From Acanthamoeba castellanii str. Neff (taxonomy: Eukaryota; Discosea; Longamoebia; Acanthamoebidae): a stretch of DNA of 64,000 nucleotides. The notes beneath the pieces were generated by a model. That model was given only the letters and a program-made list of their open reading frames with translations. It made no database searches and was not told the origin of the DNA. The stretch spans positions 324,243 to 388,242 of the forward strand of contig NW_004457712.1 in the NCBI RefSeq assembly GCF_000313135.1, read 5' to 3'. Both the position numbers and the translations under genes were made by a program. This document shows, in pieces, positions 1 to 64,000 of the stretch; within the stretch, counting starts at the first letter, position 1; each line of letters begins with the position of its first letter.

Positions 1-26
1 GCGTCATTCGAATTAGCACGGCAAGG

Positions 27-1316
27 ATGGAGATCTTCGAAATGGAGCTTGACAAGCCCCTGGAGGGGGCCATGTCGAACGATGGCCACCTCACCAGGCC
101 ATTCTCAGACGACATCGACGCATCCCTCGATTCCGATCGTGATCGATCCAGCTCGAGCTCGTCGCCTTCCCCGCGCCATCACAAGCAACATACTCAACTG
201 CACCACCAGCATCAACAACTTCATCCTCATCCTCTACACATTCACCCCAAGCGCCATCACGAGCATTCGCACCCGAAGTGGGACCCCGCATTTCCCTCGC
301 CCTCTTCATCATCTGGCTCATCCGCTTCATCCTCAACAGCCTCTTCTGTTTCCTCGGTTTCGCCCACATCAATGTGGGAAGATGGCAGCCCCGGCCAGCG
401 CAAGGCCTCTACCACCATCCCCGCGGGCGCACCTCGCCTGCGGCCCCACGGTCAAGCCGCCGCCCCTGGGCTGGTGCCATCCGGTGCCGGACGAGCGGGC
501 GAGGCCGCACACCACAACCCGCAACAGCCGCTGCCCGTGGCGGCAGCCAAACCGGAACACGTAGACCATCATCAACATCAACAACAACCGAAACGGGAAG
601 GAGGCACGGCGGCGACAGCAACAGCGGTAGAGGAACGGACCAGTGGAGCGGAAACCAGGGAGGGAGAGGAGGCAAAGGAAATGGGACAACCAAACAACAG
701 CACCGCCGCTGCTGGCGGCAGAGCGGCAAGCAACACCAAGTACAATCAGATGAAGGCCAAGTACCTGCGGTCGCTCAACTTCAACGAGCAGGACGTGCAG
801 AAGCGAGTTCTCAATGGACGTCATCGATCGCTGTCCCTCCCCGTGGCGCGACCCAACCTGGTTCCGCCGCCGTCGCAGGCGCTGATTCAACAACAGCAGA
901 GCCAGATGGGGGCATCGCCGCCGTCGTCGTCTTCGTCGTCGTGCTCGTCGTCATCGTCTTCGCCGCTGCAATCGCCGTCGGAGGGTCCTCACCCGACAGC
1001 CATTCCCATCCCTACGCGCCGCGGCAGTCAGGCGCAGGCGGTGCCTCCAGGCGGGCTGGGTCTCTCCGACTTCTCCCTCGCTCCCGAGCCTGGAGTCAAG
1101 CTTGAATCTTCGTCGGTACGTTCACTTTCTCCCATCTCGCTGTCTTCGCACACTGTGTGCCCGTGGGCGCCTTGCACCCTCGTGCGTATTATGAGACGCG
1201 TGCACTCACACGGCCTTATCACACAGTTTGTACCGCCGCACGAGCTCGTGAAGCGAGACACGTTCTCTGTGTGGCAGTACGAAAAGAAGAAGAACGCCGC
1301 CTACAAGGCCCTCTGA
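27..1316 (+). CDS. Low-complexity protein with PPHEL C-terminal motif, unknown function
   Basis: I do not recognise this gene. The open frame runs from an ATG at 27 to a stop at 1314-1316. Most of the protein is low complexity: His-rich stretches near residues 50-80, Ser runs, Gln-rich and Pro-rich parts. A more ordered block (QMKAKYLRSLNFNEQDVQKR, about residues 240-260) and the extreme C-terminus (FVPPHELVKRDTFSV) look conserved. A GT-AG intron is likely at 1116-1226. It is 111 nt, phase 0 and free of stops, so the frame stays open with or without splicing; removing it joins ESSS to FVPPHEL. The PPHE...FSV core faintly recalls the plant S40/senescence-regulator motif, which is a weak resemblance. 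Only 26 bases precede the ATG, so an upstream exon cannot be excluded. Confidence 0.6.
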   Translation: MEIFEMELDKPLEGAMSNDGHLTRPFSDDIDASLDSDRDRSSSSSSPSPRHHKQHTQLHHQHQQLHPHPLHIHPKRHHEHSHPKWDPAFPSPSSSSGSSASSSTASSVSSVSPTSMWEDGSPGQRKASTTIPAGAPRLRPHGQAAAPGLVPSGAGRAGEAAHHNPQQPLPVAAAKPEHVDHHQHQQQPKREGGTAATATAVEERTSGAETREGEEAKEMGQPNNSTAAAGGRAASNTKYNQMKAKYLRSLNFNEQDVQKRVLNGRHRSLSLPVARPNLVPPPSQALIQQQQSQMGASPPSSSSSSCSSSSSSPLQSPSEGPHPTAIPIPTRRGSQAQAVPPGGLGLSDFSLAPEPGVKLESSSVRSLSPISLSSHTVCPWAPCTLVRIMRRVHSHGLITQFVPPHELVKRDTFSVWQYEKKKNAAYKAL

Positions 1317-1667
1317 GATGAAGCAGCGGTACGGCCACCTTCCACTCCTCAAGTGTTCTTTTCCGATGCCTGCCGCTTAGAAAGTCGCCGCTCATTCGCC
1401 CCAACCGTGCAGCATCGAGCGCGTGCGCTTCGGCGCCGATGTGGAACCGCCCGATCGCCTCATCATCTGTGTATAGCTTATCCTCTTTGGCCGCGACAAC
1501 CCCTCTGCCTTGCCGGTGTGGTGGTTGGTGTGCAAAGGCCTTGGCCTCTTTCGTTTCTTCTTCGACCTCTCGTCTTCCTCTTTTGCTATTTATTTTTCGG
1601 CAGCAGTGTCGACATTAAAAGACTTTGTCTTTTTTTGTATTTTTTTTTTTTTGCGCATATTTGAGAG
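1317..1667. other. Intergenic: 3' end of first gene and promoter of SET gene
   Basis: No coding signal is supported in these roughly 350 bases. The 3' half is T-rich, with a long poly-T tract at about 1622-1652 ending 15 bases before the next ATG. This could be a promoter or 5' UTR element. Confidence 0.4.
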
Positions 1668-3648
1668 ATGGAGGGATCGCCAGCCGGAGGGATGATGCCG
1701 GGCGGAGATGACCCGTATGGTGGAGGAGAGCGCTGGGCTCCGCCCGAGTTTCCCAGACTTCGATGGGCGATGGGCATCGTAGGGGGTCTCACCCTCGCGG
1801 CATTTGTCTACCATTCCCTTACCGCTGCATCTCGTTATCGCCACCAGCAAGGTGATTTTCCTTCTTCTTTCATTGAATGCACGTTTGTTCATCAATTTGT
1901 CGGTGCAACTCACCGCCTGATCTCGGCTCGGTTCTGCAGCGCAAAAGGAACGCGAGACTCGATTCATGGGCTTCCTGCACCACGAAGAGGCCAACAAGCG
2001 CCTGGTGAATGGCGACTTGGCAGGCGCCGTGAAGCACTACTCCAAGGCTGCTCGCTTTGCCCTGCGTGGCGAGCCGGGCGATGATGTCGCTGCCGCCGCC
2101 GCTGCTGCCGCCGGCGTCGATCCCGCCTTCATCGTGCCCGACTTTGACGCTCCCGGCGCCGAGGGCTGGGCGCTGTCGCTGCTGCAGCGCGCTGCCGCCC
2201 ACTGGAGCACGGGCGATGCCAACAGCTGCGCCCGCGACTGCTTGGCCGTCCTTCGCGTGCTGCCTCGCCAAGCGGCTTCGCCCGTTGACGAGAGCGAGAC
2301 TATCAGCCCGCCGACACCGGAGGCTTCGGAGGCTTCGGAGGCGCAGCCGGAGGCGGGCGCCGGGGTGGCGGCCGTGATGACGGAAGCGGGACCGCCGGAA
2401 CAAGGCGGCGAAGAGGAGAAGGTGAGCAAGGAGGAAGAGGAGAAGCGAGCGCTGGAGAAGGAGGCGCGAATGCGAAAGGACAGGCTGGAGCGTATCACGG
2501 CCCGCGCGACGGAGCTGCTCGGCCGAGCGCTGGCCGCGAGTGGCCAGCCGCTAGCGGCGCTCCTGGCTCTTCAGCGGTGCACCCAGGCCCGCAGCAAGAG
2601 GCGCGAGGCTGCCCTCGTCCAGTTCCAGCACGTGCGTACACCTTTTCGAGCGCTGGGATTCACCTGCATCAACCCGGGCAGCTTGATCTCACAGTCGCTT
2701 GTGTTGATACCACTTCAGTTGAAGGAGAGCCTCCAGAACGCCCTCGCAGCAGAGAACGGGCAGTCGCACTGGCCGGTCAAGGTCGTAGTCGGACACGAAG
2801 GAGGTGCTCGGGGAGTCCTGGTGGCGACCGAGGAGATCGCCGAGGGGGGAGAGATCCTCGTCGAGGAACCGTTCCTCGCCGCTCCCTGGTCCGCGCAGGA
2901 CCTCGTGCAGAAGGTCTACTGCGTTCACTGCCTGCGACGGCTGGCCCAGCCCGACGTCGACGGTGCACCCAACAAGGGCATTGCTTCCGCCCCGGTCGTA
3001 GCGGAAGCGCGCTCGGGCTACTGCAGTTCAGTCTGCGAGGCCGCGGCGTGGCTCCTGCATGACCACCGGCCGTCATCACGGCCGGCCCAGCCCGCGGGTC
3101 CGAGCAGCGATCAGACCGGGGCCGAGGAGCGCACAAGCCTCTACCTGCTGGCCAAGCGCGTCTTGGCCTGCCTGGCCTACGGCGAGAGAGAGCCCATGCT
3201 GCAGCCCCTGTGGACCACGTTCGATGCGGCCATCCGCTCCCTGCCCACATCGGAGGCCGAGGCCAAGGGAGTCGGCCACGAGCACGCCGAACTGCAGGCC
3301 TTCGTCGAGTCCCTCCGCAACGACGTCGCCCAGCAGTCGGAGCAGCAGGCCGGGCCATCGACGAGCGAGACGGGCTGGGATGCGTCGTCGCTGGTGTCTC
3401 AGCTCCGCGGCGGCGCCTTGCCGGTGATGGAACAGCAGCAGCAGACCGAAGGCTGTCGCGGCGTCGGTCTCTACCTACTGGGCAGCCACGTCGGCCGCTC
3501 TTCGCCGACAGCGGAACCCAATGCCCGAGTCGTGTTCAGCGATGCCGACTCCACCCTTCGCCTCGTGGCACTCCGACCGATCCCCGCCAACGAGGCCGTC
3601 GTCATCAGCAGCTCCGCCTCCTCCCCTGCACTTGCCTCCTCGGCTTGA
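1668..3648 (+). CDS. Membrane-anchored SMYD-like SET-domain protein (degenerate active site)
   Basis: The predicted protein is about 601 aa from three exons: 1668-1851, 1940-2631 and 2719-3648. The introns (88 and 87 nt) keep frame; the second is phase 0 and stop-free. Residues about 33-55 form one hydrophobic segment, suggesting an N-terminal membrane anchor. A TPR-like stretch follows (NKRLVNGDLAGAVKHYSKAA), then an acidic linker. The SET start is recognisable (ARGVLVATEEIAEGGEILVE), with a MYND-like pair of Cys motifs (CVHC, YCSSVC) and a SET end (STLRLVALRPIPANEAVVIS). The SMYD family normally has an NHSC-x-PN element and a Tyr after the last strand. Here the corresponding region reads HVGRSSPTAEPN and ISS, so the cofactor-binding and catalytic residues appear lost. 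Methyltransferase activity is therefore doubtful. Confidence 0.72.
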
Positions 3649-3811
3649 TAACTCGCTTGCCCCTCCGAACGAAAATGAATGGATGTCGACACATTTCTGC
3701 CTTCCAGAATTTATTTGTCGACTCATGGAATGATATCGGGGGTCTTTCTGGCGGTTCTTTCTTTTTCTCTCTCTCTCCCTCCCGCATCACCCGTCGTCGC
3801 CGACTCCAAGG

Positions 3812-4750
3812 ATGGGTGCGTCCAACTGGCCCTGGTTTTCCTGTGGTGTCCATCATGTCTGTGGGCCTCTCAAGTCGCTGGTCTTGAGCTTGTCCGAACG
3901 CTAATCGATTTGTTGTTGGGTCCTTGATCAGGTATCTCCCGTGATTCGAAGCACAAGAGGCGCGCCACCGGTGGCAAGCGTAAGATCCACCGCAAGAAGA
4001 GGAAGTTCGAGCTCGGTCGCCCCCCGGCGCTTACCAAGCTCGGCTCCCAGAGGATTCACCCCGTCAGATGCCGTGGTGGCCGCATCAAGTACCGCGCTCT
4101 GCGTCTCGAGACCGGCAACTACGCCTGGCCCTCGGAGGCTGTCACCCGTAAGACGAGGGTCCTCGGTGTCGTCTACAACGCCTCGAACAACGAGTTGGTG
4201 CGCACGAACACCCTTGTGAAGAGCGCCATCGTCCAGATCGATGCCACCCCCTTCCGTCAGTGGTACGAGCAGCACTACGGCATCAACCTCGGTAAGGCTA
4301 AGACCGGTGCTGCTGCCCCCGCTAAGACTGAGGTACGACTTCCATCACATTCCTAACTCAACAATCATACTTCTAGATTCCTAAAACGATGTCTATCTCC
4401 AGGCCAAGAAGGAGGCTGCCCCCAAGAAGGGAAAGAAGGAGTCGACCAAGAAGGACGCCAAGAAGGAGGCTGCCCCCAAGAAGGAGGGTGAGGCTGCTGC
4501 TGCCCCCGCCGAGCCTGCTGCCCCCGCTGTCGTGACCGACAACACCAGGAGGAAGCTGGCCGAGAGGAGGAAGGAGCGCATCCCCCTCGCCCAGTCGCTT
4601 GTCGACCAGTTCGCTGCTGGCCGTCTCTACGCGAGCATCACCTCCAGGCCTGGCCAGTGCGGCCGCTGCGACGGCTACATCCTTGAGGGTGAGGAGCTCA
4701 ACTTCTACCTCAGGAAGCTCCAGAAGAAGAAGGGTAAGGCTCAGCAGTAA
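3812..4750 (+). CDS. RPS8: 40S ribosomal protein eS8
   Basis: This is a structural component of the small ribosomal subunit. Exons are 3812-3815, 3932-4332 and 4403-4750, giving about 250 aa. The first exon contributes only ATGG, and intron 1 splits the Gly-2 codon. The mature start [19 protein letters not shown] is diagnostic of eS8, as is the C-terminus with [18 protein letters not shown]. Exon 3 opens with an about 45-residue Lys/Ala/Pro-rich insertion (repeated KKEAAPKK units) between the core and the C-terminal helix. This is richer in Lys/Ala than the variable segment I know at that position in animal eS8. URB1, another ribosome-production gene, starts 208 bp downstream on the same strand. 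Confidence 0.95.
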
Positions 4751-4800
4751 ATTGTTCATTCCAATCTTATTTCCGCCCTTGGTCGGCCTAGGCGACTTTA

Positions 4801-4806
4801 AATAAA
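4801..4806 (+). terminator. Polyadenylation signal of eS8
   Basis: An AATAAA hexamer lies about 50 bases after the eS8 stop codon, a usual distance for a cleavage/polyadenylation signal. Confidence 0.5.
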
Positions 4807-4958
4807 CAAAAACTCCAACTACATCCTCCTGTTCGTCTCCTTAGATCAAACCATTCCGTTGTCCGATTCATCCAAGAAGGTGTTTTCCCCGATTTTAGAA
4901 GTGTTTTCGAATTTCTAAGCACCCGTCTGTTTCCTTGTTCTTTAGCGGCACAGTGACC

Positions 4959-7900
4959 ATGGATGGCGAACACGATGAAGTGACCTCCTCTGTGGGCAGC
5001 TCTACGAAGCGTCCTCTGCCGGACCAGCCAGACCAGCCTGACGATGCGGCGTTGCAGGTTCTTACTGTGTTCCAATATTTTCATTCATGCATCTCAATCT
5101 TTCATCTCCGGAGGCTGCAATGCGTTTCTCACCGTGCCGTCAGGCGGCCAAGCGGCAGCGCACCGAAACCGATGGGCAGAGCGAAGAGCCAGCTTCGCCA
5201 CTGCCGCGGGGCCGGTCCGGCAAGCTGAACCTCAAGGAGGTGCTCGCCCTGCTCAACGCCGACACAGGCGATGCACAGGCCCAGGGTTCGTGCTCCCCTT
5301 TTCTCTCCCTCGCTCTGTTCTTGGTGCCGCCATCATTGGCCAAGGCTCGAGCTCATCGACGATCGGTGCAGGTCTGCGAGCACTTAAGGGTGACGGGCGC
5401 CACCTGCACGAGGTGATGATCGCCTACGTAGAATCCTCACCCGAGTGCGTTGAGCTGTTCCGGTTGTGGGAGAACAACCAAAAAGCCGTACGGATCGACT
5501 CCCCTTTCTTCTCTCCCTCCTCCGCTGCTGCTTCTTGTTGTCTTGTTGGTTGCTCACCACCCTCCTCTCTCTCTCTCCCCCCTGATGCGAACGGTTAGAG
5601 CGTGCGCGACTGGCATGTGGAAGTGGGGGTCGTGGAGTGCCTGGCCCTCATTCTCTCGGGCGGCCACGCTCAGTCCACCATGCGCCAGGTAGCGTATCGT
5701 CTCACCACGCCAGATCTGACAGCGCACCTCTTCGCTTTCTCCCTCTTCTCTTTCGTGCACTCACCCCCGCGCTCGGGCACAGACGCGAATCTTCATTTGC
5801 AGGAGGGTGATGCGACACCTGATGAAGACCGTCTACAGCAACCTCGCATCGGGCAGCACACGCTCGGCGTCCGCCGCGCTGCAGCTGCTGACCCACGTCG
5901 TGGGCACCTCCACCGCCACCGCGCGCGAATTCACACAGCAGTTCGACTTTGCCTTCAAGGGCCTCCCCAAGCTCGCCAAGGCCAAGACCCAGAAGCAGCC
6001 CACCCAGCGCGCACCCGAAAACTGTGCGTCTGCCCATCACTTCACACCTCCATCACCGCCAGCCGGCACTGACCATCATCGTTCTCTCTCTCTTTGTGTG
6101 TGCGTGTGTGACAGTCCTGCGGCGACAATTCATCAGGTTCTGCGGGGCGTTCCTGCGCACCGGCGATCTGGGCATCGTTGGTGCGGTGGTGCGCAAGGGC
6201 CTGTTCGCGCACCTGTGGCGTGACCTGCCTCACGACTCCCTCCCGCTCGCCCAAGACCTCCTCCCCGTGCTGCACAAGCATGTTCTCCTCAACCCGCTTC
6301 TCCCCAACAAGCTCAAGCAATACGTACGCATAACACACACACACACACACACACACACCACAGGCGCACTTGGACGGTCGCTAACGGCATTGCTTCTGTG
6401 CCGCGCCCCAGATCTTCACACCCTTCGCAGTCGAGCAGGTCGCGCGGCTGCTCAAGGCCGCTTGTGGCCGCCAGGATGTCAGGCTGCAGCGGCTCGTATC
6501 CAACTTCATCCGCGACGTCGCTGCCACTGACGCCGGTCTCTTTGGCTCCGCCTCGACTCCCTCCAACGCCAAAGCGGCCAAGGCGCTTTCAGAGTACGCA
6601 CCCCCCCCCCGGACGCGTCTCGTGCTCGTGCACTCGCTCACCACGTGTCGTGTCGTTGGTCGTGTCGTTGGTCGTGTCGTTGGTCGTGTCGTTGGTCGTG
6701 TCGTTGGTCGTGTCGTTGGTCGTGTCGTTGGTCGTGTCGTTGGTCGTGTCGTTGGTCGTGTCGTGTCGTGTCGTGTCGTGTCGTGTCTACAGGGCGGAGC
6801 AAGAGAAGCAACGCAAGAGGGAACGAGCAGTCGTGCGCCTCTTGGCCGCCCTCGACGCTAACATGGACCCCGTGCAGCAGCGCCTCGTGCTCCAAGTCCT
6901 CAAGGCCAACCCACGAGTACCCCCAGAGCCCCACCAGCCCACACTTGAACGCCTGGGTTGGCACTAACTCGCGTGCGAATCTCTGCCGCGCCCAGCTCAT
7001 TCCGGACTATGTGGCGGCGCCGAGCTACTCGCTGGACCCGCGGCCGACGCTGCTCTGGCTGGCCAACGTGAACCTGTTCACCAGGGTTCTCTCACTGCCG
7101 ATCGACCACCCGTCCGGCATCGCCCTGCCACCCGCGCCGCTCCTCGGCTCCGCCACCGCCGAACACGAGGAGGAGGAGCGCGACGCCGAGAACTGGGCCG
7201 TCAAGGCCGCCGAGCAAGGTACCTTGGCCGTGTGAACTGAGCCGCACGCGCGCGTCTCGTGCGACCGGTTGCGTAGCGATGAGACTGACATCGACCGATG
7301 CTGCTGCTGCTGCGTTGGTTACAGTGGTGCCGCATCCGGTGAATAGGGGCGTGCTGGGGCGTGCGCTGCAGCACCAGTCGCGGCTGGTGCAGTCGCACGG
7401 TCTGCTGCTGCTTCTCGCGGCGCTCCGACGGGTGGAGGCCGTGCGCGCGCCGCCCGGGCTCGAAGCGCGGCTGCGCCAGGCCATTGCCGCGCGCCTGCCC
7501 GACGTGCAGACCCTCCTGAGCCTCCACCAGCGCTACGCGCCGCGCGCCGCAGCCGGCGAGCCCGACGCCCTCCACTACTCGCTCCTCCTGCGCGCACTTG
7601 CCCACTACCAGGTACTCCTCGCCCGCCTGCGGACGCGACCGACACCTAAAGACGCTCATCGGTGGTTGTTGGGNNNNNNNNNNNNNNNNNNNNNNNNNNN
7701 NNNNNNNNNNNNNNNNNNNNNNNNNNNNNNNNNNNNNNNNNNNNNNTCCTCCTCCACTTCAGCCCCGAGGTGCGCTCCTTCCCCAATTCAAGCCACGTAG
7801 CACACGACACTCACACATGCACCACCGCACACGCCGCACGCATGCATCGCACACGCACGCGACACCAGGAGGGAGCTGTGTACGACCAGGTGTGGGAGCT

Positions 7901-8932
7901 CCTCGAGGCGCAGCTGGTGGACCAGCGCGAGGGCTTGTTCCCCAACGGACCCGCCGAGCTGCGCGCGTGGGTGCGGCACCTGCTCGACCCGGCCTCCCTC
8001 AAGCTGCTGGACCAGGCCCCTCGGCGCCCTCCTGCTTCACCCCTACGCCTTCGCCGCCCGCCTCGCATCCCTCCCGCCCCCACCCCCTCCGCTCCACTCC
8101 GCCAGCCCCGCCGCTGCCGCGCCCTGCTCGCCGCTCCTCTTTGCTGTGCTCGACGCCCTCGTGGCACGCTCGCGGCCGTCCGCCAACGACGGCGACGGCG
8201 ACCAGGAGACGGAGGAGGATGGGGAAGAGATGGAGATGGATGAGGTGGACGAGGAGCGGGTGCGGGAGAGGGCCGCGCAGGAGATCTACGTGGCCCGCGC
8301 AGTAGGAGAGCTGCTGCACTCGGGCACCCGCTACACGGCGCTAGCCATCGCGCATGCCCTGAACGCCGCCCTCCCACACAACCGCGCCGCGTACGTTCTT
8401 CTTTCCACTCTCCGCTCACTTATCTCTCTCTCTCTCTCTCTCTGGGCGCTCATCGCTCTATTGTGTGTGGTGTGTGTTGTTGGTCGTGTGTGCGGGCGCG
8501 TTTTTGCGTCTGGCAGAGTGTTGCCGCGCCTGACGCAGCTGTTGGCCTATGCCCAGCATCTGTGCGGGGAGCAGCAGTCCGATGCCGAGCAGGCCGCCCT
8601 TGCCCTCCGACAAGCATGCGCCTGGTACGAAACCCGTTCTCTCTCGTAGAACGTGTGAGCTCCACTTCTTGCCCAGCCATGCCGCTGACTAACGCACACA
8701 TGCGCACACAATGCAGGGAATCGGTGGGTCGGGTGCCGCCCATCTCGATCGCGCTGGCCGAAGCCCGCCTGCGGAGAGGCCACCCGGATGCGCTCTTCCA
8801 CGTGCAGCGGCGCATCCCCCAACTCACGGACGCCCGTCTGCTTCTCGCCGCGTCCCGTCAGGTACGTTCCACCTGGTCCCCCCTCACTCTATGTCTCCAT
8901 TCCTCATCTTTCTCGTGGTGACCGTCGCTGGG

Positions 8933-8983
<51 letters not shown>

Positions 8984-11168
8984 CAGGCCACGGGGTGGCT
9001 CGAGGACGCCCACCGCGCTACCGAGGCTCAGGCACTCGAGGTGGTCGAGGACCTCATGGCCCACGCCCTGTCCTCCTCCTCCTCCCAGGAGGCCTTCGGC
9101 GCCGAGAACACCACGACCCACAGCTCCGCCCAGCTGACCTACGGTACGCCGCCGTCATCACCACCATCACCGTTACCTCCACCAGTCAGCCCACCAACCG
9201 CTCGCCTCGCGGTCGCGTAAATACAGGGAAAGCGCGCCTGGCGGCGGCCAGCAGCTCGTGGGGCAGCGGTGGGAACAACAACAACAACGGCTCGAGCAGG
9301 CACCTGGTGGGCGCCGTGCAGCGAGCGGCCGTTGGAAGCCTGCCCGCCGACGCCGCCCCGCCCAGCCCGCCCCTGTCGCGCCCCGCCGGAGCTAAAATTC
9401 CCCACCCGCCCTCCTCCGTCTTCTCCGCCCCCGCTCTGGTACCATCCACCACCCGCGTCGCCCTCGCCTCACCATCCACCCGCCCCCGCCCCCGCCCCCG
9501 CCAACTGACTTTGCGGCACTCGCGCGCACAGGGGATCGAGGCGCTGCGGGTGAAGGCGGTGGTGGAGGCGAGCAGCGAGGGGGAGGTGGCGCAGGTGGTG
9601 TCGCGCATCCTCGCCCTGCCCTCCACGTCGCCCGTCTTCGCGCCGGGCCACGCCATCGCGCGCCTGCTTCCTCTCATCCTCTCCCGCGCGCCCCTCTCGC
9701 TCGTACTCCTCCCCCTCCCTATCTCCCCATCTCCCCCCTGTCGCGCTCGAGCGGGAGCAGCTCACCGCCTCCCCCCGGGGTGCAGGCGAGCTTCGGGCGG
9801 CTGCAGGGGCTGACCCTGCGGTGGCCGGCCCTCGGGCTGGAGGACCACCTCTTGGGAGTCCTCCAGGGCGCCCTCCCCGCGCCCTCTCCGCCACTTCACT
9901 TCCTGCCCACCACCACCACCACCTCCACGACCTCCACCCCTTCGTCGCCGGTCCAGGTCACGCAGGTCCGTAGTCTGCACGCCGATCGCTCCACGATCGC
10001 TGGCCCTGACCCCGTGTCGTGTTGTGTCGTGTCGTGTCGCAGGACTTTGTGGCGGCCATCAAGGATGAGTTCGTGGAGGGCCTGCTCGACCGAGTGCTCC
10101 AGGGGAGCGAAGAAGGTGCGGACGGACGCGACCATCACGCGGCCCGCGAGATCCTGCGCTTCGTCGCCGCGTGGTCCGCGCACCACCGGCAGCTCGTCCA
10201 GCGCCGCCTGCTCGACCGCAGCGTCGCCGCCCGGCTCAAGCAGCCCGACCACCTGCAGCGCCTCCTGCCCGTCGTCTCCGCCTGCCTCCTGCACCACGAC
10301 GCCCAGCCCAGGCTGCTCGCCGCGCTCGTCCAGCAAACCGACCTTCTCATCAAAGCCCTCGACTGCGACGCCGACGGTGAAGCCGCGGCGGACTCGCCGG
10401 TGGCCCGCAGTGCGGCGCACGTGCTGGAGCGCTGCTACATGAGCGCCGCGGCGTCGGCGTCGGCTGTGGCGAAGCTCCGCGCGCGCGTGTTGGGTGGTGC
10501 CGGCGCGGAACTGCGCAGCTCTGCGCGCCTGTCGCTCGCCTACGCCCTGACCTGCTGCTCGACGGCCGCAGGCGCGTCGGTCCAGAAATTCATCGAGCAC
10601 GCCCTCGGCGCGCTCACCTCCGTCCTCGCGCTCGACGACGCCCACCCCTTCCGCGCGCAGGCCGTCGCCACACTCGGTGCGAACACTTTCTCTCGCGGTT
10701 TCGCACGTGGTCGGCGACTAACGCGTCAGAACACTGTGTGCGGTGTGGGCGTGTGCGGCTGTGGTGTCTTGCAGAGGCGGCCTTGGCAAAGGCGCGCGAG
10801 TGGGGCGTGACGGGACGCGATGAGGCGGGGCTCGAGTGGGTGATGTCGCTGCGTGCGGCGGACGACGTCGCGGGTCTGCTGCGCGGGCGCGTGGGCGGCC
10901 TCGTGCCGGCCCTCGTTCGCCACTTCTGCCCCGCGTCCGCCCCAGGGACGACCACGGCGACGGCCACCAAAGCCAAGACGGCCCCGGCGCTCTATCGGTT
11001 GGTAGTGTCGTCGCCCGCGTTCGCTCATGTCCTACGCAGCCCCAACGCCGCATCTCCGTCCGCCCTCCCGACCCATGCCAAGCACTCGCTGGCCCTCCTC
11101 CTCTACACCCTCTACCGGTACATGTCCCCTTGCGAGTCGCACGTACGACCGCACACGCACACGCCCAA

Positions 11169-11220
<52 letters not shown>

Positions 11221-13974
11221 ACACACAACCGCACACACACGCTGATGTGTCGACGCAGGCATGGTGGCCTGGAGGTGAACGAAGAGGAGATGGAGGAGGA
11301 GAAGGGCGACACGCCCGAGGCCGAGGTGGCGCGGCGGCTGCTGGAGGCCTACGGGGCTTCGGGGCACCCCACCGACCGGCTGCTGCTGCGCTGTCTGCGC
11401 CTCCTCGAAGCCCACGACGCCTGCAACCTCGCCTCACTGGTACGAACCCACAACACCCCCACGCGCCGTACTTTCCCCGGCCGCACGGGCCAACGCACGA
11501 CACTCACCGCACACACGCACCGCACACGCACATGCGCGCCGCACACACGGCAGGTGCTGAGGTGGCGTCCGAGGACGTCGGCGGGCAAGAAGGGGGCCGA
11601 CGAGGAGGACGAGGACGAGGAGCTGGACGACGAGGCCTGCGCCGAGCGGCTGCTGACGCTCGTGCAGGAGGGGCGCGCCCTCACGCCCGCCCGCCTGCTC
11701 CACTCCCACTCCCACTTCATCGCCACCGTCTCCGACGACGTCGACGCCCAGGCCGACAGCCGCGCCTGCGGGTGCAACCGACAAGGTAACACCACACACA
11801 CACACACACACACACACACCACTGCTCACCGTGTGTCGTGTTGTGTGGTGTGTGCGGTGGCAGGTTGCACGGAGGTGTGGGAGTCGTACGACGGGGCGTG
11901 GGTGCTGCCGTTGGTGGACCTCGCGGCGACGACCGCGCCCGCGAGCGCAGTCGATGCGCGCAAGCTGGTGGAGGCCGGCACCCTGCCCTACTGCCTGCAC
12001 GCCCTCTCGTCGCCGTCGCTCGCCGTGCGCCGCATGGCCAACTCCTTCCTCGTCCACTACACTCAGCTCCTCAAGTCCGCCGACTTCCGCGAGCGCCCGC
12101 AGAGTACGCCCGCCTCCCGCCTTCCCACCACCCATTGACTCTCTGGTGGCTTACTCGTGTGTGTGTCTGTGGCTGCAGTCACGCAGCTGTTGCGGGCGGT
12201 GCGGAATGCGATGGTGGAGGCATTCCAGCGGTTGCCGGCCTACATTGCGTCGTTCACGGCGCACGCGGCGCTCGTGGTGCTCACGCCCGAGCACGGCCTC
12301 TACAAGCCCGTCAACGCCTTCCTCCTCCACGTACCCTCCCTTCTCCTGCTCCTACACACACACACACACACACACACATACGACACACCGCACGCGCGCA
12401 TTGATCAAGCAGAGGGCGAACGTCTGACGAACGGTTTTGGTTATTCTATTTCAACAGCGCCCAGCTTTGGTGTTGGGCGACATCCCCATGCTCTACGAAC
12501 TGTGGAACGCTTCGGGACCGCAGCACCGCATCGAGCGCGCCTGGATCCTGCGGTATATCCCTCCGCCGCCCCCCTCAATTCCCCCGACCTGCACCACTCC
12601 AACCGTGTCGTGTGTCGTGTGTTGCGTGTTGCGTGTTGTGTCGTGTGTGTCGTGCTGTGTCGTGTTGTGATGTTCAGGATCGTGGCCGCGGGGCCGGGCG
12701 CGGGCGAGGACCTCTCGGCGTACCGCCGACGACACGTCATCGAGCTCGCCCTCTCCCTCCTGGGCTCGGGCGCGGTGGACCAGGCAGCGCGCCGTGCCAT
12801 CGTCGACCTGTTGGCGCACACGCTGGCCCACGCCGCGTCGGCCGCCCACTTTGTGCGCACGGGCGTGCTGCCCCACCTCCTCTTCGCCCTCCTGTCGCCC
12901 TCGGCCCGCGACGCCCCGCGCGGCCTGCCCTACCTCCTCCGCTCGCTCGCGCTCACCCTCCTGCCCGTCCTCCCGGCCCTCCCGCGTCCCACGCGCCTCG
13001 CCGCCGCGCCCGACCTGGCCGCCCTCGTCGCCGCGCTCGCCCGCCTTCACCCGTCGCTCCTCTCCGCACCCGACGCGGCCGGCGAGCAGCAGCAGCACAG
13101 TGAGGCGGACGAGCGGCTACCGCTGCAGCCGCGCGACGACGCCGGCCTCCACGCCGCGGTGTTCCAGTTCGTCGACGGGCTGCTGCAGCTCCTCCCGCAA
13201 CTGGCTCGCCGCGGCGATGACGACAACGCGCGCGAGGCGGTGGGCGATGGTGGTGGTGGTGACGATGATGAAGAGTCGGAGGAGGCGCTGGTCGACGGTG
13301 GCGCCGGACCGGTCGGAGTGATGATGACTGCGACGGAGCTGCGCCAGGTGGTGGAGTTGTGGCGCTCGGCCGGCGGCGCCGAGTGGAGCGCGCTCGGCGT
13401 GCGGCTGGTGACGGCCTCGCGCCTCGTTCGGCCGCTTCTGCCCGCGGCCACCGCCGGTGCCACCAACACGTCGGACCAGCTCGACCGGGACGAGACGCAG
13501 GCCGTGGCGCACCTCGCTTCGAGCTGCGTCGACATTCTGGTGGACCTCGTGGCGCGCGCCCACCAGGACGGCGTGGCGCTCGTGGCGCCGTTCGTGCGGT
13601 GGCTGCAGGCGCTGCTGCTGACCGAAGTCCAGCGCACCCGAAGCGTCGCGGCCAAAGACTCGGCCGAAGACGGCGACGGTGTGCTCGGCCAGGCCCGCGG
13701 GCGTGTGGGCGGCGGTCTGGTGTGGCTCTACCGACACTGGGCCATGCCGGACCAGGCCAAGAGCGCCATAGCGCGAGCCCTCCTTCCGCTCATCGCCTCC
13801 CACCTGCAGCAGCAGCAACAGGCGGAGGCGTCGCGAGGAGTGTGGCGCGAACGAGGCGCCAAGTGGGTGCGGGCCATCACCGGCGATGAAGGCGAGCAGC
13901 AACCCAAGCACAGAGACGAGCTGCTCCGCTTCGCCGCCTTCGTCTTCGCCGGCCTGCCCCTCCCTTCCTCCTGA
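4959..13974 (+). CDS. URB1: URB1/Npa1-like nucleolar pre-ribosome assembly factor
   Basis: URB1 (Npa1) acts in the nucleolus in early 60S pre-ribosome assembly. The gene has many exons; the first are 4959-5057, 5144-5285, 5372-5487, about 5599-5693 and one from 5803. The N-terminal part matches the family (HLHEVMIAYVESSPECVELF; RRQFIRFCGAFLRTGDLG; LPNKLKQY). The C-terminal part matches the URB1 C-terminal domain (LYKPVNAFLLH then RPALVLGDIPMLYELWNAS and ERAWILR). The last exon is long and Ala/Leu-rich, consistent with helical repeats. Introns carry long simple repeats. A run of Ns (7674-7746) falls in or next to an intron. Near 8017-8022, at a CCCC run, the frame must shift by one base to pass from KLLDQA to LGALLLHPYAFAARL, which I read as an assembly error. 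Some internal exon borders are uncertain. The gene converges on POLD1, 151 bp away. Confidence 0.85.
6332..6358. repeat. (CA)n dinucleotide tract in URB1 intron
   Basis: Alternating CA lies between a GTACGC donor-like site and the next exon of URB1. Confidence 0.9.
6645..6787. repeat. 12-bp tandem array followed by (TCGTG)n in URB1 intron
   Basis: About ten near-perfect copies of the 12-mer CGTGTCGTTGGT are followed by about six copies of TCGTG. The array ends next to the acceptor (TCTACAG) of the following exon, and it fills most of this intron. Confidence 0.92.
7674..7746. other. Assembly gap (73 Ns)
   Basis: A run of 73 unknown bases lies inside URB1, after an exon ending LAHYQ. The flank after the gap could encode a short exon (LLHFSPEVR), but this cannot be decided. 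Confidence 0.99.
8935..8980. repeat. (GT)n tract abutting a URB1 splice acceptor
   Basis: About 23 GT units end six bases before the exon start (TACGCAG acceptor). Confidence 0.9.
11170..11218. repeat. (CA)n tract in URB1 intron
   Basis: About 24 CA units lie in an intron between the exon ending YMSPCES and the exon beginning at the next CAG. Confidence 0.9.
11792..11819. repeat. (CA)n tract in URB1 intron
   Basis: A short CA array follows a GGTAAC donor in URB1. Confidence 0.85.
12355..12380. repeat. (CA)n tract in URB1 intron
   Basis: A CA array lies in the intron splitting the conserved NAFLLH|RPALVL block. Confidence 0.85.
12605..12668. repeat. Degenerate TCGTG/TTGCGTG array in URB1 intron
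   Basis: Imperfect tandem CGTGT-type units lie in the intron after the conserved ERAWILR motif. They are the same flavour as the perfect arrays elsewhere in the window. Confidence 0.8.
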
Positions 13975-14125
13975 ACAACACAGCAGCAACAATCAACCAA
14001 CAATCAACACGAGTGATGTTGCAATGAACAGTTGAAAACTTCTTTTAGTTGTTGTTCTGGTTGAAGCTGTTATGTTGAACACAACCAAAGAGGGCCAAGA
14101 AGAGTGAGAGTGGGTGAAAGGTTGT

Positions 14126-17100
14126 TCACCAGGAGAGAGAGGAGCCAGAGCCGGAGGCGGCGGGCGGGTCGAAGCGGAGGAGGAGGGAGTGGGAGTCGGC
14201 GAGGTCCTTCTGGATCTTCTTGCGCATGTAGAAGATGGGGCAGTCGCACGAGGTGCAGAGCACCGTCTCGTGGAACGAACCCTGGCACCGCTGGCACTGG
14301 GTCCACGCCGACGCAAACTCCTGCTCGAGGCGATGCACGCGCGCCAGGCGCTCCTGGTAGTAGACGGCCTCCATCGGGCGGCAGTAGCGGCAGACCGAGG
14401 TCTCGCCTCCCACGAGCGGGGCCTTGCATCCCATGCACGACAGGGTGCGCTTGGCGAAGGAGACGATGCCGCCCACGGTCGGGGTCTGCACGGAGATGGT
14501 GCGGGTGTGCTCGCCGGTGAGCAGGCTCTCGGGGTTCTTGAGAATGGGCTTGAAGATACGGAGCAGGGGCTTCTCGAGCTGCTGGTGGAGGTAGTACTGG
14601 GCGTCGAGCGGGATGTTGTGCTCGAGCACGTGGAGCGGGTCCTCGGCGCGCTCGTAGGCGCGGGAGCCCTTGGCGCCCTTGACGATGACGTAGGGCACGC
14701 GGTCGCCCACCACGGGCGCCGATCCGGCGTCGCGCTTGGCCATCCGCTCGGCGAGCTCGACGTGGGCCTGCTTGGCCTTGTAGTCCTCGCTGTTGCGCGA
14801 GATCTGCTTCGTGATCACCAGCAGCGACAGATCGAGCCGATTGCACAGCAGGTCGGAGATGATCTGCTTCACGTAGTCCACGGCCGAGTCGATGTTGCGC
14901 TCGATGAGGATGCGGTCCAGACACTCCTGCACGACGTTGCGCACCAGCGCGCAGTTGTCGCGGCGCACCGTCTCGATACCCTTGGCGTCCATGTGGTCGT
15001 ACTTGTCGGGCCGGCCCCACCACAGCCCGGCGTAGCGCTTCTTGCTGATGAGCAGATACGGGTAGTACACCTTCTCGAACTCGAGCTTGATCGGCTGCTC
15101 GAAGCAGTGCTTCGTGATATACTCGGCCGCTTCCCTGCCCAATTTCATCGCCTGTACACACACCAGCCACCATCGAATAAGTACGCATGTTGTGTCGTGC
15201 GGTGTGTCGTGTGTCGTGTGCGTATGCACCTCCTCGACGGTCTTAACGCCAAAGTTGACCATGACCGAGTCCGTGTCACCGTAGATAACGTCAGCGGTGT
15301 GGGAGTAGCCGTTTTCCACGCGGTAGCGCTCCAGCACGGTGGCCTGGGTCTTTTCGATCATTTCACGGCCGTAGGCCGTGACGGCCGACGAAATGGCGAG
15401 ACACGGCAGCTTGCCGATCGTGGCGCCGGTGAAACCGTACACCGAGTTGGCCGACACCTTCAGAGCCAACTGCCTTCCGTTGAGCACAGCCTGGTGTTGT
15501 AAAGAAAGCCAGGTGTTGAGCAAAAACTCTGAGACAGAACCGTACACGCAAGCATTGAAATGTAGATGGACGGACCTGCTTGAAGGGATTCGTCTCTTTC
15601 TTCATCTCGGCCTTGGCCCGGGCGCGGGCCTCCAGAAGGCCGTTGAGAATGCGCGGCAGCAGGCCGGGCTTGGTCTCTTCCCGCACAAAGCACTCGCCTC
15701 CGGGACTCCGCTCATAGCTCTCCGCTGCAAAGTGCGGCACAACGTTAGGCCTTTCGTATGTAGTGTGACCCGAGTGGTTGCGAGGCGGACGTACGCGGGT
15801 GGGAGTTGACTTCGCCGGGAGCGAGAAGCGTGGAGTAGCAGAGGTTGTGGGCAATCATGATGGACGGGTACAACGAGGCGAAATCGAGGGTGGCGATGGG
15901 CACGTCGTAGTAGGCCGTCTTGGGGGCGATCACGATGGCGCCCTTGTAGCCCTTGCCGTCTTCTCCCGTGGGCTTGGCTACCTTGACTGTGTGGCATCGT
16001 TAAGGGGGGGGAAGTGTGAGTCTCTGACTTGATGAGCGAAGCTGGTGTGTGTGCAACGGTACCAGCGGGGATGAGGAGGTCCTCGGTGTTGGCGATACGG
16101 TAGAGCTGCGAGAGGACCTTGATTTGCTGACCACGCGTAAGGAGGAAGGCTATCGGGACACCCGTGACTCGTGCCATCTCTGCAACGCCACAGACGCGAT
16201 GGTGTGTGTCAGTGTGAGGAATGCGAGGAGTGACAGCAGTGTACGAGGAGGTACCGATGTAGTTGATGATGCACATGAGCTTGTCGAGCAGACGCTGTGG
16301 CAGTAACGCGTCCTTGATACAGTAAACGGCCAAGCGCCTCCGCTGGTCGTTTGTGCCATTGTACAAGTCTGTAATGATCGAGTGCTGTTGAGATGAGAGA
16401 ATGCGAAGTGAGCGATGGTCGTGGCATGTGCCTGAACGTAGTGGGTGTGGGAGGGCTGCAATGGCGCCATTACGCACATGCACGTCTTCTTTCTGCTCCT
16501 CCAAGAAGTGTTGAGAGACGTAGTTGAGTGTATAGGAGCGAAGCTTGTAGTCGCGTGTGATAACAAGCAAGACGTCGAGTTGCACGCGACCGCCGATCTT
16601 GATTTCTTTCGAGTCACGCTTGCCAAAGGCCTTCGACGAAAACGTCGTGTCCTTCATCGTGGAACGCTAAAGGGGAGAGGCGGGTGAGTGAGAGGGGGGG
16701 GGCAAACAAAAGCGCGGCAGGGGGAGCAATTCAGGGAGTACCTGAGCTTTGATGCGTCCCCAGAAGGGGAAGTCAACGAGGCCCAGCTTCTGGGCGCGCG
16801 TGAGCAGATACCAGATATCGAAGTTGATGATGTTGTAGCCGGTGAGGATGTCCGGGTCCACAATCTCCACGAACTTGCGCCACGCCAGAAGCATTTCCGC
16901 CTGCGATTGTGCATGAGCGCAAACAGCACGAACTGTCAGTCGCACACACAAAACTATATGCATTGACGAAAACGTACCTCTGTCCTGTAGCAACGCACTT
17001 CGGCGCCGGCGATGGGGCTGCACTTTTTGACGGTGAAAACGTTCTTTACGATCGGGCCGTTTTCTCCTTGCACAGACACGACGTTGGCGATCTGAATGAC

Positions 17101-18336
17101 CGGATCCATCTCCGGCTCGGGGAACACGCCTCGTCTGCCCGCGCACTCAATATCTAGAATACAATGAACAGCCAGAATGAGTAACGAGCTAAGCAATGAT
17201 GAAAGGGCGAACACGGACCGAAGGAGAGAACGCGGAAGGGCGCGATGTCCGACCAGACGCCTTCAGGGGCGTGGCCGGTGATGTCCGTCTCCCTGAGTGT
17301 GCGCACAAACAAAGGAGTAAGGCCTCGCGTCACTGCAACAACGACATGGGGAAAGGGCGCGTACTTGGCGTGCAGTTCGAATTGGCAGTGTGAGACCTTC
17401 TGGTCGTCGGGTACGACTTCATACTTATTGGCAGCGAGTTCAAGCCAGGCGGCGCCCGTCATCTTCTTGTCGATCATGAAGCGCAGCACGAACGCGATGT
17501 TGGATTCGTACGTCTGGAAGGTTCTGCCATTGGGATAGCCATCGAACACGAGACCAGCCTCCAGAATGCCTACGGACGGGAGGGAAAGGAAAGGTTAACA
17601 CCGCGCAAGAACGGAGGTGGGGAGTGAGGAAGAAGTCTGACCTCTAGCAGCAGGCACAAGAGGAGGCATGGCCATCGTGATACGCAAGAAGGGCTTCCGT
17701 TTGTCGGCGTGATAGCCCATGATGGACTCCTTCTGCTCCACGGCGACGGCGATGACGTAGTCCTTGCGTTCCTTGGCTCCACGAGCGTGGCTCGCACACC
17801 GTCTCTGTTGACAGAAAGCGTTGGCATTCAGTAAGAGAACACCAAGACCGAGAGTGCCGGCGAGGAGTGGTACGTTGAGGGCGAGGCGGAAGCTCTCGCA
17901 GTCGTCCTCAGAGAACTGGGCGTGCGGAGCGGGAACGTAGAAGTAGGGCAGTACTCCGTGCAAGTGCACCAACACGCTGTGCCCCTCCCTCGTGAGGCCA
18001 TACATGTGGATGATGGGCACGGGTCCCTCCTTCCAATCCGCCATGGCGTGTGGTTCGCCAAGTGTGTAGTCCAGATCGAGCTGCTGGAAAACTGCGGCCC
18101 ACCCCAACTTAGCATTCAATGGGCGAAAATTGAGATTAAATGTGATTTGTACCGAGTGGCATTGTGGGATCGAGGGCGCACGCAGGCGTAGAGCGAGGCC
18201 AGCTCATAGGAATGTCCTCTGGATCCGCCCACTCCCCCTCTCCCTCTTCTTCTATCTCATCCATCGCCTCCTTCTCCGCCTTGCGCCGCTTGTTCTCTTG
18301 CGAACGCGGATTCTTGGCGTTACTTGACCTCTTCAT
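14126..18336 (-). CDS. POLD1: DNA polymerase delta catalytic subunit
   Basis: This is a B-family replicative DNA polymerase with 3'-5' proofreading. The ATG at 18336 begins a basic, acidic-tailed N-terminus ([19 protein letters not shown]) suggesting nuclear import. The N-terminal domain follows ([15 protein letters not shown]). Exonuclease motifs are LDIEC (Exo I) and YNIINFDIW (Exo II). Polymerase motifs are [13 protein letters not shown] (A), [13 protein letters not shown] (B) and [11 protein letters not shown] (C). At the C-terminus lie two Cys clusters, [12 protein letters not shown] and CQRCQ..CTSCDC; in this family they are the zinc-binding CysA and Fe-S CysB sites. The product is therefore complete from end to end, spread over about ten exons. 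Its promoter lies in the 694-bp divergent gap shared with GSK3. Confidence 0.95.
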
Positions 18337-19030
18337 TTCCTCTCCTGTACCTTCTGGCTACGACGTCTCCTGCAGACAGCGATGATGCTTGCTGTTGTAT
18401 TTTAATTTCTGAATCAAGTCTGAATTCGCGCCTTTCGCTTGGGTTTTGGCGCGAACGCAAACATTTCCCGTAACATTTGCATTTCATTGCAACACATGAA
18501 ATTCCAGCAGCTGTCAACTATTGGGACGGAGTTTCAAACGGCCTGGTATGGCAGAATTCAAGCCTTTTTCCGCCCACGGCAAGACAGCGCAAATTCCTCG
18601 CCCAGAACAGAGCTCCCGCGTGACCCCGCCCCTGTCCTGCCTGACGATTGATTTCGAGCGGCTCTGCACACCAGGAGAAGGGAGACGATAAAGGCCAAGG
18701 AGGAAGAAGAGATAGAAAGAGACCAAGTGCCGCGTTTGGGGAATCGCTTGGCTTTATTCGAGGTGGGTCCTGATCCCCTCTCTTGATTCTTGTGCTTCTT
18801 CTCCTCTTCTCTTACGTTTGTGGATATTGGCTCCTTTCTATTTTGTACGATCTGTGTTCGGTCTTGGGAATTCTTGCCTTTCTCCTCGCTCCCATTTCCA
18901 TTCTATTGTCCATTGTTGATCTGTGGTAGCCTCTTATCTATCCATCCCGACATTATTTTTGATGAATTGCGGCTCACCTACTAATAATGGTGGTTACAGA
19001 ATACGCTCGGCCTACACAAATTAATTGAAG
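18337..19030. promoter_or_regulatory. Divergent promoter between POLD1 and GSK3
   Basis: There is no supported gene in this interval. It separates two oppositely transcribed genes, so it must hold both promoters. It contains E2F-like sites on the POLD1 side (given separately) and AT-rich, T-rich sequence on the GSK3 side. Confidence 0.6.
18425..18455. promoter_or_regulatory. Paired E2F-like sites upstream of POLD1
   Basis: TTCGCGCC (18425-18432) and GGCGCGAA (18448-18455) are perfect inverted copies of each other. The second extends to TTTTGGCGCGAA, a full match to the E2F/DP consensus TTTSSCGC. They sit about 90-120 bp upstream of the POLD1 start codon. A further TTTTCCGCCC lies near 18568. 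E2F control of replication genes at S phase is known in animals and plants; its use here is inferred. Confidence 0.5.
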
Positions 19031-21023
19031 ATGAGGCAGCAGCCGGCAGGATCATCGGCCTCATCGGGCAACAAGACCAAGGCCGGAGGCGTTGGCGGCC
19101 AATCGGGGGCCAGCAACAAAGGAGACCTCAAGGCCGCCCAGGGCAGCAAGGGCCGAACGGGTGATGCCGCTCCCCCCGCCTCCGGTTCGTCCTCGTCCTC
19201 CGGCAAGCCTGCCGCAAAGGCTTCCCTTGGTTCCACTCCTCACCTCCTCAGACTATCTTCTCCTTGCCCAAATTTACAATTCCCAGCCAAATCGCTAGTA
19301 TTTTCTTCCGCCCCAACTCCTATCTGTGGTTCCTCTCCCTATCTCTCTCGGCCATTTTGCTAATCCCGCAATTTGCCGAATTGTCCACCTTCATTTGCGT
19401 GCAGCGGAGGACAAGTCATACCGGGGCAAAGTTCTGCCAGGCAATACCATGAAGGGAAACGGCGTCACGTACCAGGTTGATCGCATCGTTGGTCACGGTT
19501 CGTTTGGCGTCGTATTCCAGGCAACCACCATCGGCACGGGCGAAGTAGTCGCCATCAAGAAAGTCCTACAGGACAAGAGGTTCAAGGTATGCGCTCTGTC
19601 CCCTGGTGCGTGAACGGCTCTCCGTGATCGATGTGCCTGACGTTACACCCACGCAGAACCGCGAGCTGCAGATCATGCGCCTGCTATCACACCCGAACGT
19701 GGTGGCTCTCAAGAACAGCTTTTACTCGAGCGGCGATAAGCCTGACGAACTCTATCTCAACCTGGTGCTCGACTATGTCCCGGAAACGGTGTACAGGGTC
19801 TCTCGGCACTACACCAAGATGAAGCAAACTCTTCCGCCTATTTATGTCAAGGTAACCCACTGCCCTCCACGATTCAAGTGCGCGTGCTGTTTTTCGCTTA
19901 CGCCACTCTTTGCATTGACTCAATCAATTGCCACTCTGCAGCTCTATATCTATCAGCTCTGCCGCTCTCTCGCCTACATCCACTCTCAAGGAATCTGCCA
20001 CCGCGATATCAAGGTATGGCCCACCAGATCATTCTAGCAGAACCCGAAGCCCATGTTGGTCTTGCTAATCCACTTGTCACTCGTTACAACAACTACAGCC
20101 TCAAAACCTGCTGCTGGACCCTCAGTCCGGCATCCTCAAGCTGTGTGACTTTGGCAGCGCCAAAGTCCTCGTCAAGAGCGAGCCCAACGTTTCCTACATT
20201 TGCAGTCGCTACTATCGTGCTCCCGAGCTTATTTTCGGTTCTACCACCTACAACACGGCCATCGGTGCGCTCTTCTTCCGGTTGCATCCATTTACATTGC
20301 ATCGCTTGGCGCTCACACGTAAGAGGCGTGCCGCAGACATTTGGTCCATGGGCTGCGTGCTGGCAGAGCTACTGCTTGGCCAGCCTCTCTTTCCGGGCGA
20401 AAGCGGAGTGGATCAGCTGGTGGAGATCATCAAGGTCTTGGGCACACCCACACGCGAGCAAATTCAGGCCATGAACGAGCACTACACCGAGTTCAAGTTC
20501 CCCCAAATCAAGGCCCATCCCTGGAACAGAGTACCTACGCCTCCTCTAATCCGCTCCCCCGGACGAGTCCTCACCATTCCCTCTCCCACACTACAGGTGT
20601 TCAGGTCGCGGACCCCGCCGGAAGCTATTGACTTGGTGTCGCGAATCCTTCAGTACGACCCAACGTCGCGCGTCTCTCCGCTTGAGGCCTGCGCCCACCC
20701 CTTTTTCGACGAACTCCGCGACCCCAACACCGTCCTTCCTTCGGGCCGGAAGCTTCCCATCTCCCGCCTCTTCAACTTCACCTCAGCCGGTAACGACCTT
20801 TTAGCGCAGAAGCCCTTCTTCGTGTTGTGTGTGGCGGCCCTGACAGTGTTCGGTTGTGTTTGTTGCGACAGAGATGACGGGCTACAGCCACCTGTACAGC
20901 AAGCTCGTCCCAGAGTGGGCGCGCGGCGGAGTGCACGAGGACGAAGACGACGGAGCAGAGCACGAAGCCGAAGCCGACGATGGTGACGAATCCGCGCCCA
21001 ACACCTCGACCAGCGACAACTAA
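19031..21023 (+). CDS. GSK3: Glycogen synthase kinase 3 (GSK3/shaggy family)
   Basis: This is a Ser/Thr kinase of the CMGC group. Exon 1 (19031-19229) encodes a Gly/Ser/Lys-rich leader and exon 2 starts at 19405. The kinase domain shows the glycine loop ([12 protein letters not shown]), VAIKKV lysine, HRDIKPQNLLLD catalytic loop, DFGSAK, and the GSK3 activation loop [14 protein letters not shown] with its regulatory Tyr. [20 protein letters not shown] and the end of the domain follow. The acidic C-tail ([18 protein letters not shown]) ends at TAA 21021-21023. At least seven short exons are present. In Amoebozoa such as Dictyostelium, GSK3 acts in cell-fate and chemotaxis signalling. Confidence 0.93.
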
Positions 21024-21427
21024 GTCTCTCCCCCTCCCTCGCGATTCATCACCGTCCCCCATTTATCACCAACCATCACACCACCACCCAAGCCCACGCC
21101 CAAGCCCATGCCGTCCGCACCAACTGCCGTTCCTCCCCCAGCTCCCTCAGCTTCTCTTCCCTCCTCTTCCTCCTCCTTCTGCCTCACCCTTTCATCTTCA
21201 TCCTCTTCTTCGTCGTCTTCTTCTCCGCCGACAGACCTCTATGCCGTTGGCCGCCAAGCCAACGCCCGCTGTACAGCACTTGCGGTGTCTTCCTCTTACG
21301 GCCCAAACAACAAAACTCCTCCTTTTTTGTGGACAAACACTGTTTTTCTCTTTTAAAAAAACAAGGAATAAAAAGAAAAACACGCCAAAGCGCAGAACGT
21401 TCCGCGATCGCCCCAAGAAGACTGAAG
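21024..21427. other. Intergenic: GSK3 3' region and PRP19 promoter
   Basis: No gene is supported. The sequence is Pro/Ser-codon-like C/T-rich tracts, then an AATAAA at about 21367-21372. This is a possible GSK3 polyadenylation signal only about 55 bp before the PRP19 start codon. Confidence 0.35.
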
Positions 21428-23852
21428 ATGTCGCTCATCTGCTCATGTACGGCCCCACCCGCGGGTCGTCTTCTCGGCCATCGTTGGCCCCGTTGCTGAC
21501 AGCTTTTCAATTTGCCGCAGTGTCGGGACAGGAGGCTGAGGAGGCGGTGGTTTCGCGCTCGACCGGGCATGTTTTCGAGAAGCGCCTCATCGAGAAGTAT
21601 CTGGCTGCCAATGATCGTCGCTGCCCCGTCACTGGCCAGACTCTCGATGCCGACGATCTTCTTCCCCTCAAGGGTACCGCCCCCACTGTTAACCTCCCCC
21701 GTAACACGCAATCCACCAATTCTTCAGGGTCTGATTTTTGATCATCGATTTTAGTGAACCGAAGCGTGCGTCCGCGTCCGGCGACTGGCACGAGCGTCCC
21801 GAGCATGTTGCAGCTCTTCCAAAATGAATGGGATGCGGCCATGCTCGAATGCTACAGCCTCAAGCAGCAACTTAACCTTGTACGCCCTCCCGAGCGGCAA
21901 TCGACATGATCAGATTCAAAATTAACCAGTGGGCGCCCTCTGCGCTTGGATCTTGCAGGCCAGGCAGCAACTCGCCCATGCGCTGTACCAGCAGGACGCT
22001 GCCTGCCGCGTGATCGCGCGCCTCACCCGCGAGCGTGATGATGCCAGAACGTACGTTCCCTCTCTTTCCCCTCTTTCCTGCGGCGCGGTGATCTTACCCC
22101 CGTCTCTTCGCCACCCCGTCTATAGCGCGCTGTCCACGGCTCAGGCCCAGCCCAGCGCCGTTGGCCCGTCTGGTTCGTTTCCGCTCACACTCCCTCGCGC
22201 GAGTGGGTCGTGTGGCCATCCATTGCTGATCTTGGGTGTGCAGGAGCCAACGCCGACGGTATGGAAGTGGAGGGAGGTGCCGGTATCTCCGAGCAGGTCA
22301 AGCAGAGGCTCCTGTCCGTCTCCAAGCAGTGCGTGCCGCCCCCCTCCTCCACTCTAGCGTCCACTCTGCCATGCACCCCCCCCCATACGACAAATCGCTG
22401 AGCCTCGGGTGGTACAGGCTTACCGCCGAGAGGAAGAAGCGCACGGTGCCCAAGGAGACTGCCACGGAGGAGCAGATCAAGTCTCTCCACGCGACGTCCA
22501 GCCACCCGACCCACTCTTCGAGCAAGCCCGGCATCCTGTGCCTCGACCTCCACCCCAGCCAGAAGCTGGTAACACTGGCCGCCATCCCACTCTTCCACGC
22601 CGCCTCTTGTTCGGGAGTACTTACGCGCGCGAGCTCTGCAGGTGGCTACGGGTGGCATCGATCGCAACGTCGTGGTCCTCAACCGCGAGACTGGCGTTGC
22701 TGCTCCGGCTCTCACCGGACACACCAAGCGCGTTAACCGCGTCGCCTTCCACCCCGTACAGTCCCTTCCCATCCCTCGTAGTGCACTGCTGTGCTGTGAC
22801 TCTTCAATATCGTTTGCTGATGCGCCACTGCATCTCCCACAACAGGAGCGTGATGTGCTCCTGTCCGCCTCGCACGACGGCACTGTGCGCCTGTGGTCCG
22901 CTCAGGTATGCGACTCTCCCCTTCTCGCGGCCGCGCACCTCATGACCATACTAACGACGCACCCCTCCTCACACCCGCATTACGTTCACTACACTACACT
23001 ACACAGGGCGAGGAGAATGACGTTCCGCGATATGCGGCTGCAGGCCAGATGCAGCCTCACGGCGGTGCCGAGGTGGTGGCGCTCTCGCTCCACCCCACCG
23101 GTGACTTTGTAGCCTCGGCGTCTCTCAACGGCTCCTGGGCCTTCTCCGACCTCTCTAGCCAGCGCACCCTCGTTTCCGTCGCCGCGCCCATCCAGGAGTC
23201 GGTCCACGCCGCCAGCTTCCACCCCGATGGTACCCCTCCAACGCAACCACCACCACTCCCCCCGTTCTTGCAGTGCTCGCGGCCGGGCCGTGCACTCACC
23301 GCTGTATCGATCGACAGGTCTCATCTACAGCACGGGTACCAGCACCGCCAAGGTGCGCGTGTGGGACATGAAGTCGCTGGGCAACGTGGCCACCTTCGAC
23401 GGCCACACCGGACCCGTCCGCTCGCTCGCCTTCTCCGAGAACGGTTTCTACATGGCCAGCGCCAGCGATGACCACACCGGTAAAGCAAAAATCCTCACCA
23501 CCACCACCAACACTTCTCCCCATCACCGCACGCACACGGACTAACACACACACACAACACACACACACACACAGTGCGCCTGTGGGATCTGAGGAAGCTC
23601 AAGTCGTTCCAGACCATCTCGCTGCCCGACTCGGATCTGTCGTCGGTGGCGTTCGACTATTCGGGCAAGTACCTGGCCATCGGTGGCTCGGACATCAGGG
23701 TCTACGGTTTCGCCGGCAAGCTCGTTGAGCCGCTCGTCACCCTCGCCGACCACTCGGCTCCGGTCACCGGCGTCCTCTTCGGCCAGCACGCCCACCTTCT
23801 GGCCTCCACCTCCCTCGACCGCACCCTCAAGTTCTTCCAGACCAACGCCTAA
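21428..23852 (+). CDS. PRP19: Pre-mRNA-processing factor 19 (U-box/WD40 E3 ligase)
   Basis: PRP19 is the core of the NineTeen complex, which activates the spliceosome, and it is a U-box ubiquitin ligase. Exon 1 is only 21428-21446. The exon 1-2 junction reads [18 protein letters not shown], typical of the Prp19 start, followed by the U-box ([23 protein letters not shown]). Next come the family block [20 protein letters not shown] and the coiled-coil tetramer region ([19 protein letters not shown]). The C-terminal half is WD40 repeats, for example [53 protein letters not shown] and [16 protein letters not shown] at the end. About nine exons are present, with a CA-rich intron before the sixth WD repeat. 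It converges with the RasGEF gene (131 bp between stops). Confidence 0.94.
23546..23573. repeat. (CA)n tract in PRP19 intron
   Basis: CA repeats lead directly into the acceptor (ACACAG) of the exon encoding [11 protein letters not shown]. Confidence 0.85.
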
Positions 23853-23983
23853 GACGTCTTTCTAGTGTCCGCGATCAGCTTTTATGTTTGATTGTTTCAC
23901 TTCCAATCGACCAAATGAATGAAGCGTAACTTACAAGCAACACAAGCAAGCTTGAAGCTCGGCGATGCTGATGCTGCTGATGA

Positions 23984-26900
23984 TCAGGAGTCGAGGCGGG
24001 AGGCGATGGCCTCGAGCTCCTTGAGGGGCTTGTGGGCGTTGATGGACTCCTCGAGGATCACCCGCACCTGATGCACCGGCTGCAGGTTGTACACCCGTCG
24101 CTGGTGCTCGTGCACCTGCCGACCATTTGCCGCACACGCCACGACACACACGCGGTCAGCTCTCTGAGTGTTTGGCAAATCGGGGGTGGGGGGTGCACGC
24201 TCACCTTCTGGATGACGGAGAAGAGACGGGCGCGCTTTTCGAAGTTGATGAGGTTGTGGACCTTGGTGCGCGATGGAATGCCGTCCTCGATGAGCAGGAT
24301 GTCTCGCAACACCACGTCTGTTATTCACAGACCCTCACGATGAGCTACATTTGCGGCAACGCTTGTTTTTCTCGTGGGAAACGCACACGACACGCACGAC
24401 ACACGACGATGGACGCACCAAGATAGGGAAGGAGAGGGAGGTGGCCTTCATCCACAGACTTCTGGAGGCTCTCCTTGTAGGCCAGAGCCTCGCCTTCGCG
24501 CGGGGGTATGAGCTTGACCAGATCCGAGAAGACCTGAAGGACGGCGTTGCGGTGAGAACCAAAGAACGAAGCGAACCAAATAACAATAATAATAATAATA
24601 ATAAAAAACAAAAAAAACGAAAAATGAAAGCGAAGAAGAACAAAGGTTGTCGTGGCGTACGCTTTGGGTCTGGAGGGGGATTTCGGAAAAGGCGCGGTTG
24701 AGGGACTGGACCGGCGGCAGGTTGAGGCCCGCCAGCACCGCGAACAAGCTGTGGAAGTTGTTGAGCTGCCTCAAATGCTATCGTGTCGTGTCGTGTCGTG
24801 CCAACCGGCCACCGTTAGCTTTGGCTCTTTCTTGCTCCGGTCGCACGAACGGGTCGTATCTTTAAGGGGGGGGGGCGCACCTTGGCGATGTCGATGAACT
24901 TTTTGATGAGCTTGACTCGTCGGCGGGCCTTGTCCTGGGTGAGGATCTCGGTGGCCACCCACAGCGACACCTCCTCGTAGGCCTTCATCATCGCAATCAC
25001 ATTGGGCGCCTACACAACCAAACACATACACGCAGCAGCGATTGAGTCGGCTGTGCACATGTGTGTCGTGTGTGCGGTGTGTGCGGTGTGTGCGGTGAAC
25101 CTTGAATCGGAGGTGAGGATCGAGCCAGGACTTGTTGAGGAATTCGCTGGGCTGGATGGCCTGGTAGAGCTCAAAGTGCATGAGGGTGAGCTGCCGCGCG
25201 ATCTCCTCATCGTCGATCTGCTTCGTCGTGAGCTTCGTCGAGAAGATCTTGACCGGCACCTGCACACCGCCCGCCGTTAGGAGCTGCGAAACACGACACG
25301 CACACGCACGGCACACAGCGCATGCCCGCACGTGCCTTGGGCTCGGGCGGCTCGCTGACGAACATCTTTTCGTCCATGCGGTGGGAGAGCTTGTTCTTGT
25401 TGATGGCGGCGCGGAGCGAGTGGGCCAGCTGGTGGTAGCCGTCGCGTGCGAGACATCCGTCGATGAAGCCGTTCAGCTGATAGAGCAGCCTCGAATCCGA
25501 GAAGTCGCCCCAGCCCTTTTCGACCCAGTACTTGATGACGTTGCACACGCGCTTGGCCATGGGCTGCTGCACCTTGCTCTTGTACTCCTCGCGCGACATG
25601 CCCTTCGGCACCGGCACCTGGTACCGCTGCACCAGTTTCTGTGTGCGTGCGTGTGCGTACCACGATCGGACGGTGAGCAGCGAGCGAGTGGGGCAGAGGG
25701 TGGGCCGAGGGTGGGCGCAGCACACCTTGAGGAAGGCCTGCGGCGTCGTGAAGCTCTGGTGTGTGTGGACGAAGATCTTGATATAGGCCAGGTCTGCACG
25801 CGACTCGATCAGAAACCAATGCAACACGACACGCACGACATGCATGACACACATACCGAGGGGCTTGTCGGCGTCGGGCACGAGCTGTTCGATGAGCTTG
25901 TTGAGCGTGCCGGCTTGAATCTCGAGCTTCTGGTTCTTGTTGAGCACCTTGACGATGTTCTTCTCGGGGCTGTCCGGCGGCTCGTCCCACACGTTGACGT
26001 CGGCCTGCTCCTCCTCCTTGGCCCGCCCCGGCAGGTGGTCTATCACCTCCACCTCCTTGTCGAACTCGTCGTCGTACGGCTTCGCTGTAGTTAACGATCA
26101 GCCGCGCGCGTGTGTGCGGTTGTGCGTGTGCGGGAGCGTGTGTGCGGTGGCGTACGCAAGTCGGGTGCAAAGATGTCTTTGGTGGTGAGATAGTGCGAGC
26201 GGAGGCGAATCTGCGAGAGGCGCAGCAGCGTCACCAGCTGGCTCTCCTTCGCCTTCGCGGCCTCCGGCGGCTTCACGTCTGCTCGCGCACCGGAAAGCCC
26301 ACGCGATCAGTGTGACCATCAATAATGAGCGCACGGGGCGAAGGGGCGGGTGAGAAAAGGCTGCGTACAGAGGAGGTTGCTCTCCTTCTGGATGGCCTGC
26401 ACGGTCTTGCTGTGCTGCTCGTTGTCCAGGTGTTCCATCACCAGCTGCAGCATCACCCGATGCGACAACGCGTTTCGGTTCTCCGTTCTGCGCGAGTCGC
26501 GATCATCATCATCATCATCATACAACACGCACCCGGCACGGCACGCGACACGCAACGACACGCATGGACACGGGGGGGGGACGAACCGAGAAGAGCGGGC
26601 CATGCGGGAGAAGGAGGGAAGACCGGTCAGCGGGCGCACGCGCTCGCGCAGCTCGAGGATCTCCGGGTGGCGCCGCAGCACGATCCCCTCCCATTCCGCG
26701 CGCGGATACTTCTCGTACTCTGCGCATCCGATATCGACCACCTTGTGAGCAACACACGTGTGCGCGTGCGTGTGCGGTGGCGCGTGTGCGTACCATCGTC
26801 GAGAGTTGTCTCCTCGGACAGAAATTCATCTGTGTGCAGAGGAATAGATTCGTGTGAGAATGTGTGGTATGACAACCGGAGTGGGGGGGAGCAGGGGATG

Positions 26901-29271
26901 GTGTCATGCCTTTGCCCAGGCAGAGGTAGTCCAGGCGGCCCGAGCCGGCGCCCTCGTGGTCGTGTCCGCCGAAAACGAAGAAAGCTTCGCCTGTTGAGCC
27001 ACGTCCATGAATGAGCAACCACCTTTCTAAGAAAACCAAGAACGAAAGCGAAAACGAAGAGTGAAGGGGAGAGAGAATTCTGACGAGGTGTAAGGTGGCG
27101 GGCGGTGTCAGCACGTGGCGCAAGTACCTCGGACGGACATGGTGTGGCGGGCGAGTTTGCTGACGGGATCGCCGGTGGTGATGATCTTACACCACTTCCG
27201 GTAGTCTTGGGGCCATGGGCAGAGAGGAATGTCAGTTTTAACGAATTATAGCTCCGACGGACGTGAAACGAAGCTAGAGAGACTGTAGGTAGAGTACCGA
27301 AGCTGAACTCGTAGACAGCGTTGACGTCGTCATCATGACCGCCGCCGAGCATGTACATCGCATCGCGGAGGACCACACTGGATTGATGGATGTGCGACGA
27401 GCGCGTGAGTGAGCGGGTGCACTCTCATCCGACCGTGCTAAGACTTGGGCTTGGTCTGTGACGCACCAGGTGTGTCCGCTTCGGGCAGTGGGCGATGCGG
27501 GCTCGCTCAGCACCACCTTTTGCCAGTCGGCGCCACCCAAGTCTGGGTCCCGTCCCGGCCGGTCAGTGTTACGCACACGCACACGCAAATCGGGGGACGG
27601 TGCGGGGGGGGGCTCTGTACAGAGTTTGAGCTCCCACAGGTCGTCGTAGTCCTTGTCGCCGTCTCTGCCGCCGTAGACGAACAGGGAGTTCTTGTAGACC
27701 ACCACCGTGTGGTTGCCACGCCTGGGCAAGTCGCCCTGCGTTCTCACCTCCAGCCAGATCGAGGCCGCTGTGCGAACGCAACCAAACCATCAAGGGTGAG
27801 GAAGTAGACAGGAAAGAACGAAGGCGACAAGAGTGAGAAGTACCGGATTCGTAGAACCAGACGTCGTTGAGAGATTTGCCGCTGGAGTCAATGCCACCGA
27901 CGATGTAGATACTGTCGTCGTACACCACCGCTTTGTGCAACTTTCGCGGCGTGGGCGAGAAGATAGCGGCGACCTTGGCCCATTGGCATGTCTCTGTGTG
28001 ATGTGCACAACACAATCAAACGACGCTCATAGCGCATGCGTGTCACACAGACACACAATTGAGGAAACCCTCGTACCCAAGTTGAGCCTCCACGTATCGT
28101 TCGTGCAGTGCCCTGAAGCGTTCTCGCCACCCATAACGTACATCGCTTCCTACAGTGACACATGAATGCACGGTTGAGCTTTGTACGTGGTTTGAATTCC
28201 GCGACGAGGAAGGAGGCCGACCTTGTAGATGACAGCGGCATGGCCCCATCGGGCTGGAGGCGTCTCGGAGTTGGGACTCTCCACCCGCGACCACGACCGC
28301 GTGCCTGGCGTTCGCGTGCGGGGTCAGTGCGTTTTTAACTCCGACGCGCGCACACAGCTGGGAGGGAGAGGGCCCAAACCAAAGTTGAAGATGTGGCAGT
28401 CGGCCAGCACTTCGGCGTCGGCCGAGCGACCGCCATAGATGAGGAGGCAGTCGTCGAAGCGCACGGCCGTGTGTCCCCAACGCGCTGACGGCGCCGTGCC
28501 CGCAGTCTCTATGCCCGCGCTGTAGCCTGCACTCATCAACCGCACGACACGCACGACACGACACACGCACGACACGGTCGCGTTCATGACCTTCGCACAC
28601 TGGTGGACATGGCACGAGAGGAGAGGGACTGTACGGGCGGTGGTGTAGCGGACGGCCATCTCGCGCTTGTCGGGGCGGCCCACGATGGCCGAGAACGAGC
28701 CCGAGGCCGCCTGCTGCGACGGCAGCAGCCGCGGCGACGACAGCGGCGACAGCGAGTCCGACGACGTCGTGGTCGAGTCGCCCGACGTCAGGCTCGGCCC
28801 CGTCGGCGACTCCGACGCGACCGTCACCGGCGGCTTGCTGGGCGGCGACACCGACGATGTGCTGGCCAGCGGCGACGACGAAGACGGGAAGCGCGGGGGA
28901 GAAGGGGAGAGGGGCGAGGAGGAGAGGGAGGAGGAGGTGGACGATGGCGAGGAGGAGACGGTGGGCGAGATGGAGAGGGAGCTCGCTGCGCCACCGGCGT
29001 CGCGTCGCTCCTTGCGCTCGCGGTCGATCTTGGCCGACGTCCAAGAACAGGTGGTGGTGGAGGAGGGCCCACCAGCAGCCGACACGGCGGACCCGCCAAC
29101 CGAGGCTGGGGCCAGCGGGTTGATATGATGGACCACGGTCAGCATGGGTGAAGATGAGGACGAGGATGATGAATGTGTGGAGGAGGAAGATGAAGTTTGG
29201 GTGGGGGTGGGGCTTCCTCCACGCAGGAGGCGAGCATGGCTGAGTGTTGGGGTTTGCCCCCTCGTAGACAT
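23984..29271 (-). CDS. Kelch-LisH-RasGEF protein (Dictyostelium GefF-like architecture)
   Basis: A guanine-nucleotide exchange factor that would activate Ras-type GTPases. From the ATG at 29271, a Ser-rich leader precedes six or so Kelch repeats (for example HTAVRFDDCLLIYGGRS, YVMGGENASGHCTNDTW, HTVVVYKNSLFVYGGRDGD, AFFVFGGHDHEG). A short LisH-like motif follows (MLQLVMEHLDNEQHSKTV). Next is the RasGEF N-terminal module (KLIEQLVPDADKPL; YIKIFVHTHQSFTTPQAFL). The catalytic Cdc25-type domain reads IARQLTLMHFELYQAIQPSE, VSLWVATEILTQD, IDIAKHLRQLNNFHSLFAVL and VVLRDILLIEDGIPS. It ends at ELEAIASRLDS. About 17 exons are present, many of the introns with TCGTG or CA repeats. Kelch-RasGEF fusions are known in Dictyostelium (GefF). 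It converges with PRP19. Confidence 0.87.
24585..24603. repeat. (AAT)n tract in RasGEF intron
   Basis: About six AAT units lie in an A-rich intron of the RasGEF gene. Confidence 0.8.
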
Positions 29272-30017
29272 GTTTGGATTGAGGCAGCCGCAACTTGTAT
29301 TGTTGTATTGTTTTCCTTCTGCTAAATTAATTATTGTATTGTTTTCCTTTTGCTAAATTAATACTTGTACTATTGTTTGGACACTGTCGACAATTAAGGT
29401 ATGCCTGTCCGTAACCATCTGCTCCTCATCAGGACACATCTGCGGGGTGGTGCTCTTCTTCTCTCCGGCTTCACCACACGGCCTTCCAACAACCACCACC
29501 GCTCCTCCCTAGCTACAAGAATGCCGAGGCAAACCTGGCCACCTCGCCACGCAAAGAGTGAGTGGCCACGTTTGCAACCGGCGAGAGTGCACAGGGATCT
29601 CCCTTTCATCTGCAAACTGTCCGCCACGCGGTGCCTTCTCCGATTCTGTTGTCTTCTTGACACTACACACCTCCACAGGGCGGAAATTCAGCGTGGTGCA
29701 TTCTTCACAATCCAAGCCATGCGCGGGTAAAATTGGGCTTCCGCACCGGGAATGTAAAGCAGCCGCTGGGTTGTCTCAAACAAAGAGACCGGAACTAAAG
29801 AACCCTCCGCGATACCAAGCAGGACACAACTCGCGAAGAGAGAGGAAAGAAGAAGGAGCAGGAGCAGGAGCAGGAAGAACCCAAGCTCGACAAGAAGAAA
29901 GATCATCATTTCTGGATTGAAGCGGGCCAAAGAGAAGAAAAGAAGAAAAAGAAGAAACGCAGTTATTACACCAACGACTGAAAAGCAACGGTAGAAGGAA
30001 AGAACAGAAAAGAGAAG
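29272..30017. promoter_or_regulatory. Divergent promoter region, RasGEF / F-box-ankyrin locus
   Basis: No coding region is supported. The interval separates two divergent genes. It is AT-rich near the RasGEF start, with a 31-bp tandem duplication, and purine-rich (GA, with GGAGCA units near 29856-29880) toward the plus-strand gene. Confidence 0.5.
29303..29364. repeat. 31-bp tandem duplication in promoter
   Basis: Two adjacent 31-bp copies (29303-29333 and 29334-29364) begin TTGTATTGTTTTCCTT and continue through GCTAAATTAAT. They differ at a C/T and the final bases. They lie 32-93 bp upstream of the RasGEF start codon. Confidence 0.9.
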
Positions 30018-33000
30018 ATGATGGAGGTGAAAGAAAAGAGGATGGACGGAGGCGGCGGGGTGGCGCCTTCAGAAGGGCGAGGCAGCAAAGAGTCGCTGCT
30101 GGCCGAGGCCGGGGGCGGCAGCGTCATCGCGGGCCGGTCGCGCAAGGCCGGGACCGTGGGCTTCGCCTCGAGCAGCCCGCTGGTCACCACCCGCAGCGGG
30201 ACCATGATCGCTGGCATGGGCGCGGCCCTCGAACGCGAGCGCGAGCGCGAGCGGATGCTGCAGCGGCGGGAGAAGCGGGGCACGCTCATGCTCTACCAGG
30301 AGCTGAGCAAGGGCGGCAACCATCAGACGCTGTCGCTGCTCCAGACTGCGACCCCCAAGTCGCAGAAGCCCACCACACAGACCTCGTCGTCGTCGTCTTC
30401 GGCCCAATTCCTCTCGACACCTTCCAAGTCCCCGCGAGGTGCGGGCAAGAGTGGCAAGGGGGACCTGTCGCGTACTCTTCTCCCCCCCCCGCGCTTCATT
30501 CTTTCTTCGCTCTTTTATTCATCAATTATTTCAATTAATTTCACCGCATTAATATATCATTATTATTTATTGTTTTAAATTATTACTATTTATTCGTAGC
30601 TGCTTGTTATCATTTTAGTATTTTTATATGTCACACATCCATTTATTAACGGATACAAACTACAACAGCGCGTTCGAAGCAGCAGGAGAAGTCGCCGCGA
30701 GGTTCGACCATCAAGCGCGTGCTAAAGCTGACGCAGAGCTTGACCGGCGACCGAGGGTCGTCCGCACACGCCGCCGAGGAAAAGGCCGCAGCCGATAAAT
30801 CGCATGGCGACCCCGCCGGGCACGCGCAGGGCCTCGACTCCTCCGGCTCCAACACCCAATGGCGCCACTCCGTCGCTTTCTTCTCTCAGGTGCGTGTGCG
30901 TGTGCGTGTGCGGTGTAATCATTGACGTGCGTGGGACATCCAGATGGGCAACGGGTTCGAGAAGATGGTGGAGGAGCAGCGCAGCAACGAGAACAAGGGC
31001 TGGGTGCAGAAGGCCAACCTGTCGCCCCGCTACCGCAACCCGGAGGACCTGGAGCGGCGCTACAAGAAGGTGGCCCGCGAGGAGGAGGAGACGCTCGAGC
31101 TGCGGCGAGCGCGCGACCGCGTGCGGGCCAAGCTGCGGGCCAAGCTCGTCGACAAGCTCGCCAAGCGGGCCGAACTCAAGGCCACCGACAAGCGGAACGG
31201 CGAGCGCGACGAGGTCGAGGAGTGGGAGAAGGGCGATCGCCTCTCCAACAGCGACGACCTCGACGCCGGCTCGGACAGCGATGACGACGACGACGATGAC
31301 GAAGACGACGACGTACGTAACGCCGCGTGTGTCGTGTCGGGTCGAGTCGTATGTGTCGTGTCGTGGTCCGACTGAGCGTTGCGTGCAGGGATCGAAGGAC
31401 GGGCTGGCGCTGGTGACCGAGGACATTGCCGAGCTGGAGCTCTACTCCAACCTGCGGCGGGGCATGGAGCAGCAGCAGCAGGCGCTGACCCTGTCCGACA
31501 GCGCGATCATGCCCACGATCGAGATCACCGGGGCGGCCGTGCCCCGCAGCGGCAGCCACGAGCACGCCGTGTGGGTCAAGCAGATGCACGACGGCGGGCA
31601 GGCGGAGGGCCAGGGCCACGACGAGCGCGTGCTGCCGCCAGGCGCGCTCGCCAACCGCGGGCGCAGTGGGACGATGGACTTCTACCACCTGATGAACCAG
31701 GGCGCCAAGCTGATCGTGCCCACGCCCGAAGACGAGGAAAACAACGAAGCGCGAAGCCCAGAGAACGAAGAAGAAGACGACAAAGGCGCGGAGAGCGAGA
31801 GCGAAAGCGACGAAAATGAAAAGCGATGGGCGCGACGACGGTGGGACGACGGAGCGAGGCCCGGCTCGAGCTGGTGCGTGACGTCATCCGACTCAAGTCC
31901 GAGGACAAGGTCGTCGACCGAGTCGACATCTTCGGCGCGCAGGTCGCCCTGCCCATCGAGGCCGTGGCCCTCATCCTCGCCCTGTCATGCGCCTCGCCCA
32001 AGGACGTGGGCTTCCTTCACCTGGTGAGCCCCGCGTGGGCCAACCTGCTCGGGCAGGCCGCCGGCGACGCCGTCTGGGCGCTCTGGTACAAGCAGCACTT
32101 TGGAGGCGGTCCCTTCATCACCTGCAATCGTACGCCCCCATTCTCCGCCCTTGCGCGTGTGTCGTGTCGTGTCGTGTCGTGTCGTGTCGTGTCGTGTCGT
32201 GTCGTGTCGTGTCGTGTCGTAGCAATTCTGATGTATTGCTGTGTGCCCGCAGCGCGGGAGTATCCGCTGAGCTGGCGCGCCACATACAAGCGGGAGTGGG
32301 CCTCGCTCAAGAGCCGACAGCGTGCCGAGAGCAGGACCGACGACCCGGCGCTCAACATGCTCCTCCACTTCATCTATCGCGGCCACGTCGTCCTCGTTCG
32401 CGTATATGCCCCCCCAACCTTCCTCTCCCCTCCGGCGCTTTCCTGCAGGAGTCGACCGAGGCTGGACCCAGTGCCCGAGTGTTGACTTGCCGGCTTACAT
32501 TCATTTCCCCCCCCCAACAACACAGGAGCTGTTGTCGGGCCACCCCGAGCCGGCGGACCTGGTGAACCGCGTCACGGCCACGACGCCGCTGCACGCCGCA
32601 TGTCAGGTGGGCTCGCTGCCCATCGTCAAGGAACTCATCGCCTACGGCGCCAAGGTAAAAAAATCACTTGCTGCACCACACCGACCTGTGGTCGCAGCCC
32701 TCACACACACACACACGGCACAGATCAACACCAAGATCGGTCCCGAGGTCGTGCGGTTGACGCCCTTCTACCTGGCCTGCATGCATGGCCACCACGCCAT
32801 CGTCGAATACTTCCTGGAAAGGTGCGTTGTGAGCGCGTGTGCGGTGGTGCGTGTGCGTGTGTGCTGACGCGCCCGTATGACGCAACACAGGAAGCAGGAC
32901 CAGAAGTCGCGGGCACGGATCAACGCCAACGCCGGCTTCGCGACGCCCGTGCTGCTCGCTGCGATGAACGGCCACTGCGCGGTCCTCCGCTCGCTGCTGC

Positions 33001-33320
33001 GGCACGGCGGCGACCCCAACCAGGCCAACGCCAACGGCGAGCTGCCGCTCTTTGTCGTGCTGCGACGGTGCGGCAACCTCCCGCCCAAGACCGTGCGCGA
33101 GGCCAGCGGCGAGGGCGTGCTCGAACGCGAGCGCAAGCGGAGACGCAACGTGGCCATGCTGCGACACCTGCTCACCTACGGCGCCGACGCTGCCACGGTG
33201 CGCACCAAGACCGGCGAGTCGACCACCGACGTTGCCATCCAGGCCGCCTGCGATGACGACGTCCTCGGCCTTCTCCGCAAGCACGGCGCCCCCGCCGCCA
33301 CGCCCGCCCCAGCCAAGTGA
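30018..33320 (+). CDS. F-box/ankyrin-repeat protein with long charged N-terminus (apparent frameshift)
   Basis: The locus starts at ATG 30018, with intron 1 at 30472-30668 (AT-rich). The N-terminal half is unrecognised and charged (ERERERERMLQRREKRGTL; RARDRVRAKLRAKLVDKLAK; then an Asp run). It ends in an acidic stretch (NEEEDDKGAESESESDENEK) near 31822. From ATG 31826, in another frame, the reading gives an F-box (LPIEAVALILALS..LVSPAWANLL..WALWYKQHF). Ankyrin repeats follow (TTPLHAACQVGSLPIVKELI; FATPVLLAAMNGHCAVLRSL; LRHLLTYGADAATV) to a stop at 33320. No plausible intron links the frames. Either one base is wrong in the assembly, or two genes abut (30018-32027 and 31826-33320 would overlap). 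I favour one gene. F-box proteins recruit substrates to SCF ubiquitin ligases, with ankyrin repeats as the likely substrate reader. Confidence 0.65.
32158..32220. repeat. (TCGTG)n array in intron of F-box/ankyrin gene
   Basis: About 12 perfect TCGTG units fill the intron after the F-box exon ending GGGPFITCN. Confidence 0.93.
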
Positions 33321-33401
33321 CCGGCCACACGATTTATTTTATTTTATTTCCCTCTTCTTTGTTTTTGTATTATTTATATTTATTTTATATTTTAAAAAAG
33401 G

Positions 33402-34715
33402 ATGCACAAGGTCTGTCGGCTGGCGGTTCCATCAGCACGCCTGGCCTCGTCAAGGGGCAGCTCGAGACTTGCAGGTGCCCTCTTCACGGGTCCGCTTCCA
33501 CACGTTCGCGCGCTCCGGAACAGATCGCGACCGGATTATGAAGATGGAGATGGAGGGCACGACATAGATGCTGGGTCTGGACAGCCAGCAGCAGCAGATG
33601 ATGAGGAAGCCACGCCCTCGGCGGAGGAGGCGCGGGTGATCGAGCTGACGAGGCGGTGGGCCGACCAGGTGGTCGTGGGCCTCCGGCTCTGCCCCTTCGC
33701 CCGCCTGGACGAGACGCGCATCGTCTGCGCCCCGGCCGGCGAGGCCGACGACCTCTCCTCCTTCCTCGCTTTCCTACGCAAGGAAGTCCAAGTCCTCCAC
33801 GACCAACCCCACGTACCCCTTCCCTCTGTGTGCGCGTGCGGTCGTGCGTGTGCGGTTGTGCGTGCGCGGTGGGTGTTGGCTGATCGATGCGGCGATGTGC
33901 GCGTGCGGTCGTGCGTGTGCGGTTGCGCGATGGGTGGTGGTCATGCGTGTGAGTTAAGGTGGCGAGCACGTTGGTGGCGCTGCCGCACGTGGAAGACTTT
34001 GCGCAGTTCGAGGCCTTCAATGCGGCGGTCAACATCGCCACGGAGGACTTGTCCACGGACGACGACGGAGAAGAAGGTACTCCCTCCTCCCCCCAATACG
34101 CAGCTCCTCCTGTGCCAACCGTCCCAGCAGCAGCTCACCTCATCATTCTTCATTCGTCCAATTCAGTCGAGACGGTGCATCAGATAGCCCAGGTGCGCGT
34201 GTGTCGTGTCTGGTGTGTGTCGTGTCGCACACGCACCTAAGGCGCTAAGCGCGTCTGGCTTGTGAATGCAGTTCCACCCGAGGTTCAGGTATGAAGGCGA
34301 GGAGGAGGACTCCGTGGAGAACTACACGAGCCGATCGCCCTACCCCACCGTGCACCTCATCCGCGCGTCCATCATCACCGCTGCACGCGAGGTGCCTACC
34401 CACCGCTCTCTACTCTTTCGCGTTCACCACTTCGTTCGTTCGTTTGTACTGTTGCGACGTGTCGCTGACCGCGGACACGCACATGCTACGCAACACGCGC
34501 GGCCGCACACGTGTGCGGCGTCCCAGAAATACGGCGAGGACTATCTCCTGCGCTTGCCCGAGGCCAACAGCAAGCGATTACAGGCGCTGGGGCTGGAGCA
34601 GGTCCGCAAGCGGGGCCCATCGGCGATGAGCAGCGCCGACCAAGACAGCACCTTGGCGTCTAACAAGAAAGAGGCACAACACAAGAAGACAAAGAAGACA
34701 ACGCCCAGGGCATGA
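33402..34715 (+). CDS. DUF1415-family protein, possibly mitochondrial
   Basis: The core matches the bacterial/eukaryotic DUF1415 family. It has RWADQVVVGLRLCPFARLDE, then TLVALPHVEDFAQFEAFNAA, then QFHPRFRYEG..NYTSRSPYPTVHLIR after splicing. Function in this family is not known to me. The N-terminus from ATG 33402 (MHKVCRLAVPSARLASSRG) is basic, Ser/Ala-rich and free of acidic residues for about 45 residues, which suggests a mitochondrial targeting sequence. Five exons are likely. The last encodes KYGEDYLLRLPEANSKRL and a Lys-rich tail. It starts only 81 bp after the stop of the upstream same-strand gene, in an AT-rich spacer. Confidence 0.8.
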
Positions 34716-34862
34716 TGATGAACACCAAATCACAGCAGCAATTGCTTTGTCTTTACATTGCCCTCCCCGCGCCTGAAAACATGGGGGGAAGGGGCTTTAG
34801 GTTACTCTGTGGACCACGAACCGGCCTCGGCACCACGAACTGGCCTCGGCACCACGAACCAC

Positions 34863-36418
34863 TTAGGCGGTGGGTAGGTCGCCGTAGCCTGCCGGGCACG
34901 AGTGTTCGGGGATGACCCCGTGGCAGTACATGAGCGCGCCCACCTGCACCAGAGCTGCCAGGAACACCAGCACATGCCAGATCACATGGCTTTGGCACTA
35001 CACAGCACGGCACGCAGACAATGAGTATCATCGCGTGTGTATGCGTGCGTGCGTGCGCGTGTGTGTGCGCGCGCGGGTGACATACGGAGTAGTCGAACAT
35101 GCCGGGCGCCCAACGCTCGGGAATTTGTGAGACGTAGATGGCCGCGGCGACGGAGTAGATGACGCCCATCAACAGCACGAAGCGGCCGATGCGCCACACG
35201 AACCAGAAGCTGCCGTCCATGTACACCAGGTGTCCGACCGGGATCAGGCTGAACCATCCGAAGAACAGGTAGAACGCTGGCCGTGGCCAAAAAGGCACAC
35301 AGTGAGTGGTGTGTGTTGTGTGTTGTGTGTGTGTGTGTTCTCAGTTGCGTGCGCGTGCGTTAGGAGAGATGTACAGGTGCGGAGGAAGCGGGTGTGCGGT
35401 TGAGAGAAGTAGGGGATCCACGACAAGGCCAGACCGATGACACCGAACGCCGATATGGTGGTCATGTATACGTCCCTCCACCACGGCACGCAGTGGAAGC
35501 CCCTGCACACCACACGCACGACACGCACGACACACGACGGCACGCACCAACATGACGTCAGCACCAGTCCGGGCCGTGTTCATGGAATGTGAAGGATGCA
35601 GTGCTGATGCATACCAGTAGACGAGCGGGAGATAGGAGCCCACGATGAGAAGGGAGATGCCGGAGTAGTCGAGGGTGGCCAGCCGCTTGTAGGCGCCCGG
35701 CGAGGTGCAGTTGAACAGGTGGAACACGGCCGAGCAGATCATCGTCGTCACCGCGCACGCAAAGTAGATCCCGAACAGCACGATGTCCGTCGCCGTGGGC
35801 TCGTGGAGATAGCGGATGGTCGGGTGGAAGAGCGCGATGAAGATCAGTGCGCCCAGCAGATCTGGCAGATATGCACGTTTTCGTTTATCATGTCAACTAC
35901 AGACTACGTGCGTGTGCGTGTGCGTGTGCGTGTGCGTGTGCGTGTGCGTGTGCGTGTGCGTGTGCGTGTGGTTCGGGCGAACGTACGGGTCCAAATATTG
36001 AGTGTTTCTGCGAGCAAACAGTTGAAGATTAGTGTTGCGCTCTCAAACGGAGACCAGGACCTGAGTGCGTGGTGTTGTACCGTTGTGTTGATGGAATAGA
36101 CTGCGAGCGCACAGCTTCCAACTGCGCAGTGTCGAGTCACACAAAGGTTTGGTGTTAGTGTTGTACACGCAAGTGGGCGTGGGCACCATCGATGGGAACG
36201 GGAAAGTTGGCGTGCCTGTAGGAGACGCGGTAGCCGGTGAGGACGTGTCGGTTGTACTGCAGGAATGCCGGCACCTCGTGGTAGCACTTGAGACCGGGCT
36301 CGTTCGTCTTCTTGTCCATGACCTTCACAGGGAGCGTGCTGCCGCTACTGTCGTTGCCAGGCCTGTTGGCTTCCTTCTCTTTTCTTCGGTGGCGATGACC
36401 GCTTGGTGGTGCTGCCAC
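34863..36418 (-). CDS. PAQR/hemolysin-III family seven-TM membrane protein (AdipoR-like)
   Basis: The predicted multi-pass membrane protein carries the PAQR hallmarks. After a basic leader (ATG 36418) come CYHEVPAFLQYNRHVLTGYR and HANFPVPI. The core is MICSAVFHLFNC, LATLDYSGISLLIVGSYLPL, YFLFFG-type helices and a final SHVIWHVLVFLAAL. The FH..D..H..H pattern corresponds to the metal-binding His/Asp residues of adiponectin receptors, which act as ceramidase-like hydrolases. The protein ends MYCHGVIPEHSCPAGYGDLPTA-stop at 34863. An intron near 35.9 kb contains a GTGTGC hexamer array. The exact substrate or ligand cannot be judged from sequence. Confidence 0.85.
35907..35970. repeat. (GTGTGC)n hexamer array in PAQR intron
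   Basis: About ten units of a GTGTGC/CGTGTG hexamer occur; alternating purine-pyrimidine throughout. Confidence 0.92.
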
Positions 36419-36737
36419 GCCGGTGAATTATTGGGTCGGGCGAAGTGGGTTTCTTCTTCATGTCTGTTTGCCCCCCCCCGTCCATAAATAAATAAGTGGT
36501 AATAATTATTATTTATTTGTCTGGGAGAGAGCACAAAAAAGATGAACGTACCTGTTCGCGTGTGGTGGTGTGTGCTTGGTGGGTGAGAAGGACAACAATA
36601 AGTGCCGGAGAGGGGGGTTAAGACAAAAAACAGAGGTGACGGGCAATTGATTGAAACTCTGAAGAACCTCCAAACAATCACGCCCATGTGGCCATTCCGC
36701 ACGTGCGCGGCCCAGGTCCGGATCTTCCTCTCCTCGG
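36419..36737. other. Intergenic: ITPase 3' end and PAQR promoter
   Basis: I see no gene here. It includes a poly-G/C stretch near 36470 and an A/T-rich segment around 36480-36540 (AATAAATAAATAAG-like). Confidence 0.4.
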
Positions 36738-37702
36738 TCATGAGGAGGGTGGCGAACTGAGCGCAAGCTCCACCAGCCGGGCGTAGAGCTTGTCCAGTAG
36801 CCTCTGCCGATGCGTTGGGTACCTGCGTTGCGTGCACGCAGTCAGTCCTGCCAGTGATCAGCAATCATGTTACACTCGCTCCATGCTGTGGCTGCGAACG
36901 GCGTACTTGAGCTTTTCGTCGGGGGGCAGCAGCTGGATGGTGCCCAGTAGCAGGCTATACTCGTCGACGTAGAAGAGGCTCTCCATGGGGAACCCCGCGA
37001 TGCGCATCGGGTCGGCTTCCTCCAGAATGGTGCCGTCGAGCAGCCCGTTGAAGTACTCCACCTCCGGTTCCTCGTCACTTCCTCCGGCACAGCTCCGCCA
37101 GGCTTGACCATCGCCACGACGGACCGGAACTGCACCTTACTGTCACCGACAAACCATCATCATCAGATCGAAGACCGCGACGCACGCTCCACGCACACAC
37201 ACAATACGCACGATACGCGCACACAACAACAATAAGGCAGGCGGCGGCACCGGTTGGAGTGGCCTTGCATGCGGGCAAGGCAGTGGGTGATGATGCCCTC
37301 GTCGGTCATGGAGGTGATGCCGTCCTTCCACCGCCGCACCTTGATGCCGGGCTCCCCGTTGAGCGTCTCGATGGCCAGTGACGTGTCGTCGGCCACCACG
37401 ACGGTCATCGAGCGCTGGTCGGGGCACGGGCCAGTGGGGGTGGCGGCGGAAGGAGGGAGAAGGCGGTAGTGCTGGCGCGCCTTCTTGGCCGCGTTGCCCT
37501 CGAGCGTGGGTTGGTCCTCGTCGACCTCCACTTGCGGCAGGCCCGCCTCCGAGGGCGACACCACCACGAACCGCACCGACGGAGCTCCGTCGCCGCCCGC
37601 TGCTGCGGTCTGGCGTGCCTCGAAGTACTTGCGCACCTCAGTGAGCTTGCCCTCGTTTTGAGTGCACATCACCACCCGCACCTCGACACTCAGCTCGGCC
37701 AT
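36738..37702 (-). CDS. ITPase/Ham1-like nucleoside-triphosphate pyrophosphatase (apparent frameshift)
   Basis: Ham1/ITPA enzymes hydrolyse non-canonical purine NTPs (ITP, XTP) to monophosphates. Family motifs are VVMCTQNEGKLTEVRKYF (the TGNxxK-like substrate loop), DEDQPTLEGNAAKKARQHY, VVADDTSLAIETLNGEPGIK and KVQFRSVVAMVKPGG. After that the frame must move by one base near 37065-37085 to reach VEYFNGLLDGTILEE and SLLLGTIQLLPPDEKLKYAV. No intron explains this, so an assembly base error or a broken gene is likely. The last exon encodes HRQRLLDKLYARLVELAL. I start at 37702 (MAELSVEV), just before the first strand. The frame is open to an ATG at 37882, giving a hydrophobic 60-residue extension that could be a targeting sequence. 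Confidence 0.78.
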
Positions 37703-38278
37703 GTGACGCTGTTTACTAAAAACAGTGTTGTCGAAGTGGTTGCACAACACGTTGGCCGCCCTCTTATTGTACGGCGCCGTTACGAGAAAAAGAGCAGAAC
37801 GTACTGCGTGAAGCGAGCAGAAGAAGGGGGAAGGTGGAAGGATGACGAGAAGGCGGGGAGGGATGAGAAGAAGGGTAGACATAAAGGTGGTTTATTGTGA
37901 GAGAAGTGAGGAGAGGCTACATTACATCGAATGTGCGCCGTTGGGTGGCGAAAGGGCTTCACATATACAAGCCGTGACGAAGGGATAAAGAATGAATGAA
38001 GCGCACTCACGTGAGGGGTGATGATCCGGCGAGAAGCCCCTCGCCGCGTGCGGTCCGTCGCTCGAGGAGGGAAAAGAGATGAATAAAAAGAAACTAAAAT
38101 GAAAAGGTGACTGGCGTGCGCCTTGCTCCGTGGTGCACCCCTCCCGCGCTGCTTCGATCGATTCGAGGGAAGCGGCACGAGAGAGGGAAGAGGAGAAGGC
38201 GAGCCGAGTCGAGAGGTGAGGAAGAGAGTCGAGAGCGAAGAGACCGCGGCCGTGGTGCTGCTGCGAGTTGAACCCGGC
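37703..38278. other. Intergenic / possible 5' extension of ITPase
   Basis: No independent gene is supported. 37703-37882 is open in frame with the ITPase; the rest is pyrimidine-rich on the minus strand and holds the F-box-CSD gene 3' end. Confidence 0.35.
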
Positions 38279-40525
38279 TTAGCCGAATCTCGCGGCGGCG
38301 AGCGACCGCTGGGCGATCTTGGCGTCGTGAAGGGCGGGCAGGGGCTCGCCGGTGATGGGGTCCCTCCTCTCCTCGCCGACGAAGCTGATGTTGCAAGCCT
38401 GCGGACGGCGGCCCTGGGCGTACGCGGCGCGCTGCTTGTAGCGGACGATGCGACCACAGAGGAAGGTGTCCCAGTAGCCGCACTTCTGGCTGCGACTGAC
38501 GCCGGGGGTATCCTTGAGCCACCAATCTTCGTACCACTCGCCGTCGGGAGCGATGTCCTTGCGGTGGAAGAAGATGTCGAGCGTCTGCTCGGGCAGTTGG
38601 CCGGGATTGGGCGTCTGCGAGATGAAGCCCCAGCAGCCGTTGAACATCTTGAGCGAACCGATGCGCCACTGCTCGGCTGAGAAGCGGGTCTTGAAGATGT
38701 CCTTCCATCTCTCGTTCTGCTGCAGAAGAGAGTAGATCCAGGCCCATTCGTCCGATTCCGAATCTTCGTCGCCGATGGTGGGATCGACGGGCGTCGGCGG
38801 GAGCATCGCCCCCTCCGCCGATTCGAGCAGCTTGTAGCGTCTCAGGTAGAGATCCTTCCAGAGCCCGTCGTCGTTGGCCAGGTAGGCCATGCGCCGCTTG
38901 CACACCTGCTCCAGGTGGCCGAGATCGCTGCCCGAGAGGTAGCTGAAGATGCGAAGCAGGGTCGTCGACGGCAGCAGCAGGAGGCCCGAGGTCTCGCTCG
39001 CTTCATCGATCTTGAGCGATCCCAGCTGGCTGCTGATCGGCGAGGTCGAGACGACGAACGCCGAAGGTGCCGAGGGCGAGCGAGGACCCATAGAGCCGCC
39101 CGCTTGGCCCTGCTGGCTGCGCGAGATCTGGATGGGCTGCGAGCCCGACCCGTGGAGGAGAGGCGACGATGAGAGCCGGGGCGACTGCAGTACTGCAGAG
39201 GCCGAGCCGCGAGGGGAGAGCGCCACCACCTCGTCGTCGAAACAAATATTGTTGCCATCCGTCGGGGCCGCGTAAAGGCTGATCGAAGGGATGTTGCCGC
39301 TGCCGTACTGCTGCTTGCCCTGCTGCTGCACGCCGCCGTTGTTCGAGCCCTTGAGCGCGGTCGAGAGGTACGAGTGCTGGCTGCGCGGGGGCGACGAGCG
39401 CGGCATCGATCCGAGGCCGCCGTTGTTCCTCAGCCGCGCAGGGGGCGAGGAGGCCGGGTAGCCCCCGCTGCCACCCAGGCCCGACGATCCGCGAGGCCCG
39501 GGAGCATGGATGGGCTGCGAACGAGGCGGCGATGCACGGAAATGGCCGCCAGCCGATCCACCGCCTCCGCTGTGGTAGCCGCCGCCAGACGTCGGGTAGT
39601 GGCCGCTGCCCGCGTACTGGAACTGCTGCTGCTGTTGCTGTTGCTGGTAGCCGCCCCCGCCTCCAGATGATGCGTAGCCGTTGCCGAAGTTGCCGCTGTG
39701 CTTGTGGCCAGCACCGTTGGGCAGGCCCGAGCTGCCAGGACGCGCGTTGGAGTACTTGCCGCCAGCGGATTGGACCGAAGATGGCGAACCGGCCGCGCCG
39801 CCGTTGGAGTAGAGGGAGTAGTTGTGCTTCCTCGTCACGACGCCGTTGGTCGAGTGGAGCCCGTTGGAGTGGAAACCGCCACCAGCGTAGGCGCCGGCGC
39901 CTCCTTGCAGATGCTGCTGCTGTTGATGATGATGGCTGAGATGGTGATTGTTGTTGAGGTGCTGCTGATGGAGGCCGAGTCCTCCGAGAGACCGCACATC
40001 GTGATGATCTTCCTCTGAAGAGTAAATAAGCGAATGGATGGCCGGGGAGGTGGGGGGCGAGAGGATGGGCGACGAAGAGAAGAGGGACGCCGATGGCGAC
40101 GAGTAGAAGCTGCCTTCATCGAAGGACGACCTCTGCAGGCCAAGCGCGCCGTGGCTGCCTCCCATCTGATGAAGATGGCCCTGGCCCTGGCCCTGCGCTC
40201 CTCCGCCGAGAGCGTGGAGCAGGTGGCTCTGGTGCGTGGGCGCCGAAGACGTCGAAAGGCTCATCGACGAAGGCCAGCCGCCGTTCGAAGCCGAAGAAGA
40301 TGGGGCTCCTCCGAAGGCACCGGCGTGGTCGGCGCTCATCGTCTGGCCGAGCCTGGTCGGAGGGTCATCGGAGAAGAGGCTGTCGACCACGGACAGGGAC
40401 GACCAAAACGATACGTCGCCGCCTCCGCCCGCCGAAGGTGCCGCTCCCGTTGATGACGATGGTACACCGGCCGCTGAAGTCGAGATGTCTTCGGGACCCT
40501 GCCGTCTCTGCATGGCGGAAAGCAT
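38279..40525 (-). CDS. F-box protein with cold-shock-like C-terminal domain
   Basis: A single-exon gene encoding 748 aa. Residues 1-500 are low complexity (Ser, Gly, Gln, His runs), including GGYQQQQQQQQFQYAG. An F-box lies at about 515-565 (LPSTTLLRIFSYLSGSDLGH..GLWKDLYLRRY). A second region (RWKDIFKTRF) sits at about 605. At about 627-717 there is a cold-shock-like OB fold: NGCWGFIS resembles RNP1, DIFFHRKDI resembles RNP2, and the last strand reads PQACNISFV. A long loop is inserted between the halves. F-box proteins present substrates to SCF ubiquitin ligases and cold-shock domains bind single-stranded nucleic acid. The fusion suggests RNA-linked substrate choice, which is an inference. 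Unlike most neighbours it has no intron. Confidence 0.8.
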   Translation of the reverse strand: MLSAMQRRQGPEDISTSAAGVPSSSTGAAPSAGGGGDVSFWSSLSVVDSLFSDDPPTRLGQTMSADHAGAFGGAPSSSASNGGWPSSMSLSTSSAPTHQSHLLHALGGGAQGQGQGHLHQMGGSHGALGLQRSSFDEGSFYSSPSASLFSSSPILSPPTSPAIHSLIYSSEEDHHDVRSLGGLGLHQQHLNNNHHLSHHHQQQQHLQGGAGAYAGGGFHSNGLHSTNGVVTRKHNYSLYSNGGAAGSPSSVQSAGGKYSNARPGSSGLPNGAGHKHSGNFGNGYASSGGGGGYQQQQQQQQFQYAGSGHYPTSGGGYHSGGGGSAGGHFRASPPRSQPIHAPGPRGSSGLGGSGGYPASSPPARLRNNGGLGSMPRSSPPRSQHSYLSTALKGSNNGGVQQQGKQQYGSGNIPSISLYAAPTDGNNICFDDEVVALSPRGSASAVLQSPRLSSSPLLHGSGSQPIQISRSQQGQAGGSMGPRSPSAPSAFVVSTSPISSQLGSLKIDEASETSGLLLLPSTTLLRIFSYLSGSDLGHLEQVCKRRMAYLANDDGLWKDLYLRRYKLLESAEGAMLPPTPVDPTIGDEDSESDEWAWIYSLLQQNERWKDIFKTRFSAEQWRIGSLKMFNGCWGFISQTPNPGQLPEQTLDIFFHRKDIAPDGEWYEDWWLKDTPGVSRSQKCGYWDTFLCGRIVRYKQRAAYAQGRRPQACNISFVGEERRDPITGEPLPALHDAKIAQRSLAAARFG

Positions 40526-41365
40526 CCGATCGCAGGACTTCGCGTGTGGTTGATCCGTTGAGACCGACTACCTTTGGATTAAGTCCTTAGGTGGTTTCGA
40601 TGTCTGATGAAAGTTGGCAGTCTCGGTCGCTTGAGGGATGGCCGGCGGCAACTGCGATCGACGACGTAGTAGAGCGACTGATGGAGGCGAAGGAAGAAAT
40701 ATTCCCCTTGTCCAGCGGTCTTCTAGAACGAACAGGTCGAACGAGGCGTCGTGGCGGACCACGGAGATGATGGAGATGCGATTTTTAGTTCCGACTTGGC
40801 CGCAAGAAACACGCGATGTTGATGGTAGTCCTGGCACGCGGTCTTCTTGCACCACCTCGGCTCCTCGAGACGAAAGAGAGGCCTTGCAAGCTTCAAACCC
40901 TTCAAGGCAGGTCCCTCTGCGTGCCGCTCCTTCTGCGCCGTTATCTCGTTGGTATTGTAAACTGCTCCGCGTCTCCTTGTCGCTCTCGTCGAGAAACCTG
41001 AAGCACGTGGCTTTTGAAATTAATTGAGGGGTACGAAATTTCCTACGAACGACACCTTATTGGTCCGGACATATCTTATTATAAGGAAATTTCGCCACGT
41101 GCCGGACAGTCGTCGACGCTAAAGCAGAACCGCCCGAAAACTGATGGAACGCAGATTGGAGTCGACGAGCGCCTGCTGGCCGCACCGCCAGCTATCGTCT
41201 TAGAAAATTCTAAGATGGAGACCACCGACATGATGACGTGGCGCCTCTTCAAATGGGAAGGAGGGACTGCTGATCCCCTTGTGGATCGCAGGCAACCTGA
41301 CCGCAATGCAAAAATACTTTCGTAAAATTACATCCTCATGGAGAAGAACACGATGCACCACAGCC
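40526..41365. promoter_or_regulatory. Intergenic: kinase 3' end and F-box-CSD promoter
   Basis: No gene is supported in 840 bases. The part near 41020-41100 is AT-rich and holds an 11-bp inverted repeat (given separately), an ATTGG (inverted CCAAT) and a TTATTATAAGG element. Confidence 0.45.
41034..41094. repeat. 11-bp perfect inverted repeat
   Basis: CGAAATTTCCT (41034-41044) pairs perfectly with AGGAAATTTCG (41084-41094) across a 39-base spacer. Nested inside is CCTTAT/ATAAGG (about 41054 and 41081). It could be an operator-like site or a hairpin. Confidence 0.85.
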
Positions 41366-44300
41366 TCAGCTGGCCGCCAGCTTATCACTGTCGCTGGACT
41401 TCTTGAGGACCTCCTTTCGCTCCTTCTCCTTCTCCTTTTCTATTTCCTTCTCGATCGAGCCCACGGTGCTGCTCTTGCTGGTCATTGATCGGAACTTGAA
41501 CGACTGTCCCTTTCGCGAGAGGATTGACACTCTTTGCAGCTCCTTCTTGACCTTCTTCTCCTTCTTCTTTTTGTTGGCCTTGAGCTCTGACGCCACAGAT
41601 CTGTTTGTCGCCCCACCGACGATCGGAGTTAAAAAAGAGCGAAGGACGACAAACACACAACCACGCACGGCGTACATGAGCAGCTCTTCGTGACTCTGCG
41701 TCCTCTTGGGCTTCTCATCCACCAACGTTTGAAGGATTTTCTTGAGCTTGGCCTCCTTCTCTTTCTTTCCCTGATAGAGTCCCTATGTGAGAAGCGCCAA
41801 CGATACATGATGCACGTGCGAAAGAGATGTGCATACGTTGTGGTCGGCCGACAGGACCATGTTGGCCAAAGCGAGAACTTCATCAGTGTAGGATCGCATC
41901 TCGGCCAACTGGATCAACAAGTCGTCTCTCTGGCCCATCACTCTCTGTAACAGGCGAATCCTTGGGTCAGCGCCTCTGTGGCCCGACGCTCGACGCTCGA
42001 CGCACTAACACACCAACATACGGACAGCGACTTACCTCGACTTCTTGTTCCAATTCGTCATTTCGGCTCCGCAGCTTTCCATTGTCGTAGAGAGCATCCT
42101 CGAGCTTCTTCCACATCGCAGCGTAGGGCTTGTCCGGCGTGGACGTTTTGATCTCTGCTTTGCGCGCAACGACACGGATTAGAGCGGCGAAGAGGGAGTC
42201 AGCGGAAGGAACGCTCAGTGTCGATTTGATTTGGCAATTGCGCACCACTGGAGTTGCGGGCCGAGTCGCTGTCCGATTTGTCGAGTCGTTCGAAGCCGTC
42301 CGAGCTCGAGCTGAGGAAGATGATGGTCTTGTCCTTCTCGGCCGTGGGCGGTGTGGTCAGCGGGGTGTGCCGGAACTTGAGGAAGTGCTCGGCGTCGTCG
42401 CTGTTGCAGGCCAGACCCTACCCAAGCATCGCTCGTGAGCAACGGACATGCGCAAACCCACCAACGGTGTCAGCGGTCATTCCGTACATTCTGGCAGATG
42501 GGCCGCTCTTCGCTGTCGACGGTGTATTTGGAGAAGGACTTCTTGAGGGCCTTGTCTTCCTTCTCCTTCTGCTGCATGCGCATGCTCTCGCGGCTCTCCT
42601 TGAGCCTGATCTTCTCCTCCCGCTTCTTCTCCTTCTTCTCCATCTTCTCCTCCCTTCGCCTCTCGCGCTCTCTTCGTTCCCGCTCGGCCTTCTCTCGCTT
42701 CCTGTTCATCTCCTCGGCGTCGCTCGAGTGCGACTTCATCGCCGCGGTCATCCGCCGCACGCTGCTGCCGCTCTTCCGCTTGCTGTTCCCGCTGCTCAGG
42801 TTGGTAGTAGGCACTCCAGACGTCGACGACGACCGCGCCGTTCGCCTACCCTCTCGCTCCCACTCCTCCATTTCCTGCTCCGACGATGGCATGCGAGGTA
42901 TCTTCTCCCCGTTCTCGTCCTGGAATGTGTGCGTCGCCGGAATGCTCAGCATTCCAGAGAAACAGAGAAAAGAGAAGCGGTGTGGTCTTTGGGGGGGGGG
43001 GGGCAACGCACCTCCGACTCAGATTCGATGCAGGGATAAGAGGAAGAGATGTACATGGTGTCGCCTCGGCCATCGTCGTCTTCATTGTCGTCTTCCCGAT
43101 CGGAGTGCTGGTCGGACGAGACCGACGCACGGTGGATGACCACCGAGTTGTGCGTCTTGAGCGAGGTCTTGAGCTCCTCCGGCGGCAGGACGACCTGTTG
43201 TGCGAACAGATTTAGCTCCGGCATCAGGGCCATGCGCATCACAGGCCCCGTGCGGTCCGTGCGCCTCGTGGGTACCTGTTCGGGCTTGGACTCCGGGGGC
43301 ACGGCGTTGGTGATCCAGGGGTGCGACAGGAGCTCCTTGGCCGAGGGCCGCTTGGACGGTTCTTTGTTCCAACACTTGCTCAAAAAGTCTGCCAGCTCCT
43401 ATTGGGTTCACCACCAGATAAGTGTAAGCCAATAACAGCTGCAACTAAAATGATGGGCCGTGCCGTACGTCGGAGCAGGGCTTGGGCAGAGGCGGGCGGC
43501 GCTCCTTCACGATCCTGTACATGGCGGCCAGGGGCTGCAGATCGAAATGGGGCGGCTCGCCCATAATCAACTGATACACCGTCGAGCCCACCGACCTGTC
43601 CGATCGATGGTCAGCGGCTTCACCCTCAACCGTCGCCATAATGCCAAGCAAGGCTGAAATTTTAAGTAGTACCAAATGTCGGACTTGGTCGAGTGTCCGG
43701 CGACTTCGATGACCTCCGGCGCCACTAGAGGAATGCCGAGGCCGGTATTAGCAAAGCGCCGGTCGGCGTGCCAAATGAACAACGCAAAAAATGGAAAGGG
43801 CACGCACTCCAGTACGGCGTTCCCACCACCGAGAATCGCTTTTCGCTTTCGTTGATGACCGCCGCCACGCCGAAGTCTGTCAATTTGATGCCGCCGTCCT
43901 TTGTGAGCAGCACATTTGCTCTGCACAAACCGACAGATCAGCAATGAACAACGAACAGACACAGAGCCGCGGCCGCTGGAGCCGCTCCGGTGCCAGTGTT
44001 TTTTTTTTTACGCACCCCTTGATGTCTCTGTGGATCACTCTCTGCTCGTGGAGGTAGGCGAGGCCCTTGAGCATCTGGGCGGTGTAGAGCGCGGTGATGT
44101 TCTCGGGGAACCGGCCGTAGTCCTTGAGCACGTCGGAGAGGGCGCCCTCCTCCACGTACTCCAGCACGAGATGCAGGAAGTCCTGCGTCTTGACGTACCC
44201 GATGAACTTCACCACGTTGGAGTGGTTGAGCTTCTCCAACACATCGGCTTCGGCCTGGCGGCACAACGTGAGCGAGCGCACCCGCGCGATTGGTGTGAGT

Positions 44301-44960
44301 TGCGATTGATCCCACACGTCACACCACCGACACGCACGAACAGGGTGGGTGCGTACCATGACGGCGGCGAGCTTGGACTTGGTGATCTTGGCAGCGTGGA
44401 AACGCTTGATGGCCACGATTTGGCCCGTGTTGACGTTGAGCGCCTTGTGCACGGTGCCAAAGCCGCCTCGGCCGATAAGCTTGCCCATACGCTGCAATCA
44501 CCACGAGCATTAGCAACGCTTCCTGCCCAGCATTTCGCCCCCGAGGCCGAAAGGATGAAAGCGACGGTTGCCGGGAGATGAGTGCCAAAATAAATAAATA
44601 AAAATAAAAATAAAAATAACAACAAACAAAACGAACAATATGAAACAATAAAGTAAACGAAAACATATTGACAGTAAAATAAATAATCTTTATATACACA
44701 AATAATAAAGAACGAATGGGGGGGGGGATTAAAAAGGTGCGTACGTATTGGCCGGCCATGAGGCCTTCGCACTCTTCTCCTTTACCGCCTGGCACCGAGA
44801 AGGAAGTCCTCCTTTCTCCTTGGCTGCGGGTCGACGATTTGGAAGAGGAAGAGCTGCTATCATCGTCATCTTCGTCGTCATCGTCTTCCTCGTGGCTTTC
44901 CATCTCCTTCTCAAGATCGTTGAGCCCCTTCATCTCGTCATCTTCGCTGGTTGCCGCCAT
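41366..44960 (-). CDS. STE-group protein kinase, Cdc7/MAP3K-epsilon (septation kinase) type
   Basis: From ATG 44960 an acidic leader ([16 protein letters not shown]) precedes the kinase domain. Motifs are [57 protein letters not shown] and GTPYW followed by [17 protein letters not shown]. Subdomains X-XI follow ([35 protein letters not shown]). The glycine loop and TDFGVAA context match fission-yeast Cdc7, plant MAP3K-epsilon and Dictyostelium SepA, which act in septation initiation. The C-terminal half is a long Arg/Glu/Lys coiled coil ([17 protein letters not shown]) plus a second coil region ([16 protein letters not shown]). The tail is Lys-rich. About 12 exons are present. The group assignment is firm; the pathway is inferred. 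Confidence 0.85.
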
Positions 44961-45291
44961 CGTTCCCCGACAGATAAAGATTGACGGAAGCGATCTTGGT
45001 TGATTAAATAAATTAAAGGATCGAGCTGCGTTGCCGAAGGAATCCAAATTGATTTTGATGCTCGTTGATCGAACAAGCACTACAGGTCCTGGCCCGATGG
45101 AGGAAAGCGGCTTGCAAGGTGGTGGTTGTGTTGGTTGTGGAAACAGCTCCGGCTCCAGTTCAAACGTTTAATTTTCGTAAACGTGCGCCATTGGGCCGAG
45201 ACAGACTTTGATGGCGTGCAGGCCAGCGTCGTTTAGATAGAAATGAATGTACAGAGAAGTGGAGAAGTGGTGGCTTGAGTGGTCGTCGGCT
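44961..45291. other. Intergenic: kinase promoter and 3' end of next gene
   Basis: Nothing coding is supported. Short AT-rich segment (TAAATAAATTAAAG-like, near 45004) upstream of the kinase start. Confidence 0.4.
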
Positions 45292-47329
45292 CTACATGGG
45301 GGCGAGTGGGGCGGCGGGAAGTGGAAGCACTGCGGCGTCCATGGCCGCCAACTCCCGGCGGGCGGCGGCGATGGTGGGGCCGTCCATGATATTGGCCAGG
45401 TCGATGCCGGGGATGGCGAACCCAGAACTGAACAGGTAGACCACGTAGATGTCGAGCGTGCGAAGCAGCTGCACGAATCCCATCTTGAAGTAGAACGCAC
45501 GCACAAGGAGATCGACCAGGTCAGTCGCTTGCTTGTACGCGTGCGAAACTCGGCGGTGTTGGGGGTACCTGTGCTTCGTGCAGGCTCTGCATGACCTGCG
45601 GCTGGATCTGCGCCCACTGGGCGGACTGGAAGACGCTCGGCATGCTGCGGACTCGACCTTCGGCCATGCGCGACGCCAGGCCGATGGAGCGCCAGACGCG
45701 GGCGTCGCCCTCCACCAAAGACCCGGCCCTCTCGCTCACCGTCTGCATCTCCTGCATACTCCTCTCGATCTTCTCGTGGGCTGTTGGGCCAAACAGAGGG
45801 TACACAGTGTGAGCTCAGCGAGCCAAGCACCAGAAGATGCCGGTCTGGCGTACCATCAGAGGCGTCCAATAGCGCTCCGCAGGTGAGGCCAGTGAGCATT
45901 CCACCACCGGCAATCGCCGTCAGCGTGGCTACAGTTCCGCCCACAAGCAGACCAGCTCCGCCCTGCAAAGCGCACATGTGGCGTGAGTCACCGCGGTACT
46001 TGTCGACCCGGGGCCTGAATCGTCGCGTACCGTGAGTACGACGCCGGCAGCGAGGGCTCCCAGTGCAGACACAGCAAAGAGGGACGAGCGTGAGTGAGCG
46101 CGACGCGCGCTCTTGGCGATCATCTCAGCATCTTGCATGAGACCGGCCATGAGCTGCTCCTGCCTCTGGGCGATCACATTCGCTTCCTGAGCCGCGCCAG
46201 TAGATACCTAGAATGGAACACCCAATTGTTAATTTATGCTGTTAATGTTACACAGTCGGCGCTCCAACAGTCCACAACGAAGGCCGTAACTACCTCGTTT
46301 AGGAGCTGGAGGTAGGCGTTCATGTTCTGGGCGTCTTGGAAGGCAGCGGCCGATTCGATTCCCTGGATGGCCACCAATACGGCTCGCACGCGTTCGCGCA
46401 GGGTGACTGCGGTCTACAAAACAGAGGGAAAGAGTGAGCACGAAGCGGAAAGGAGAGCCTAATGAGCTCACAGGAACCTGAGACGATGTCTGCAGAACGG
46501 AGGCGTAGTCTCTCGATCGAGCTCGCAGCGAGTCGAGGTGGGCGTTGTGCTTCTTCACGTCGGCAGCGATGCGGGACAGTTCGAGCCATCTACTGGTGAT
46601 CTTGCGATGGTTGCCAACGAGCACACTACCCACCGGTTTGTTCAAGCCTGCACACAGGTTCATCGCCACACAACAGACGAGCTCAGCACCCGTACTCATG
46701 CTGAGCAGTAGAAGAGAAAAGAATTAGAAATGAACCTTTCATCGGCACGACCGAGGCCAGGCGCTGTGTGAGGTGCACGAGTGCATCCCCGGCGAGGTCT
46801 TCGGCGCTCATGGGCGCAGTCACATCACCGCTGTCACGCCATTGCCTCACCCGCTCTTCTTCAGTCCTGGCGGGGGTAACTGCACGCCATGGTGAGAACA
46901 CCACAACGCGCTACAGAAAACACACAAAAAATAGATACCTGGAATAACCGTTTCGACTCCATCAGGTCCCACCATGGTCTCGGGCGCTGCTCTGGTGGTG
47001 GTGGTGGTCGTGGTGGCGGTCGAGACTTCGTCGTCCCTCGACCCGCCCCTGATCTCGCGGATGATCATTCCGCCCATGCCCACAAAGGACGTGGCGCGGG
47101 CCGGGAGTGACGGATCCACATCGCGCAGCCGCTTGGTGAGACGTCGCAGGCCGTTGCGATGCTTGAGGGCGGTCTCCGACACGGAATCCGGGATGGTGAT
47201 CGAACCGGACAAGCTCCGGCGCAGGCCAGCGGCAATGCCCTTGTTGCGCCTGGATGTCGGTGGCGCCTCACGAGGGAGAGGCAGGTCCAGTGGATTCACG
47301 TGTTGCTGTGTGGTGGTGCTGGCGCTCAT
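45292..47329 (-). CDS. Unrecognised helical membrane protein with a hydrophobic hairpin
   Basis: I do not recognise this family. ATG 47329 opens a Thr/Pro-rich leader. Several exons of amphipathic helix follow (ERVRQWRDSGDV; GDALVHLTQRLASVVPMK; SRWLELSRIAADVKKHNAHL; SAAAFQDAQNMNAYLQLLNE). Central exons encode LFAVSALGALAAGVVLTVR and GGAGLLVGGTVATLTAIAGG, two adjacent hydrophobic segments rich in Gly/Ala. A further helical exon follows (AHEKIERSMQEMQTVSERAG), and the end is partly hydrophobic (FVQLLRTLDIYVVYLFSSGF). Helices flanking a Gly/Ala hairpin are seen in apolipoprotein-L-like proteins, helical pore-formers and organelle-shaping proteins. None can be chosen here. About eight exons; stop at 45292. 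Confidence 0.6.
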
Positions 47330-48146
47330 GCTTGAGTGTGTTGAAGTTGAGAGTACGTGTGGTGGGTGTTGTGGTTTCTGAATGACAGTAGAGGCGGAAG
47401 GTGTGAGATAACTGAGGAACTCGGGGCCTTCAAGTCGTGTCGCCCAAGAAGTCGGGGTGAACGAAGACGATTCCCAGTACGAGAGAGCGAAGGTGACACC
47501 GCCTGCCCACAGATCCTCGAGAAATCCACTCCGCTCGCGGCGGCCAGGAATGGTCGAGAAGGACTCGATCTGCAGATTCGGCCAGAGCTCCAAGGACCAA
47601 GCTCGGTGGGTGAGCTTGATGGACGTGCTGCGGGAAAGGACAGAGGGAAAAGAAAAGAAAAAAAGAAAAGAAAAGGAAGACAAAAGATATCCACTAACGA
47701 TGAATGCAGTGCGGCACGTTCGGCCGGCGCTAGGTCCGTTGCCCCCACGCTGTCTCCTCGGTGCTGTGCGTGGCGGTTCCGGCTATGGTACAACTTCGCT
47801 GCGCACACATTCGCGCTTGATCTCGTTTTCGCTAAGAATGTCGGTGGGGGGGGGGCAGCGGAGACCTTGCGCCCAAGTCTTCCCTTTGGTAGTTCAGTTC
47901 TCGTTTTCCTGCGCAGTTCGACGCCCTTCGCCAGGTATTGCCTCCTTCGGCGACCTTTGCTCGGCTAAGTTGAACAAAACAGAAAGGAGTGCTCACACGC
48001 ACAGCATAGGAGGAATCTCCGCCTCAGTGCCGCGTCCTGGGGTGAGGACTCTACCAGCAGGTACATCCTCGCCAAACATGCTCGCTTGCTCTCTGTCGTC
48101 GCAAGACCTGATCGCGATGACGATGTTGGGTTGGCAATGCTCGCAG
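47330..48146. other. Intergenic: divergent region before MORN gene
   Basis: No gene is firmly supported. There is a purine tract (AAAAGAAAAG-type) at about 47640-47690, and an unassigned 5' exon of the MORN gene must lie somewhere in the 3' half. An open frame at 47457-48164 lacks domain-like sequence. Confidence 0.4.
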
Positions 48147-48933
48147 GAAGCACCACCTGGCTGATGGCAGTACGTACGAAGGCGGATGGGAGAACGGTAA
48201 GCAGCATGGCCGCGGGAAGCAGGTCTTTGCAGACCGGTCCTTATATGAGGGTGAGTTCGTGGAGGGCGTATTCGAGGGCGAGGGCAAGATGACGTTCGAT
48301 GACGGTACCGTACTCGAGGGCACATGGCAAAGCGGCAGCATGGTGAAAGGCAAGCAAACGCGCGTGGAAGACGGCCTGCTCTACGTTGGCGACTTCAAGG
48401 ATTCCCTCTTCCACGGTCACGGCATGGCCAAGAGCAGCGACCAGCTGTACGAGGGCGAGTGGCGCAACGGCGAGCCGTGCGGGCGAGGCCTGCTCAAGGA
48501 CTCGCTAAATGGCATCGTCTACGAGGGCGAGATGATGGGCGGCCGACCGCACGGCCGCGGCAAGGAGACCAACTCGCGCAAGGGCCACGTCTACGAGGGC
48601 GACCTCCGATACGGCATGAAGGAGGGCCACGGCCGGCTGACCTATACCAACGGGAGCGTCTACGAGGGCCAGTTCCAGAACGACGTCCCCGAGGGCCGCG
48701 GCAAGTTCACGCGGGCCAACGGCGACACCTACGAGGGCGAGTGGCGACGGGGCAAGCAGTGGGGCAAGGGCCGCCTCGTGAGCGAGAACGGAATGAAGGC
48801 GCACGAGGGCCACTGGAGCGATGGCGTGCTTCACGGCGAGGGCAAGGAGATCTCCCTCTCCGATGGTACAATCCTGCGCGAAGGTGTATGGGAGAAGGGC
48901 AAGTTCACTCTCCCTCCCGTCATCGCGTTGTAG
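48147..48933 (+). CDS. MORN-repeat protein (5' end unresolved)
   Basis: Nearly the whole protein is MORN repeats of about 23 residues (YEGEW..G..HGRG pattern), about ten in all. Examples are GSTYEGGWENGKQHGRG, SLYEGEFVEGVFEGEGK, QLYEGEWRNGEPCGRG and DTYEGEWRRGKQWGKG. MORN proteins usually bind membranes or act as scaffolds. The repeat frame is open from an acceptor-like CGCAG at 48142-48146 to the stop at 48933. A TGA at 48118 blocks it upstream and no in-frame ATG precedes the first repeats. A short upstream coding exon is therefore expected; ATG choices around 48080-48125 exist but I could not prove one. The next gene starts only 73 bp after the stop. Confidence 0.8.
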
Positions 48934-49006
48934 CGTGCGCAACACAACACCACAGAACACAAGAAAAGAAAAGGAAAAGTTGAAAAAGAAATCAAAACAA
49001 GTGGAG

Positions 49007-49697
49007 ATGAAGGGGACGCTGCCCGAGGTCTCTGGTGCGGCCACCAAAGGGATGAATCCTTTGGTGGGCGATAAGGCGAACACACAAGGCTCGTTGGCGC
49101 CCACAGTCGACAATGCGGCGAGTGTTCTGGCAAAGCAAAAGCACAAGTGGGCGGTGGCGGGGTGTATCGCAGTGTGCTTCCTTGGTTGGGGCCTGGCCAC
49201 ATTCATCATGGGCTATGTCGGCCAGCGTGCCTCCTTTCGGGCCTCCCTCCTCTACAACACTATGTACCCCCCCCCTCTTTCCCTCCCTCTCTTTGCAACA
49301 CTAACGTCTTGCTGGCGCGGTTGGGTGCTAGGGGGTTCCTTCTCTGTACATTGCCGTTCCTACCTCAACAGCAGTTCCGAACGTTCACGCGCAACCACTT
49401 GCTGTGTATCGTGTCCGGCCTGATGTTCACGTGGGCGGACGTGGGCTTCTTCAAGGTACGCTTTCATGATGCTGGACTTGAGGCCCTAATGCGCGCTTTC
49501 TCACTCTTGGCCACCAGCTATCGAGCATGGGGATGAGCGTGAGCGTGCTGGGACCTGTGACAGCTCTCTACATCATCGTACCCGCCGTGCTGGGCGTGCT
49601 GTGTCTGGGCGAAACCTTCACTCTGCGCAAGGTGGTGGGCCTGGTTCTGGCGGTGTCCGCTATCTGCCTCCTCGCCAGCGACGAGGGCGCAGCCTGA
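49007..49697 (+). CDS. Small DMT/EamA-like multi-pass membrane protein
   Basis: Three exons, about 190-200 aa. After a polar N-terminus (ATG 49007) the first helix is WAVAGCIAVCFLGWGLATFI. A second exon supplies HLLCIVSGLMFTWADVGFF. The last exon supplies two helices, SVLGPVTALYIIVPAVLGV and VVGLVLAVSAICLLAS, joined by LCLGETFTLRK. This loop-helix pair is the typical end of drug/metabolite transporter (EamA) domains. With four or five helices it equals about half of a usual ten-helix DMT, so it may work as a dimer. The substrate is unknown. The gap to the MORN gene is 73 bp on the same strand. Confidence 0.65.
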
Positions 49698-50147
49698 AAC
49701 CCACCTCCAACGCGCACGCTCCCCATTTTGTTGTTCGTGACCGAGAACTCATTGTATAGAGCTGGAGCGGTGAAACACTAGCCAACCGCTGCAAGGCGGG
49801 AGTGAAGCAACTTGCCTCGATGTGTACCTCTCGCTGGGCCGTAACCGACCAAATTTGTCGACGCAGCCCATAACAGGAAAGCAGCCGTTGAACCGTCAAG
49901 CCAAGAAGAACGACTACCGGGGGCAATACAGAGGGAAGAGAAGACGAAGGAGTGGAGATCAAACGAAAGAGAGGCTCTACGTTTACTTGGCTGGTCGCGC
50001 GTTGGGTCGGCGTCAGAGTTGTGGGACTTCAATCCTGCGGTAAAAGGTGGATGAATGCTCAACGGCAGATTGATTGTCTGAGCTAGAGGAAGGACGTCGA
50101 AGGAGCCGAGTATAGCAGAGCAGGAAAAGGAGAAGGAGGAGGAAATA
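49698..50147. other. Intergenic: DMT 3' end and RasGAP promoter
   Basis: I see no gene. The 3' part is purine-rich (GGAAAAGGAGAAGGAGGAGG-like) just before the RasGAP start codon. Confidence 0.4.
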
Positions 50148-53100
50148 ATGGAATTCTCACATTCCGCCGGCAGCGGTATCTTTTCGTTTGATCGACCCGT
50201 CCATGGATCGCGCGAGCGATGCTCTACGTGGGTCTTCGGCACCCCCACGCCCCAGCAAGTGGAAGAGAAATTCAACACAATGCGACCAGAGGACGCATAC
50301 ACGAAACTGGAAGAGGTAAGTGCTTGTTTCATCGTTGAATTGCATGGCTAGCTCAGCAGAGATCTCTAAATTAACTCTCGATTTAATGCACAGCTAATCT
50401 TGGAAGAAAAATATGACTTATTGTTGGTTGCGATGGAGGCTGTCCGACATCTTGAGGATAATGATGTATTGGTATTTACCTCCTTCGCTCGGTGCAGCTG
50501 CCGATTTCCCCCACGCTAACTTTTACCGCAACAGATACAAGCGGTGGTGTCAATAAGTGAAGCACACAACCGCATCTATGCTCTGCTGCGGCAGGCCATC
50601 CACCAGGAGGTGACCAATTTTACAGGTAGCTGCTGCATCGCACCCCTCGCATGTCGTGCCTTTCGCTAACCACTTGCGTTCAACACCAAAGCCAAAGCGA
50701 TGTTTCTTCTCTCCAGCACTTCCCTCTCTTCGGAGACCGACAAGCTCTCCATCTCTGCGTTCTTCCGAGAAGGGAGCACTGCCACGTATCTTCTGTCATC
50801 GTGGATGTTCCGGTAAGTGCCTCCTTCATCAACACGCTGACGGTTCTTGGTCTAACGCTAAGATCTTCATCTTTCTTCTCCTTAGGGAGGGTGAGCCGTA
50901 TCTACAGCGCACGCTGTACCCCTTTGTGTCTAATATTTGTAAAAACGAGGTGTGCTTCGAGATGGACCCGCATCGGGAAACGAATCCCGCGAAGGTGGAG
51001 TCCAATCTCTCCCGGCTACTGTGTACAGCCAAGCAAGTGGTGGATCACATCTGCTGCTCGCTTAACTCCATCCCAAAGTACCGTCATTCCCACTCTACAC
51101 CTGATCCCTGCAGCAACAGACTCACTCTCGTTTCGTCACCAGCATATTGCGGCGTATTTTTTGCTTCCTGGGCTCCGAGATCAAGCAGCGGTTCCCAGAG
51201 GAGGTCAACATGGTGCTCAGCGGATTCTTCTTCCTTCGCTTTTTGTGTCCGGCGCTCGTGACCCCCAACTTCTACGGCATTTGCAAGGGTATATCTCATC
51301 TCTGCCTCATTCTTGTGTGTAGTCATCCGCTCAACGTATGCTTGGTCCCTACAGAACAACCGTCTCCTATCGCCAGCCGTTCCTTAATTTTGCTATCCAA
51401 GTTACTCCAGACAGTGTCAACGGGAGCCGAGTTTGGCGTGAAGGAGGTACTTCGAGACCAACATTCATCATGTACGAGTCCAATGCTGGTGCTGATTCTC
51501 TTTGATTCACAGGAGTACCTTTCTATACCCGCCCTAAATAACTTCGTTGCGGCGTACACACCGAGCCTGAACAGATTCTTCGCCCTCCTTGTGGTACATC
51601 TCCCGTCCTACTTCACTCAAAAGCGTCCTACCCCGTCACTCACCGACATGGTGTCACAGGAGGAGGATCTCCTAGTCCCCATCCCCGTCCCAAACACCAA
51701 GGTGCTTGGTTCCAACGGGCTCACCAATGGAACGGATTCCAGTTGGATGTACAACAGCGGTAATTCGACGCTGAACCCCAAGTACCATGCAACAGACAAT
51801 AACGGGCTGTACGTATTGAACCTAGGTCTTGATAGCTCATTTGTTCTTGCTGACCTTTCCTCTTGACCCAGCAACGGCACTACGCAACAGGGAAGCTCTT
51901 CTGCTCCAAGCCCGAGTCCGGCTGCGATCTTCGCCGGCGGTTCGCCTAGAAGGAGCCGCGCTCTGACGCAGCTCTCGCTCTACTTTGATCGCTCCAGTCC
52001 TCCTGCGGCTTCAAGCATCTCGCCCTCGGCTGTCACTCCATCGCCGCTTGCTCAAGTGGTGCATTCGAACTCACTCAGCTTTCCCGCGGTCTCTGCGGAC
52101 CCACCGCCGCTGTTACACGCCCAGTCGCAGGGCCACCTCTCCACGCCATTGCCCCTCAGTACACACCACCACGGTCTACAGAGCGTATGTTCACCGCCCC
52201 AGCACGTGCACGCGATTAGCGATTCTCTATGCTGACATCGACCTTTTTTCTGGTATAACAGCCCGCAGCAGTTGCAATCACAGCTGCCGCTGTCGTGCAG
52301 CAGTCCCGACAGTCCTCGTCGCCCTCGTCTATTAAGAGATCGCGGGTGCTCAACAACTTCAAGGTACTGCGATCCCTGGATAACCGTACACCGCACATCT
52401 CACACCGCTTTGTATCCCTAGGTGGGCTCAATGCGGGGCAGTAAGACCAAAAAGAGCGCTCCCATGCTTCCTTCCTCTTCGCCCACCGTTCCCGAGCAGG
52501 ACTTCAACTCCACTCATACCAACGTCGCAGCCATTCGCATCATTCGGTACCCCATCAGTTGGTGCAACTGTGCGGGATGAACGACAAAACACTGACCTTG
52601 CGTATGACAGGGAGCTGGCCGGCGAGGTGGTAGACCTGCGGGCTCAGCTGAGCGAGGCGGAGAGCCAGCGTCGGCTGCTAAAGCTCAAGAACGAGCGTAT
52701 GGGAGAGCGCCTGCGCAGGCTCAACACCGAGACGGACACCGAACATGAGGAACGCGAACGCGTCGGCCAGCACACGGAGACCGAGACCGAGGAGGAAATG
52801 CGCGACAGCGGGCTCAGCACCAAGGAGGCCAGCGAGAAAGAGGTCCTGGACGCGATCGCCTGCGGGGCTAGCAGCGAGGAGGTGCTCGTGGTCATCAGCA
52901 GTCGGGCCAACCCCATGCTGCTCATCACCGAGGAGCGGAACGCTCAGCGAAGCATGAAGATGCACAAGCGAAAGCCGAAGCGCAAGGAGGACAAGGCGGC
53001 CAACGGAGGTGGCACGACCAAGAAGTGCGGCACGCTCAAGAAGAAGCGGAAACTGGGCTACCAGGGCGATGGCAGCGGTGCCGACAGCACCTACCGAGGA

Positions 53101-55726
53101 TGACGGGGTCGGGACGTGGCCAAGGAGAAGGACGAGCGCGAGCAGCGAGAAAAGGACAACGACAAGGAGCGACAGCAGCAGCTACAAGAGAAGAAGGAGC
53201 GAGACGAGCGCCAACAGAGGGAGAAGCAGCGGGGGAAGAAAGAGAGCGACGCTCGCGAGAAGCGGGAGACGGACGAGAGGGAGCGGAAGGAACTGGTCGA
53301 AAGGCGCCAGGGGAAGAAGGAGGCCAAGCAATCGAAGAGGATCGGTACGATCAGTAGCGGCAGCACCATCAGCATCAGCAGCAACAACAAGAGCAACGAT
53401 GCCACCGGTTCCTTCATATCGCCGCTCTACGGCGACGCGGGTCTGACGGCGATGATGCTGACAATCGAAGAGGAGCCGATTGAGGAGCGGAAACAAGGGA
53501 CGGCAACGAAGAATGATGGAAAGGACGAGTCGAAAGAAGTGAAGGCGAAGAAGGTGAAGAAGGCGAAGAAGAAGGAAAAGAAGGAAAAGGAGAAAGGCGA
53601 GAAGGGCCACCGACGGAAGAAGAGCAGCGAAGAGGAAAGCACGACAACGAACGACGAGAAGTCAATCAGGAAGAAGAACAAGAAGAATATCAAGGCGGCC
53701 AAGAAGGGGTCCAGTGTGAAGAATGAAACCGAAAGCGAAGAGGACCACAAGGAGAAGCGGAGGAGCAAGAAGAAGAAGAACAAGAAGGAGGGAGAAGCAA
53801 TGCCGACGGAAACGACAGCTACGACTACCACCCAGTCTACGGACTCTCCGGCCGCACAGGCGCCACCAGCGGTCAAGGAGAAGCGAAAGAAGGTCAGGAA
53901 GGAGCGAAGGGAGAAACGACACCCCCGGCACCGCCGTTCCGCCGAGTACCAACGGGATCAGCCTCACCAGGACCCCAATCATCGCTGGCACAACGGTGTG
54001 TCCCCGTACGGTGCCACGCTGGACCCTGCCCAAGCCCGTACGGCCCTGCAGATGTTGCGGTCGCAGCCAGCCCAGCCGCCGCCGCCGCAGCTGCGGCACC
54101 AGCACACCTTCCTGCTGTCGGCCCAACATCGACAAGAGAGGGAAGTGGCAGAGGCAGCGAAGAATGCGGCTCTGAGATCGGCACCGGCCGTAGGCGACCA
54201 GCCTCGGTCTCAGCAGCGGCTGTCGTACAAGCAGAAGCAACAGCAGGACGGGGCCAGCAGACGTCAGTCGTCCGATCCGCTCGCGCCGCAAGCGACGAAC
54301 GAAACGGGCAGTGGAACGGCCGCGACAGCGCAGACAACGACAGAGAAGAGGGAGGAGAGTGTAAAGGGAAGTGTAAAAGACGAGACGAAGGCGAGAGGGA
54401 AGGCGGGCAGCCAGGACATCAGGAAGTCGTCCACGGACGACACCACGAACGAGACGGCGGCGACTTCGACGACGACCACGACGCCAACCGTTCCGTCGAC
54501 GCTGAAGACCCTATCAGCGGGAGGGCCACCACCGCTGGGTGGGCGAAGGCTGAGCTTTGGCGGCAGTCGATCGGAGGTGTCTAAGGGCAAGGGTCCGATC
54601 GTGCCGTCGGACGAGAACGCGGCGCTCGAGGAGTTCAAGCGGAAGCAGAAGGAGCTGGCCGCCCGTCGGAGGCGTAACTCGGTGATGTTGAACGGACCGC
54701 ACGCGGCCGTCCAGTGGCTGCAGGAGCTCTACGGCGAGGACAACTTTGCGGACGCCGAACCCCTGTCCGATGAGTACGAATCTCTCCCCTTTCCCTCTCC
54801 TCTCACACTCCCTGTGGCTGACGTGCTCTTATGAACAGGGCGGGTGTATCGGCGCCGCGGTACTACACTCGGTCGAGGGCGCAGACGTTGGACGACATCT
54901 TCGCCCCATTCGTCACGCCGGCGATTGTGGAGGAGGTACCACTTTCGGCCTTGCGATGTCAGTCAGCGATCTTCGTTTTTTTCTAACGCACGGCCAGGAG
55001 GAAGAGTCGCAGACGAGTCGCACCGTGTCCGAGCTGAAGCGGAAGTTCACCGAATCGGGCTCCACCGTGTTACCCGATCGACGGCCTTCGTCGCCGACCT
55101 CTACCCGCGATGCCAAGCTGCCCCACAGGTCGGCCGGTATGACCCAAAGCACCGGCGGACTATCGATCCAGTCCGACAAGGCCGCCGTGCGGAAGGGTTT
55201 GACCCCATCGGTCTCGGTCGACTCAACACCAACAGCCAGCAGGCTCAGTCCGCAGCACCGCAACGGCCATCAGATGGTGAAGCGATCGCTTTCGTCGGAG
55301 CGGGAGAGTCTATCGGCCCAGCTGGACCCTCCACGGATGCCGTCGTGGCTGAACTCCAGCGGCACTGAGAACTTCAGCACGCGGCGCAGTCAGCGGTGTT
55401 CGCTCATCTTTACCACACCACCCGGCTCTCCAGCACCATCAACACCCTCCTCGCAATCGCTCGCCGCGCTGCGACCAGTGTCACCGCCGGACAACGCCGC
55501 CGCCACCACCAACGGCGTCGCGTCCAGGAAGACCGTGGTCGTCACCCCGCCCGCGACACCAGGCTCGGCTCAGACCACGAACGAACTGCAGCACGTATTC
55601 GAGAGCATCATGATCAAGCGGCGTGGCGGAAGCCTGCGCAGCACGGCCGGGCAGGTGCAGAAGTTCATCGGCGTGGGCTCCCTGCGCGGGGGTCCTACCA
55701 ACACGACCACCAAGACCAAGGAGTGA
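50148..55726 (+). CDS. RasGAP-domain protein with long charged tail (in-frame stop at 53101)
   Basis: A GTPase-activating protein that would switch Ras off. The RasGAP fold occupies exons to about 51600. The arginine-finger region reads ISAFFREGSTATYLL, then EGEPYLQRTLYPFVSNI. The signature is VLSGFFFLRFLCPALVTP, followed by SRSLILLSKLLQTVSTGAEF. The rest is low complexity with a coiled coil (LRAQLSEAESQRRLLKLKNE) and Lys-rich segments. At 53101-53103 an in-frame TGA ends one reading (STYRG-stop). The same frame continues at once with a charged helix (VAKEKDEREQREKDNDKE) but has no ATG until about 53449. I therefore treat it as one gene with a likely assembly error. The alternative is two genes, 50148-53103 and about 53449-55726. 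The tail has Ser/Pro/Thr-rich regions and ends GGPTNTTTKTKE. Confidence 0.7.
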
Positions 55727-55836
55727 AGATAGCGTGTTTAAATTCCACAAATTGATAGGTTGGGCAAAAGTGTATGAAAAGCGGCCAATCGACGTTTTTC
55801 TGTACAGCGCTTGGCCTACAAGGTGGTGTAGGGTTA

Positions 55837-57276
55837 TTAGAAAACGAAGGAGCGAGCCTTGTCGAGTGTTTCCGCCGGCGAGCTCTTTCGGCACACGATG
55901 AACAGCTGCTGCAGAGCGGCCATGCTCACGCCCATACCTTCGTCCTCCTCCACCTTAGCGGTTTCCTCACCATCGGCTTCCGCCGTCTCCTCCTCGGCCT
56001 TCTTGTCCTTGACGTTGAGCAAACGCGAGGCAATCACCTCGGCAAACTCGTGGGCCAGCTCGCTCTCGTCGGGGTAGAAGTGCTGGAACAGGACCGCGGC
56101 CTGTGCCTTGGTGGCCGTGGTGAAGCGCACCTTGAGGTCCACGCGACCGGGCCGGATCAGGGCCGGGTCGAGCCGCTCCACGTGGTTGGTGGTGAGAATG
56201 AAGACCTGACCCTCGGGGTTGCACACACCATCGAGCGCGTTGAGCAGGCCCGAGAATGTGAGCGGCGCGTTGGCTGTGCCAGCGGCCTTCGAGTCGCGGT
56301 CGCGCGAGAACAGCGCGTCGACGTCCTCCATGACGATGAGCGAGTTGGCCGGTGCGGACTGCACGCACATCTGCAGGTTGTCGTCGGTGATGGCCGGATG
56401 GGCCGGCTGGAGGAAGCACACGTTGCGCTGCAGCTCGCCAGCCAGCGCGGTGATGAACGACGACTTGCCCGTGCCCGGCGGCCCGTAGAAGAGCATCGAG
56501 CGCTTGTAGGGGATGCCGTGGTGAGTGTACCACCTCGCGGTCTCGCGCGTGTCGAAATCGGTCAGATCGCTCACGACGGCGTCCTTGACGTCGGCCGGCA
56601 GAATGACGCTGTCGATGGGCCGCACCCGCTTCGTCGCCACCTTGTTCCAGTACATGTGCTGCGGCTTCCACATGTAGATGTTGTACCGTTTGTCGTCCTT
56701 CTCGCAGTCCCAGTCGAGCACGTGGTCGCAGAAGGCCGACAGGAGCGCCTGTTGGCCCTCGCCCGGCACCGACAGCACCATCGACGTGTAGAGGCTCACT
56801 CCGCACGGACCCCCGACAGGCTGGCCGATGGCCTGGTGGACCAGACGGATCAGGCGGCCCTGGAAGGTGACCTCATGGAGGCCCAGGCCCAGACGAAGCT
56901 CGGAGACCTCCTTGGTCGCGTCGCCTTTGGTGTCGGCGAGGCCGTCGTCGTCATCGCCCTCGTCGTCGCTGTAGGACGAGGGGTTTGACCGCTTGACGGT
57001 GCCGTCGGCGAGGAGCCAGCTGTGAGAGTGGTCCGAGGTCTTGTTGCCGTGGAGCGAGATGTAGCGCGAGATGACGCCGAAGAGCTTGTGCGAGGATTTG
57101 ATCTCGAGCATGGTCACGCCATCGCCGTCGCCCTGCTTGCCGGAGAGCTGGACGTAGGTCTGTGGCGAAACGGGCAGCAGCCGGAAGCCACCGGTGTGGT
57201 CTTGCAGGTGAGGGTCTTGCGGTGACTTGAGGCCGGAAGCGTCGTGGGTGTGGGCAGTGGCGGTCTTCATCATCAT
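55837..57276 (-). CDS. BCS1-like AAA ATPase without an N-terminal membrane anchor
   Basis: An uninterrupted 479-aa frame. The AAA module follows the BCS1 pattern: ARWYTHHGIPYKRSMLFYG leads into Walker A (GPPGTGKSS, 265-273). Walker B is SLIVMEDVDALF (312-323). TFSGLLNALDG and VFILTTNHVERLDPALIRPG (sensor 1 and arginine-finger region) follow. The N-terminal third carries a divergent BCS1-type region (VHQAIGQPV..SLYTSMVLSV). Mitochondrial BCS1 inserts the Rieske protein into complex III and has a membrane helix near residue 50. No such helix is visible here, and residues 100-122 form an acidic loop. It is thus more like the paralogous BCS1-like ATPases of plants, protists and fungi, whose roles vary. 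The C-tail is acidic (EEETAEADGEE). Confidence 0.85.
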   Translation of the reverse strand: MMMKTATAHTHDASGLKSPQDPHLQDHTGGFRLLPVSPQTYVQLSGKQGDGDGVTMLEIKSSHKLFGVISRYISLHGNKTSDHSHSWLLADGTVKRSNPSSYSDDEGDDDDGLADTKGDATKEVSELRLGLGLHEVTFQGRLIRLVHQAIGQPVGGPCGVSLYTSMVLSVPGEGQQALLSAFCDHVLDWDCEKDDKRYNIYMWKPQHMYWNKVATKRVRPIDSVILPADVKDAVVSDLTDFDTRETARWYTHHGIPYKRSMLFYGPPGTGKSSFITALAGELQRNVCFLQPAHPAITDDNLQMCVQSAPANSLIVMEDVDALFSRDRDSKAAGTANAPLTFSGLLNALDGVCNPEGQVFILTTNHVERLDPALIRPGRVDLKVRFTTATKAQAAVLFQHFYPDESELAHEFAEVIASRLLNVKDKKAEEETAEADGEETAKVEEDEGMGVSMAALQQLFIVCRKSSPAETLDKARSFVF

Positions 57277-57604
57277 CTTCTAGTATCGTCGATGAGGGTC
57301 TTGCTGTTGTGGGTCTTGCGGCGTGAGGTTCAGTTTATTCTGACTGCTGTTGTCGATGCACTGATGGCAATGACTTTCAGCATGACCCTATAGTGGTTTT
57401 TATACCAGCTGGTGTGGAAAAAGAAGAGAATTGGGGTGATGTCATCTTCACCAAAGGCGAACGTTCTTCTCCTCGAGCAGCAGACAGACTGTCGGGGACC
57501 CGAAAAAAGATAAAAAGAAAATACCAGGAAAATGCTGACTTCGTTTCGAAGAAAGGGAACGTGAAAGGGAATTTGTCTGGATCGTTCGGTCCATTGGCAT
57601 TGGC
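57277..57604. other. Intergenic between BCS1-like and secreted-protein genes
   Basis: No gene is supported; A-rich stretch near 57500-57530. Confidence 0.4.
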
Positions 57605-59520
57605 CTAGCTCGTGTAGCGGAGCCAGGTGATCTTGCCGAACCCGGTGGCGTTGTGCCCGGCCAGCAGCACCGACAATTGCGGGTCGTCTTGTCCGTTCAT
57701 GTCGATCGTTTGGATGCCTGTGCCGCCACACCGGGTGCAGAATTGGTGAACGATGAGCGGAGGAGGCTCAAATGCGCGGACAGCGGTACCGAGAGTGGGC
57801 AGCTGGTCGGCGGGTATCGGGCGTGAGTCTATGAATGTAGCTCTCTGATCGTCGTGAACGGCCACCCACGCTGTGTAGCCACCACCTGAAGGGTTGCCGC
57901 TCACCAGCATGGCCTGATCTGTTGTGGGTGGTGCAGTAAGTTCAACGGTGTGTTGGGGTCTGCTGGCGTCTACGTACTTGTGATTTGGTTGGCGCCGACA
58001 GCTTTGCCCCAGATGGTGCCCGGGCCGAGGCCCACAGACGCGAAAATGAGATTCCTATCCTGCAGGCTCCAGCCGTAGAGTGTTCCGTTGCTATTGCGCA
58101 ACTGCAGGATGCACCAAAGTAAACGCGTGCGAGTGAGTACAGAGCCACAAGAGTCTGCTGCCAGGTGTATCGTAGGCGAACCTGTGGCCAGAACAGGTAG
58201 TTGCCCCAGCCAAACATGTTATCGCAATCGGAGTCCAGGTACACCACGTGGCTGAACGACCTGGAGTCATGAATGCGCACACAACACAGCACACCGCATA
58301 CGAACGCGTCAGCTAAACGGGCGAGCAGACAAAGGGAGAAGGGTTCTTGAGTACAGCGAGTGAAAGTTGAAGTCGTTCTCCACATGAACGTCCACAATTT
58401 GTGCCAGATTCTTACCATTCAACGATGCCGTTCTGTTTGTTCATGACGGGGACCAACTGTGAGTGGACAGGTATGGTACGTGGTGTGTGGTGTTGTGTGG
58501 TGTGTGCGTGTGCGTGTGCGTGTGCGTGTGCGTGTGCGTGTGCGTGTGCGTGTGCGTGTGCGTGTGCGTGAACCTGGCGATGAACAAATTGCCCTTGTAG
58601 TAGGTGGCGCCAGCAATAAGAGTCACTGGGTACTGATTCACGAACTGCTGGCTCAGGTCCAGCTCTGCAACGATGGTGAACGTTGGAATACTGCGAGTGT
58701 AGAAGGGAGGTGTGAGAGGGCATGGCACCAGGCCTTGCGGGGTGGTGTGGAAGGCGTACTCAATGTAAACGATGTGATTGAGAGAGATGAGGAACAGGCT
58801 GCGGCGAGTGTTCAAATTGTCGGTGTCGGGGACGAGGTATTGGTAGTCCCTGACGGGAACGGAGACCTGATTGGGCGTGGTCCACTGGCCTGTGTTCAAA
58901 GTGAACACTGCGAAGCTCTGCGGGTATATGGAAGGGATTGCTGGTGGTCAGCTTGTTCTCGGGGGGGGGGCGAAGAGAGGCCATGCGTGCGCGTGCGGTG
59001 AAAGTGCGTACGACGGTGCTGGTGACGTTGGAGTATGTGTACAGTTCGGCGACATTCTGGCCCGTCTGGGTGTTGAGGCCAAAGCCCACGATCACGGCCA
59101 AGTTCGGAGCGTACTGCGGCGGTATCTGTATGACGACCAAGAAAGAACCGCGTCAAGAAAGAACGAAAAGGACTCCCGCGCAGGCTAACACGCACCCTAG
59201 CTCCGTAAATGCCAAGTCCGCTGCTGTCCGCGCTGCCCCACCATAGAATACGTTCGCTGAGGAACGAGTACACAGCGCCAAACACTGAAACGGATATCCA
59301 CCGGCTCCCGTAGTCGGCGAGGTTGAGAGTGTTGACAATCTGTATTCCTGTCCCCGCAGCTGAGGAGCACATGCGGTGAGAAACTCACTGTCACTGCTCC
59401 CCCCCAAGACGAAGCGAAGAAAAATAGGCGGGGGGGGGAGGGAAAGGGGCAAGTACCACCATGAAAGCGCACGGAGCTGAACAGAACGCAAAGGAACACG
59501 AGGCCAACAAGGTGCCTCAT
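57605..59520 (-). CDS. Predicted secreted protein, unknown family
   Basis: ATG 59520 opens a clear signal peptide (MRHLVGLVFLCVLFSSVRFH). The body is beta-strand-like and polar, in about seven exons. Examples are AGTGIQIVNTLNLADYGSRW, SVFGAVYSFLSERILWWGSA, NLAVIVGFGLNTQTGQNVAE, SVPVRDYQYLVPDTDNLN and SFSHVVYLDSDCDNMFGWGN. The end reads DDPQLSVLLAGHNATGFGKI. Alternating short GW/GxG turns and repeated AVFG/VVYLD-type strands suggest a beta-propeller-like fold, but I cannot name it. No membrane anchor is seen. The junction between the exon with YYKGNLFIAR and that with LVPVMNKQNGIVEW (58.4-58.6 kb) does not join in frame with standard splice sites. It lies beside a hexamer array and is a possible assembly error. 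It is divergent from the receptor-RasGAP gene, 284 bp away. Confidence 0.6.
58501..58570. repeat. (GTGTGC)n hexamer array in intron of secreted-protein gene
   Basis: About eleven units of the same hexamer as at 35907-35970, abutting the splice donor of the preceding exon on the minus strand. Confidence 0.92.
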
Positions 59521-59804
59521 CCTCCTGTGGGGATAAATAATATAAAAACAAATAATATAAAGAAAATACTACGAAGCCGCCAATCGCAACTTTCTCGTAC
59601 TGCTATAGCCAAGGAATTCTGGAAATGATCTTGCTCTTGCTGCACAACGTGCGGCAGATGCTTAGGGCTCCCCGACAGAGTGGCCATTTTTGCTTGACGC
59701 GGCCATATCAAACCTGCTACTTGGTGGTTGGTTGCTCGGAGTTAGCACCATGGCAGCACGGAAAACCACCACACGAAGAAGACACGCACTTTCTAACCCG
59801 TCAG
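59521..59804. promoter_or_regulatory. Bidirectional promoter, secreted protein / receptor-RasGAP
   Basis: 284 bp separate the two start codons, which point away from each other, so the regulatory DNA is probably shared. The secreted-protein side is AT-rich (AATAATATAAAAACAAATAATAT-like, interrupted). No specific factor site is proposed. Confidence 0.45.
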
Positions 59805-62800
59805 ATGTCGCGTTTGGCGAGTGTTGTCGTTGTGGTTCTGCTTCTTGCAGGCCTTGGCTGGCCGGTACGCTCAGCCTTGGTGGCTTACTACAGCTTTGAT
59901 GATCGTACGTTGATCGCTTAGCCTGCAAGATGCTTCAGCACTCCTGTTAGTAACTCTTTTAATCTATCAGCCGATGCCCCGTTGGCAGGAGTGAGTGGCT
60001 ACTGCCCCAACGTCGTGCTTCGTAAGTAGCACCTCAGCTGATTCGCCCTTGTCTTCACTACTAACAACCTCGACCAAACCAGAACCGACACTTGCCGGCG
60101 GAGCAAAGGTGGTCAACGACAGCTGTCTGGCTGGTGGGTGCCTTCAAGCAGATGCAGGCTTCGCCTGTGCGTCTCCTTTTCTGCACACGTCGATATGTCG
60201 TGGGTTCACTAATGCACCGGAGTTGCACAACACTCCAATCGCAATATTTGGCACGCAGTGCTCACGACGTTCAAGCTCTTCCAGTACTCGGACGCATCGC
60301 AGGTCTCGGTGAGCGCCTGGGCAAGGACCGCGTCCACAGGACCACTTGGTGGCTACATCGTCTACAAGTCGGACTGGTTCTACTTCGTCTATCTCGACGG
60401 GGTACAAACCTTCAAATTAAATTAAGCTCACTGTTTCTCCACGAGTAGTGGGCCAACCACAACTCACACTTGCTCTGACTGGCCAGGCGTTTACATGCGT
60501 GATCATATCCAGCACCAAGGTCTTTTCCACAACAAGCGTCATCATGGCCTTATCGCACGACACCACCTACCACGTGGCATGCGCGCACGACGGCACCAAG
60601 CTGTGCGTCCATATCAACGGAAACGTGACGGTACAACAACACCACCCTGCGATGCCCAAGCGGCGCAAGCTAATCGCACTTCTCAAATGGAAGGAGTGCA
60701 CTGCGGGCAAGGGGCCGTTTTCGGAGGGAGGTCTTCTGTTCTTTGGCGGCGTGGGTGCTTCCTCGAGGTGGAATGGCACGGTCGACGAGGTAGGCATCCC
60801 TTGATTCGCAACATCGCATTTGTGTTGTTAGCTGATCACAATTGCAATCAGATCAAGCTCTATGACCACGGGCTCACACCGCAGGAGGTTAGCCAACTCG
60901 TAAACTTTGTTGAACCCAATGACGTGCCCTCCGTGCACATCGGTATGTGACTATAGCAAGGGCAACCTACCCCCTTTGCTCATTGATTTCTCTTGACGGG
61001 CAACACTCCAGAGAGCAACGGCACAGCTTTGAGCTCGCTCAACGTGGACTCCCTGACCAACGTCACCCTGACGACGGTGGTGCAAGACGCCCGCAAGGCC
61101 TACTCTGGCTCCGCACAAACCGTTGGGTATGAAGGCGAGATGCTCTACCAGTGGACCGTTTTGAGCAGCAACTGCGGTGGCATGCAGTTCAGTGCGCCAG
61201 CCAACCAGACTACCAACGTCGCCTTCTCCGCACTCGGCGCATCCACAGTACTCCTTACCCACGCACCCTTGGGGTCTCTGTCAGCACATGCACTGACAAG
61301 GCTTGCCGGTACAGATGAAGGTCTGCGTTTCAGATGGCGAGATTGCCGGCGAGTTCAACCTGTATACTGCGGCCGGAGCCAGCGTTCCCCAGCTTGTCTC
61401 CCAGCCACTGACCAGTGAGATCAATATCCCTGGTAACTCCATCACACCGGTCACTCCCTGTTTCTGTAGTGTCGCTGACCATGTGTCTTGTACAAATCAG
61501 AGGGTGTCATTGATTATCCAATCACGGTGGAGGGCATGAGCCTGCCGCCACCGTCGTACCAGTGGGAAAGACTGGCGCCCGTAGTGCATAACGACACCAA
61601 CATCGGCAACATTTCTGCCCGCTTTTACATGGGTGGCGAGGTGTGTACAAACAAGTGACACTGCTGCGCGACATTGACGCTGAGGAATGCACCGTGTCAT
61701 ATGCGCGCAGGAGGCCGGCCTGCCGGTTATGGCCGCTCTCAAAGAGAGATTGAGAGAAAAGAGACAGGAAGAGCCCATTTTGGTACGCCGCCTTCGTTTG
61801 ATGGAAGTCATCAACACCCGACAGCTCCCCACACAGTCCTACGCAGGCCTTCCAATCCATCCCTGGAGCCACGGAGAACACTCTGCATCTCAACGGCACA
61901 AAGGACTGGCATGGTGCGGTCATCCGATGCTTGGTGTTTACCACACGCAGCTCTACCCCGACCAACAACTTCACCATCTTCATCTCCTCCGCGTCCACAT
62001 CGTACGGAGCCTCTGCACCTTTGCTTGCAGCTAACATACGCCAGGTGAGCTGACCGAAGGCTACCACCACCTCCACAGGGACGGGTCATCGGACGCTACA
62101 CTTATTGGCGGAGTCGTGGGAGGCGTGGGCGGAGCGCTCTTCTTGCTCTGTCTTCTCCTTCTGCTTCTCGCGATCGTGGCTGTTTCGAGGCGCCGTCGCT
62201 CCGCGTACCGCAAGCTCACGCAGCCGGACTACGAGGCAATCGCCTTCGGAGACGTTAAAGAGGACGTCGCGCTGCCGAAGAAGCAGGCGGAGGTTGGTCC
62301 CCTTACTCTCCTTAGCACCAGCAGTCGTTGCTCACTGACCACTCCAACAGGAGTACCGGCAACTGGAACACCTGCTTACTGCGCCAGACCATCGGCTGGC
62401 CCTGGCCATTTGTGATGTGGCAGATATGAGCGATAAAGACACCGTACGAACGCTCAATCTCTCACCCTAACCGAGTAACTAATATCCCTGTGTGTTGGCT
62501 CCACACAGGTGTACAAAGCGGTGCTGCGGGTGCTGGCAGATCAGTTCCAGGCCTACAATCTCGTTGCGCACTCCATCACGCGCGAGGTGAGCATCGCCGA
62601 CGAAGAGGGCACGCTGTTCCGGTCCAACAGCGCGGCGGCCAAGCTCTTCACCCTATACATGCGCATGATCGCGCTCAAGTACACGTGGCACGTCTTGGTG
62701 CTGTCATTGCATTCCCTGAATGACAACGCTCGCGATGCCGACGCGGGTCGTTCCCGGGATGCCGGAAGCTCCCACGGAGCCAGCAGCAGCCGGTCGAAGG

Positions 62801-63920
62801 TCTTCGGAAACAAGTACCGAGTGGAACGGGACGACTCTGACTCTGATGAAGGCTCAGTATCGCTGGACATTCCGGGCGCCTCATCGATGGAACTCGATCC
62901 TCAGGTTCACCTTCGGCGTGGCCGTTTGCCGCGTCCACCACCAACCTTGGTTCGCACGTAGTTCTTGGCTAACCACATTCCACGCGGCAGAAACTGGACG
63001 AGGCGTCGGACCTGGACATCAACACTCTCGAGCTCTGGCTCACCGCTCAGAAGATGTTCAAACTCATCGTGCAGAGCGAAAAGAGCCTGCCGCGAGAACT
63101 GCGCATGCTCATCCGCCGCATCCGCGATGACGTACGCCTGGCCTGTCTTCGTCCCAATCGGTTGAGTATAGCCTGCTAATGCTGTGGGCACAGGTGGCGG
63201 AGAAGTTCAGCGATGAGGCCGTGTTCCGGGCCATGGGCGGATTCTTCTTCCTGCGCCTCATCTGCCCGGCCCTCCTTGCGCCTCAAGTTCACGGCCTCCT
63301 CGACGAGCCGCCTCATCCCGTACCTTCCACCCAAAAGCTTGCGCTCTTGATGGTTGGTAGTCACTCAACACGCGGATTGACTGACTTGGCGCGGTTTGTG
63401 GTGGTGGGTACAGATGGCGCAGCGGCAGCTGATTCTGGTGACCAAGGTGCTCCAAAACCTGGCCAACGACACCCTGCCCGGAGCTAAAGAGGTACCACCC
63501 TCATCATCTTGGATGTGGCCTTGCTTTTGCACCGGAACTGATTCAAAGGTGTACCTCTACCATACACAGGCGTACATGGAGCGGCTCAACGCGTTCATTG
63601 TGTCCAACAAGCCCGCCCTCAGTCGCTTCTACGACCAGATCGTGGACCACCCGGAGCGCGGCAAGCTCACCGACATCACCGTACGCTTTCACTGGATCCA
63701 ATCCTGGCGCAATCCACCTAACTCTTCAACCAACCACTAGGTGCCAGCACGCGCTCGCAACGATGCACTCATCAAGCTGCGCACATTTTTGGAGGCCAAC
63801 CTGGCTGGCGTGGAGGCCCACCTCCGCGCCCATGGCGATGACAGCGACGAGAGCGAAGAAGTTGTGCTGGAGCTGCGACGTATTCTGCACAAGGAGTCGT
63901 CCGCCATCGACCAAGTGTGA
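59805..63920 (+). CDS. Receptor-type RasGAP: LamG-like, PKD/REJ-like and Ig-like ectodomain, one TM helix, cytoplasmic RasGAP
   Basis: ATG 59805 starts a signal peptide (MSRLASVVVVVLLLAGLGWP). A LamG/concanavalin-like domain follows (LVAYYSFDD; VVNDSCLAGGCLQAD; TYHVACAHDGTKLCVHING; LLFFGGV..RWNGTVDE; IKLYDHGLTPQEV). Next is a PKD/REJ-like part (LYQWTVLSSNCGGMQFSAP; KVCVSDGEIAGEF). An Ig-like part comes next (PPPSYQWERLAP; NTLHLNGTKDWHGAVIRCLV). A single helix (GGALFLLCLLLLLLAIVAV) with RRRR stop-transfer leads to RKLTQPDYEAIAFGD. The cytoplasmic half is RasGAP: VYKAVLRVLADQFQAYNLVA, arginine-finger loop EGTLFRSNSAAAKLF, and signature MGGFFFLRLICPALLAP. It ends SSAIDQV at 63920. More than a dozen exons. 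It would couple outside binding to Ras inactivation. Plexins share the plan but have sema/PSI/IPT ectodomains. Confidence 0.82.
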
Positions 63921-64000
63921 CGCAGGCGCAGTCGACAGAAGAATCGGGAGTAAATGAGGCCATTTCCCGGTGTACTCCGATTTGTCGGCCTTCCCCGAAG

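What the first reader, a model, noticed from the sequence alone, without database searches (positions are those of the whole stretch)
59805..63920. A single-pass receptor with a cytoplasmic RasGAP domain in an amoeba
The gene joins a signal peptide, LamG-like, PKD/REJ-like and Ig-like extracellular parts, one clear TM helix with an RRRR stop-transfer, and a RasGAP domain keeping both the arginine-finger loop (LFRSNSAAA) and the FFFLRLICPAL signature. Plexins are the well-known receptors with an intracellular GAP domain. This has the same overall plan from different ectodomain modules, so it may be an independent invention: direct ligand-controlled Ras shut-off at the membrane.
Basis: partly seen in the sequence, partly recalled or inferred. 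Interest (0 to 1): 0.88.

Follow-up and report, generated by a model that had tools for sequence, protein, structure and literature searches.

The report
Amoeba surface receptors carrying Ras off-switch
This amoeba gene encodes a single-pass surface protein with an adhesion-type outside and an intact-looking Ras-silencing domain inside, and it belongs to a family of such receptors in amoebae that by sequence are not plexins.

Summary
One gene of 20 exons (59805-63920, 922 aa, all introns GT-AG) encodes a signal peptide, Laminin_G_3, PKD-like and Ig-like ectodomain, one TM helix, a juxtamembrane segment and a RasGAP domain (RasGAP 3.4e-27, Laminin_G_3 1.1e-13). Arginine finger, FLR motif and QNLAN...K are kept.

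It is the first of four tandem paralogues. The next one (B) matches a 2,987-base transcript-like contig coding ectodomain, TM and GAP as one protein, although gene B spans 4.3 kb. The genome has at least 35 RasGAP loci. Of 29 examined, 12 are receptor-type: 8 LamG, 3 with a 5'-nucleotidase-like ectodomain, 1 CUB. Balamuthia has three LamG-type copies.

In GAP trees all 28 receptor-type rows, with four ectodomain types, fall on one side of a branch (100/99), apart from 25 (or 23) other RasGAPs. This fits one TM-GAP module fitted with different ectodomains.

By sequence the GAP is canonical (neurofibromin/p120 type). No Sema, PSI, IPT or plexin-GAP match and no Rho-binding domain were found; the fold alone does not separate it from plexins. 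I read it as contact-controlled local Ras inactivation. Activity, ligand and gating are untested. My searches found no paper describing it.

The parts
59805..63920 (+). Gene A, receptor RasGAP, 20 exons: 59805-59904, 59971-60021, 60083-60166, 60259-60401, 60487-60630, 60694-60789, 60852-60942, 61012-61247, 61315-61432, 61501-61640, 61711-61782, 61847-62001, 62079-62292, 62351-62443, 62509-62904, 62991-63131, 63194-63319, 63414-63491, 63570-63680, 63741-63920
   Evidence: 19 of 19 introns GT-AG; 18 of 19 shared with at least one paralogue
59805..59873 (+). Signal peptide, aa 1-23 (by eye)
   Evidence: MSRLASVVVVVLLLAGLGWPVRS
59874..60941 (+). LamG/ConA-like lectin domain, aa 24-236 (Pfam match aa 91-220)
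60942..61431 (+). PKD-like domain, aa 237-354
   Evidence: No Pfam match in this gene alone; K319L-like_PKD in 4 of 14 homologues
61432..61990 (+). Ig-like domain, aa 355-473 (PPPSYQW ... IRCLV)
   Evidence: No Pfam match in this gene alone; Ig_3 in 7 of 14 and I-set in 5 of 14 homologues; family profile matches titin, 4.1e-11
62122..62184 (+). Transmembrane helix, aa 492-512, followed by SRRRR
   Evidence: Mean hydropathy 2.90, only TM-like window beyond the signal peptide; helix 522-543 in the P0001 model
62224..62247 (+). Juxtamembrane motif PDYEAIAF (pattern used: P[DNSE]x?[YFW]xx[ILVFA]x[FYW])
   Evidence: In 20 of 20 receptor-type proteins with a recognised finger and 0 of 26 usable control RasGAPs; pLDDT 81-82 in P0001
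62563..63467 (+). RasGAP domain, Pfam match about aa 598-818 (ends approximate); finger LFRSNS 62614-62631; low-complexity insert 62728-62883; FFFLRLICPALLAP 63242-63283; VLQNLANDTLPGAKE 63447-63491
   Evidence: RasGAP 3.4e-27; phmmer to p120GAP 5.2e-27 with the 930-aa draft; motif coordinates
63741..63920 (+). C-terminal tail and stop codon
   Evidence: Exon 20; helices 895-941 in the P0001 model

Best explanation
Gene A is a single-pass cell-surface receptor of an Acanthamoeba whose cytoplasmic half is a canonical, probably active RasGAP. Its ectodomain (LamG lectin fold, PKD-like, Ig-like) meets an external surface or ligand. This clusters the receptor or moves the conserved juxtamembrane segment, which is predicted as ordered next to the GAP, so that Ras-GTP is switched off under the membrane at the site of contact, for example to shape pseudopods or feeding cups. 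It belongs to a family of receptor RasGAPs in amoebae in which the same TM-juxtamembrane-GAP module carries different ectodomains. Shown here: gene structure, domain order, single TM, catalytic residues, family and tree. Inferred: membrane orientation, GAP activity, substrate, ligand and gating.
For: Intact 922-aa model with RasGAP 3.4e-27 and Laminin_G_3 1.1e-13. Finger, FLR motif and QNLAN..K aligned to p120GAP. Single TM, SRRRR, sequons 10 outside and 1 inside. Paralogue B matches P0001 (99.1%), whose 2,987-base contig is shorter than the 4.3-kb gene and so is spliced. Trinity-named EukProt proteins P0012 and P0014 carry both domains. 28 of 28 receptor-type GAP rows lie on one side of a branch, 100/99, with the juxtamembrane part and after trimming it. 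Juxtamembrane motif in 20 of 20 receptor-type and 0 of 26 usable controls, with pLDDT 79-84 in two models. Ectodomain 40-42% identical between A and B-D against 76-83% for the cytoplasmic half, as expected if ectodomains change while the output is kept.
Against: No biochemical or localisation data. No transcript of gene A itself was found (best hit is a paralogue, 76%, which scored only the 7,996 candidates sharing most words). No sign of positive selection: dN/dS is below 1 in 23 of 24 region-pairs and could not be estimated in the other, with dS near saturation in parts of the ectodomain. Ig and PKD are not significant for gene A alone. The motif controls are mostly near-identical fish SynGAPs, and the pattern was written from the receptors. 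Nothing shows that a ligand changes GAP activity.
Confidence: 0.7

Rival explanations
1. A constitutively active, membrane-anchored RasGAP. The ectodomain only places the protein (adhesion, cup or rear) and does not gate activity.
For: GAP with the catalytic residues of p120GAP and no further cytoplasmic Pfam domain. LamG and Ig are common adhesion modules (established knowledge).
Against: A conserved juxtamembrane motif, predicted as ordered beside the GAP in two models, present in 20 of 20 receptor-type proteins and 0 of 26 controls, suggests a coupling element.
Confidence: 0.35
2. Plexins and the amoeban receptor RasGAPs descend from one ancestral TM-juxtamembrane-GAP receptor, so the plan is shared and not reinvented.
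Against: No plexin among the 22 hits at E<=10 of the juxtamembrane-to-finger profile, none in the 60 of 217 hits shown for the whole-protein profile, no plexin-type Pfam family at E<=10. In the P0001 model identity to plexins is 10-14% against 24-30% to p120GAP, NF1 and SynGAP. Several p120GAP and NF1 constructs begin where their alignment begins, so the comparison is uneven.
Confidence: 0.1
3. Gene-model artefact: two adjacent genes (secreted lectin-like protein and soluble GAP) joined by chance.
For: No transcript of gene A itself was found.
Against: Paralogue proteins P0001 and P0003, from contigs shorter than their genes, read through ectodomain, TM and GAP. All 14 family members in A1 hold TM and GAP in one protein. 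Introns are conserved across the junction.
Confidence: 0.03
4. A catalytically dead GAP-fold scaffold that binds Ras and acts as effector, as IQGAP does.
For: IQGAPs show that the fold can lose activity (passages of PMC12871552). GAP activity was not tested here.
Against: IQGAPs have Thr in place of the finger Arg and an altered FLR motif; gene A keeps both, and the finger R, the LR of FLR and QNLAN are invariant in 19 of 19 family members.
Confidence: 0.08

Closest known systems
Plexins (animal semaphorin receptors)
   Different: No Sema, PSI, IPT or plexin-GAP Pfam match; no Rho-GTPase-binding domain; sequence profiles find NF1, p120GAP and SynGAP, not plexins
p120GAP (RASA1), neurofibromin, SynGAP
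   Different: Those are not receptors; here the GAP is joined to a TM helix and an adhesion-type ectodomain
7TM-RGS proteins, for example of Naegleria (title and abstract start seen in a listing)
   Same: A membrane protein carrying its own regulator of a G protein
   Different: Seven TM helices and an RGS domain acting on heterotrimeric G-alpha, not Ras
Acanthamoeba single-pass receptor nucleotidyl cyclases (Clarke 2013, passage)
   Same: Amoeban single-pass receptors with enzymatic cytoplasmic halves
   Different: Cyclase and kinase domains; no GAP mentioned
Acanthamoeba castellanii Neff database proteins P0002 and P0008, named only as Ras GTPase activators
   Same: P0002 corresponds to paralogue B, P0008 to the C246 copy: the same family
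   Different: P0002 lacks the LamG part and reads differently near FFFLRLICPAL; the names do not state the receptor architecture

Membership tests
Canonical RasGAP | Pfam RasGAP above its curated cut-off | tested here: met
   96.1 bits against 28.3, E 3.4e-27
Canonical RasGAP | Arginine finger in the finger loop | tested here: met
   LFRSNS, aligned to LFRATT of p120GAP; R invariant in 19 of 19 family members
Canonical RasGAP | FLRxxxPAxxxP motif (as given in PMC12871552) | tested here: met
   FLRLICPALLAP within 63242-63283; in some relatives the F is W
Canonical RasGAP | Stimulates GTP hydrolysis by Ras | not testable with these tools
   Needs a biochemical assay
Plexin | Sema, PSI and IPT/TIG ectodomain | tested here: not met
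   Pfam scan at E<=10 lists four families, none of these; HMMER filters drop most matches above about 0.1
Plexin | Plexin-type cytoplasmic GAP family (own Pfam family, recalled) | tested here: not met
   Not listed at E<=10; PF00616 RasGAP instead
Plexin | Rho-GTPase-binding domain inserted in the GAP | tested here: not met
   The long insert is about 52 residues of low complexity (62728-62883); the same stretch is mostly below pLDDT 50 in the P0001 model
Plexin | Asn at the PlexinC1 Asn1005 position (Rap specificity) | tested here: inconclusive
   Four residues after the FLR Arg gene A has Pro; PMC3787391 gives Arg1001/Asn1005 for PlexinC1 and Pro for p120GAP and neurofibromin. That these are the same positions is inferred from the spacing, not from a plexin alignment
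Plexin | Single TM with GAP-fold domain inside | tested here: met
   (orientation inferred)
Amoeban receptor RasGAP family (defined here) | TM helix followed by the juxtamembrane motif 88-109 residues before the finger | tested here: met
   Gene A PDYEAIAF, 88 residues before; 20 of 20 receptor-type, 0 of 26 usable controls
Amoeban receptor RasGAP family (defined here) | GAP groups with receptor-type GAPs | tested here: met
   28 receptor rows on one side of a branch, 100/99; no root, no plexin in the trees
IQGAP | Finger Arg replaced by Thr | tested here: not met
   Finger Arg kept; criterion from PMC12871552 passages

The most novel reading that the evidence does not exclude
Receptor RasGAPs are an old class of 'Ras-off' receptors in amoebae, diversified by ectodomain swapping (LamG-PKD-Ig, 5'-nucleotidase-EGF, CUB, EGF) on one TM-juxtamembrane-GAP module. 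The juxtamembrane gate sits where plexins have theirs, and the plexin receptor-GAP may descend from this module rather than being an animal-side invention.
Probability: 0.12. Interest if true: 0.9.

Novelty: new variant of a known kind. Interest (0 to 1): 0.68.

Why it matters
A receptor that directly carries a Ras-family GAP is known to me only from plexins, which act on Rap by a non-canonical mechanism (PMC3787391). Amoebae appear to hold a whole family in which a canonical RasGAP is joined straight to adhesion-type ectodomains. If active, these would be a direct route from outside contact to local Ras inactivation, in organisms where patches of active Ras organise feeding cups (Dictyostelium; abstract of PMC5154761 in a listing). 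The family makes two questions testable: how a RasGAP can be gated by an ectodomain, and whether receptor-GAP signalling arose once or more than once. It also shows that database names (IRA2, BUD2, plain GTPase activator) hide the receptor architecture.

Tried and rejected
Two-gene or artefact reading: rejected. First 18-exon model (930 aa): replaced after homologues showed a missed 24-aa exon, a too-long exon and an unspliced intron. Searches used the 930-aa draft and the 943-aa draft.

Plexin membership: tested by Pfam, by profile search of PDB chains and by fold. Sequence says canonical GAP; the fold does not decide. I had no plexin sequence for a tree. Ectodomain search found only P0001 at E<=0.001; it scored only the 7,997 candidates sharing most words, so more distant ectodomain relatives may have been missed.

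Positive selection on ectodomains: not supported (in one region-pair, A-B Ig, dS was infinite). B's figures there include a short misread stretch at its frame break. Gene conversion: two C-D introns near the start of the GAP are unusually alike (0.83 and 0.86), while introns of A against B and D lie near shuffled levels; so there is a hint for C-D only.

The TM scan of RasGAP loci is crude (hydropathy of frame pieces). Repeats and neighbouring genes give false windows, judged by eye. A hydrophobic window upstream of the 50.9-kb RasGAP looks like a neighbouring transporter and was not counted. The genome search for Laminin_G_3 rang at only 2 of the 8 LamG receptor loci, so its silence elsewhere says little; the 5'-nucleotidase search rang at 3 of 3.

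Tree rows left out: P0001, P0002, P0008, P0010, L018 and L020 (near-copies of rows kept, except that the C246/P0008 gene is then not in the trees at all), and P0029-P0031 and P0034-P0052. SynGAP P0033 and nGAP P0032 fell out of the second tree because no finger was found by pattern. Rows labelled LamG without a precomputed Laminin_G_3 match: P0004, P0011, P0015, P0019, P0020. The second tree's bootstrap had not settled, and it warns that long branches meet (nucleotidase rows with the CUB row). In one search three proteins (P0025, P0018, P0052) had no finger by pattern and two controls (P0016, P0026) too short an N-terminus.

Foldseek and the second look also listed ConA-like domains of sialidases and clostridial toxins against the LamG part; I read this as a shared lectin fold only. 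PHROGs, PADLOC, NCBIfam and Rfam were not used.
Full report
WHAT IS THERE. The stretch 59805-63920 holds one gene on the + strand. Reading the frames and the splice signals gave a first model of 18 exons. Homologues corrected it to 20 exons and 922 aa. All 19 introns are GT-AG, 58-94 nt long, and the exons join into one open frame. A spliced alignment to homologue P0001 recovered the same gene start and most exon ends. It differed at the exon 4/5 and 10/11 boundaries and showed the intron after exon 5, which I had first missed. Of the 19 introns, 18 fall at the same place (within 2 columns) and phase in at least one tandem paralogue and 16 in all three.

THE PROTEIN. Pfam gives Laminin_G_3 (1.1e-13, aa 91-220) and RasGAP (3.4e-27, aa 598-818); Ig and PKD are not listed at E<=10 in this gene alone. 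In 14 homologues RasGAP matches 14, Laminin_G_3 12, Ig_3 7, I-set 5, K319L-like_PKD 4. A profile of the family matches titin (4.1e-11) and an arabinanase lectin domain (6e-14). So LamG, PKD-like and Ig-like are supported at family level; no REJ family was listed. There is a signal peptide (by eye), one TM helix (aa 492-512) followed by SRRRR, no other TM-like window beyond the signal peptide, and 10 N-glycosylation sequons before the TM against 1 after it.

ONE TRANSCRIPT. No transcript of gene A itself turned up: the best hit to its GAP half is P0001 at 76% (which scored the 7,996 candidates sharing most words and only proteins of 0.55-1.75 times the length). P0001 is, at 99.1% in the spliced alignment, the next gene B. 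Its 2,987-base contig is shorter than the 4.3-kb gene, so it is spliced, and it codes ectodomain, TM and GAP together. P0003 (contig 3,007 bases) likewise matches the C101 locus, with pieces at 90 and 97%. P0012 and P0014, EukProt proteins with Trinity names, carry both domains.

THE ARRAY. Genes A, B, C and D lie head to tail on contig C9 at window coordinates 59805-63920, 64072-68367, 68638-72857 and 74124-78327 as aligned; B-D lie beyond the window. Gene B corresponds to the A. castellanii Neff protein P0002, which is annotated without the LamG part, so the genome is A. castellanii or very close to it. Cytoplasmic halves of A against B-D are 76-83% identical, ectodomains 40-42%. dN/dS is below 1 in 23 of 24 region-pairs and could not be estimated in one, and dS is near saturation in parts of the ectodomain, so no positive selection is shown. 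Two C-D introns near the start of the GAP are unusually alike (0.83 and 0.86, against 0.54 and 0.56 shuffled), a hint of gene conversion there; introns of A are near shuffled levels.

THE REPERTOIRE. The genome has 53 RasGAP matches at E<=0.001, which group into 35 loci, a lower bound. Of the 29, 12 are receptor-type. Eight are LamG-type: A-D, L014, L018, L020, L021. Three have a 5'-nucleotidase C-terminal match before the TM: L029 3.3e-9 with a weak EGF match, L034 1.8e-6, L035 1.3e-9. One, L033, has a CUB match of 1.5e-5. The other 17 showed no convincing TM within the 1.6 kb (2.2 kb for the 50.9-kb locus) upstream, a crude test. Genome-wide family searches placed no Laminin_G_3 or 5_nucleotid_C match beside the six unread loci, but the first of these rang at only 2 of the 8 LamG loci. 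P0025, from another source, is EGF-TM-RasGAP (TM). Balamuthia mandrillaris has three LamG-type copies named IRA2 or BUD2.

ONE MODULE. I labelled GAP domains by TM and ectodomain, or by family for truncated rows, and built two trees. With 53 rows (28 receptor-type: 23 LamG-type, 3 nucleotidase, 1 CUB, 1 EGF; 25 others) the receptor rows are one side of a branch with 100/99 support. With the sequences cut close to the finger, so that the juxtamembrane part is gone (51 rows, 23 others), the result is the same, though the bootstrap had not settled and the CUB and EGF rows are long branches. The trees have no outside root and no plexin; one origin is allowed, not proven. The 25 receptor-type proteins listed share a juxtamembrane motif 88-109 residues before the finger. 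A pattern written from them, P[DNSE]x?[YFW]xx[ILVFA]x[FYW], is found in 20 of 20 receptor-type proteins with a recognised finger and in 0 of 26 usable controls, of which 19 are near-identical fish SynGAPs. By eye the nucleotidase loci have EPN[YF]QxLVW and the CUB locus EPDYYQLVT. The motif region has pLDDT 79-84 in both models, while the stretch just inside the membrane is lower (45 and 55).

PLEXIN COMPARISON. What it works like: a receptor with its own GAP, as plexins are; [quoted passage not shown] Whether it is a plexin: it fails the tested features. No Sema, PSI, IPT or plexin-type GAP family at E<=10, no Rho-binding domain, and no plexin among 22 hits at E<=10 for the juxtamembrane-to-finger profile. 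Pro stands four residues after the FLR Arg, as the paper gives for p120GAP and neurofibromin, where PlexinC1 seems to have Asn1005; the position is inferred from spacing. One thing stays open: in both models the 10 plexin entries listed align from the juxtamembrane segment onward (547-552 and 631-635), while the listed canonical and IQGAP chains start at 563 or later and 649 or later. This may reflect where constructs begin, convergence, or common ancestry.

MECHANISM. Most likely the ectodomain recognises a surface or ligand, and clustering or a shift of the juxtamembrane segment raises or localises GAP activity, so Ras is switched off at the contact. Shown: architecture, residues, family. 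Inferred: orientation, activity, substrate, ligand, gating. The main rival is a constitutive GAP that is merely positioned by its ectodomain.

IN PRINT. The listings of searches showed no paper describing an amoeban receptor RasGAP; the library lacks most subscription journals. The Acanthamoeba genome paper (PMC4053784, passages) has no occurrence of 'RasGAP' in its main text; it mentions two proteins with I-set-like Ig domains and weakly predicted TM segments, which might belong here, but its supplement was not open to me. The domain pair is visible in database annotation, so the architecture is recorded but, as far as I could see, not discussed. Of PMC12871552, PMC3787391 and PMC4758236 I saw passages; of the other papers, listings.

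Noticed in passing
L029, L034, L035 (C124:940500-950499, C79:519000-524999, C124:950500-953999): Second type of receptor RasGAP in the same genome: 5'-nucleotidase-like ectodomain (EGF-like part in L029), TM, EPN[YF]Q juxtamembrane motif and RasGAP.
   Followed up: partly
L033 (C90:391500-397499): Third type: CUB ectodomain, TM, RasGAP with FRED finger loop; single copy found, long branch in the trees.
   Followed up: partly
L010, gene B, about 67.6-67.7 kb in window-extended coordinates: Gene B has a frame break near FFFLRLICPAL in this assembly; the public transcript-like protein P0001 is intact there, and the Neff annotation P0002 reads differently.
   Followed up: partly
50956-51599: Another RasGAP gene in the window, not receptor-type by its place in the trees; very long branch.
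   Followed up: partly
55840-57279 (- strand): BCS1-like AAA ATPase (AAA 2.7e-20, BCS1 lid 4.9e-10).
   Followed up: no
14129-15601 (- strand): C-terminal part of a DNA polymerase delta-type catalytic subunit (DNA_pol_B 1.5e-100, zf-C4pol 1.2e-17).
   Followed up: no
P0022, P0023, P0024: Balamuthia mandrillaris receptor RasGAPs carry misleading database names (IRA2, BUD2/CLA2).
   Followed up: partly
about 58450-58570: Long GT/GC-rich simple repeat upstream of gene A.
   Followed up: no
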